A stretch of DNA of 34,500 nt from a virus, in IMG/VR virus record IMGVR_UViG_3300038629_000201, positions 1 through 34,500 of that record. One strand, given 5' to 3'. Position 1 is the first letter of the stretch. Each line of letters opens with the position of its first letter. A model generated the notes under the pieces. It did not search any database. It was not told where the DNA came from and saw only the letters and a list, made by a program, of their open reading frames with translations. This document shows positions 1 to 34,500 of the stretch, piece by piece. The translations under genes and the position numbers were made by a program.

Positions 1-1
1 T

Positions 2-586
2 GGCAGAGAGCCCGCTTCGGCGGGCGCGTACAGCGACATCCTCTTCGCTACCGGGGGCGATCTCGACCTCAACGGCCTCGCCATGACCGACGTGCAGGCG
101 TGGGAGATCCAGGCCCTAACGGTCATCGGCGGCGGCTCCATAGACGACCTCTCGACCCTGTTCCTCAACGCGATGTCCACCGCCGGGGGCACCCGGATGC
201 AGGCCCTCCGGGTCCTCGGGCGCTCGCGCATGGACGGGCTCCTCACCCATAACGAAGCCAGCCTAACGCAACTCACGGCGGACGTTGCCCAAGTGACCCT
301 GCCAGCGGATAATGCGGGCCGGTTCGTGCTCCTGCAGGACGCCGACGCCAATGGCCCATGGACGATCCAGGGCGTCTTGAACGTGCAGGTAGGGGACGCC
401 TTCTACATCGTCAACGACGGGGCCAACGCCTTCATTCTGGGCCATCAGGATGCGGCTGCAGCGGCCATCGACCGGATCATCTCCCCTACGGGCGTGGACC
501 TCATACTCGGGCCGGATGAGATGGCGAAGCTCTGGTACGATCCGGTTGCTACCCGCTGGCGGATCTTGGAGACGACAGGTGCGTAG
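2..586 (+). CDS. Tail-fibre-like virion protein, C-terminal part (5' end off window)
   Basis: The reading frame is open to the left edge and has no Shine-Dalgarno at the internal ATG at 83, so I treat this as the C-terminal 194 codons of a longer gene. The last ~100 residues resemble the common C-terminal beta domain of phage fibres and head spikes: a 'VTLPADNAGRF' strand, 'WTIQGV', a 'FYIVNDGANAFILGHQD' strand, an 'AIDRI' turn, 'DLILGPDEMAKLWYD' and a terminal 'RWRI'. That pattern is known from receptor-contacting ends of fibres; the assignment is by pattern only. The stop overlaps the next gene's GTG start. A fibre gene immediately before the portal is unusual, so it could instead be a head fibre or decoration. 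Confidence 0.6.
   Translation, partial: GREPASAGAYSDILFATGGDLDLNGLAMTDVQAWEIQALTVIGGGSIDDLSTLFLNAMSTAGGTRMQALRVLGRSRMDGLLTHNEASLTQLTADVAQVTLPADNAGRFVLLQDADANGPWTIQGVLNVQVGDAFYIVNDGANAFILGHQDAAAAAIDRIISPTGVDLILGPDEMAKLWYDPVATRWRILETTGA
10..25 (+). other. Stable UUCG-tetraloop hairpin inside coding sequence
   Basis: GCCCGC - TTCG - GCGGGC forms a perfect 6-bp stem with the very stable UUCG tetraloop. It lies inside the open frame of the fibre-like gene and has no T-run after it, so it is not a typical intrinsic terminator. It may be only coding sequence (Glu-Pro-Ala-Ser-Ala-Gly) that happens to fold. Confidence 0.3.
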
Positions 587-890
587 ATTCGATACGATCT
601 ATGAGAACCTGCTGGTCACTCGGGTAACGATAGATATTCCTTCCATCGGCCCGAACGGCACCACCGTCATCGACGTGACGGCCACCGGGGTGGTGCTCGG
701 CACCCACATCATTTCGTGGGCTCCGGTGACGACGGCGACCACCATGGACGACTTGAGCCTTACGTTCATGGTCGTCGCCAACGACCTCGTGCGGGTCGTC
801 CTGACGAACCCCACGGGCGGGGCCATCGACCCCGACTCCATCGACTTCGAGTTCGTGAGCGGCACCGTGAACCCCCTCATCGACCCCTAG
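579..890 (+). CDS. Small beta-sandwich virion-type protein
   Basis: I chose the GTG at 579 (103 aa) rather than upstream ATGs because a GGAG at 568-571 sits 7 nt before it and the start overlaps the preceding stop, the rule in this genome. The protein is almost all beta-strand: 'TTVIDVTATGVVLGTHIISW', then 'LSLTFMVVANDLVRVVLTN' and 'TGGAIDPDSIDFEFV'. This pattern recalls a widespread small phage protein encoded next to fibres and capsid genes (strand pair, 'VxxNDxVxVxxTNxTGxxIxP'), for which a virion role is assumed. It lies between a fibre-like gene and the portal. Function is inferred from position and pattern. Confidence 0.6.
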   Translation: MRRFDTIYENLLVTRVTIDIPSIGPNGTTVIDVTATGVVLGTHIISWAPVTTATTMDDLSLTFMVVANDLVRVVLTNPTGGAIDPDSIDFEFVSGTVNPLIDP

Positions 891-898
891 AGGACCAC

Positions 899-1222
899 AT
901 GGCAGACCCACCGATCATGCCCACGCCCCAAGTGCCCGTGGTGCTCCCGCCCACCGGCTTCGAGATTACGAAGGACGAGTTCAGCGACTTCTCTGCAGCC
1001 CTCATGGCCAAGGTCAAAGAAGACGGAGGGAATCCGGCAGTTTTCACGGATATCAACATCACTCTGCAACGGTGGTGGGGCCTGCTGGTAGACTTACCGG
1101 CTGCAAAACGATACAGTGACGAGGATCAACTTACTCGGCTGAAGGCCGCTCGGGACGAACAAGACGCCACGCGAGGGGACATGGACGCAGAAATCACAAG
1201 GCTAGAGGCTGCAACCCGATGA
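899..1222 (+). CDS. Small hypothetical protein, helical
   Basis: The ATG at 899 follows AGAGGA (889-894) at good spacing and gives 107 aa; longer upstream frames run through the previous gene and are discarded. The N-terminus is Pro-rich (MADPPIMPTPQVPVVLPP), followed by a helical body and a charged C-terminal helix rich in Lys, Arg, Asp and Glu (residues ~80-107) that could form a coiled coil. I recognise no family. It overlaps the next gene by ATGA. Position before the portal suggests a virion or assembly role, but nothing in the sequence proves it. Confidence 0.6.
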   Translation: MADPPIMPTPQVPVVLPPTGFEITKDEFSDFSAALMAKVKEDGGNPAVFTDINITLQRWWGLLVDLPAAKRYSDEDQLTRLKAARDEQDATRGDMDAEITRLEAATR

Positions 1223-1443
1223 GCGATAAGAAGCCTGAAGCGCCCAACCCTGAAATCCCAACTGCCAAAAACAGCGACCCTGGACAAGTAGCAGGAATAG
1301 GAAATCCCACCCACATCGCCATCGACATAGCGGTCTGGAAGGCGGTTCTTGACGTACTCGGGACCCTCCCATTCAGCCAAGTCGAGCAACTAATTCCGGC
1401 CATCCGTGGCGGACAGCCAATGAACCTCGGCACGGAGGAATAA
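1219..1443 (+). CDS. Small hypothetical protein before portal
   Basis: A 74-residue protein starting in an ATGA overlap with its neighbour and ending directly before the portal ATG. The N-terminal ~25 residues are Pro/Lys-rich and probably disordered; residues ~30-62 carry a hydrophobic helix pair ('HIAIDIAVWKAVLDVLGTLPF', 'VEQLIPAIRG'). The hydrophobic stretch contains Asp, Lys and Trp and is too polar for a confident membrane segment. The stop is preceded by CACGGAGGAATAA, which serves as ribosome binding site for the portal. I do not recognise a family; coupling to the portal suggests head assembly. Confidence 0.6.
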   Translation: MSDKKPEAPNPEIPTAKNSDPGQVAGIGNPTHIAIDIAVWKAVLDVLGTLPFSQVEQLIPAIRGGQPMNLGTEE

Positions 1444-3804
1444 ATGCCTTCCCTCGCATCCTCGTCTACGACGGCGCAGGCGCTCGGTGGCCAGCGGTTC
1501 GAGTTCGACAAGATCCCAGCGATCCGCGAGGGTAGCGAGGATGGCCACGGGGCTGAAGATGAGCGGGACATGGAAAGGGTCGCCTGGGCGACGTTTCTCT
1601 ACGACTCGCAGGACGACGTTCTCAGGCGGTGGATAAGACAGGTCGAAGAGAACGTGAGGATGTTGGCTGGCCAACAGTGGTCAGTGTTCAATCCGCGCAT
1701 GGGTCGCTTCGTGGACGTGACCCAGTGGATGACAGCGGACGAAAAGAAGTGGCGTCAGCGCCCGGTATTCAACAGGCTGCTAACGTGGTTCATCATCACC
1801 CACGCCCGGATGACGGAGAACCCTCCGATCATCACGTTCACCCCTGGTCCCGACAGGATCGACGCTCTGCTCGCAGAGACCATGGATGTGATCTTCAAGA
1901 CGAAGTGGCGGGAAGTGAAGATGCCGGAGATTTGGGATCGTGCGAGCGCGTGGCTCATCCCAGCCGGGATGGTCTACCTGCAGAGCACCATCGACCTGAA
2001 CAAAGGCGACTTCATCAAGTTCGAGGGTAGGCCCGGCGATGAGGACATGGAGGGCTTCTCCGAGGAGCAACAGGGAGTTCTCCGGGGCTTTCAGGAAGAG
2101 GGTGCAGAGGAGATCGGCTTCAATCAGGAAGGCAGGCCGATGTTCGATGAGGAAAGCGGTCTACCCATGGGTCCGGAAGCGGGCCACGCCGAACGTAAAG
2201 GGGATCTGGCCGTCGAAGTCCTAAACCCCGTGCAGGTTCGTGGCGAGTGGGGTCCTGCTCCCTGGCAGGATAAGTCATGGCACATGGTCCGGAGCTTCCT
2301 GACCCAAGCGGAGGTCTTCGAGACCTACGGCATCAAGGTCGAGGGACAGCAGGCTCCCAAGGGTGGGAGTGGCTCTGGGGGAGATACCGGGACTGCTCAA
2401 CGCATGATCTACGGAGATGGCTACTTCGGGGCTGCAGATCCCGCCGTTTTCGGGGCGGACTTCTCAGCCGACGTGAGTATTCCAGAGGCGACCATCGAAG
2501 TCTTCACGCTCTGGCACAGGCCAGCCCCCTACGCCGGGATGGAAGAGAGTCCTGAAGAGGCAGGAGGAAGACTCCTGATATGCACCCGCAAACAAGTCCT
2601 CCATGACACCACGAGGCCGGTGCGCTACCAGAGCGCCAGCCCGATCCGGCGCTTCGAGTTCATACGTCTCCCTGGACGGCCTGCGAGTGGCTCGACTCCA
2701 CAGGAGGCGATGAACCAGCCTCAGAGGTCTTACAACAAGATCGCAGCCGCCCTCATCGAGCACACGAACCTGTGTGCGAACCCCATCAAGATCATCGACT
2801 CTCAGAGCGGTATCGAGGAGTCCATGATTACGAACCGCCCCGGCCTGAACCTGAAGGTTTCTCGGCGGGATCGGATTCCTCCGTTCGAGTGGGTTGTTCC
2901 CCCTCCGATCTCTCAGGATACCTACCGCACGTTGGAGTTCATGCGGCAGCAGATCGACGATATCGGGAACCTCGCCGGGACTGAGGGAGACACGCCCACC
3001 GAGGACGCTTCTGGCGAGTTGGTGAAAGAGCTTCGGTTCAACAGCGACCGCTTCCTGGGTCCCACGATGCGTCGGGCTGCAGAAGAGTTCGCTCGCATGG
3101 CCGAGGACTGGAAGGTGATTCTGCCGGTCATCTACGATGAAGAGCAGATCCTTTCCTACGCGGGTGCCGACAACGTAGCTCGGACGATCACGGTGCAGCC
3201 TGAGATGTTTGAGGCTGGCTCGGTGAACGCTCTCGCAGACGTGGAATCCATGCTCCCAGAGGGCAGGGGTGAGCGCCAGAAGAACATCACGGCGCTCTAC
3301 GCCAACGGGCTCTTCGGGCCTCCGGGGACACCGCAGGCGATCTCGACGTTCTTCGAGTTGAGCCAGTTCCCCCACCTGGGCCGGGCAAGCAAGTTCGGTG
3401 GTGTCCACCGGATCACGGCGGACCAAGAGAATGGGAGGCTCCTGCAGGGTGTTCCGGCTGCAGAAATTCCCGTCTTGGAGTGGTACAACGATCTCGTACA
3501 CCTGCTGTCGCACGAGGAGTTCATGTCCTCGCCGGAGTTCCTGAACGTAGACCCGGTTATCCAGCAGCAGTTCGCGATGCACCGCCAGATGCACATTATG
3601 AACATCTTCATCAAAACTCAGCAATCAGCGGAGGCAGACCCCGATGGGGGCGAGGCCGGAGACAACCAGTTCAGTGGCAGCAGCAGCCCGTCAGGGGATG
3701 GGGCTGCTGGGTCCCCAGAGGGTCCCCAGACCTCAGAGGCGGCGTCAGGCACCGGGGGCACTCCACCGGGCGAATTAGGAGCACCAACAGCAGCAGGCCA
3801 ATAA
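1444..3804 (+). CDS. Portal protein
   Basis: The 786-residue protein has the layout of podovirus (P22-like) portals. Features are an N-terminal helix with 'VRMLAGQQW' then 'RPVFNRLLTWF' and 'ARMTENPPIITFTP' (residues ~60-130); a long wing region with 'EVLNPVQVRGEWG' (~258); and 'NQPQRSYNKIAAALIEHTNL' followed by the stem/clip helix 'YRTLEFMRQQIDDIGNLAGTEGDTP..DASGELVKELRF' (~495-540). The last ~55 residues are Gly/Ser/Pro-rich and probably disordered. As a dodecamer at one vertex it would nucleate capsid assembly, dock the terminase and form the DNA channel. Scaffold and capsid genes follow directly. The start has a GGAGG 5 nt upstream. Identification rests on motifs and gene order. Confidence 0.85.
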   Translation: MPSLASSSTTAQALGGQRFEFDKIPAIREGSEDGHGAEDERDMERVAWATFLYDSQDDVLRRWIRQVEENVRMLAGQQWSVFNPRMGRFVDVTQWMTADEKKWRQRPVFNRLLTWFIITHARMTENPPIITFTPGPDRIDALLAETMDVIFKTKWREVKMPEIWDRASAWLIPAGMVYLQSTIDLNKGDFIKFEGRPGDEDMEGFSEEQQGVLRGFQEEGAEEIGFNQEGRPMFDEESGLPMGPEAGHAERKGDLAVEVLNPVQVRGEWGPAPWQDKSWHMVRSFLTQAEVFETYGIKVEGQQAPKGGSGSGGDTGTAQRMIYGDGYFGAADPAVFGADFSADVSIPEATIEVFTLWHRPAPYAGMEESPEEAGGRLLICTRKQVLHDTTRPVRYQSASPIRRFEFIRLPGRPASGSTPQEAMNQPQRSYNKIAAALIEHTNLCANPIKIIDSQSGIEESMITNRPGLNLKVSRRDRIPPFEWVVPPPISQDTYRTLEFMRQQIDDIGNLAGTEGDTPTEDASGELVKELRFNSDRFLGPTMRRAAEEFARMAEDWKVILPVIYDEEQILSYAGADNVARTITVQPEMFEAGSVNALADVESMLPEGRGERQKNITALYANGLFGPPGTPQAISTFFELSQFPHLGRASKFGGVHRITADQENGRLLQGVPAAEIPVLEWYNDLVHLLSHEEFMSSPEFLNVDPVIQQQFAMHRQMHIMNIFIKTQQSAEADPDGGEAGDNQFSGSSSPSGDGAAGSPEGPQTSEAASGTGGTPPGELGAPTAAGQ

Positions 3805-3821
3805 CTCTCTAGGAGGTAGAA

Positions 3822-5084
3822 GTGGCAGAAGACAGCGAAGCCATCGCGACCGATGATGATTCCGGTGCCGATGGCGACGACGAGACCATTCAAAAAGCCC
3901 CGACGATAGAAGAAGCTCTCGCTCGGGCACGGCAAATGGTGGAAGACAAAGGCACGATGATGGCCTCCGCAGATGACGAAAGCGGTGACGATGCAGAGGA
4001 GGAGGACGATGCCGGGTCTGAGGATGGCGACGAGACAGAAGAGGAAGACGAAGAAGAAGCGGACGAAGAAGGCGAGGAGGAAGGCGACGAGGGTGGCGAG
4101 GCTGCAGAAGACGAGGAAGATGAGGAAGCCGATGCCGACGATGCCGACGATGAGGTAGAGGGGGAGGAAGAGGGGGAAGAGGAAGAGGAGAAAGAGGAGA
4201 AGAAAAAGCTCACCGTCAGCCTTCCGTCCAGAGAGGAAGGTGGTGAAGACGTTGAGATCGAGGTCGATTCCGAGGAGACCGCCGAACGCCTGAACCAGAT
4301 GCGTAACGGGTACATGCGTGGCGAGGAGGTTCGAAAGAAGGAATCCGATCTGCAGGTAGTTCAGAATGAGCTTGCTGGAATCTCGGAAGCGTTTGAGGTA
4401 GATCCGGCAGGATTCGTGATGGAGTACGTGGAGAACAAAGACCTTCCCCAAGTGGCTCTAGCTCTGCTTGTGGAGCCCGGCGTGTGGCAGGCGTTGGAGA
4501 AGGTCGTAGACAGTCTCATCCAAGACCCGAAGGAACTCCGGACTTTGCAGGCCGAAGCAAAGGCGGCTCGCCTAGAGACGGTCGCGGAACTCACGAAGAC
4601 CCGAAATGCACGGGCAGAACAGACGAAGAATGGTCAGTTGCTTCGGGATGCGATAGACTTAATTGTGCCAGAAACGATGGCCGCGAACGGTAGGACGCAG
4701 TTGGTCAAAGACTTGACTCGCGACGTTGTGGAGCATATAGAAAGGAACCGGCTCGACTCGGTGGATGTGAAGGATCTTCCAACGATTGTGGCCGCAAGAC
4801 TCGAAACAAATGGGATCGACCCACTCGATGCGAGGAAGTCGATTCGGGACGGCTCTCGGAGCCGAGGCAAGCCTTCGACGAAAAAACGTCCGAGGAAAAA
4901 GCCAAAATCCGGGCAGGAACTCGTCAAGGCCAGTGCCAAGAGGCGGAAGGTGGCCGCAGCGCCGGGACCCGGCAAGAAAACTGCGCCTACCCAACCGAAT
5001 AAGCTGCCTGCGGGTCAGTCGATAAAGGAACGTCTCGCTCTCGTCCGAAAGGCGGGGGGCTTAGGGAAGTTTCTTTCGAACTAA
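3822..5084 (+). CDS. Capsid scaffolding protein, highly acidic N-terminus
   Basis: GTG start at 3822 with a consensus AGGAGG upstream; 420 aa. The order portal-scaffold-capsid and the charge pattern give the call. Residues ~1-130 are extremely acidic with runs of Glu and Asp. The middle (~140-320) is helical with predicted coiled-coil segments ('VRKKESDLQVVQNELAGISEAF', 'KELRTLQAEAKAARLETVAELTKTR'). The C-terminal ~90 residues are strongly basic ('KKRPRKKPKS', 'KASAKRRKV') and end in a short helix. Scaffolds act inside the procapsid, bind capsid subunits with a basic C-terminal helix and leave before or during packaging. No protease domain is visible. The bipolar charge is far more extreme than in P22 or T7 scaffolds. 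Confidence 0.75.
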   Translation: MAEDSEAIATDDDSGADGDDETIQKAPTIEEALARARQMVEDKGTMMASADDESGDDAEEEDDAGSEDGDETEEEDEEEADEEGEEEGDEGGEAAEDEEDEEADADDADDEVEGEEEGEEEEEKEEKKKLTVSLPSREEGGEDVEIEVDSEETAERLNQMRNGYMRGEEVRKKESDLQVVQNELAGISEAFEVDPAGFVMEYVENKDLPQVALALLVEPGVWQALEKVVDSLIQDPKELRTLQAEAKAARLETVAELTKTRNARAEQTKNGQLLRDAIDLIVPETMAANGRTQLVKDLTRDVVEHIERNRLDSVDVKDLPTIVAARLETNGIDPLDARKSIRDGSRSRGKPSTKKRPRKKPKSGQELVKASAKRRKVAAAPGPGKKTAPTQPNKLPAGQSIKERLALVRKAGGLGKFLSN

Positions 5085-5109
5085 CCCTCAGATCTAAGGT
5101 TGGGGAACC

Positions 5110-6459
5110 ATGGCCAGTGTGACGACCACCACCGATGCCATCACCGAGGCAATGAAGATCATTTTCTCGGACCCCCTAATCACAAACGTAGTCGAGGATT
5201 CAGAGCTTCTCTCGATCTTCCAAACCGACATGAACGTGTCAGTAGAAGACACGACTGGCGGACGGTTCATCGAGATGGCGCACTACTTCCAGCTTCCGGC
5301 TGGTGTGGGTGCCAGGGGTGAGAACGAATACATCCCAGAGGCCGACGATCCTGTCTTCAAGAACTCCCGGCTCTTCCTTCGGAAGATTCAGGGGACGGTC
5401 GAGATGACCGGAGACACGATGCGGCGTGTGGTTGGGGACGAAGGCGCTTTCATCAATTACATGGAGCGGGCGCTCCCAGATCTGGTGACTCGTTTGGTGA
5501 ACGAGATCGACCGGATGTACATAGGCTTCGGCGCGGGAATCAAAGCCCGTGCAGAATTGACCCCAGTGCGGCCCGGTGCGGGCGTGTTGGAGGTCACCGT
5601 GAACCGCTCGCTCGGAGTGGATGGGTTCTCGGATGCGTGGCTGCAGTTCCTCGAAGGCGAGAGGATCGTCTTCGACACGGCTGCAGATGGACAGACCATC
5701 ATCACTGGTGGAGGCTTCCAGAGCCTTCAGGTGACGGATATCGACGAGGACAACAACCTCGTCACCTTCGCCGGGAACGACACCCTGGTGGCGGCTGTAG
5801 TGGCAGCGGGAGCAGACATTTACCTGTTCCCCGGCGACGAGGCTGGAACCTCGTCCCAGAACGCTTCAGGCACCGACCGCGAAATCGCGGGGCTCATGGC
5901 CGGAGCGGACGACGGCGGAATCATCGCCACGTACAACAACATCTCCCGTTCGGGAACCCTATCTCGCCAGTGGAAGTCCATCATCATCGACGGTGGTGAC
6001 GCTGTGTGGGGCGGGCAACTGACGGAAGAGTTGCTGCTGTTCGCGGACGATGAAGTGGCTGTCAAAGGTGCCGGTAAGATCGACACCATCGTGTCGTCTC
6101 GTGCTGCAAATCGAGGCTACTGGCAGTCGCTCAAGGGTGATCGGGTCTTCAACGATCCGAGAAGTTTTGCAGGCGGACAGAGTGGGTTGAGCATCATCCT
6201 TGGGGACCGTGAGGTTCGCATGATGGTCGCTCGGAAGCTCCCACCCGAGGTCTGCTTCGCCCTGCAGTCCGATACTTGGCGTCGTCTGACGTTGGGTACG
6301 TGGGACTGGGACGACCGGACGGGTTCCATCTGGAATCGCGTCACGGACAGCGTGGGACGCAAGGATGCGTTCTTCGCGACGGGGAATATGTACGAGCAGT
6401 TGTTCTGCACGGCCCCGAGGAAGAACGTCCGCATCGACAACCTCGACGCTTCGTTCTAG
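5110..6459 (+). CDS. Major capsid protein (HK97 fold)
   Basis: 449 residues, directly after the scaffold, starting at an ATG preceded by a GGGGA. The segment 'GGRFIEMAHYFQLPAGVGARGENEYIPEADDPVFKNSRLFLRKIQGTVEMTGDTMRRV' (~50-110) is the pattern of the N-terminal arm/E-loop and spine helix region of HK97-fold capsids that coat P22/T7-size heads. 'ADDGGIIATYNNISRSGTLSRQWKSII' followed by the helix 'LTEELLLFADDEVAVKGAG' and 'IDTIVSSRAANRGYW' fits the A-domain. The C-terminus ('DRTGSIWNRVTDSVGRKDAFFATGNMYEQLFCTAPRKNVRI') ends in the usual beta strands. It forms the icosahedral shell with the portal at one vertex. It is followed by a strong hairpin (6478-6503), often used to set high capsid expression. 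Length is typical. Confidence 0.85.
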   Translation: MASVTTTTDAITEAMKIIFSDPLITNVVEDSELLSIFQTDMNVSVEDTTGGRFIEMAHYFQLPAGVGARGENEYIPEADDPVFKNSRLFLRKIQGTVEMTGDTMRRVVGDEGAFINYMERALPDLVTRLVNEIDRMYIGFGAGIKARAELTPVRPGAGVLEVTVNRSLGVDGFSDAWLQFLEGERIVFDTAADGQTIITGGGFQSLQVTDIDEDNNLVTFAGNDTLVAAVVAAGADIYLFPGDEAGTSSQNASGTDREIAGLMAGADDGGIIATYNNISRSGTLSRQWKSIIIDGGDAVWGGQLTEELLLFADDEVAVKGAGKIDTIVSSRAANRGYWQSLKGDRVFNDPRSFAGGQSGLSIILGDREVRMMVARKLPPEVCFALQSDTWRRLTLGTWDWDDRTGSIWNRVTDSVGRKDAFFATGNMYEQLFCTAPRKNVRIDNLDASF

Positions 6460-6477
6460 CAGCAGCAGGCGGGTAAA

Positions 6478-6503
6478 CTGGGGGAGGTTTCGGCCTCCCC
6501 CAG
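6478..6503 (+). terminator. Hairpin terminator after capsid gene
   Basis: A perfect 10-bp inverted repeat (CTGGGGGAGG / CCTCCCCCAG) with a 6-nt TTTCGG loop lies 18 nt after the capsid stop, in one of the few true gaps on the plus strand. The downstream T content is modest and there is no clean U-tract, so it may terminate only partly, or protect the 3' end of the capsid mRNA. The following gene has its own AGAGGGAG ribosome binding site and must be reached by read-through or another promoter. Confidence 0.65.
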
Positions 6504-6537
6504 CGCCGCATCATTGCTCATTTAAGAGGGAGAAATC

Positions 6538-7401
6538 ATGGCAGTCCAAGACCGCAACGCCCATCGAGACGCACAGCTTCTCCGGAAAGCTCTCAACATC
6601 GCCCTTCGTGTACCCGCTGCAGGCGTCGATCAGGACGAACCGATCTACGCCACGCAGCCCCGGTACAATTATCGGGTCATGGATCTGAGCGCCTACGCCG
6701 ACGTGGTGGCGACTGCGGATCTCATTCTGAAGGCTCAGTGCGTGCCGCCTCTGGCGGTGGTCGGTGAGCCCCAGTTCGGGACAGCCGCAGCCATCACGTT
6801 CACCATCGAGGAGCTTTGGCAGAACGACCTTGGCGTTCTCACGAACGTCGCGCCAGACGCCACAGCGGACTTCTCAGCGGCCTTCACGGTGCTGGATGGG
6901 TTCTGGGGTGTCGTGCTCGTCATGCTGGACGGAGCGCAGGCTCAGACGACTCTGGCGCAGGCTCCAATCATGGCCTTCGCCACCGAGGCTCTCGCGTTGG
7001 CAAACTGCCCGCGTGTTCCAGCGGGACAGGGCGTGGTCGGGATAATGACCCTTCAGGCGGTCGGCGCGGACTTCATCGCGCTCACGACGCTCACGAACGT
7101 CGGAACGGTGGTCATCGCCACCGCTCCCCGTGATGGCCACGTCGTCACGTTGCCGGTAGCAGCCGTCCCGAGTCAGGTGAACGCCGTCTTGGGGCAGCAG
7201 ATCAAGGATGCGTCGGGCACTCGGATCATCGAGGGCAAGGGCGGCGTCGGAGGAGACCTGCTGGTCGTGTCGGCTCGGAGTGATGGCGCGTCGGTTCTGA
7301 CGAACGGCCAAGGGTCTGTAGAGTACCGACCCTTCCCCGCTCAGGGTGAGGGCAGAGGCGATATCTCTGCTTCGCAGACCCAAGCCGCGTTCGTACCGTA
7401 G
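6538..7401 (+). CDS. Probable capsid-associated (decoration) virion protein
   Basis: 287 residues; ATG 5 nt after GGGAG. The protein is Ala/Val/Thr-rich with few charges and appears beta-rich ('DGHVVTLPVAAVPSQVNAVLG', 'GGVGGDLLVVSARSDGASVL'). Two internal segments look alike: 'PPLAVVGEPQFGTAAAITFTIEELWQ' and 'PRVPAGQGVVGIMTLQAVGADFIALTTL', compatible with a repeated beta unit. I recognise no named family. Its place right after the capsid gene and terminator is where decoration or capsid-stabilising proteins are often found, so that is the working hypothesis; a connector component is the alternative. Confidence 0.55.
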   Translation: MAVQDRNAHRDAQLLRKALNIALRVPAAGVDQDEPIYATQPRYNYRVMDLSAYADVVATADLILKAQCVPPLAVVGEPQFGTAAAITFTIEELWQNDLGVLTNVAPDATADFSAAFTVLDGFWGVVLVMLDGAQAQTTLAQAPIMAFATEALALANCPRVPAGQGVVGIMTLQAVGADFIALTTLTNVGTVVIATAPRDGHVVTLPVAAVPSQVNAVLGQQIKDASGTRIIEGKGGVGGDLLVVSARSDGASVLTNGQGSVEYRPFPAQGEGRGDISASQTQAAFVP

Positions 7402-7407
7402 GCCAGG

Positions 7408-7935
7408 ATGGAACGGCTCATTGATCTGCCGGAGGAGTTTGAGGCTCCCCCGGATTACGTTCTGCAGCAGCTTCGTGAGATCGACCAAGACGCGGAGTGT
7501 GTCGGGGTCGGCCCAGGTAGGTGGTGGGCTGGCCGCGTCATTCCGCTCGCGGAGAGGGCCGAGAAGGGGCAGAAACAGCTTCGCGCATACCTGAAAGCTG
7601 GCCATTCCAAGAAGGACGCCCACTTCTGGCCGAAGATCCGCAACGCCCTGCTGGCCAGCCAGGGCTTCGGCGTAGTCTGCAAGCACTACTTCCCCATGGG
7701 CGAGGTCCACTGGTCGAAGCTGATCGAGGACTTCCGTTATCGCTGCTGGTGGTATCTGCAGTACCAAGAGGGAGATCAAGAGATGAGGGCTGCAATCGAA
7801 GGGCAGTTGGACGAGGACATTGCGGCCAAGGCTCGGGCTGCTGTGGTAGAGGCGTACAACGCAGATCCGGCCTATCTTTTCAAACGAATCGTACAACAGA
7901 ATCCGGCACCCGTGTCGGTGGGGGTGAACCTGTAA
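7408..7935 (+). CDS. Hypothetical protein in head-connector region
   Basis: 175 residues, ATG at 7408 six bases after the previous stop. It is aromatic-rich and basic in the middle ('GRWWAGRVIPLAERAEKGQKQLRAYLKAGHSKKDAHFWPKIRNALL', 'FRYRCWWYLQYQ'), with a helical C-terminus ('EDIAAKARAAVVEAYNADPAYLFKRIVQQ'). No catalytic motif is obvious and no family is recognised. The stop overlaps the next ATG (TAATG), so the two are probably translated together. The first ~70 residues ('YVLQQLREIDQDAECVGVGPGRWWAGRV') read like a small alpha/beta domain. A virion role is inferred only from position. Confidence 0.6.
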   Translation: MERLIDLPEEFEAPPDYVLQQLREIDQDAECVGVGPGRWWAGRVIPLAERAEKGQKQLRAYLKAGHSKKDAHFWPKIRNALLASQGFGVVCKHYFPMGEVHWSKLIEDFRYRCWWYLQYQEGDQEMRAAIEGQLDEDIAAKARAAVVEAYNADPAYLFKRIVQQNPAPVSVGVNL

Positions 7936-8390
7936 TGGGCGGTCATTTCGGAGAACGAGTAATCGGGACGAAGCGGGCAGAAGAGGAGTCGCTGATTGAG
8001 GAGACACGCGCCAATCACTTCGGGCACCGTGTCATCGGGGACGTTCTCTTGAAGCGCAGGCTCGAAGCGCGGAAGGACGACGGCGCAAAGGACAGCCGTT
8101 CAGACCCCGCCGCGAAGCAGGCCAAGAGGGAGGCGAAGGCAGACCAGCGTGCCGAAACGGCTGCAGAAATCGAGGTCGTCGATGCTCCAACGACCACGAA
8201 CTTCGAGGAGCTTCGGGCCGCACTTGAGGGCAACGACGGCTTCTACGAGGGCCTGTATGCTTCCGAGTTCGCACGTCCTTCGGGTCCGAGGAAGTCGGCA
8301 CTGAGACTCTTCCTCGTCTTCGAGATGGAACATGAGGATCGGGACGACAGGAAGGCGGAAATTGAGGCGGCGCTGAATCCAAAGGGGTAA
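7935..8390 (+). CDS. Hypothetical charged protein with HFGxRVIG repeat
   Basis: The ATG at 7935 overlaps the preceding stop (TAATG), giving 151 aa; a longer upstream frame is a shadow of the previous gene. The N-terminus contains the same octamer twice 24 residues apart: HFGERVIG (4-11) and HFGHRVIG (28-35). The middle (~40-80) is a Lys/Arg/Ala/Glu-rich helix ('KRRLEARKDD', 'AKQAKREAKADQRAE'); the C-terminal ~60 residues are more ordered ('FEELRAALEGNDGFYEGLYASEFARP'). No family recognised. The duplicated octamer looks like a binding motif used twice. Confidence 0.6.
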   Translation: MGGHFGERVIGTKRAEEESLIEETRANHFGHRVIGDVLLKRRLEARKDDGAKDSRSDPAAKQAKREAKADQRAETAAEIEVVDAPTTTNFEELRAALEGNDGFYEGLYASEFARPSGPRKSALRLFLVFEMEHEDRDDRKAEIEAALNPKG

Positions 8391-8393
8391 AGC

Positions 8394-9566
8394 ATGGGGT
8401 TGGTCAGACCTACATCTGATATCGCCAGCTTCCCCGGTGCAGGCTGGACGGTCTCTCCATTATTCTCGAAGGTCAATTCGACGGAACGCGATGACTCCAC
8501 GTTCATCACGGGCCTCGCTCCGGCTGCAGAAGATCCCCAGGTAGCCTTCGGCTTGGACGACTTGGAGATCCCTTTCGGGTCGTCCGGTCGTATCGAAGTG
8601 CGGGTGGCGATGCGGTGGAATCAGTTGCTCACCGTGGTCCCCGACACTGTACGGATTGGCCTTGCAGATGCCGCCGATCTCATCGGAGACGATCCGACCC
8701 TCCTGTTCGAGCGGGACATGACGGGCACCGATATCGTGAGCCTCGACGCCCAAGAGTTTGAGACCTTCGAAGTCGTGTTCAACTATGAGGACTTCGCGGG
8801 TGACGCTGCGGCCTTCGGTATCTACATCGAGATGACTCCGAACTCGGCGGACGCTGCTGCAGTTGGGGAGATTTCATGGATCGAAGTGCTCTCTTGCGTG
8901 CCAGCGGTGTTGGTCGAGACTTGCAGCCTGGGGAGCCTCACCGCAGGCGACGTAATCAGGGTTGCTCGTGACGAACATGCGAGCTTCGATGATCGGACCC
9001 ATCCAGACGCCAGCCTATTCAGGCTGCTATCGAACTACCAGAGGTCCATGATCGCGAAGGTTGCTCGGGTGAACCCAGCCCTGTGTGCGTCGGATCTCGT
9101 GGTGACGTTGCCGTTGGCGGACTTCGCATCCGGAGTGAAGCTCCCGTCGTTCACGTATGTCCTCCCCAACCCAACGCTCATCGCGACCACTGGCTCGCTT
9201 CGAGAGCCGATAGATCTGCTGAATCTCGCCCTCCAATCGGACTTCGAGACGCCCATGAAGTTCGCGTACCTACAGGGAGGTTCGCTTTTCCTGGGGCGGC
9301 TTGAGCAGAACTACCAGGCATACGATCAGTTGAGGCTGCAGTTGGTTCTGACCCCGAAACGCCTCGTGGCCCTCACCGACCCGCTTGCACTCCCAGACTA
9401 CGCGGAAGATACCTACGTCGGACACCTGGCTTCGAGGATGGCGAGACGGGTGGTTGGCCTGGCTGGGTTCGAGAACGGTGCCGAACTAGAGTTCCTAGAG
9501 GCCGTCGCCCGGCAGAAGGGAGCCGAGGCTTCCCACACTCGTGACGTGTTCCCCGGAGGAATGTAA
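8394..9566 (+). CDS. Virion protein with adaptor-like C-terminal domain
   Basis: 390 residues, starting 3 nt after the previous stop. The N-terminal ~175 residues are beta-rich and look like a carbohydrate-binding or jelly-roll module ('SGRIEVRVAMRWNQLLTVVPDTVRIGLADAADLIG', 'FEVVFNYEDFAGDAAAFGIYIEMTPNS'). From ~180 on it resembles the connector-adaptor pattern: a start helix ('GDVIRVARDEHASFDDRTHPDASLFRLLSNYQRSMIAKVARVNP'), beta strands, then 'PLALPDYAEDTYVGHLASRMARRVVGL' and a final helix. The 'LPdYxxD..v..lA' motif recurs in the next two genes. The family link (P22 gp4 / DUF6682-like adaptors) is by eye. Confidence 0.55.
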   Translation: MGLVRPTSDIASFPGAGWTVSPLFSKVNSTERDDSTFITGLAPAAEDPQVAFGLDDLEIPFGSSGRIEVRVAMRWNQLLTVVPDTVRIGLADAADLIGDDPTLLFERDMTGTDIVSLDAQEFETFEVVFNYEDFAGDAAAFGIYIEMTPNSADAAAVGEISWIEVLSCVPAVLVETCSLGSLTAGDVIRVARDEHASFDDRTHPDASLFRLLSNYQRSMIAKVARVNPALCASDLVVTLPLADFASGVKLPSFTYVLPNPTLIATTGSLREPIDLLNLALQSDFETPMKFAYLQGGSLFLGRLEQNYQAYDQLRLQLVLTPKRLVALTDPLALPDYAEDTYVGHLASRMARRVVGLAGFENGAELEFLEAVARQKGAEASHTRDVFPGGM

Positions 9567-10250
9567 ATGGCCGTCACGACAACCGTGCTGAACATCCTCG
9601 ACGGGGCTTACGCGAAGAGCAGCAAGAACCAGCCCTCTACCATCGCCACGGAGGCGACGGAGCTTACTCAGGTCGTGCTGCGTATCCTGCGAGGGGTCTA
9701 CAATTTTGCAGCCGAAGTGAACCCGATCCACTTCTCGGCGGCGGCTGATGTTACGGGCGTGGGAGGCCAGTGGGAGAGGCCAGAAGAGGCAGAGGCCATC
9801 TTCCGGATTGAGACCGCTGCGTTCGTAGAGGTCGTGGTCGTTCCGTTCGATGACCGTCTCTGCGAAGAGCCGCTTCCATCGCTCTACGAGTTTGGTGGAT
9901 TCTTCACGGCTGACCCTGCCCAGACTGCAGCGCCGGGGGACACGGACGACTTGACGTTCTGGTTCTCGAAGAGACCCGACGATCCGACTCCGCTCGATGA
10001 GACCGGGGTGCTCGATCCGGACTGGCAGGAGGACTACAACGAACTGCTGATCCTAGAGGTCGCTATCTATCTGGCCATGAAGGATGGCCGGGAAGGTGAG
10101 GTCCAGCTTCTCAAGGCGGAACGCAACACCTGGGCCGTTCGCTTCGCGTCGTACCTGCAGCACGCCACGTCGAACCTGCGTAGGCGCTACGGACACAAGA
10201 AAAGGGTCAACGTCGATACGCTGTTGCCCATGCTGACCGGGGGAGCCTAA
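9567..10250 (+). CDS. Probable head-tail adaptor protein (copy 2 of a tandem trio)
   Basis: 227 residues; ATG with GGAGGA 6 nt upstream, the Shine-Dalgarno lying inside the end of the previous gene. The N-terminal helix ('ATEATELTQVVLRILRGVYNFAAEVNP') is followed by a beta core and the hallmark 'DWQEDYNELLILEVAIYLAMKDGREGEVQLLKAERNTWAVRFASYLQ' (~153-198). That pair of helices is the adaptor signature: a Tyr-containing helix start, an LLI..AxxL helix and a long charged helix. Adaptors of this class form the ring under the portal that connects to the tail. It overlaps the next gene at TAATG. Confidence 0.6.
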   Translation: MAVTTTVLNILDGAYAKSSKNQPSTIATEATELTQVVLRILRGVYNFAAEVNPIHFSAAADVTGVGGQWERPEEAEAIFRIETAAFVEVVVVPFDDRLCEEPLPSLYEFGGFFTADPAQTAAPGDTDDLTFWFSKRPDDPTPLDETGVLDPDWQEDYNELLILEVAIYLAMKDGREGEVQLLKAERNTWAVRFASYLQHATSNLRRRYGHKKRVNVDTLLPMLTGGA

Positions 10251-10948
10251 TGACCTTCGCTGAGATCATCGTACTTGCAAGGTCGAGGCTCTTGGACTGG
10301 GGGGCGGACTGGCCCACCACGAGCCTGACGTTGTATAGGCAGATCCAGACTCGTGAGCAGGAACTCTTCACTCAGGCCAGCCGTGCGAACCCCGACTACT
10401 TCGGGGTCTCTGCCAGCGGTACGATAGACGCGACGAGTCTCTCGGCGGACCTGAAGGACATGGAAGTGGCGACAGACGTAGATCCCGCCGCCGCCGTCAC
10501 ACGGGTAGAGGTTCTGGACCCCGGAACGCACCCTACGCTGGTCGCGGGCAACGAAATCAAGGTCGTGTCCCTCCATGACACCGACGCCGCCCTAGCGCCT
10601 CGTATGACGCTCAGGAACTTCGTTCTCACGAGTGTGGGTCAGGATATCGCGGGAGTGGCCAGCATCCTCGTCTTCTACGGGTATCGTCCGGAGGACAGGA
10701 CTCTTCCGATGGACGGCACCGAGACTGCAGAATTGCCGGAGGTCTACCAAGATCTCCTCATCCTCGATCTCGCGAAGTGGGTGCTAAAAAACACCCTGAC
10801 CATGGAGCCGGAGACGAGGGTTGCCGCCTTGGGTGTGTTGTCCGAGGAAGAGGGTGAAATGCTGGCGATCTACGCCGCCGAAGTGGCTGATTACGCTGGT
10901 GCTCAGGTCTCTCGATTCGGGAGTGTTGTCGGTACGCAGAGGCTCTAG
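10250..10948 (+). CDS. Probable head-tail adaptor protein (copy 3 of a tandem trio)
   Basis: 232 residues from the ATG in a TAATG overlap, with GGGGGAG just before it. The order matches its neighbours: an N-terminal helix pair ('FAEIIVLARSRLLDWG', 'LYRQIQTREQELFTQASRANPDYF'), a beta core ('VTRVEVLDPGTHPTLVAGNEIKVVSL'), and 'LPEVYQDLLILDLAKWVLKNT' followed by a long helix ('VLSEEEGEMLAIYAAEVADYAGA'). This is the clearest adaptor of the three. It would join portal to nozzle. It is not known which of the three forms the ring. Confidence 0.65.
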   Translation: MTFAEIIVLARSRLLDWGADWPTTSLTLYRQIQTREQELFTQASRANPDYFGVSASGTIDATSLSADLKDMEVATDVDPAAAVTRVEVLDPGTHPTLVAGNEIKVVSLHDTDAALAPRMTLRNFVLTSVGQDIAGVASILVFYGYRPEDRTLPMDGTETAELPEVYQDLLILDLAKWVLKNTLTMEPETRVAALGVLSEEEGEMLAIYAAEVADYAGAQVSRFGSVVGTQRL

Positions 10949-10951
10949 GCG

Positions 10952-12535
10952 ATGGCCGACAGACCCAACATCGCCACGCCTCGGGGCGAGTACGATGCAC
11001 GGTCGCTCGTGCTGGCCGACTTGGCCGTAGTAAGCCCTTGGCCGGATCTCTCGCCAGCCGGGAACGATCTAATTCAGGGTCAGGGTGCGTCTAAGTATCA
11101 GCAGATCGCCAGCTTAGGCGGTGCCGGGACGCCGTGGAGCTTGACCCTGCCAGCCGTGCGTGTGGATGACGATGAAGCCTCCACAGACACCTTCGATATC
11201 ACCGCGAACTTCGGGGTTTCGGGCACCCCGTTCACGATGTTCGTTGTGGGTCAAGCGACCCGTCTCGACGGGCCTTTCGGCGGCATGGCTTTCTGGGGCA
11301 CAGCGGACGGGATCAACCCCGTGGTCGGCATCTACCTGTTCATCTCTGCCGCTGGTGAGATCTGGTTCATCTGCGGGGCGAACGGTGGCGTGAGTGGAAC
11401 GCGGCTCGTCTCGGCGGCGGGGCTGATCGCACCCGGAGATCGGTTCATCATCACGGCCAGGAGAGAGGAGTTCCCTACTTCGTTCGGGGTCTCTGCCGGG
11501 CCGATGATTATTCGGCTGAACGGCGAGCAGGTTGCCTTCAGGGGCTCTTCCGCATGGACCGACTTCTGGTTCAGCCCAAAGATGCACCAAGTCAATCTCC
11601 CCTCCACGGGCGGATTCCCCGGCCCTGTCGTCGGCAACGATGGCCTGTACGCTCACCTACTCGTCTTCGGGTCTGAAGCCTCGGACCAAGAGATCCTCGA
11701 AATGGAGGCGTGGCTCCACGAGATCTGGGGATTCGACTTCCTCGGGAAGTGGTTCCCCGAAGGGACGCAGCTTCCGGTCGCGACAACCTGGGTGGGCGAG
11801 GGTCAGGAAGAGGCGCTGAAGCCCGCCATCGTTGGCTTAGAAGTCGAGTGGGACGCACGGACCCTCGTGCTCTCAGACGGAAACCCCGTGAACCCGTGGC
11901 CCGACACTAGCGGCCAGGGCAACAACGCGGCGGGCATCAACAGCCCGCTCTACGAGGCGTCCGCATGGCCACCGACCGCAGGGCCAGCCGTCCGCTTCAA
12001 CCAGCCTGGGGACGAGCACTTCACCTTCAACGGCGCGGCCTTCATCGGGACCGAGTTCACCATGTTCTTCATGGTGCAACCGCTCCTCGTCGGCGGCAAC
12101 ATCCTCATGGGTGGGTCCTCGTTTAGCAACCTGCAGATCATCGAGGTTGTACTGAGGGACGACGGCTCGATCCTCTTCGGAATGTTCACCAGCGAGACGG
12201 GTGCGGACGTGGTGATCTCGGCCACGGGTCTCTACTCGGTCGATGACATAATGCTCCTGACCGTTCGCCACTCGAACACGACGGGGAAGATTCTCAGGCT
12301 GAACGGTGTGCAGATTGGGTCTAGCTCAGGTGGGACGAACGACCTAACCTCCTACCCGAATCCACAGTTCGGCTCGATCAATGCCGCGTTCTTCAGCGAC
12401 GACTATCGCGCCGCTTGGATCTCGGGCTACACTTCTGCAGCCTCAGACTCAGAGATCGAGCAGATGGAGGCGTTCTTGAGTCAGCAGTTCATCGGCTCTC
12501 CTCCGGCTCCCCCAACCGACTGGACGCCTGCCTAA
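10952..12535 (+). CDS. Virion protein with two lectin-like (LamG/ConA-type) repeats
   Basis: 527 residues. Two homologous halves are visible: 'YDARSLVLADLAVVSPWPDLSPAGND' (~14-39) matches 'WDARTLVLSDGNPVNPWPDTSGQGNN' (~296-321). Each half continues with 'GTPFTMFVVGQ' / 'GTEFTMFFMVQ', an 'IIRLNGEQV' / 'ILRLNGVQI' strand, and ends 'SDQEILEMEAWLHEIWGF' / 'SDSEIEQMEAFLSQQFIG'. This order (value of W-x-D near the start, RLNG strand, final D-x-EI..mEaWL helix) is typical of concanavalin A/LamG-like domains in phage fibres and adhesins, which bind glycans. Set between adaptor and nozzle genes it may be a tail-surface host-binding protein. The ligand is unknown. It overlaps the next gene at TAATG. 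Confidence 0.65.
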   Translation: MADRPNIATPRGEYDARSLVLADLAVVSPWPDLSPAGNDLIQGQGASKYQQIASLGGAGTPWSLTLPAVRVDDDEASTDTFDITANFGVSGTPFTMFVVGQATRLDGPFGGMAFWGTADGINPVVGIYLFISAAGEIWFICGANGGVSGTRLVSAAGLIAPGDRFIITARREEFPTSFGVSAGPMIIRLNGEQVAFRGSSAWTDFWFSPKMHQVNLPSTGGFPGPVVGNDGLYAHLLVFGSEASDQEILEMEAWLHEIWGFDFLGKWFPEGTQLPVATTWVGEGQEEALKPAIVGLEVEWDARTLVLSDGNPVNPWPDTSGQGNNAAGINSPLYEASAWPPTAGPAVRFNQPGDEHFTFNGAAFIGTEFTMFFMVQPLLVGGNILMGGSSFSNLQIIEVVLRDDGSILFGMFTSETGADVVISATGLYSVDDIMLLTVRHSNTTGKILRLNGVQIGSSSGGTNDLTSYPNPQFGSINAAFFSDDYRAAWISGYTSAASDSEIEQMEAFLSQQFIGSPPAPPTDWTPA

Positions 12536-15294
12536 TGGCCATCGTCACACTCCCATTCGGTGAGGGCTTAGAGAGATCTAAGGGCGTGATGGTCGTTAGC
12601 CCGGTGAGCTTTAGGGATCTGAGGAACGTGTTCCTCTTCGACGGCAAGGCCCAAGTGCGGGGAGGGCTCGACCTCAGAAGCGTCCTCGTGGACGACGTTG
12701 CCGCCGCCCTCGACATCACGGTGATGCTCGCTCCGTTCCGGTCGCAGTCAGCATCCGTGGGCGTAGGGTTCGATGATGCCAGCAAGGAAGTGTGGCTCAA
12801 CCGCCTGGACATAGACGGGACGAACCCCAGCAACATCGGTTCGCTCGGGACGCTCGACGCTGGGATCACGTTCGATCCGCCGATCATCGTTGGGGCCGAC
12901 TCCGACAACAAGATGTTCCTCGCTCACGATGAGCCAAACCCGACTTCCCGGCTGACCACTCAGATCTACAATCCGGCTGGGGCTCCGCAGATCACGAACC
13001 TCACGGCTGATCTCGACGGGAACGGCGATGCAGACGTGAAGTTCCGGGGCGTCGTCAGGCACTTGAGCTACATCTTCGGCTGGGGCTACGGCAGCGCGTC
13101 CGATCCCGTTCGGGGAGATGTGGTCAGGGTCAGCAATTCTGGGGACAGCAAGATCTTTGAGGACTTCGCGTTCTTCGAGGCTGGCCAGCAGGGCGAGACG
13201 GTGATGGTGTGCCGATCTGCAGGCCCAAGTCTCATGGTCTTCAAAGAGACGGAGACCTACGAAATCTTCGGTTACAGCCCCGATACCTTCGGTATCCGGC
13301 TGGCCGACTCGCTGTTCGGGTGCGTGGGTAGCAGGCTGGCGGTGAGTGTTGCAGGCACGGTGTTCTTCTGGTCTACACAGGGTCCAAGGATCTCAAGTGG
13401 CGGGCCGTCAGTGGACATTGCCGTGCCCCTGGACATAGGCGGTCCTGACCCCGCCACACTGATTGCTGAATCGGAGCCCTTCGACGCCTTCGCGGAGTAC
13501 GACCCACGCACCAGGGTGGTGAACTTCGTGTGGGGACAGCGAGTGTACGCGCTCTCTATCCGAGACCCCAACCGGCCACGGTGGAGCTACTACGAGCTTG
13601 GGGAAACCGCACAGTGCGCGGGGCTCTTCTTCATCACCCAGTCCACAGCGGGCGGCGGCGGGCCACCAGTCGGAGCGCCCGAGGCTCTCATCATCGACGC
13701 CCATGCTCAAGCCGCCGTCGTCATCGCGGCTCCTGAGACTGGCGGCATCTCACCCATCAACGGCGAGACGGTCACGATTGACGGCAAGGTCTACACTTGG
13801 CAGACCGTACTAACGAACGTGGACGGCAATCTGCAGATCGACGCGGACGTGCAGATCTGCGCGAACAGTCTCTTTGGTGCCATCACCCTCGGGGCTGGAT
13901 CTGGGACTCTCTACGCGGCTGCGACCACGCTGCACCCCACCGTAGGACTGGGCTCCCTGGCCGGTGCAGGCCCGCCGAGAGTCACCGTAATAGCTGACGC
14001 CGCTGGCGTGGCCGGGGACGGGATCACTTGCACGACCACCATGGTTCAGGACCCCATCTCAGGCGTCTTCAGGTCAGGGCCGGGGCCAAGTTTCACCCCC
14101 GACACTTCGCTTCCCATCGTCGCTTTGCAGGACGGAGTTGCCAACAACCCCACGAGCATCCCGATCATCTTCGAGAACGTCGGTCAACTGGGTGCAGAAG
14201 ATATCGAGGTTTGGGTCTCGGATGACGGTGGCGCGAACTATGTCTTCTCCTCCCTCTTCCCGGCGAACGCCCAGCAGTTTCAGGAGATCCTTGTCACGCT
14301 CGAAGATTTCGACACGGGCAAGCTGATCCAACCCCTCACGGACTACAAGTTCAGTCTGCGCTACCGGCTGGGCGGTCAGTTCTCGCCTGGCTACACCGAC
14401 CCTGACCCCGACCTCTGGGACACCCCTGAGTTCGACAGCCAACAGACCACGCAAACGCCTGCTGGGGATATCTTTCTCCCGCAGCGGCTCGGCAGCAACG
14501 GGGGCTACTGGGACCGCAGGCAGACAGACGAGACGCTCTGGCGGGTCTCGGATTTGGGGGGCGGCTTCTTGACCCTCCCTAGTGGGCACGAGTTGATGGA
14601 CATAGAGGTCAACTTGGAGACCCAGGATATTGATGAAGACCCAGACCAGTTCTCCGGTACGACGAAGGGCACCCCCCGCACAGCGGACGCGCTCCACCTG
14701 ACCTACGCCGATGGCGACTTCGGTTATCCGTCGATGTTGGAGTTCACCCCCGAGAACACGTCACGGCCTTCGGGCGGCTTCGAGCCAGGGTTCAACCTCT
14801 ACAAGTTCCGCTTCTCGAACGGCGCAAATAAGGGTGCCTTCAGCAACGTGCTGGATGTCTACGGTGGCCCTGATATGCCGATCCGTAACAGCCTCAACAG
14901 CTTTCAAGTCGTTCAGACCCCGTTCTCTCTCAGTCTCGCGACCATGAGTGTGAGTTGGTCGAACGTGGCGGCGACCCCCGATATCACGAGAGTCTGCCCT
15001 CCGGGGCAGAGTCCGACTGCACCCCTTAGCCATAAAACTGAGATCTGGTTGAGGAACGTGACGCAGGCTTCATCCTGGGTCCTCATCGCGACGGTTGACC
15101 AGTTCATTGCTACCAAGGTCCAAGCCTTCAACTCAGGCACTCTCGCGGTCGCCAACGGCGATACGATACGGGCAGCGGTACGCCATAGGGTCGAGTGCTT
15201 CAACCCCGGCTTCCCGTCTTTCGGGGTCTACTTCAGCGAGTGGTCCCTGAATGACGGCTCGCCCAACTACATCGAAACCGTGTCGGTGTTCTGA
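12535..15294 (+). CDS. Tail nozzle/hub-type protein with C-terminal beta domains
   Basis: I start at the ATG in the TAATG overlap (12535; 919 aa). The N-terminus 'SFRDLRNVFLFDGKAQVRGGL' (~22-42) is the signature of podovirus nozzle/hub proteins such as T7 gp12, and 'VMVCRSAGPSLMVFKETETYEIFGY...FGCVGSRLAVSVAGTVFFWSTQGPRI' (~220-290) is their beta-propeller pattern. After ~380 the protein differs from T7 gp12. There is a repeat-type module ('GETVTIDGKVYTWQT', ~405-490) often seen in phage structural proteins, then fibronectin/immunoglobulin-like beta domains ('NVGQLGAEDIEVWVSDDGGANY', 'YKFRFSNGANKGAFSN') up to the end. It would close the tail tip and carry surface-exposed domains. Confidence 0.7.
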   Translation: MAIVTLPFGEGLERSKGVMVVSPVSFRDLRNVFLFDGKAQVRGGLDLRSVLVDDVAAALDITVMLAPFRSQSASVGVGFDDASKEVWLNRLDIDGTNPSNIGSLGTLDAGITFDPPIIVGADSDNKMFLAHDEPNPTSRLTTQIYNPAGAPQITNLTADLDGNGDADVKFRGVVRHLSYIFGWGYGSASDPVRGDVVRVSNSGDSKIFEDFAFFEAGQQGETVMVCRSAGPSLMVFKETETYEIFGYSPDTFGIRLADSLFGCVGSRLAVSVAGTVFFWSTQGPRISSGGPSVDIAVPLDIGGPDPATLIAESEPFDAFAEYDPRTRVVNFVWGQRVYALSIRDPNRPRWSYYELGETAQCAGLFFITQSTAGGGGPPVGAPEALIIDAHAQAAVVIAAPETGGISPINGETVTIDGKVYTWQTVLTNVDGNLQIDADVQICANSLFGAITLGAGSGTLYAAATTLHPTVGLGSLAGAGPPRVTVIADAAGVAGDGITCTTTMVQDPISGVFRSGPGPSFTPDTSLPIVALQDGVANNPTSIPIIFENVGQLGAEDIEVWVSDDGGANYVFSSLFPANAQQFQEILVTLEDFDTGKLIQPLTDYKFSLRYRLGGQFSPGYTDPDPDLWDTPEFDSQQTTQTPAGDIFLPQRLGSNGGYWDRRQTDETLWRVSDLGGGFLTLPSGHELMDIEVNLETQDIDEDPDQFSGTTKGTPRTADALHLTYADGDFGYPSMLEFTPENTSRPSGGFEPGFNLYKFRFSNGANKGAFSNVLDVYGGPDMPIRNSLNSFQVVQTPFSLSLATMSVSWSNVAATPDITRVCPPGQSPTAPLSHKTEIWLRNVTQASSWVLIATVDQFIATKVQAFNSGTLAVANGDTIRAAVRHRVECFNPGFPSFGVYFSEWSLNDGSPNYIETVSVF

Positions 15295-15800
15295 TGACCG
15301 GCACCCCGATCCCGACCATGTTCTTCGGTGGCAGAGACACCGAGGCGAGCGTCCTGGCGACCGACCAAGGCTTCGAGGACAACACCGTCGCCTACGTGCC
15401 GTTGGCGAAGAGCAACGCCGTGGCTCCTGCTGGGGCCAGCGGAGAGTGCATCTTCAAGAACGTCTTCATCACCATCACGCATGACATGGCCGTGGATATT
15501 CGGCTCACTCCGATCATCGACTTCGTGGTACTCGACGGTACAGGTGGCCAGCCCGATGAGCGTCTGATCTTCTCGCTTCCGGACCTGACTCCCAACCGTC
15601 TCACGGAGAGATTCGAGATGGGTTTGAGCTTGCCGTTCCCCCTCACGGGAACCGAGAGGTTCCGAAACGCGCTGCGTGGTGCGTGGTTTCAACTGCAGGT
15701 CGAAGCCATCAATGGCCTAGCTGCAGGCGATTTGATATTTGACCAGACCGAACTAGAATACGAAGTCGTGCGCGAATCGGTCGTAGCGGAGGCCCCATAA
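15294..15800 (+). CDS. Beta-rich tail/virion protein
   Basis: 168 residues, start at TGATG overlapping the nozzle stop. It reads as a single beta-sandwich ('ECIFKNVFITITHDMAVDIRLTPIIDFVVLDG', 'RLTERFEMGLSLPFPL', 'GAWFQLQVEAINGLAAGDLIFDQTELEYEVV'). I recognise no family. Tight coupling (1-nt overlaps) with the nozzle protein before and the internal protein after suggests it is a stoichiometric tail component, possibly a nozzle cap or fibre-attachment protein. Confidence 0.6.
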   Translation: MTGTPIPTMFFGGRDTEASVLATDQGFEDNTVAYVPLAKSNAVAPAGASGECIFKNVFITITHDMAVDIRLTPIIDFVVLDGTGGQPDERLIFSLPDLTPNRLTERFEMGLSLPFPLTGTERFRNALRGAWFQLQVEAINGLAAGDLIFDQTELEYEVVRESVVAEAP

Positions 15801-16465
15801 TGGCCAAGGGATTCTTCAGTAGGGAAGGGACCCAGGAACAACTGCAGGAAGACTTCAGGGGAGTGAGTAGCACCCTGAGAGATACTGGCGGAACAGCCAC
15901 GAGGGCCTCTTTGAAGGGCCAACTGGCCTTCGATCCCAGCAAGGCGGTGGACGAGTTCGGCAGCGGTTTCCTAGACGAAGCACGGGAAGGGCTCGGGGAG
16001 GACTTCGAGAGTCTCGTCGGCCAGTCTGTCGGCGCAGGCCGTCTCCGCACTGGGTTCTTCCAGAAGGACGCTGGCCGTCTCTTCCAAGACTTCAATCGTC
16101 GCGTCTCCAATGCCATTGCCCAGCAGTCGCTTGAGGCATCCCGTCAGAGGCTCGGTAATCTGCAGGGTCTTGGGGCGTTCGGTAGCGACCTCCTCGCCCA
16201 GCAGACCGACCTGATCGGTGGCGCGTTCGACCGTGCGACCGCAGAGGAGAACGCCCAAGGCGGCAGTCTCTTCGGGAAGATCGCTGGCGGTGCCCTTGGG
16301 CTCGTTGGCGGCTCTGTCGGTGGCCCAATCGGCGCTGCAATCGGCAATAAGGTCGGCGGGTTCTTGGGCAACGCAGCCAGTGGCGGTGGCGGTGGTAGTG
16401 ACTTCGGAAGCGGCAGGGAATCCCTCACTGACCGTAGAATCTTTGAAGGGGCGAGGGTGAATTAG
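15800..16465 (+). CDS. Internal virion / ejection protein with glycine-rich membrane segment
   Basis: 221 residues, start in a TAATG overlap. An amphipathic Gln/Arg-rich helical body ('AGRLFQDFNRRVSNAIAQQSLEASRQRLGNLQGLGAFGSDLLAQQTDLIGGAFDRATAEENAQ') precedes a glycine/alanine-rich stretch of ~36 residues ('IAGGALGLVGGSVGGPIG', 'AAIGNKVGGFLGNAASGGGGGS'). Small helical proteins with such a Gly-zipper segment, followed by two large proteins, are the T7 gp14-gp15-gp16 arrangement: ejected with the DNA and inserted in the outer membrane to start the channel. The match is of architecture, not of sequence. Confidence 0.65.
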   Translation: MAKGFFSREGTQEQLQEDFRGVSSTLRDTGGTATRASLKGQLAFDPSKAVDEFGSGFLDEAREGLGEDFESLVGQSVGAGRLRTGFFQKDAGRLFQDFNRRVSNAIAQQSLEASRQRLGNLQGLGAFGSDLLAQQTDLIGGAFDRATAEENAQGGSLFGKIAGGALGLVGGSVGGPIGAAIGNKVGGFLGNAASGGGGGSDFGSGRESLTDRRIFEGARVN

Positions 16466-17923
16466 ATGACCTTCCGCCCAAGTGTGCTGCCCGACAGGGA
16501 CAACGACATCATCTCGACGTTCACGAGGAGCTTCGAGCGCACTCGCAACCTCGTCCGGAAAGAGCAGGCCGACGTTCGAGAGCGGAAGAGATTCGAGCAG
16601 GAGAGCCTTCTTCGTGGACAGGAGATCGAGGACCGAGAGTTTGACGCTGCTGTTCGGAGCGGCGGAGCCGGTACGTTCGATCCCGGTCGTCGGGGTGACC
16701 GCACGCCCGACACAATCGAAGGTGCGCTTGGGCGTCAGACGCCTCGTGCGCCGGTAGGTGCGGGCGGGCTGTTCCCTGGCGCGGGTGCGGACGCTGCTGA
16801 TCCCGACGCCCGAACCCCTGCGGGACCACCGAGGCTGTTACCGGGTCGGGGTGGCCTCGAAGATGTGCCCGGTCTCTTCAGCGGGGTCCCGGCACGCCCC
16901 GGCGCAGACGCCCCAGAAGTAGGGGTGGGTGGCGTCCGCGTGAGAACGGAGCCAGACGGGGGAGGGCCAACCAGGGAGCAGATCACGACGCCAGGGTTCC
17001 TTCCGGAGCCCGATCTACCTGAAGATGCAGTTGCGTTGCCCGGAGGCAGCGGACGATTCTTCTCCGAAACGCTGCGGCGGATGAGAGAGAGGGAGGAAGG
17101 GGCTGCAGATATCGCCTCCGAATCGGAAGCCCTTGAGGGTACTGCGGCAGGCGTAAGAGCCATCGCTGATGAGAGAAGGCGACGAGAGACGTTCGAGGCG
17201 CTGACGCCTGCAGAGTTGACCCAGAAGGAAGGTGCGGTTGATGCCTTTAGGCGGCGCTTCGCAGAGGAGATGGCCGAGATCCCAGATGAACCGGGGAATC
17301 TCATCGAGGCGTTTGAGTTCGGGACGATGCTCGCACGCCAAGAGGAGTTGAACCAGCGGAACGAGGGCCTTGGTAGCGTAGCGGGTCGGCAGAGAGAAAA
17401 CCGCATCCAGACGATCATCGACCAGCAGCTAAAGGCCATTGGCCGGGAGAACTTCCCACCGGGTCCGGAAGGGCGGGCGATGGCGTCACGATTCAGGGCG
17501 AACGCGGAGCGTCAGGTGGACGCGGAAGCGTCAGGTGAGCCCGGCGCGGATGTTACCACGGATGAGATCATCCTGGCTGCTGATCGCGCAGAGTTGAGCG
17601 ACGAACAACTACAGTCGATTGAGGCAGAGGCGGACAGCATCCTCGCGGACGTTACGGCGACCACTCGGAGTCTCTCCGGCATCCAAGGCGATATGGAGTT
17701 CATCTCTTCTGGCCAGAGGCGCGTACTGGAACCACTCCTGCTCGAAAGAGTGATCGCTTTGTGGGACGATCCGCAGGACCCATGGAGTGATCCAGGCAAC
17801 CGCCCAGGTTCGGGGATCGCCGTTGGTGGGTTCGGTCGTGGCGCTGGCCCAGCCAAGTTCAAGGAAGCGGATAGCCCGCAGGAGATCGTGGACATAATCA
17901 TGGGCCGAGATGCCTCAAGATAG
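16466..17923 (+). CDS. Internal virion / ejection protein, coiled-coil and disordered
   Basis: 485 residues, ATG immediately after the previous TAG. Residues ~10-60 form a charged coiled coil ('TFTRSFERTRNLVRKEQADVRERKRFEQESLLRGQEIEDREFDAAV'). Residues ~65-185 are Gly/Pro/Ala-rich and probably disordered, and ~190-480 are helical with many Glu/Arg/Gln. No catalytic motif is visible. As the middle of three internal-protein genes it occupies the position of T7 gp15. It overlaps the next gene by 14 nt, so translation is coupled. Function is inferred from order. Confidence 0.6.
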   Translation: MTFRPSVLPDRDNDIISTFTRSFERTRNLVRKEQADVRERKRFEQESLLRGQEIEDREFDAAVRSGGAGTFDPGRRGDRTPDTIEGALGRQTPRAPVGAGGLFPGAGADAADPDARTPAGPPRLLPGRGGLEDVPGLFSGVPARPGADAPEVGVGGVRVRTEPDGGGPTREQITTPGFLPEPDLPEDAVALPGGSGRFFSETLRRMREREEGAADIASESEALEGTAAGVRAIADERRRRETFEALTPAELTQKEGAVDAFRRRFAEEMAEIPDEPGNLIEAFEFGTMLARQEELNQRNEGLGSVAGRQRENRIQTIIDQQLKAIGRENFPPGPEGRAMASRFRANAERQVDAEASGEPGADVTTDEIILAADRAELSDEQLQSIEAEADSILADVTATTRSLSGIQGDMEFISSGQRRVLEPLLLERVIALWDDPQDPWSDPGNRPGSGIAVGGFGRGAGPAKFKEADSPQEIVDIIMGRDASR

Positions 17924-20900
17924 ATCTCTGCCGTCTGGTCGTCTGTCAGGTCGTCCCGATCCCGAGGACACACCCGGTTTCTTCGAGCGCAGGCGGCAAC
18001 GCACTGGCCGTAGTTTCCTGGCCGACGCCCTCGTGGCCACTGGGTCTGGGCCTGCAGCCTTTACGACTGCGATTGGCGCGGGTGTCTTGGGTATCGGTCG
18101 TGCCTTGCTGCCCAAGAACTTAGAACCTCGGTTCCTCAAGCGGGGGCAGAAGGCCCTGGCCGAGAGGTCGGAAGAGGTCAGTCGTTTGGGGTTTGAGGCG
18201 AGCGCACCGATAGCTCTGGGCTCACGGTTGGCCGCTGAAGCTGTAGGGATCGCGGGTCCAGCGTCGTTGGCCCGAGGGTCGTCCCTCTTGGGACGTGCTG
18301 CTGCCAGGACTGGGATCACGAGAGGCGTTGCAGCCGGGGAAAGCGCCGGAAGGGCTGTCACCCTCGTCAACAGAGGGACTCAGGCTGTAAGGCGTGGAAG
18401 GGCCGTTCGGCCCGGCGTTGAGCTAACGAGGACGGGCAACATACTTTCCTCCACACCGTCTGCTGTGATTCAGGCTTTCGGTGGCGAGCAGGCGTCCACC
18501 GTTGGCGCTCTCGGACGGTTCGCGGAAGAGGGGTCCCGCACCCGAGAGATCACTGAGCATATCGCGCAGAGCACGCCTCTCCGCGTGGCGTCGGAGTTCG
18601 CTATCGACGTTGGCTTAGGCACCTTGTTCGACGTGGCAGGCAGGGCGATTAGCAGGCTCAGGAAGGCCGATGAGACCATCGCTGATGCCGCCAGGTTCAC
18701 CAGGCTAGGCATCGACCCCCCGGAGGGGGTGTTGGCCCGAGAGACGGGGATAGAGCGTACACCGCTTGGCCCAGAGCGCCAGCTTATGCCGCCGAAAGAT
18801 GACCCACTCGCTGCGCTTCGAGCCACCGACGAGCGCCCTCTTGGTGCGGGCACCGACGCACTGGGCGAGGTCGAAGTACCGATCCGGAAGCCGTTGACCG
18901 AGATCGAGCTAGACGAAGCGGAGGCTTTCCATAGGGGTGGGGCCACAGAGCGGCTCCCCAACACGAAAGAGAACGCGAAGATAACTCTCGAAGAGATCCT
19001 GGGAGAAGACAGCCCCATCCTGAGAGGGGCGCAGGGACGCAGGCCCCGTGGTGTTCCTGATCCAGTGGGTTACGCCATACAGTTCAAATCCTTCGGCGTG
19101 GACAACGGGATGATGGCTCGGATCTTCCGTCGATACGAGGAGGGCCTGGCGTCGGGAGCCATCCCCGAGAAAGTACGGGTTGGGTCTGCAGAAACGAACA
19201 ACGCTGGGGTGCTCATGGGTTTCGACAAGATCACCAGGGCGATGCTGAATCCGAATCTCGACGACGTGATGATGCGCTCGGTAGTGGCGAACTTCTCGGA
19301 CAACGCGAGGAAGTTGGAGAACGGTATCCGGGTCATGGAAGAGATTCGCCTGAAATCCAATGATCCGAGGGTTGGCGTTGAAGAGACGCGGCGACTCGTC
19401 GCGGAGGCCGATGCGATTGAGCATAACGTCGCACGGTGGAACACCGAGCAGGACACGTACACCCGGATCTACGTGAGCGGTGCTTCCCAGATGGGTCGCA
19501 ACCTGGCCTCTCTGAAACAGGCTGCAAACGACACCGTTGAGCCACTCTTCTGGGAGTACAAGCTGTCGAAGATCGCAGGCCGTGGTCTCACGTCCGACGA
19601 GAGAGGGAGGATGCAGATTGCTTTGAAGCAGGTCGAGCAGGAAGCAGATCGAACCTTGCTTCTCTCGCTGGCAGAGGAACTCGCCCCGACGATCAAGGTG
19701 TTCCGCAACTTCGGATCTACGGACGTTCTAAGCTGGGCTGCTCTCGGGAACCCCCTCATCACGGCCACGGCAGGCGGGGTCATCGGCGCGGCCACGTCCG
19801 AGGACGACCCGCTCGGTGGTGCGCTCTCGGGCGCGGTGCTCGGCGGTGCTGTCGCCCTGAACGGAGCCGTAGGTATCAACCGCCTGCGGCGTGCCGGGCT
19901 GCTAACTGGTGGTCGGACCCAGGCCAGGAACTTCCTGTCGAACGCAGCGGAGGCGGGTCTCAGGCACATCGAGCGACCCTTCGCGGCGGGGGCGGACAAG
20001 CTCGCGAGTCTGGTTGCATCCGGTATGACCGGAGGACGCTCTGACGCCGTGCTACGCACCCGTGTAGGGTGGGGGAATAGCATGGCGGCTGCGAGCCGCA
20101 GGGGTGCGGGAGGAGGCTTCATAAAGGCGAAGCGGGTGATGCAGGGCACGGACAACTTGGACACTGGCATCGAGGCCGGTGGCGCTGCCATAGATACGTG
20201 GAAGCTGAAGTGGGAGGAACTCTCGACGGGTCGTGCTCAGTCGTTCGAGAGCCCAATGCTTGAGAGCGTTGTTAGCACGATCTTCAGGCTGCAAGGGGCT
20301 GCAGATGCGCCCTTCAGATTCGCTGCCTTCTGGGAGTCGATCCAAGAGCAGGCCGAACTGCTGGCCCGGAAAATGAACGTGCCCAAGAACGAGCGCCGGG
20401 CCTTCATTCAGAACATCGTCGATAAGCCCGGTGACGACATAGTGCAACTCGCGAAGATCGACTCCGAAGAGGCAGTCTTCCTTCAGAAGAACTCGATTGC
20501 CGAGGCGTTGAATAAGGCGGAAGGGTTCTTGTCGAGAAAGGCAGCAGATGGCAGCGCGGCGTCTGCGTTCGCCAGGGATCTCTTGACCTTCATCGTGCCG
20601 TTCCGTCGCACACCCCTGAACGTGCTTGGCCGTCTCTTCGAGCGCCTCCCCCCGACTTCGGCATTGTGGACAGCGAAGAAGGGTTTCGATTTCATCCAGT
20701 TCTTGAGGACAATCGACGCGGACTCGGCCTTCGATGTAACTGAACTCGCGAAGCTGCAAAAGGAGTTTGCCACGCAGGCCAGCCGTATGTCCGGTGGGGC
20801 CTTGGTGACCTTGATGGGCTACAAGCTGGCCGAGATGGGAATTATGAGCGGCGGTTGGCCTCAGAGTGCCCAAGAGCGGAAGCTCTGGCAGCAGCAGAAC

Positions 20901-21689
20901 AAGACCCCCGACTCGGTACTGTTCAAAGGGTCTTGGCACCGGATTACTGGGATCAGCCCAACCGGAAACCTCATGGCCTTCGGGGCTGAGTATTTCCAGA
21001 ACATCAACGAGGGTGTAGTAGAAGCCACACGCCAGGCTGGGGCCGACGTTCCCAGAACTTTCGTTGAGCAGAGCTTTATGCGTGGGCTGAAAGAGGTTTT
21101 GGATGGCCTCTCGGAAGAGAGAGCGAACCCCCAGAGAATCATTGGGAATATAGCTGGTAGCTTCGTGCCCACCATCGTGGCTGACGTTGCCCAGGCTATA
21201 GATCCCGCCCTCCGTAGGGGCGAGGGCGTCACAGAGGGCATAGCACGTCGCGTACCGGGCCTCACGAGGCTCGCTCCCGTGCGCCAGGGACCACTCGGGG
21301 AAGACATCGAGGTCGATGATCCTATCGGACGCATGGTAGACCCGACGATGAGGAGAGCGGTGCCCACGGGCAGGGTGATGCGAATTGCAGGCCGAATGGG
21401 GCTCGTCTTCCCGACTGCCCGGCGATCCAGCACTGAGTCCGAAGCTGGGTTCCGGAGACGTAATGCGGTAGAGGGACGTGAGCTACAAATTGCAGCCGGA
21501 GATATGTTCGACAGCGAGCAGTTCCGAAACCTAGACAGAGCCGGGAAACAACTGGCACTCAGTTCGTTGTCTCGCACGGTGCGAACTACGCTACGGGACC
21601 GGGAGATGGACCCCCCAGGCTCTTGGTCGTCCGCCGTAAGCCGAGCAATCGGTTCCGCACGCACGAGGACAAGACGAGATGGCAGGTAA
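17910..21689 (+). CDS. Large internal virion / ejection protein
   Basis: 1259 residues, the largest gene. The N-terminus is basic ('RRRQRTGRSFLADALVATG') then hydrophobic ('GPAAFTTAIGAGVLGIGRALL'). The middle has 'LITATAGGVIGAATSEDDPLGG' and 'ALSGAVLGGAVALNGAVGINRLRR' (~610-655), Gly/Ala-rich segments that could cross a membrane. The second half is helical and ends in a basic tail ('SRAIGSARTRTRRDG'). I see no lytic-transglycosylase signature, unlike T7 gp16. Size, Gly-rich hydrophobic segments and position after two other internal-type genes suggest a gp16-like component that reaches into the cytoplasm and helps pull in DNA. It overlaps the endolysin start by 11 nt. Confidence 0.65.
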   Translation: MPQDRSLPSGRLSGRPDPEDTPGFFERRRQRTGRSFLADALVATGSGPAAFTTAIGAGVLGIGRALLPKNLEPRFLKRGQKALAERSEEVSRLGFEASAPIALGSRLAAEAVGIAGPASLARGSSLLGRAAARTGITRGVAAGESAGRAVTLVNRGTQAVRRGRAVRPGVELTRTGNILSSTPSAVIQAFGGEQASTVGALGRFAEEGSRTREITEHIAQSTPLRVASEFAIDVGLGTLFDVAGRAISRLRKADETIADAARFTRLGIDPPEGVLARETGIERTPLGPERQLMPPKDDPLAALRATDERPLGAGTDALGEVEVPIRKPLTEIELDEAEAFHRGGATERLPNTKENAKITLEEILGEDSPILRGAQGRRPRGVPDPVGYAIQFKSFGVDNGMMARIFRRYEEGLASGAIPEKVRVGSAETNNAGVLMGFDKITRAMLNPNLDDVMMRSVVANFSDNARKLENGIRVMEEIRLKSNDPRVGVEETRRLVAEADAIEHNVARWNTEQDTYTRIYVSGASQMGRNLASLKQAANDTVEPLFWEYKLSKIAGRGLTSDERGRMQIALKQVEQEADRTLLLSLAEELAPTIKVFRNFGSTDVLSWAALGNPLITATAGGVIGAATSEDDPLGGALSGAVLGGAVALNGAVGINRLRRAGLLTGGRTQARNFLSNAAEAGLRHIERPFAAGADKLASLVASGMTGGRSDAVLRTRVGWGNSMAAASRRGAGGGFIKAKRVMQGTDNLDTGIEAGGAAIDTWKLKWEELSTGRAQSFESPMLESVVSTIFRLQGAADAPFRFAAFWESIQEQAELLARKMNVPKNERRAFIQNIVDKPGDDIVQLAKIDSEEAVFLQKNSIAEALNKAEGFLSRKAADGSAASAFARDLLTFIVPFRRTPLNVLGRLFERLPPTSALWTAKKGFDFIQFLRTIDADSAFDVTELAKLQKEFATQASRMSGGALVTLMGYKLAEMGIMSGGWPQSAQERKLWQQQNKTPDSVLFKGSWHRITGISPTGNLMAFGAEYFQNINEGVVEATRQAGADVPRTFVEQSFMRGLKEVLDGLSEERANPQRIIGNIAGSFVPTIVADVAQAIDPALRRGEGVTEGIARRVPGLTRLAPVRQGPLGEDIEVDDPIGRMVDPTMRRAVPTGRVMRIAGRMGLVFPTARRSSTESEAGFRRRNAVEGRELQIAAGDMFDSEQFRNLDRAGKQLALSSLSRTVRTTLRDREMDPPGSWSSAVSRAIGSARTRTRRDGR

Positions 21690-22170
21690 CAACTACGGGG
21701 CCAGGAGCCTCGAACGACTGGGAACAACCCACCCGATTCTGCAGGCTTTGATGAAGAAGGTCGGGGAGAAGTTCCCGAACACGATCCTCGAAGGCCACAG
21801 GTCTGAGGAGCAGCAGAGGAAGAACATCGCCAAAGGCGTCTCTAAGACGATGAACTCCCTGCACCTACCAGATCCCGCAATGGCGGTCGATGCGGCTCCT
21901 GACCCCCTTGAGTGGCCCCAGGTGGGCAAACTGTTGGCCCGTATCGAGCGCGTGGCCGGGACCCTGACCGATGAGCAGGAAGCGGAGGTCATGGCACTCG
22001 TCAGCGAGTACGTGAAGGACGTGTCCCGGTTCTACTACTTCGGTGGGTACGTCCTCGGGGTGGCCAGCGAGGAAGGGGTCAACGTCCGCTGGGGTGGCGA
22101 CTGGGACGGTGACCGTGATATTGATGACCAGACGTTCGATGATCTCGTTCACTTTGAAGTGAGGCTCTAA
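21679..22170 (+). CDS. Endolysin, M15-type L-alanyl-D-glutamate (VanY-like) peptidase
   Basis: 163 residues, the usual size of a single-domain M15 endolysin. Zinc and catalytic motifs are in the right order: 'EGHRSEEQQ' (~38-46), then 'SLHLPDPAMAVD' with His62 and Asp71 as zinc ligands (spacing H-x8-D as in the 'SxHxPxxxxAVD' branch), and 'RWGGDWDGD' (~137-145) with the terminal 'HFE', His158 as third zinc ligand and Glu160. It cuts peptide stems of peptidoglycan. No signal peptide is present, so it needs a holin or pinholin; small TM proteins follow just downstream. Confidence 0.85.
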   Translation: MAGNNYGARSLERLGTTHPILQALMKKVGEKFPNTILEGHRSEEQQRKNIAKGVSKTMNSLHLPDPAMAVDAAPDPLEWPQVGKLLARIERVAGTLTDEQEAEVMALVSEYVKDVSRFYYFGGYVLGVASEEGVNVRWGGDWDGDRDIDDQTFDDLVHFEVRL

Positions 22171-22182
22171 CTAGGAGACACC

Positions 22183-22341
22183 ATGCCGAAGAGAGGAAAG
22201 ACGGGACCGAGCCGTAAGCCGGGACCCAGCACACCAGCGGGGACACGTCGGGTGGGACCCAGCACACGACCGGGGACCCGCAAGGTGGGGCCTTCACGTA
22301 GGCCAGGGCCTTCGAAGCGACAGTTTCCGAACGGTCGGTAA
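22183..22341 (+). CDS. 52-residue cationic peptide of 11-residue GPS repeats
   Basis: ATG at 22183 with AGGAG 6-7 nt upstream, stop at 22339-22341. The translation has 15 Lys/Arg, no Asp or Glu, one aromatic residue, and a clear tandem repeat of period 11: GPSTPAGTRRV (codons 14-24), GPSTRPGTRKV (25-35), GPSRRPGPSKR (36-46), preceded by a half repeat. Such Pro/Gly/Arg-rich peptides are known from nucleic-acid-condensing and membrane-active proteins, but I recognise no family. The strong Shine-Dalgarno and position between endolysin and TM peptide support it being expressed. Confidence 0.6.
   Translation: MPKRGKTGPSRKPGPSTPAGTRRVGPSTRPGTRKVGPSRRPGPSKRQFPNGR
22221..22267 (+). repeat. 33-nt period repeat in the cationic peptide gene
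   Basis: The 14-mer GGGACCCAGCACAC occurs exactly at 22221-22234 and again at 22254-22267, 33 nt (11 codons) apart. A third, more diverged unit follows. This implies recent tandem duplication of an 11-codon unit. Confidence 0.8.
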
Positions 22342-22344
22342 GCC

Positions 22345-22506
22345 TTGAAGTGGCTGGAAAATCTCACTGTAACCAAACTGTTTCTGGTGCTGGTGCTTCT
22401 CCTGATCGTGACCTACATGATCTCGCCAGAGACAGCCGAGTGGATTCTTACGCCCATCATGGCCACGGTGGAGATGGGCCGTGACTTCGTAGGAGGTTTA
22501 GAATGA
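22345..22506 (+). CDS. 53-residue single-TM protein (holin candidate), TTG start
   Basis: The frame begins with TTG at 22345, one codon after the stop of the cationic peptide gene, and ends at TGA 22504-22506, overlapping the next ATG (ATGA). The translation has a short N-terminus with 'KWLENLTVTK', one hydrophobic segment 'LFLVLVLLLIVTYMI' (~13-27) and a soluble tail with negative charge ('SPETAEWI', 'VEMGRDF'). Size and single TM fit a pinholin-like or very small holin. The start has only a weak GGTAAG, overlapping the previous stop, so translational coupling is likely. Start choice is uncertain. Confidence 0.5.
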   Translation: MKWLENLTVTKLFLVLVLLLIVTYMISPETAEWILTPIMATVEMGRDFVGGLE

Positions 22507-22895
22507 GGCTGCTAATTTTGCTCCTGCTCGCTGCTCCGCTGGCTGGTCAGCAGCAAGCCACCGTCTTGACGCCCGACGTGGAAGTCACGCTTCCGCCAAT
22601 GCAGATCACCAACGAGATCACGGTGATGACCGACAGCACCCAGCTTGCCAACCTCAACGCGAACTTGGAAGCACTCCGTATCGAGATCGCTGCGATGGAG
22701 TGCAATACCTGTGGGGGTACGCCAACGGTGATTCAGGCTGCAAACGTGGCTCTGGTGGCGGCGGCGTTCTTCATCGGCTGGCAGTTGAAGGGGATCAAAG
22801 AGAAGCCGAACGGCGACACGCAGGTGGATGTGGACGTGGACGTGGACGCGACTCACGAGCACCCCAAGAAAGAGAAGAAAGAGAAGGGGTACTAG
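22503..22895 (+). CDS. Signal-peptide and TM protein of the lysis region (holin/spanin-like)
   Basis: 130 residues; ATG after a consensus AGGAGG and in ATGA overlap with the TM peptide. The N-terminus 'MRLLILLLLAAPLAGQ' is a signal peptide or anchor. A helix ('STQLANLNANLEALRIEIAAME', ~45-66) with a CxxC (67-70) lies outside. A second hydrophobic segment ('VIQAANVALVAAAFFIGWQL', ~76-95) is followed by a very charged tail with Asp-Val repeats (~108-116) and Lys-rich end. Lysis-cassette position suggests holin, antiholin or inner-membrane spanin, but no family is recognised. The stop lies in a CTAG shared with the convergent gene. Confidence 0.6.
   Translation: MRLLILLLLAAPLAGQQQATVLTPDVEVTLPPMQITNEITVMTDSTQLANLNANLEALRIEIAAMECNTCGGTPTVIQAANVALVAAAFFIGWQLKGIKEKPNGDTQVDVDVDVDATHEHPKKEKKEKGY
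22892..22895. other. Convergent stop codons sharing a CTAG palindrome
   Basis: The palindrome CTAG supplies TAG to the plus-strand gene (22893-22895) and, read in reverse, TAG to the minus-strand gene (22894-22892). The two transcription units meet here with no intergenic base and no hairpin terminator, so transcripts probably run into each other. Confidence 0.85.
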
Positions 22896-23383
22896 GACGG
22901 GTCTGGCAGTTCGCTCATCGGGTGAAGCGCACGTTGGGGGATGATCCAACAGGGGGACCTCACGTTCTCGCGCCACCACTCGGGCACCATGCCGTCCTCG
23001 GCCTTGATCCAACCCAGTAAGGTCGCGCCTTCCGTCACCAGACGGACCCCAATGAAGATCGTCTTTGGGGGCTTGTGCTTCTGGTCCTTCATCCGCAGCA
23101 GCAGACCACCCTTGGGGTGCGTCGTGGTCCGGACTTCGTATTCCCCTACGTCACCCGTGTGGCGCTTCTTCTCTTCGTCGGTGTAGTGGTTCCAGATCCG
23201 ATGGGCTCCGTAGTATCGAACGACCGCCCACTCGCCCTGCACACCGATCCGGTGCTCCCTGAGCCCGTCGCTGATTCCATCGAGCCTCGCGCCCTGACTG
23301 CGGCCCGCGTTACTGGTCTGCCTCTTGTCAGCGATCATAAAGCAAAGCTCCATGTCACCGCTGTCCATCGGCACGAACGTCAC
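22892..23383 (-). CDS. Possible PD-(D/E)XK-like nuclease or hypothetical phage protein
   Basis: I use the GTG at 23383 (GTGA overlap with the VRR-NUC stop; 163 aa); ATGs at 23368 and 23353 are alternatives. The core reads 'QGEWAVVRYYG', then 'TGDVGEYEVRTTTHPKGGLLLRMKDQ', 'VTEGATLLGWIKAEDGMVPEWW' and 'CWIIPQRALHPMSEL'. I recall this order (GE.A, GD(V/I)G.y.VRtt, GWI, a terminal 'P..aL.pm..L') from a common phage protein with a proposed nuclease-like fold: Glu, Asp and a Glu-Val-Arg in place of E-x-K. A function is not proven. It is the last gene of the replication operon, downstream of another nuclease. Confidence 0.55.
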   Translation of the reverse strand: MTFVPMDSGDMELCFMIADKRQTSNAGRSQGARLDGISDGLREHRIGVQGEWAVVRYYGAHRIWNHYTDEEKKRHTGDVGEYEVRTTTHPKGGLLLRMKDQKHKPPKTIFIGVRLVTEGATLLGWIKAEDGMVPEWWRENVRSPCWIIPQRALHPMSELPDPS

Positions 23384-23763
23384 CGTAGGATCTGCAGCTT
23401 CACGAGATGCTCTTGCGCTGTCGATAGCGGGCCTAGTATGTACGTCATCCCCACTTCCTCCACACTGTCTTGGAAGAGTTTCTGATGAGGCGTTTGGCCG
23501 TGCTGAATTTTCTGGTACTCGGGTCCCTGACGGCGCTTTACTTCGTGCCACCAAAAGGTGTTCAGCTTCGGGCAAAGTATGAGAAGGTCCGCGATGCCTC
23601 GCGTCTGCATAGCCTTCTGGGCTTGGCTGAACTTGATGACGATGCACCCGCATATTTCGTATAGGTCGATGCAGTCGCGCTCTTCGTCCTTCTCGGGAGG
23701 GGGTGGCCGCTTAACGATGATGCGCCTCCTACGGGTAGGCCCCCTCTTCGAACTCTCGTTCAT
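23380..23763 (-). CDS. VRR-NUC-family endonuclease
   Basis: 127 residues. Core motif: 'QTRGIADLLIL' (Gly-x-x-Asp59), 'WHEVKRRQG' (Glu74-x-Lys76) and 'TPHQKLFQDSVEEVGMTYILG' (Gln-rich helix). This is the order of the VRR-NUC domain, a PD-(D/E)XK nuclease that cuts branched or Holliday-like DNA in phages and in FAN1. It is short and single-domain, as usual in phages. The 19 N-terminal residues are basic (TRRRRIIVKRP). The gene overlaps the helicase stop by 35 nt; its product may resolve recombination or replication branches produced by the RecT/exonuclease module. Confidence 0.8.
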   Translation of the reverse strand: MNESSKRGPTRRRRIIVKRPPPPEKDEERDCIDLYEICGCIVIKFSQAQKAMQTRGIADLLILCPKLNTFWWHEVKRRQGPEYQKIQHGQTPHQKLFQDSVEEVGMTYILGPLSTAQEHLVKLQILR

Positions 23764-24802
23764 CGACTTCTTTGACTCTCAGGCATGAGTAGTCCCACAT
23801 GAGAGGGACCTCGGCGCGAGAGCCGTGGCGGTTTTTTGCAGCCAGAAGTTTGATGAGGGCGCTCGACTCCCCGTTCTCCTGATACGTGCTGTGGTCGAGC
23901 AGCATGACTTGGTTCGAATCGTTCTCAAGTGCGCTCCCACCCATGAGTCCTTGGACACCGGGGCTCTCTTTCAAGCCTGACGTACCCCGGTTGAATTGGC
24001 TCACGCCCACCGACACTACGCCCAGGTCCACGGCTTCGCCACGTATGGCGTGGCTCACTTCGGTGATGCGGTCGTGAATGTTCTGGGCGTTGCCCGCCCA
24101 GGCAAGCTGCAGGTAGTCGGTGATGAAGTACCTGCAGCCCTCGTACTCGTGGAGGTATCGCATCGAAGCGATGATATCGGAGAGGTCTGAGATCGGTCTC
24201 TCGTTCGTGAGCAGCACACCCCCGGTACGCTCGTGGGTCTCTTCGATCATCCTCTGGGCTGTGGCTGCAGTTTCCCGGTCGTAGCCACTCCCCCATTCCA
24301 GCTTCCGAATGGAGCCACCGGAGAAGATCGCCATGTACCTCGTCATGCACTGAGGCTTGCTCATTTCGAGGGAAATGAGGCCCACCTTTTCCCCGATCTT
24401 GACGGCGTGGGCTGCGAGGTTCAGAGCGAGCAGACTCTTGCCGTAGCCAGTGTTCCCACCGATCAGGACGTGCCAGCCACGGGCGAGTCCCTTGCCCCCA
24501 CCCTCGTCCCTGCAGATGATGTTCCAGGCAGGGAAAGGCGTGGACACCACATCCAGCGGCGCTTGCTTTGCTGCTTCCAGTTTTTGAAGCTCGTATCCCA
24601 AGACCTCCACGAAGGGAGGGGTGGAAGCTGCAGCCGTTTCCGCAGCCAGCAATTTGATCTGGCGCTTGCTCTCTACGAACTTTTGGAGCAGGTGATCTCG
24701 GACTGCGAGATCTACAGATCCTTCAACCTCTCCGTCACCGACTTCATCGTCTGGCTGGGGTCCGTCGTCTGGGTCTCTTCCGTCTTCTGGCGCTTCTCCC
24801 AC
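23729..24802 (-). CDS. DnaB-like replicative helicase (RecA-fold), overlapping start
   Basis: The helicase domain shows Walker A 'GGNTGYGKS' (115-123), 'LISLEMSK' (Glu146), Walker B 'FITDYLQL' (Asp229), motif H3 'VSVGVSQFNRG' (Gln269) and H4 'GSALENDSNQVMLLD'. It unwinds the fork as a hexamer. The start is not obvious: no ATG or strong TTG lies near the end of the previous gene. I chose GTG at 24802 because AGGAGG sits 10-15 nt upstream in the mRNA; this gives 357 aa and a 91-nt overlap with the previous gene. The N-terminal ~35 residues are acidic. A smaller start near 24650 cannot be excluded. A canonical DnaB N-terminal domain is not evident. Confidence 0.8.
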   Translation of the reverse strand: MGEAPEDGRDPDDGPQPDDEVGDGEVEGSVDLAVRDHLLQKFVESKRQIKLLAAETAAASTPPFVEVLGYELQKLEAAKQAPLDVVSTPFPAWNIICRDEGGGKGLARGWHVLIGGNTGYGKSLLALNLAAHAVKIGEKVGLISLEMSKPQCMTRYMAIFSGGSIRKLEWGSGYDRETAATAQRMIEETHERTGGVLLTNERPISDLSDIIASMRYLHEYEGCRYFITDYLQLAWAGNAQNIHDRITEVSHAIRGEAVDLGVVSVGVSQFNRGTSGLKESPGVQGLMGGSALENDSNQVMLLDHSTYQENGESSALIKLLAAKNRHGSRAEVPLMWDYSCLRVKEVDEREFEEGAYP

Positions 24803-25167
24803 GCTTCGTCTTCCTCCTGTTGCATCCGTCGTTGAGCGGCTGATCTCTTGGGGTCCATCGTTGTCTTGCCGTTGGTGCTCTTGTCGCCCTTGCCGTCGTA
24901 GTCCCTGTATCGGTGGTTGGTCCCGAAGAACACGTCGCCGCCAATCGTGTACTTCGCGGGCTCGCCTTTCCGATCCGCTTTGAAGGCGACCACGGCCTCG
25001 TACAGCACCCGGAAGCTCACACCCTCTCTGCGTCTGGCTTTGTAGCATCCGAAGGACTCGATCTCTTTCACCCGCTTCGGGTAGATATCCCAGATCTTCT
25101 CAAATTCTGCAGCCATTTGGGCCTTGGCATCGAGACAATCGAGGCAGGTTTTCTGCGGAGCCTTCAC
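24712..25167 (-). CDS. Replication protein (helicase loader / primosome-type)
   Basis: I start at the GTG at 25167, in a GTGA overlap with the small TM gene, giving 151 aa; an ATG at 25299 would run through the RecT end and the TM peptide and is less likely. The core 'FEKIWDIYPKRVKEIESFGCYKARR' followed by 'FRVLYEAVVAFKADRKGEPAKYTIGGDVFFGTNHRYRDY' is the 'fW..YPkk..k..A' pattern of phage replication proteins placed before a DnaB helicase, believed to load it. A CLDCLD motif lies near the N-terminus. The C-terminal ~40 residues are charged and overlap the helicase start. Confidence 0.65.
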   Translation of the reverse strand: MKAPQKTCLDCLDAKAQMAAEFEKIWDIYPKRVKEIESFGCYKARRREGVSFRVLYEAVVAFKADRKGEPAKYTIGGDVFFGTNHRYRDYDGKGDKSTNGKTTMDPKRSAAQRRMQQEEDEAWEKRQKTEETQTTDPSQTMKSVTERLKDL

Positions 25168-25262
25168 ATCCGTGGCCCTATCGCTGTCATCACCAGGGAC
25201 GCGAGGAAGGCGACCGCGAGCAGGACGATTGCCACCGTCAGGAGGATCTGCCAGAGCTTCAC
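25164..25262 (-). CDS. 32-residue single-TM peptide between RecT and replication genes
   Basis: GTG at 25262-25260 overlaps the RecT stop (GTGA) and TGA at 25166-25164 overlaps the next GTG (GTGA). GGGGAGG lies 7 nt upstream of the start. The product is a membrane segment with little else: M-K-L-W-Q, then 'ILLTVAIVLLAVAFLASLVM', then 'TAIGPRM'. Two nested 4-nt overlaps plus an excellent Shine-Dalgarno support real translation. Function is unknown. A membrane anchor in an operon of DNA-processing proteins is unexpected. Confidence 0.6.
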   Translation of the reverse strand: MKLWQILLTVAIVLLAVAFLASLVMTAIGPRM

Positions 25263-26065
25263 TCGACTTCCTCCCCGATGATCTCCGTCCGCCGTTCATC
25301 TGCGAGGCGTTCGGTCATCGCTTCCTGTGTGGCCCGTGCCTTCTCGGCCATGTCCTGCTGCACGTCAGCTTCGCTGTCCTCGTCCGTCGTGCTGCCTCCC
25401 CAGCCCATGTCCCCCCGGTTGTCCATTTCGATGGCCAGGGCAAGCTGTGGGCTCAGGTCGAGCCACTTGAGGACCCGCTTGATGAGAGTTTTCTTCCCCA
25501 TCGCTGCGTAGTCCGTCTTCCAAGGGCCGCTGTTGCCCGCTCTGGACCTCTCGCGGATCTTTTCCACGTCCCCTTGGGGTGCGTACTCGTGGACCGTTAC
25601 ACCGGACTTGAGGGTGGCGACGGCGTAGAAGCCTGTGATGGCTGAGTCCGGTCTTGGCTCGCCCCCCAGGAGGGGGACGTGTTCGATGCTCTCGCTCGTG
25701 CCCTGGATGATATGGAAGAGGTCCCCGTCGTAGACCTCGCGAGCGATCAGCTTCACGCAGTCGTCATTCTGCAAGGCCAGCTTAATCAGGCCACGGTAGT
25801 CGGGGATCATCTGGCACCGCTTCCCGTAGGGCACGAGATGGGCACCGCCGATGGGGCTGTTGATCTCTAGCCCTAACTGACAGGCTGTGACGATGGCCTC
25901 GATGACGCTGATCGGATCGCACTTTAGCAGCGCCGGATTCCGGTGGACCGCGAACTTGCCCAGGCGCACGACACGCTTCGGGTCCATGCCATCCGGAAGC
26001 ACGTCCGCGAAGCGTAGCTCTGACCTCTCAATGAGGGTGGGTAGGCCGATCTTCTCTTCACTCAT
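25259..26065 (-). CDS. recT: RecT-family ssDNA-annealing protein
   Basis: 268 residues, the usual RecT size. Typical motifs: 'RVVRLGKFAVHRNPALLKCDPISVIEAIVTACQLGLEINSPIGGAHLVPYG' (~30-80), 'CQMIPDYRGLIKLAL' (~84-98) and 'SGPWKTDYAAMGKKTLIKRVLKWL' (~177-200). It binds single strands and anneals them, working with the exonuclease encoded upstream. The C-terminal ~50 residues are acidic, as often seen. The ATG (26065) has GGAGG 9 nt upstream and overlaps the Zn-ribbon gene by 8 nt. Confidence 0.9.
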   Translation of the reverse strand: MSEEKIGLPTLIERSELRFADVLPDGMDPKRVVRLGKFAVHRNPALLKCDPISVIEAIVTACQLGLEINSPIGGAHLVPYGKRCQMIPDYRGLIKLALQNDDCVKLIAREVYDGDLFHIIQGTSESIEHVPLLGGEPRPDSAITGFYAVATLKSGVTVHEYAPQGDVEKIRERSRAGNSGPWKTDYAAMGKKTLIKRVLKWLDLSPQLALAIEMDNRGDMGWGGSTTDEDSEADVQQDMAEKARATQEAMTERLADERRTEIIGEEVE

Positions 26066-26309
26066 GTTTGTAATCCTCCGTTGATCCTATCTCTAGTGTC
26101 TCTGGCTCAGGCTCGGGCTCTGGCTCAGGCTTTGGGTTCGTGCGGTAGTCGCTCTTGACCGCTGGTTCGTAGGTGCGTGAGCCACACGTCGGGCACCACC
26201 CGCCAGCGTGTAGGTCAGGGTCCGCCTCGTACTTCGTGCGGCACCCCAGGCATAGGCGTAGCTCTCCCGGTGGCTTGGGGAACATCGGGATCTGGTCACC
26301 CTTTGGCAT
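26058..26309 (-). CDS. Small zinc-ribbon protein with Pro-Glu repeat
   Basis: 83 residues; two CxxC pairs ('LCLGCRTKYEADPDLHAGGWCPTCGSR', ~19-45) form a treble-clef or ribbon-like zinc site. A charged linker follows with Pro-Glu repeats (~59-70) and a short acidic end. Such proteins often sit between nuclease and annealase genes; binding to DNA or a partner protein is plausible but not shown. The start overlaps the exonuclease stop by 14 nt and the stop overlaps RecT by 8 nt, so all three are translated as a unit. Confidence 0.65.
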   Translation of the reverse strand: MPKGDQIPMFPKPPGELRLCLGCRTKYEADPDLHAGGWCPTCGSRTYEPAVKSDYRTNPKPEPEPEPEPETLEIGSTEDYKHE

Positions 26310-27333
26310 CGTAGAGTCTGAACGTGCTGAATGGATCGCCCCGCTTCTGGAACTTGGTTAGGTCCAGGCGAGCTTCATCGAAGAGGACTTCGATCACGTC
26401 CTCGGCCAGTCCCATCTTCTCCAACAGACCATTCATGGCGATGGGGTCCAGTGGCCTCAAGGCTGCAAGCTCACGCTGGGCGAACGACTTGCGGCCCTGC
26501 TGCTCGCGGTAGTACACGCGGGCACCGGCTCCCTCGTACACGCCATGGTCGAAGTCCACCAAGAGCTTCATGGTTTCCTTGGCGTGCTCTTCGTGTTCCT
26601 TCCCCAGCCGGAGCATGTTCTTGGCCTCCCGCCACAATTCTACAGCCCCTTCCCAGGCTGCATCGTCGATCTTCTCAACGTCGTCGTCCCCGGTCGGTGG
26701 AGCGTCACCCCAATCTGCGGGCTCGGGCATCGGTGGGATGCCTCGCTCGACGTTCTCTTTCCAGAACCGTTCGAGGACGTAGGCCACCTGTTCGAAAAGC
26801 TCTGCGTCAAAGGCAACATCGAAGTGGATGAATTGCCATGGATCAGGGCAGAGAATCCCGAAGCTCCCCCACTCCACGCCACAGATCCCCATGTAGTGTT
26901 GAAGCTGCAGAAGGTAGGATTGAGGCAAGCCTTCGGCTAAGATCTGGCGGAAGATATACTGGTTCGCCGTCTTCAATTCGAGCACCCCGGTCCCGTCCGT
27001 CACGTCCACGTAGGGTGGCTTCATCGTGGCCAGGATGATCCGGTCGGGATGGCCGATCAGGAAGGGGAATTTCTTGTGCCTCCGAAACTTCCCAGGCTTG
27101 AGCTTGCGCTCGGTCAGGTCCATCCACTTGCGGGATACGACCGCCTCCATCATGCGGCCCCGCTCCATGTTGGGGTTGTCCTCGTCCTCCGACTCCTGCG
27201 TCTTGTCGGTGAACACGTCGATGGAGTCACGGTAGCGGTCTACGCCCAGGATAGCGCCCACATCTGAGCCCCCGATCCCCTTCCGCCTACGCTTGAGAAA
27301 GGCTTCGCGCTCTAGCTGCTCTTCGGATTTCAT
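26296..27333 (-). CDS. YqaJ/lambda-exonuclease-type 5'-3' exonuclease
   Basis: Start at the ATG at 27333 in an ATGA overlap with the HTH gene (345 aa). The YqaJ core is complete: 'GIGGSDVGAILGVDRY' (~19-34), 'MERGRMMEAVV' (Glu63), 'FLIGHPDRII' (Asp97), 'GVLELKTAN' (Glu119-x-Lys121) and 'LPQSYLLQLQHYMG' (Gln138, Gln143). It resects double-strand ends to make 3' tails, which RecT anneals. The C-terminal ~130 residues are charged and helical ('EGAVELWREAKNMLRLGKEHEEHAKETMKLLVDF') as in many YqaJ proteins. It is the best-supported partner of RecT here. Confidence 0.9.
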   Translation of the reverse strand: MKSEEQLEREAFLKRRRKGIGGSDVGAILGVDRYRDSIDVFTDKTQESEDEDNPNMERGRMMEAVVSRKWMDLTERKLKPGKFRRHKKFPFLIGHPDRIILATMKPPYVDVTDGTGVLELKTANQYIFRQILAEGLPQSYLLQLQHYMGICGVEWGSFGILCPDPWQFIHFDVAFDAELFEQVAYVLERFWKENVERGIPPMPEPADWGDAPPTGDDDVEKIDDAAWEGAVELWREAKNMLRLGKEHEEHAKETMKLLVDFDHGVYEGAGARVYYREQQGRKSFAQRELAALRPLDPIAMNGLLEKMGLAEDVIEVLFDEARLDLTKFQKRGDPFSTFRLYDAKG

Positions 27334-27557
27334 TTGTAGGGGAGGTTGAGGTTTAAGTGTTCGATTCGTTGGAGTAGCTTCGCCATGTCCGACAGCATCC
27401 ACACGTAGACGGACCCGCCTTCCACGTCGATCCTACGTCCCGCCCGCTCGTGTCTGAACGTGCCATCCTGCAGCCTGTGATGTACCCACTGGCGGGTGCG
27501 ACCTGTACGTTGTGCAACTTCGTTCACGGTCATCCAATCGTCAACGTGTGCGCTCAC
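27330..27557 (-). CDS. Small helix-turn-helix protein (excisionase-like)
   Basis: 75 residues; GTG start in a GTGA overlap. 'MTVNEVAQRTGRTRQWVHHRLQDGTFRHERAGRRIDVEGGSV' (~9-50) is the winged-HTH pattern of HTH_17/excisionase-type proteins ('tv.eaA...g.s...v...i..G.l...r.gr...i'). These bind DNA as Xis-like or regulatory proteins. It may regulate the recombination operon. The C-terminal ~20 residues form a Leu-rich helix that may dimerise ('LSDMAKLLQRIEHLNLNL'). Confidence 0.7.
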   Translation of the reverse strand: MSAHVDDWMTVNEVAQRTGRTRQWVHHRLQDGTFRHERAGRRIDVEGGSVYVWMLSDMAKLLQRIEHLNLNLPYK

Positions 27558-28057
27558 CGTTGGACTATCATGGTGGGATCGAGACCTACGAAGGCCACGT
27601 CTTCCCCCCGCTCAAGAGCGTCCGAGATCTCCGCGAGCTTGGTCTCTTCGCGCATCTCGCTCTCGTTGTACTGGTACGTCACCTGCCCCACGACCTGACC
27701 GATAAATTCGAGCATGGGTCCCTTGTCCGAGAAGGCATGGCGGGCACCATCGGGTCCGTGGTACTCGTGCTGCCTCCCTGCCTGTGGCAGATGCACGATG
27801 TACCCGTTGTCGATGACCTCGACGCGGATATCGGTGATCCGCACGGGGATCTTCGTCCGCATGACTTGAACCTCGCGCTCCATCGTCACGTTGTCGGTCG
27901 GCAGGAGGTTCGGAATTTGCAGGTCGATTATGCCATCGACTTGACCGTCCGTGTGTAGGCCGGTGGGGGTCAGCGCCCTCGGCGCGTCGGCCTCAACGGT
28001 CACGATCTCCGTGGGATCTCTACGGGTGCTGCCCGTAACTGCTTGCCCCGATCCCAT
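27554..28057 (-). CDS. Hypothetical protein in the recombination operon
   Basis: Start at ATG 28057 in a TGATG overlap with the Zn-ribbon stop (167 aa). The body is beta-rich ('TDGQVDGIIDLQIPNLLPTD', 'VRITDIRVEVIDNGYIVHLPQAGRQHEYHG'), then a helical C-terminus ('FSDKGPMLEFIGQVVGQVTYQYN', 'EMREETKLAEISDALERGEDVAFV'). I recognise no family. Stop overlaps the HTH start, so it is translated with the recombination genes. A Thr/Ala/Pro-rich N-terminal ~35 residues is probably disordered. Confidence 0.6.
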   Translation of the reverse strand: MGSGQAVTGSTRRDPTEIVTVEADAPRALTPTGLHTDGQVDGIIDLQIPNLLPTDNVTMEREVQVMRTKIPVRITDIRVEVIDNGYIVHLPQAGRQHEYHGPDGARHAFSDKGPMLEFIGQVVGQVTYQYNESEMREETKLAEISDALERGEDVAFVGLDPTMIVQR

Positions 28058-28269
28058 CAGTTCCACACCCCTTCCTTGATGCGGTCGCGCCGCGAATCCT
28101 CCCACCCGGCCAGCGTGCGGGCATTGCCTATCATCACGCCCTCACAGGTCGAGCAGACGAAACCCACGTCGGCCTTCGGCTTACGCTCCTGTATCCGCTG
28201 GGCCGTCGCCTCCATTCCAGGCGTGACGGCCATCGGCTTGCCACACTCACTACAGGGTATCTGTTTCAT
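28057..28269 (-). CDS. Small two-CxxC zinc-binding protein
   Basis: ATG at 28269 in an ATGA overlap with the upstream stop (70 aa; longer frames run through the neighbour). 'IPCSECGKPMAVTPGM' and 'VGFVCSTCEGVMIGNART' supply two CxxC pairs, 27 residues apart, as in rubredoxin-like or Zn-ribbon proteins. The C-terminus is basic and helical ('AGWEDSRRDRIKEG'). A DNA- or RNA-binding role is plausible; no family recognised. Confidence 0.65.
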   Translation of the reverse strand: MKQIPCSECGKPMAVTPGMEATAQRIQERKPKADVGFVCSTCEGVMIGNARTLAGWEDSRRDRIKEGVWN

Positions 28270-28754
28270 TCGGTGTCTCCCTTCCATGCGTTTGGATCTG
28301 CCTCTCCGTCCTTCCACTCTTCATCGTCATCGTTATCCGCATCCTTGATCGCCTTTAGGAAGGCTTCAAGGGCTGCGTTGAGGGCCTTCTTCATCGGTGG
28401 CCCCCTCTTCTCTAGCTTCTGGCACTGTTCGCACCCAGCGACGTGGATCTCGTTCCTGCGCTCCAACAGGCCGTTGGCTATCTGCGTGGCTACAGCCTCA
28501 AGGGACATGATGTTAGAGACTGCTTGCTTTACCTCGTCCTCAGTCTCCATGCCATCGACCAATACCCTCCACGATTTCAGTCCATCGTCCTCCCTCACGC
28601 TCGCCACAAATTTGGCCATCAAATCGAAGCCATCTACGGGGGTAGCCATGAAGGCGGTCCCGTCTGCGAGCTTGTCACTCATGTGCTCGGGGATACGCTG
28701 TAGAAAGTCCTCGTACTTCTCTTTGCTCTCGTCCCACTCTGGTCCCTGTTTCAC
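28266..28754 (-). CDS. Hypothetical first gene of recombination operon
   Basis: 162 residues from the GTG at 28754 (GGGAG 9 nt upstream, 36 nt below the -10 of the mapped promoter). The body is helical ('EDFLQRIPEHMSDKLADG', 'VKQAVSNIMSLEAVATQIANGLLERRNEIHVAGCEQCQKLEK') with one CxxC (~108-111). The C-terminus is acidic and ends in 'DPNAWKG', a heptamer that recurs, one residue changed, near the N-terminus of the 29845-30345 product. No family recognised. As the promoter-proximal gene it is likely made early and in quantity. Confidence 0.6.
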   Translation of the reverse strand: MKQGPEWDESKEKYEDFLQRIPEHMSDKLADGTAFMATPVDGFDLMAKFVASVREDDGLKSWRVLVDGMETEDEVKQAVSNIMSLEAVATQIANGLLERRNEIHVAGCEQCQKLEKRGPPMKKALNAALEAFLKAIKDADNDDDEEWKDGEADPNAWKGDTE

Positions 28755-28789
28755 GTTTTTCTGCTCCCATTTCCAGAAATCGGATTCTC

Positions 28790-28818
28790 AAAATATGGCC
28801 CGAAATCTTTTCTGTCAA
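28790..28818 (-). promoter_or_regulatory. Sigma70-type promoter for the recombination operon
   Basis: Read on the minus strand, a perfect TTGACA (28818-28813) and a TATTTT (28795-28790) are separated by exactly 17 nt, in one of the few gaps on the minus strand (28755-28840, 86 nt). Transcription would start near 28783 and meet the GTG at 28754. The spacer is T/A- then G-rich. No other feature is seen in this gap, and no terminator for the upstream genes is visible. Confidence 0.75.
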
Positions 28819-28840
28819 GTTCTGAGCCAAGCTGTCCGAC

Positions 28841-29206
28841 TTAGTTGAAGTCTGTACCCTCCCCACCAAGGTCTACTTCCATGTCATAGCCTCCGGTACT
28901 CCGGAGTATGGCCTCGTCCATGGTGGAGATCTGGATGCACTCACAGATCAGGCTCTCACACGAGCAATCGTCCATGCTCCGTGTCTCCTTCGACTTGCAC
29001 TTGTCGCTGTGGATCGCCTTGATCGCCCAATTCCCACCGTGATCTACGCCGGGCGGGAGATCCTTCCGGACCTCTTCCATAATGTCGATTGCACCCTCAA
29101 TCCCCTCGATGGTGGCCGGGATCTCGAAGACGATCTTCACCCTCGTGTCCTTGCCTATCTGGGCGGTCGCCATGTCCACGACACGCGCTCGGTCGAAGTC
29201 CGCCAT
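28841..29206 (-). CDS. Hypothetical cysteine-rich-centre protein
   Basis: Start at ATG 29206 in a TAATG overlap (121 aa). The N-terminal half is an alpha/beta segment ('GKDTRVKIVFEIPATIEGIEGAIDIMEEVRKDLPPGVDHGG'); the centre has six to seven cysteines in close spacing ('CKSKETRSMDDCSCESLICECI', read with a Lys-rich start), which may bind zinc or a cluster. Residues after ~100 are acidic. No family recognised. It is the last gene before the promoter gap. Confidence 0.55.
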   Translation of the reverse strand: MADFDRARVVDMATAQIGKDTRVKIVFEIPATIEGIEGAIDIMEEVRKDLPPGVDHGGNWAIKAIHSDKCKSKETRSMDDCSCESLICECIQISTMDEAILRSTGGYDMEVDLGGEGTDFN

Positions 29207-29553
29207 TAGCTGCCTCCCCTGCCCTCGTGGGCTAGTTCTGGGAACACGCTGCCCCCGTACTCTTCGATCTTCTCGTCTGTGGTTTCCCACAGCCTGTTGA
29301 TGGTGTCGTCGAAGCTGGCCTCGTGCGCGATCATACGCTTCACGAGGGCCAAGGGAATCCCGTTCTCCCCGCTCTCGTATCTGCGCCACTGTCGCTCGTT
29401 GACACCGTACCATTCTGCAGCCCGTTCCTGACTCCACCCTGCCTTCCGCTGGTTGTTCTTGAAGGCGAAGTCACCGGGCTGCTGACCTCGCCAGCGCACC
29501 AAGTCCTCGGGAGTCATGTCTCTATGCGGTCGCACCCTTGCCTCGTCATTCAT
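29206..29553 (-). CDS. XRE/Cro-CI-type HTH regulator
   Basis: I use ATG 29553 (GGAGG 5 nt upstream; 115 aa), not the ATG at 29577. 'DFAFKNNQRKAGWSQERAAEWYGVNERQWRRYESGENGIPLALVKRM' (~29-77) is the XRE-type HTH ('R...gwSQe.aA...gv....w.ryE.G...iP'). It may act on the nearby promoter at 28790-28818, though no operator was identified. The C-terminal ~40 residues ('DDTINRLWETTDEKIEEYGG') are charged and may be for dimerisation. No CI-type self-cleavage motif. Confidence 0.65.
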   Translation of the reverse strand: MNDEARVRPHRDMTPEDLVRWRGQQPGDFAFKNNQRKAGWSQERAAEWYGVNERQWRRYESGENGIPLALVKRMIAHEASFDDTINRLWETTDEKIEEYGGSVFPELAHEGRGGS

Positions 29554-29746
29554 GTATGCCTCCGTTGCAATGCCCACACGGTCTTAATCGGTCGTGAGTC
29601 TCGTCCAGCCTACGGCTGAACGCTTCCAGATTTTCGAGAGTCTGCTCGCGCACCAACTCTCTCGCCGTGTACTCCCCGGCGATGTTCCGCTCACACGCGG
29701 CCACTATGAGATCCTCTGCCCGCTGCTCGCAGCACGTCGAGAACAC
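29546..29746 (-). CDS. Small hypothetical protein, downstream part of a TGA-split gene
   Basis: GTG at 29746, 6 nt after GGAGG, gives 66 aa: 'FSTCCEQRAEDLIVAACERN', 'AGEYTARELVREQTLENLEAFSRRLDETHD' and a terminal 'CGHCNGG' with a CxxC. The same frame extends upstream through 16 further codons to a TGA (29797-29795) and, beyond it, to an ATG at 29848 in ATGA overlap with the previous gene. The intact gene would be 100 codons long. Either it is a nonsense mutant still translated from an internal start, or it is read through. Confidence 0.5.
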   Translation of the reverse strand: MFSTCCEQRAEDLIVAACERNIAGEYTARELVREQTLENLEAFSRRLDETHDRLRPCGHCNGGIHE

Positions 29747-29794
29747 CGGCAACCTCCCTTCGGGGATGACCTCCCCGTAATCGACTACGACTGC

Positions 29795-29848
29795 TCAGAA
29801 AACCTTCACGCGGTCGTCCAGTCTGTCGAACATCGTTTCACCCTTCAT
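29795..29848 (-). CDS. 17-codon ORF, upstream part of a TGA-split gene
   Basis: ATG at 29848 with GGAGG 5 nt upstream and ATGA overlap with the preceding stop; MKGETMFDRLDDRVKVF then TGA. The signal for starting is as strong as that of its neighbours, but the product is tiny. After the TGA the same frame continues without a stop for 82 more codons to 29546. It reads better as the 5' end of a longer gene than as a leader peptide. Confidence 0.45.
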   Translation of the reverse strand: MKGETMFDRLDDRVKVF

Positions 29849-30345
29849 CGCAGCCTCCTAATTCGGTAGCCAAGGTCAACGATCCTGTCGCGAACCCAGA
29901 GAAACGGAGCCAATCTGGCCCAAAGAAGTGCCTTCTTATGGCCTTCTTCTGCCTCTTCCCAAGTGCAGTACCTCCATTGAAACTGATCCAACGGACCTCC
30001 AAAAATCATGGTCTCGAACAGCACGGGCGGACCTTCACCCCAGTTGTGGTCGAGCGCCAGGAATACGGTCGAGATCTGCGCTGGCCATGGGAGCCAGATG
30101 TACGTGTTCCCCACCCGCCTCCGGGGCCTGTTGCCCATGAAAGCGTTCGCCTTCTCCACGTCGCACGGGAAGGGCTTGTTGTCCTCGTCGAGACAGTACC
30201 AGAAGGGGTCTTCGCGCATCCCGCCCATGAACTTGGCCATGATCGAATCGGGATCATCCTCTCCCTTCCATGCCTCCGGATCGGGAGCCCACGGCTCACC
30301 GTCCCAGAACGGATCGGACATATCCCACGGAAAGTCATCCTTCAT
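29845..30345 (-). CDS. Conserved phage protein of unknown function
   Basis: 166 residues; ATG 30345 with GAGG upstream. 'ISTVFLALDHNWGEGPPVLFETMIFGGPLDQFQWRYCTWEEAEEGHKKALLWAR' (~88-142) is a pattern I recall from many phages and prophages ('vSTVFLglDH.fg.GpPlLFETMvFgg...d....RY.TweEA..GH'). No function is known. The N-terminal ~35 residues are Trp/Asp-rich with 'DPEAWKGEDD', and the C-terminus is basic. Overlaps both neighbours. Confidence 0.65.
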   Translation of the reverse strand: MKDDFPWDMSDPFWDGEPWAPDPEAWKGEDDPDSIMAKFMGGMREDPFWYCLDEDNKPFPCDVEKANAFMGNRPRRRVGNTYIWLPWPAQISTVFLALDHNWGEGPPVLFETMIFGGPLDQFQWRYCTWEEAEEGHKKALLWARLAPFLWVRDRIVDLGYRIRRLR

Positions 30346-30841
30346 CTACAGCCTCAAAGGCCAAGGGGAATGTGAGCGCGATACCACCCTCGCCATCCTC
30401 ACCTGTTGCGAAAGGCGCTCGCGTCGATGGGTCCTGCGTTACGCGGGGCATCCACGAGGGTAGCGGGCGCTGTCTCGCCTTGTTGAACACGTACTCGTCG
30501 GGGCTCTCGTCGTCGATGTGGGGCTCTAGGAAGCCCAGGTTGATCCCCGTGCCCTCGGGCATGACGAACAGGTGGTACTGGTTCGACGTGTCCACCACGC
30601 GGAACGTCCCTGGATACAACTCCAACGCCTCACGAAGCGGACCACACAACTCGTTCTTGATCCGAAGGATCTCGCGCCAGTCGTGGATGTGCTCTTTCTT
30701 CACGCGCTTGATCGACAGGTACGTGATCCCGTTGGGAAACTCGTTCACCCTCACTTGGTAGCGGCTGTTGAGCCACACCCTCTCGCCCACTTCGGTGATC
30801 CCGAACAACCGGATCTCTTCGAACTCCGTCCACTCGCTCAT
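30335..30841 (-). CDS. DUF7694-like phage protein
   Basis: 168 residues, ATG in an ATGA overlap. 'VWLNSRYQVRVNEFPNGITYLSIKRVKKEHIHDWREILRIKNELCGPLREALELYPGTFRVVDTSNQYHLFV' fits a recurring phage domain ('...lsi.R.d....hdWRelqrIKNElvGp..EavELyPa.srlvD.aNqyHL.v') that I know as DUF7694; function unknown. The C-terminal ~50 residues are divergent. It belongs to the same tightly overlapped unit as its neighbours, upstream of the regulator genes. Confidence 0.65.
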   Translation of the reverse strand: MSEWTEFEEIRLFGITEVGERVWLNSRYQVRVNEFPNGITYLSIKRVKKEHIHDWREILRIKNELCGPLREALELYPGTFRVVDTSNQYHLFVMPEGTGINLGFLEPHIDDESPDEYVFNKARQRPLPSWMPRVTQDPSTRAPFATGEDGEGGIALTFPLAFEAVDEG

Positions 30842-31341
30842 TGTGCTCCCTCGTCATCGGGGAAGTGCTTGTTGAGGTTCTGCAGCATCATCGCGCCCCC
30901 CTCTGGCCCGTATGAGTGATAGGTCGCTCGTCTGAAAGCCTCGCGGTATTCGACCAGCTTGAAGGACTGCCCAAACTCGTCGCTATTGAACGGCAATTCT
31001 CCGATCTCCACCGTGTCCGCGCACAACTCCACGAGCGTCCACCGCTTCGCGGGGAAGTAGGTCGTTTTCCACTCTCGTTTCTCGTTCTTGTCGTGGAAGC
31101 ATGGCGTCGGGTCGATGATCGTCCCTTCGGGGGTCTCAATCCACCCGTGCATGGATGCGAGAATCCCGCTCCCGTAGCCCTCCACGTAGTATGAGCCTTC
31201 GGGTGCAAACGGGAGCGCGGACCAAGCGTTGTAGAAGCACGCCTTGTCCTGGCCTCGGACCTTCTCGCATAGCTCGCGGGAAAGCTCAAGATCTACAGCC
31301 TCGGGGCCGTATTCTGTGGCCGTCACTAGCCTCTCGCCCAT
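30838..31341 (-). CDS. Papain-like-fold candidate (NlpC/transglutaminase-type)
   Basis: ATG at 31341 in a TAATG overlap with the small TM gene (167 aa); ATG 31353 is an alternative. 'KACFYNAWSALPF' (Cys35), 'YYVEGYGSG', 'MHGWIETPEG' (His65) and 'IIDPTP' (Asp77) have the Cys-x-N ... YVEGY ... HxW ... DPT order of a family of small papain-like proteins in phages and bacteria. A catalytic Cys-His-Asp triad is therefore likely, but the substrate is unknown; it could be a peptidase, amidase or acyltransferase. The remaining C-terminal half has no recognised motif. Confidence 0.55.
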   Translation of the reverse strand: MGERLVTATEYGPEAVDLELSRELCEKVRGQDKACFYNAWSALPFAPEGSYYVEGYGSGILASMHGWIETPEGTIIDPTPCFHDKNEKREWKTTYFPAKRWTLVELCADTVEIGELPFNSDEFGQSFKLVEYREAFRRATYHSYGPEGGAMMLQNLNKHFPDDEGAQ

Positions 31342-31442
31342 TAGGTCAGCCATTCGAAAACCAAAGAGAGCAGCACGAAGATGGTGCCCAGAGTTACTGG
31401 TTCCCAGAACAGCCGCTTCCACGTTAGTGTTTTCTTGTCCAT
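31341..31442 (-). CDS. 33-residue single-TM peptide
   Basis: ATG at 31442 overlaps the previous stop (TAATG) and its TAA at 31343-31341 overlaps the next ATG (TAATG). N-terminal 'MDKKTLTWKRLFWEP' is basic, followed by a TM segment 'VTLGTIFVLLSLVFEWL'. The basic side should stay in the cytoplasm. Function unknown; it follows another membrane protein gene and the AAA+/VWA pair. Confidence 0.55.
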   Translation of the reverse strand: MDKKTLTWKRLFWEPVTLGTIFVLLSLVFEWLT

Positions 31443-31837
31443 TAGTTGAGCCTCGCACGAGCAGCCTTCTCGCTCGGGTGTGAGACCATGCCATCGGTCT
31501 GGTATCCTCGGATGATTAGCTGCTGCTGATCGACCATCGTGCCGTAGCCATTGAGCATTTTCTTGTAGCCATCCTGGCTCCACTCGCGGGTCGTCGCGCC
31601 GATCATGGCGCACACCGCGACCAGCGCCATGAGCCAAAAGCTGCCGAACCAGATCGCCATGCCAATGCACCACCACATATACCAGTCTTTCCTCGCAGCG
31701 CGTAAGAAGCCCCGCGCCCCGTCAAGCTCGCGGGCTCCCTCGCGGACCTTCTTCCACGTTCCTCGCAGCGCATAGAACACGCCTCTCGCTCCCACTAACC
31801 TGTACGTTCTCCACCATCCGAATCTCAGAATTTTCAT
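31442..31837 (-). CDS. Membrane protein downstream of AAA+/VWA pair
   Basis: 131 residues, ATG in ATGA overlap with the VWA-like gene. A basic N-terminal ~50 residues ('GWWRTYRLVGARGVFYALRGTWKKVREGARELD') precedes a Trp-rich hydrophobic stretch ('WYMWWCIGMAIWFGSFWLMALVAVCAMIG', ~52-80), probably one long or two short TM segments. The C-terminal ~50 residues are soluble, with Gln/Gly/Arg. No family recognised. Overlap with the VWA-like gene suggests the products act together. Confidence 0.6.
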   Translation of the reverse strand: MKILRFGWWRTYRLVGARGVFYALRGTWKKVREGARELDGARGFLRAARKDWYMWWCIGMAIWFGSFWLMALVAVCAMIGATTREWSQDGYKKMLNGYGTMVDQQQLIIRGYQTDGMVSHPSEKAARARLN

Positions 31838-32763
31838 CGTCCCAACTCCGGTAGCGCCGCGAGGTTTGCAGCCTGTAATTCTTCAAGCGCATTTTCGATT
31901 GAACGCTTCGCGGCTTGCTCGTCATACGAATCGGGTAGGACTACCTGCGGCACTTCCAAAATCCCCGAAGCGATAGCGGCAGGAATCACCCTGTCCACGC
32001 TGCAGTTATGCCCCAACCCACTCGGCATCGTGAAGGGGCTCGCGCAGTACCCAGCGAACAGGTAGGTCCGGAACGTCGCCCCGTGACAGATGATGCTCGC
32101 CACCGCATCCGATCTCAGGTACTCGCCAGCTTGCTTGATCCTCGCGCAGATCGCGATGTGCTCGTCGTTGCTGTGCATGTCGTTCGCACAGATGGCCGTG
32201 AGGCTCGTCTGATAGCCAGCGTTTTCGAGTATCCGAATCAGCGCCAGCGCCGAAGCACCAGACCAGAAAAGTTGCTCGTGGCTTAGGTCGCAATTTCCAC
32301 CCCAGCCTACGGCTATGTTGATGATCGGTGTGGCCACAGCCAGAGCCCTCGCAGATGTACGCCACGCGGTCTCTAGGTGCCCGTCCAACATGCGCTCCCG
32401 GTCGAACTCGTCACCATCGTCACCCCAGCGTATCCGCCTCCGGATGCCCACGGGCTCGACGACCTTCTCCATCAGCCCGGTGGCTAAAGCCATGGCTCTC
32501 TCGGAGCCTTGAGCCCAGCCCTTGTGGTGCAGCTTTTCGAGCGATTCCAGACTCTTGAGTCTGCCCAGGTAGAATGACTTCTTGATGCTCCCTTCGCCTA
32601 TCCAGCTTTTGTCTAGGTTGGCACGCTTGGCCTTGTTTTTGGCCGGGACCTTTAGGTCCATGAGATCGGGGATCTCGTGAACGTCCATGCCCACGACCCA
32701 CGTTTTTCTCGTTTCCGTGGTGCCGTAGCTTTCGACCTCCTGCTTGTGCGTCACGATATTCAT
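31834..32763 (-). CDS. VWA-like (DUF7192-type, CobT-like) partner of AAA+ ATPase
   Basis: ATG 32763 in ATGA overlap with the ATPase stop (309 aa). Its middle reads 'GIRRRIRWGDDGDEFDRERMLDGHLETAWR' (~107-136), then a Rossmann-like segment 'TPIINIAVGWGGNCDLSHEQLFWSGASALALIRILENAGYQTSLTAI' (~148-194) and a further alpha/beta half. The first part and the 'sGa.alaL...LE.aGY..' segment match the pattern of the phage DUF7192 family, a VWA-related domain. A canonical MIDAS DxSxS is not seen (here GWGGNCD), so metal binding may be lost. VWA proteins partner MoxR/CobS ATPases, as here. Confidence 0.6.
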   Translation of the reverse strand: MNIVTHKQEVESYGTTETRKTWVVGMDVHEIPDLMDLKVPAKNKAKRANLDKSWIGEGSIKKSFYLGRLKSLESLEKLHHKGWAQGSERAMALATGLMEKVVEPVGIRRRIRWGDDGDEFDRERMLDGHLETAWRTSARALAVATPIINIAVGWGGNCDLSHEQLFWSGASALALIRILENAGYQTSLTAICANDMHSNDEHIAICARIKQAGEYLRSDAVASIICHGATFRTYLFAGYCASPFTMPSGLGHNCSVDRVIPAAIASGILEVPQVVLPDSYDEQAAKRSIENALEELQAANLAALPELGR

Positions 32764-34500
32764 GCTGCCACCCCCGCCTTGTTCATCTCGTCCTGCGTCC
32801 AGCCCTTCGTGTGAGCCTTGAGCACCTTCTCGATGCTGTGGCCTCTGGCCAACGCGGTACACATTTTGTCCAGCCCACGAGTGCTCCAAACCCGCTTAAT
32901 GTTCATCTCTTCGAGATTCTTGCGGATGCCCCAGAAACGCTTGAGCACCGGCCCCGCAGCTTCTTTACCCAGCCACGCCTTCGCGATCTCGCCTTCGATC
33001 CTCGCATCGTAGTCAAGCTCAATAGTCGAGCCGACAAAGCGGTTGAGAAAAGCGGCGTCGAGCCTGTTTCTTCCCACGTACTCCATGTTCGGCCCCGTGC
33101 CCCATGTGTTAGCGGCACAAACGAAGTGGAAATCCTCGTGGCGAACGGCATACGGATTATCCACGCGGTTCGGGATGCTCAAGTGCGGGCTGCTCAGGCA
33201 CTCATTGATTATGAGAAGCACGTTCGGATTTGCAGCGTCAACTTCGTCGAGCAAGAAGAGGCCACCGTTTTCGTAGCAATCCACGAAGCTGCTTTGCAGG
33301 TAGAGGAACCGATCAGCCAGCGGAACGCCTCTCCCAAGCACCATGCCCTCGCTCATGCCCTCGGAGCACGACTGGAACCCGAAGCGTAGCTTGTAGGAAT
33401 CGGCCAAGTGCTGTGCCAAAATTCCCTTTCCGCTACCAGCGGGACCCACGAGGAACAACGGCATCTGCATGTCCAAGCACTCGCGAGCTTCGTCGAAAGC
33501 CTTGTGGGGGCACCCTTCGATCTTGTGTACTTCTCCATTCATGGAGACTTCGATCCGGCGAGGGGCGTTCAGCTTGTCGGCCACCAGATCAGCGATCTCG
33601 TTCACGTTGATCTCTGCGGGCTTCTGCTCACCCATGCCCTTCACGAGCGCCTTGACTTCCTTGCGAACCTTGGCGATCTCAGCTTTGCTGGGAGCACCCT
33701 TGCCGTTTCCGCCACCCTTGCCGATCCGGCCCTTTAGGGCCACATGGCTCTTCGTCAGAGCTTCATAAAGCTCGGTACGGATCTCCTGGCTCTCTTGGGC
33801 CACGACCTTGCGGGTCCAATCGTCCACGTCCGCCAGAGACTTCGAAAGCACCGTCACAACTTCGTTGTGGGAGGCGCTTCTGATCGCTTCGTCCGCATCC
33901 TCTCCGGTGTACGGGGCTTCGCCATCTGTCCGAAGTAGCTGCAAATTCGGGTCCCGCATGTTCTCTCGCGGTTTCGGCAGATCCTTCGGCGGATCTTGCT
34001 TGCAGCAACCTTCGGTTGAACCCTTGGGCTCACCGCACTCGGGGCACGTCGGCATCTTTGGCGTGTCGTCATCCCCGCCCTTGCCGTCGCTCTCCCCGTC
34101 ACCCTCGCCACCCCCGCTCTCGCCCTCGTCGCCGCCGTCGTCGTCACCCTCACCTTCACCTTCGGTGCCGTCGTCGCCGCCAGAGGGTCCACCGTGGCCG
34201 TTGTTGCCCTCTTCGTTCCTGCGGTCGTCCTCGCCCTCTTCGAACGCCTTCCCACGGGGCTTGGCGACCTTCTCGGTGCTGGCATCGGCACGGTAGCGTG
34301 AACCGCTATCGTCAAACCGTGGCCCAAGCTCTGCTTGCATCGCGTCACGGCCCTGCTTCATCGCATCTTCCGGCGAAGCCGCCCTGATATTCTGCTCCCG
34401 AAAGATCCGCTTTCGAGACTGTCCTTCGAGCACGTATTTTTGGGTATACGTGTACCTGTCGAGGTTTTCAGCTTCACCCTCGTATTTCTCTTCCTCGCCC
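32760..34500 (-). CDS. CobS/MoxR-type AAA+ ATPase (5' end off window)
   Basis: The frame runs through the GTG at 34433 to the right edge without a stop and has the amino-acid mix of coding sequence there ('NLDRYTYTQKYVLEGQ'), so the start is off-window. Counting from 34433: an acidic Gly/Asp/Glu-rich linker (~65-125), a CPECGEPKGSTEGCC zinc site (~130-144), a helical linker, then AAA+ with Walker A 'GPAGSGKG' (330-337), Walker B 'LFLLDEVDA' (392-400), sensor 1 'CAANTWG' (Asn442), and 'RLDAAFLNRF' (Arg465, finger). These are CobS/MoxR signatures. Such ATPases remodel proteins with a VWA partner, encoded next. Confidence 0.8.
   Translation of the reverse strand, partial: GEEEKYEGEAENLDRYTYTQKYVLEGQSRKRIFREQNIRAASPEDAMKQGRDAMQAELGPRFDDSGSRYRADASTEKVAKPRGKAFEEGEDDRRNEEGNNGHGGPSGGDDGTEGEGEGDDDGGDEGESGGGEGDGESDGKGGDDDTPKMPTCPECGEPKGSTEGCCKQDPPKDLPKPRENMRDPNLQLLRTDGEAPYTGEDADEAIRSASHNEVVTVLSKSLADVDDWTRKVVAQESQEIRTELYEALTKSHVALKGRIGKGGGNGKGAPSKAEIAKVRKEVKALVKGMGEQKPAEINVNEIADLVADKLNAPRRIEVSMNGEVHKIEGCPHKAFDEARECLDMQMPLFLVGPAGSGKGILAQHLADSYKLRFGFQSCSEGMSEGMVLGRGVPLADRFLYLQSSFVDCYENGGLFLLDEVDAANPNVLLIINECLSSPHLSIPNRVDNPYAVRHEDFHFVCAANTWGTGPNMEYVGRNRLDAAFLNRFVGSTIELDYDARIEGEIAKAWLGKEAAGPVLKRFWGIRKNLEEMNIKRVWSTRGLDKMCTALARGHSIEKVLKAHTKGWTQDEMNKAGVAA

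What the first reader, a model, noticed from the sequence alone, without database searches (positions are those of the whole stretch)
30838..34500. AAA+/VWA pair coupled to two membrane proteins and a papain-like protein
A CobS/MoxR-type ATPase with a zinc site and acidic linker, a VWA-like partner lacking an evident MIDAS, a Trp-rich membrane protein, a 33-residue TM peptide and a probable Cys-His-Asp protein are joined by 1-4 nt overlaps. MoxR-VWA pairs are known to remodel protein complexes; phage copies have no established role. The membrane proteins and hydrolase candidate suggest a membrane-directed machine, e.g. for host takeover or defence inhibition. It is the best candidate here for an undescribed system.
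Basis: partly seen in the sequence, partly recalled or inferred. Interest (0 to 1): 0.6.

Follow-up and report, generated by a model that had tools for sequence, protein, structure and literature searches.

The report
Phage protein-remodelling ATPase with adaptor partner
The first two genes encode a ring-forming ATPase and its adaptor, a pair shared by very many phages and some bacterial chromosomes and built like known protein-remodelling machines; the membrane and cysteine-histidine genes beside them are variable neighbours of this one phage group, not parts of a conserved five-gene machine.

Summary
In detail: five overlapping genes on the minus strand encode an AAA+ ATPase, a VWA-fold protein, two small membrane proteins and a Cys-His protein. 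The five-gene interpretation is not. In 75 of 75 IMG/VR loci with room to tell, the ATPase is next to a DUF7192 protein, and the pair also lies in 53 of 66 bacterial contigs. A confident AlphaFold model of the window's DUF7192 protein (pLDDT 90.5) has only four significant PDB matches, all NorD VWA domains in NorQD complexes. It lacks the MIDAS metal motif, as does nearly the whole family. The membrane protein occurs in one other locus. The TM peptide and this form of the Cys-His gene occur only here, and the closest relative has a different gene in the slot. Best explanation: a NorQ/NorD-like motor and adaptor that remodels an unknown target, followed by an accessory-gene slot. Phage MoxR/CobS-VWA pairs are published; what is added is the VWA assignment of DUF7192, its near-loss of MIDAS, and its spread in phages and cells.

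The parts
32760..34499 (-). CobS/MoxR/NorQ-like AAA+ ATPase, N-terminus cut by the window end; acidic low-complexity linker; CxxC...CC motif; AAA+ module at residues ~330-565
   Evidence: AAA_5 E=1.8e-12; PHROG 249 E=4.2e-45; PDB profile matches midasin, CobS, CbbQ/NorQ; Walker B, sensor 1, Arg finger and sensor 2 intact, Walker A is GPAGSGKG
31834..32763 (-). DUF7192 protein: VWA fold with degenerate MIDAS, preceded by a conserved GDE[LV]D...G..E.AW strand-helix-strand element that may be the pore finger; adaptor of the ATPase
   Evidence: Pfam DUF7192 E=3e-20; AlphaFold pLDDT 90.5, pTM 0.85; the only PDB fold matches with E<=1e-3 are NorD VWA in NorQD complexes; motif statistics
31442..31837 (-). 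131-aa Trp-rich protein with one hydrophobic stretch; accessory gene, shared only with L012
   Evidence: L012:3969-4322 E=2.6e-43; no other homologue in the fetched loci or in phage records
31341..31442 (-). 33-aa single-TM peptide (MDKKTLTWKRLFWEPVTLGTIFVLLSLVFEWLT)
   Evidence: TAATG overlaps on both sides; no homologue in the fetched loci
30838..31341 (-). 167-aa protein with a C-[FY]-x-N ... Y-x-E-G-Y ... H-x-W ... D-P-T motif (transglutaminase/papain-like order of Cys, His, Asp); accessory gene
   Evidence: Eight distant phage relatives L097-L104; invariant C35, N38, E54, G55, H65, W67, D77; fold not modelled
30335..30841 (-). DUF7694 protein, next gene of the same string; conserved in L002, where it follows a different slot gene
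   Evidence: DUF7694 E=3.1e-12; homologue in L002 at E=5e-98

Best explanation
The ATPase and the DUF7192 protein form one machine of the MoxR-like AAA+/VWA kind. The ATPase makes a hexameric ring; the VWA protein docks on it, with a strand-helix-strand finger in the pore; ATP hydrolysis turns or pulls the VWA protein and so remodels a target protein that it holds. Because the MIDAS is degenerate, the target must be held by another surface of the VWA protein or its N-terminal part, or by the ATPase's N-terminal extension. The Trp-rich membrane protein, the TM peptide and the Cys-His protein are accessory genes in a variable slot downstream of the pair, co-transcribed with it but not parts of it. 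Shown by computation: family, fold, conserved pairing, degenerate MIDAS, variable slot. Inferred: ring, docking, finger, force on a target, identity of the target (unknown).
For: Pairing in 75/75 IMG/VR loci with room, in isolates of Staphylococcus, Rhizobium, Listeria and Acinetobacter phages, mycobacteriophages and a crAss-like phage, and in 53/66 bacterial contigs. VWA fold: pLDDT 90.5, and the only significant PDB matches are NorD VWA domains bound to NorQ; in BFVD the next matches after DUF7192 proteins are phage CobT/VWFA proteins. ATPase profile matches midasin, CobS and CbbQ/NorQ, all AAA+ proteins that work with VWA domains. Catalytic residues conserved. A conserved G-D-E-[LV]-D ... 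G element directly before the VWA core is predicted as strand-helix-strand; in NorQD a finger with a helical tip enters the ring pore (PMC13036017). Slot variability.
Against: No complex was modelled, so docking and finger rest on analogy. Foldseek TM-scores to NorD are low (0.24-0.35) although probability is 1.00. MIDAS, needed in NorD for action on its target but not for binding NorQ (PMC9976466), is missing. The Walker A Thr/Ser is Gly in this clade, so full ATPase activity is not certain. No target is known.
Confidence: 0.7

Rival explanations
1. Cobalt chelatase: the pair is CobS-CobT and raises cobalamin synthesis with host CobN, as proposed for tailed-virus cobST clusters.
For: PHROG 249 is named 'porphyrin biosynthesis'; CobS is among the PDB profile matches; CobT is the best, though weak, PDB sequence match of the VWA profile (E=0.24). 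Proposed in PMC8651126.
Against: No CobS equivalog match in NCBIfam and no CobT model in Pfam. MIDAS not conserved. The PDB profile match to CobS is shared with other VWA-partnered AAA+ proteins. No other cobalamin gene was recognised among the window proteins scanned.
Confidence: 0.06
2. Virion assembly chaperone: the pair remodels or assembles tail or head proteins, as proposed for ATV p618/p892 and for MoxR-vWA pairs of jumbo phages.
For: ATV p618/p892 (PMC4124505); proposal for jumbo phages (PMC7824862); terminase large subunit is the commonest named neighbour family in the flank census.
Against: In the window the pair lies on the strand of the RecE, RecT and DnaB-like genes, opposite the virion genes. 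In a crAss-like phage it sits between a Sak4-like gene and a primase. Neighbours across loci are mixed. The pair also occurs in bacterial contigs, some with no obvious phage genes.
Confidence: 0.2
3. Five-gene membrane-directed machine: the ATPase-VWA pair acts on or through the membrane proteins and the Cys-His hydrolase.
For: Overlapping genes in this phage; the Trp-rich membrane protein follows the pair in L012 too; a Staphylococcus phage has an unrelated small membrane gene right after the pair.
Against: Slot content differs between close relatives; third genes with TM are not enriched, 4/75 against a background of 10.6%; the Cys-His relatives lie in loci without the pair.
Confidence: 0.06

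Closest known systems
NorQ/NorD (nitric oxide reductase maturation, MoxR AAA+/VWA)
   Same: AAA+ ATPase paired with a VWA protein; NorD VWA domains are the only significant PDB fold matches of the window's VWA; a conserved element before the VWA core could be the finger
   Different: NorD is about 70 kDa with an N-terminal domain and linker and a MIDAS needed for its target; DUF7192 is about 300 aa with a degenerate MIDAS; target unknown
CobS/CobT and the cobST clusters of tailed viruses (PMC8651126)
   Same: Two-gene ATPase-VWA cluster in tailed viruses; CobT aligns with its DNSGSM over the family's N-x-x-x-S
   Different: No CobS or CobT family match; in a cyanophage the CobS neighbour is a large protein with a canonical DWSGSM and no DUF7192 match
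ATV p618/p892 and the jumbo-phage MoxR-vWA pair (PMC4124505, PMC7824862)
   Same: Virus-encoded MoxR-type ATPase with a VWA partner
   Different: Sequence relation not tested; jumbo-phage vWA is fused to a metallopeptidase; a virion role is not indicated here
Pfam DUF7192 / PHROG 1909
   Same: The VWA-like protein is a member
   Different: Annotated as of unknown function; here assigned a VWA fold and an ATPase partner

Membership tests
MoxR-like AAA+ (CobS/NorQ/CbbQ group) | AAA+ module with Walker A, Walker B, sensor 1, Arg finger, sensor 2 | tested here: met
   Walker A is GK-G instead of GK-[TS] in the window, L002 and L012 only; AAA_5 match
MoxR-like AAA+ (CobS/NorQ/CbbQ group) | Neighbouring VWA-fold partner | tested here: met
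   75 of 75 IMG/VR loci with room; VWA fold
MoxR-like AAA+ (CobS/NorQ/CbbQ group) | Hexamer with helix-2 insert in the pore | not testable with these tools
   No complex prediction on hand
Pfam DUF7192 | Match above the curated cut-off | tested here: met
   73.1 bits against 27
VWA fold | Structure matches VWA domains | tested here: met
MIDAS-bearing VWA (NorD, CobT) | DxSxS metal motif | tested here: not met
   GWGGN in the window; D, S/T, S/T at all three positions in 3 of 86 viral and 0 of 51 bacterial-contig members
Cobaltochelatase CobS/CobT | Match to CobS (NCBIfam) or CobT (Pfam) models | tested here: not met
Cobaltochelatase CobS/CobT | Works with CobN on a corrin ring | not testable with these tools
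   Needs an assay; host unknown and genome incomplete
NorD-type adaptor | Finger that enters the ATPase pore | tested here: inconclusive
   Conserved strand-helix-strand element before the VWA core; no complex model
Transglutaminase/papain-like fold (30838-31341) | Cys, His, Asp in order with H-x-W and D-P-T | tested here: met
   Invariant in seven aligned proteins; the Cys element was not part of the search pattern
Transglutaminase/papain-like fold (30838-31341) | The fold itself | tested here: inconclusive
   AlphaFold pLDDT 35; no PDB or Pfam match
Known anti-phage defence systems (PADLOC) | Match to a PADLOC model | tested here: not met
   Only E=0.058 for the ATPase

The most novel reading that the evidence does not exclude
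The ATPase-DUF7192 pair is a general, MIDAS-independent AAA+/VWA remodeller of cells and phages, and in this phage group it handles (folds, activates or delivers) interchangeable effector enzymes encoded in the slot beside it: a transglutaminase-like protein with membrane helpers here, an ADP-ribosyltransferase-like protein in L002.
Probability: 0.08. Interest if true: 0.75.

Novelty: new variant of a known kind. Interest (0 to 1): 0.42.

Why it matters
Phage 'cobS' genes are widely listed as vitamin B12 genes, while PMC11288001 notes that their function in phages is uncertain. The results give most of the relatives examined a VWA-fold partner that current libraries call 'unknown function', show that it has nearly lost the MIDAS thought to hold the target, and show the same pair in bacterial contigs. 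For this branch that favours a protein-remodelling role over cobalamin synthesis and makes the question testable with two purified proteins. It also corrects the idea of a five-gene membrane machine.

Tried and rejected
Five-gene system: rejected, slot genes vary. Membrane gene enrichment after the pair: none. Close relatives of the Cys-His protein in IMG/VR, phage records, plasmids and GTDB contigs: none with BLAST-type searches; a motif pattern found eight distant ones. Its structure from a single sequence: useless; PDB profile: chance-level matches only. Defence system: no PADLOC match. Neighbourhood as a guide to function: mixed, so not used as proof of a replication or a virion role. Trp-rich membrane protein in phage records: no match. 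DUF7192 in papers: none held. Literature on phage CobS/MoxR together with host takeover: no hits.
Full report
What is there. The window is an IMG/VR virus record of 34,500 bases, with portal-like, internal-virion-like and endolysin genes on the plus strand and DnaB-like, RecT and RecE genes on the minus strand. The finding lies at the upstream end of the minus-strand genes. Searches confirm the five genes and their overlaps (ATGA, ATGA, TAATG, TAATG); a further ATGA joins them to a DUF7694 gene. The ATPase is cut by the window end.

The ATPase. It matches AAA_5 and PHROG 249, 'porphyrin biosynthesis'. A four-sequence profile matches midasin best in the PDB, then CobS, and further down CbbQ/NorQ. 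In 85 aligned relatives the Walker A Lys, the Walker B Asp-Glu, the sensor 1 Asn and the Arg of the finger motif are invariant and the sensor 2 Arg is 96%. Only the window, L002 and L012 have GK-G in Walker A. The zinc-type motif (CxxC...CC) of this form is confined to the same three.

The partner. The second protein belongs to DUF7192, a family with no known function. With 57 relatives AlphaFold gives pLDDT 90.5 and pTM 0.85. Of all PDB chains only four match at E <= 1e-3, and all are NorD VWA domains in NorQ-NorD complexes; VWF A1 domains come next among the better-supported matches. TM-scores to NorD are low, so this is a fold assignment, not close kinship. In BFVD the first hits are DUF7192 proteins, followed by phage CobT and VWFA proteins. 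The VWA profile's best PDB sequence match, though weak (E 0.24), is CobT, whose DNSGSM falls on the family's N-x-x-x-S. All three MIDAS positions are canonical in 3 of 86 viral members and in 0 of 51 from bacterial contigs; the window has GWGGN. Directly before the VWA core lies a conserved element (G117 99%, D121 80%, G128 87%), predicted as strand, short helix, strand. In NorQD a finger with a helical tip enters the ring pore (PMC13036017), so this element is my candidate for the finger; that is inference.

Pairing. A scan of IMG/VR with the ATPase alignment gave 80 loci. Five end too soon. In all 75 others a DUF7192-like gene is next to or near the ATPase, downstream on the same strand in 73 and divergent in two near-identical loci. 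Isolates of Staphylococcus, Rhizobium, Listeria, Acinetobacter and Mycobacterium phages and a crAss-like phage have it too. A cyanophage with a CobS-like ATPase has a different neighbour, with a canonical DWSGSM and no DUF7192 match. In bacterial contigs 53 of 66 loci have the pair. The Planctomycetota ones share neighbours with viral loci and look like proviruses; several Bacteroidota and Saccharibacteria ones lie among apparently ordinary chromosomal genes (neighbours there judged by eye from sequence, not by a family search). In an ATPase tree viral and bacterial copies change places 13 times, against about 46 when labels are shuffled: partly separate, with repeated exchange.

The other genes. 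The Trp-rich membrane protein is in L012 (E 2.6e-43) and nowhere else in the fetched loci; the TM peptide and the Cys-His protein are in none. L002, the closest relative, has between the VWA and DUF7694 genes a 230-aa protein with YRG ... SWT ... EQE motifs, like ADP-ribosyltransferases (sequence impression; no Pfam match), also found in mycobacteriophages. L012 has yet another gene after its membrane gene. In 75 loci with a called third gene, four of these have a predicted TM segment, against 10.6% of all genes. So the pair is the unit and the rest is a slot. A pattern of the Cys-His protein's EGY, H[AG]W and DPT elements found eight distant phage proteins; all have C-[FY]-x-N upstream, which the pattern did not ask for. 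Two are large multidomain proteins, one with an ADP-ribosyltransferase domain, one with a MuF-like start (by eye). None of those loci holds the pair. The order Cys, H-x-W, D-P-T recalls transglutaminase-like enzymes (established knowledge); the fold is untested because the single-sequence model failed.

How it works. By analogy with NorQD, the ATPase ring is expected to grip the VWA protein in its pore and turn or pull it, so that a bound target is remodelled. In NorD the MIDAS is needed for action on the target but not for binding NorQ (PMC9976466); its loss here means that another surface must hold the target, or that no stable target contact of that kind is used. The target is unknown. The position with replication and recombination genes in the window and in a crAss-like phage argues weakly for an early role, but the census of neighbours is mixed.

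What is known. Phage ATPase-VWA pairs are published: cobST clusters with a cobalamin hypothesis (PMC8651126), a MoxR-vWA pair in jumbo phages with a virion-assembly hypothesis (PMC7824862), and ATV p618/p892 (PMC4124505). PMC11288001 calls the function of phage cobS uncertain. The chelatase reading is not supported for this branch: no CobS or CobT family match and no MIDAS. I found no paper that names DUF7192, but the library holds only open papers, so novelty of the VWA assignment is not proven.

Verdict. Observation confirmed; interpretation partly supported. New variant of a known kind, moderate interest.

Noticed in passing
window 33433-33410 region (ATPase Walker A): Walker A reads GPAGSGKG: the usual Thr/Ser after Lys is Gly, only in the window, L002 and L012.
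   Followed up: partly
L002:7047-7739: ADP-ribosyltransferase-like protein in the slot that holds the membrane and Cys-His genes in the window; related genes in mycobacteriophages L008, L009, L011.
   Followed up: partly
L004:7030-7881, L007-L011, L090, L085: Second (or third) DUF7192 copy in the same locus: about 3-4 kb downstream of the first in mycobacteriophages, in tandem in L090 and L085.
   Followed up: no
L134, L139-L141, L149, L158, L164: Bacteroidota loci: the pair is followed by a conserved 46-aa peptide (MSKKISNQQNQANQSNSNKGTKGTNKQ...), and in some preceded by a response-regulator-like gene.
   Followed up: no
L128: Saprospiraceae contig in which the pair lies between genes that look like dnaN and recA (by eye).
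   Followed up: no
L097:57-1964 and L104: Large multidomain phage proteins that carry the Cys-His domain, L097 together with an ADP-ribosyltransferase domain (PF03496), L104 with a MuF-like start (by eye).
   Followed up: partly
L096:1308-3413: Cyanophage gene annotated 'peptidase' near CobS has a canonical MIDAS-like DWSGSM, in line with the remark in PMC8651126 that cobT is misannotated as peptidase.
   Followed up: partly
window 29206-29577: HTH-type protein downstream in the same strand, also present in L002 and L012.
   Followed up: no
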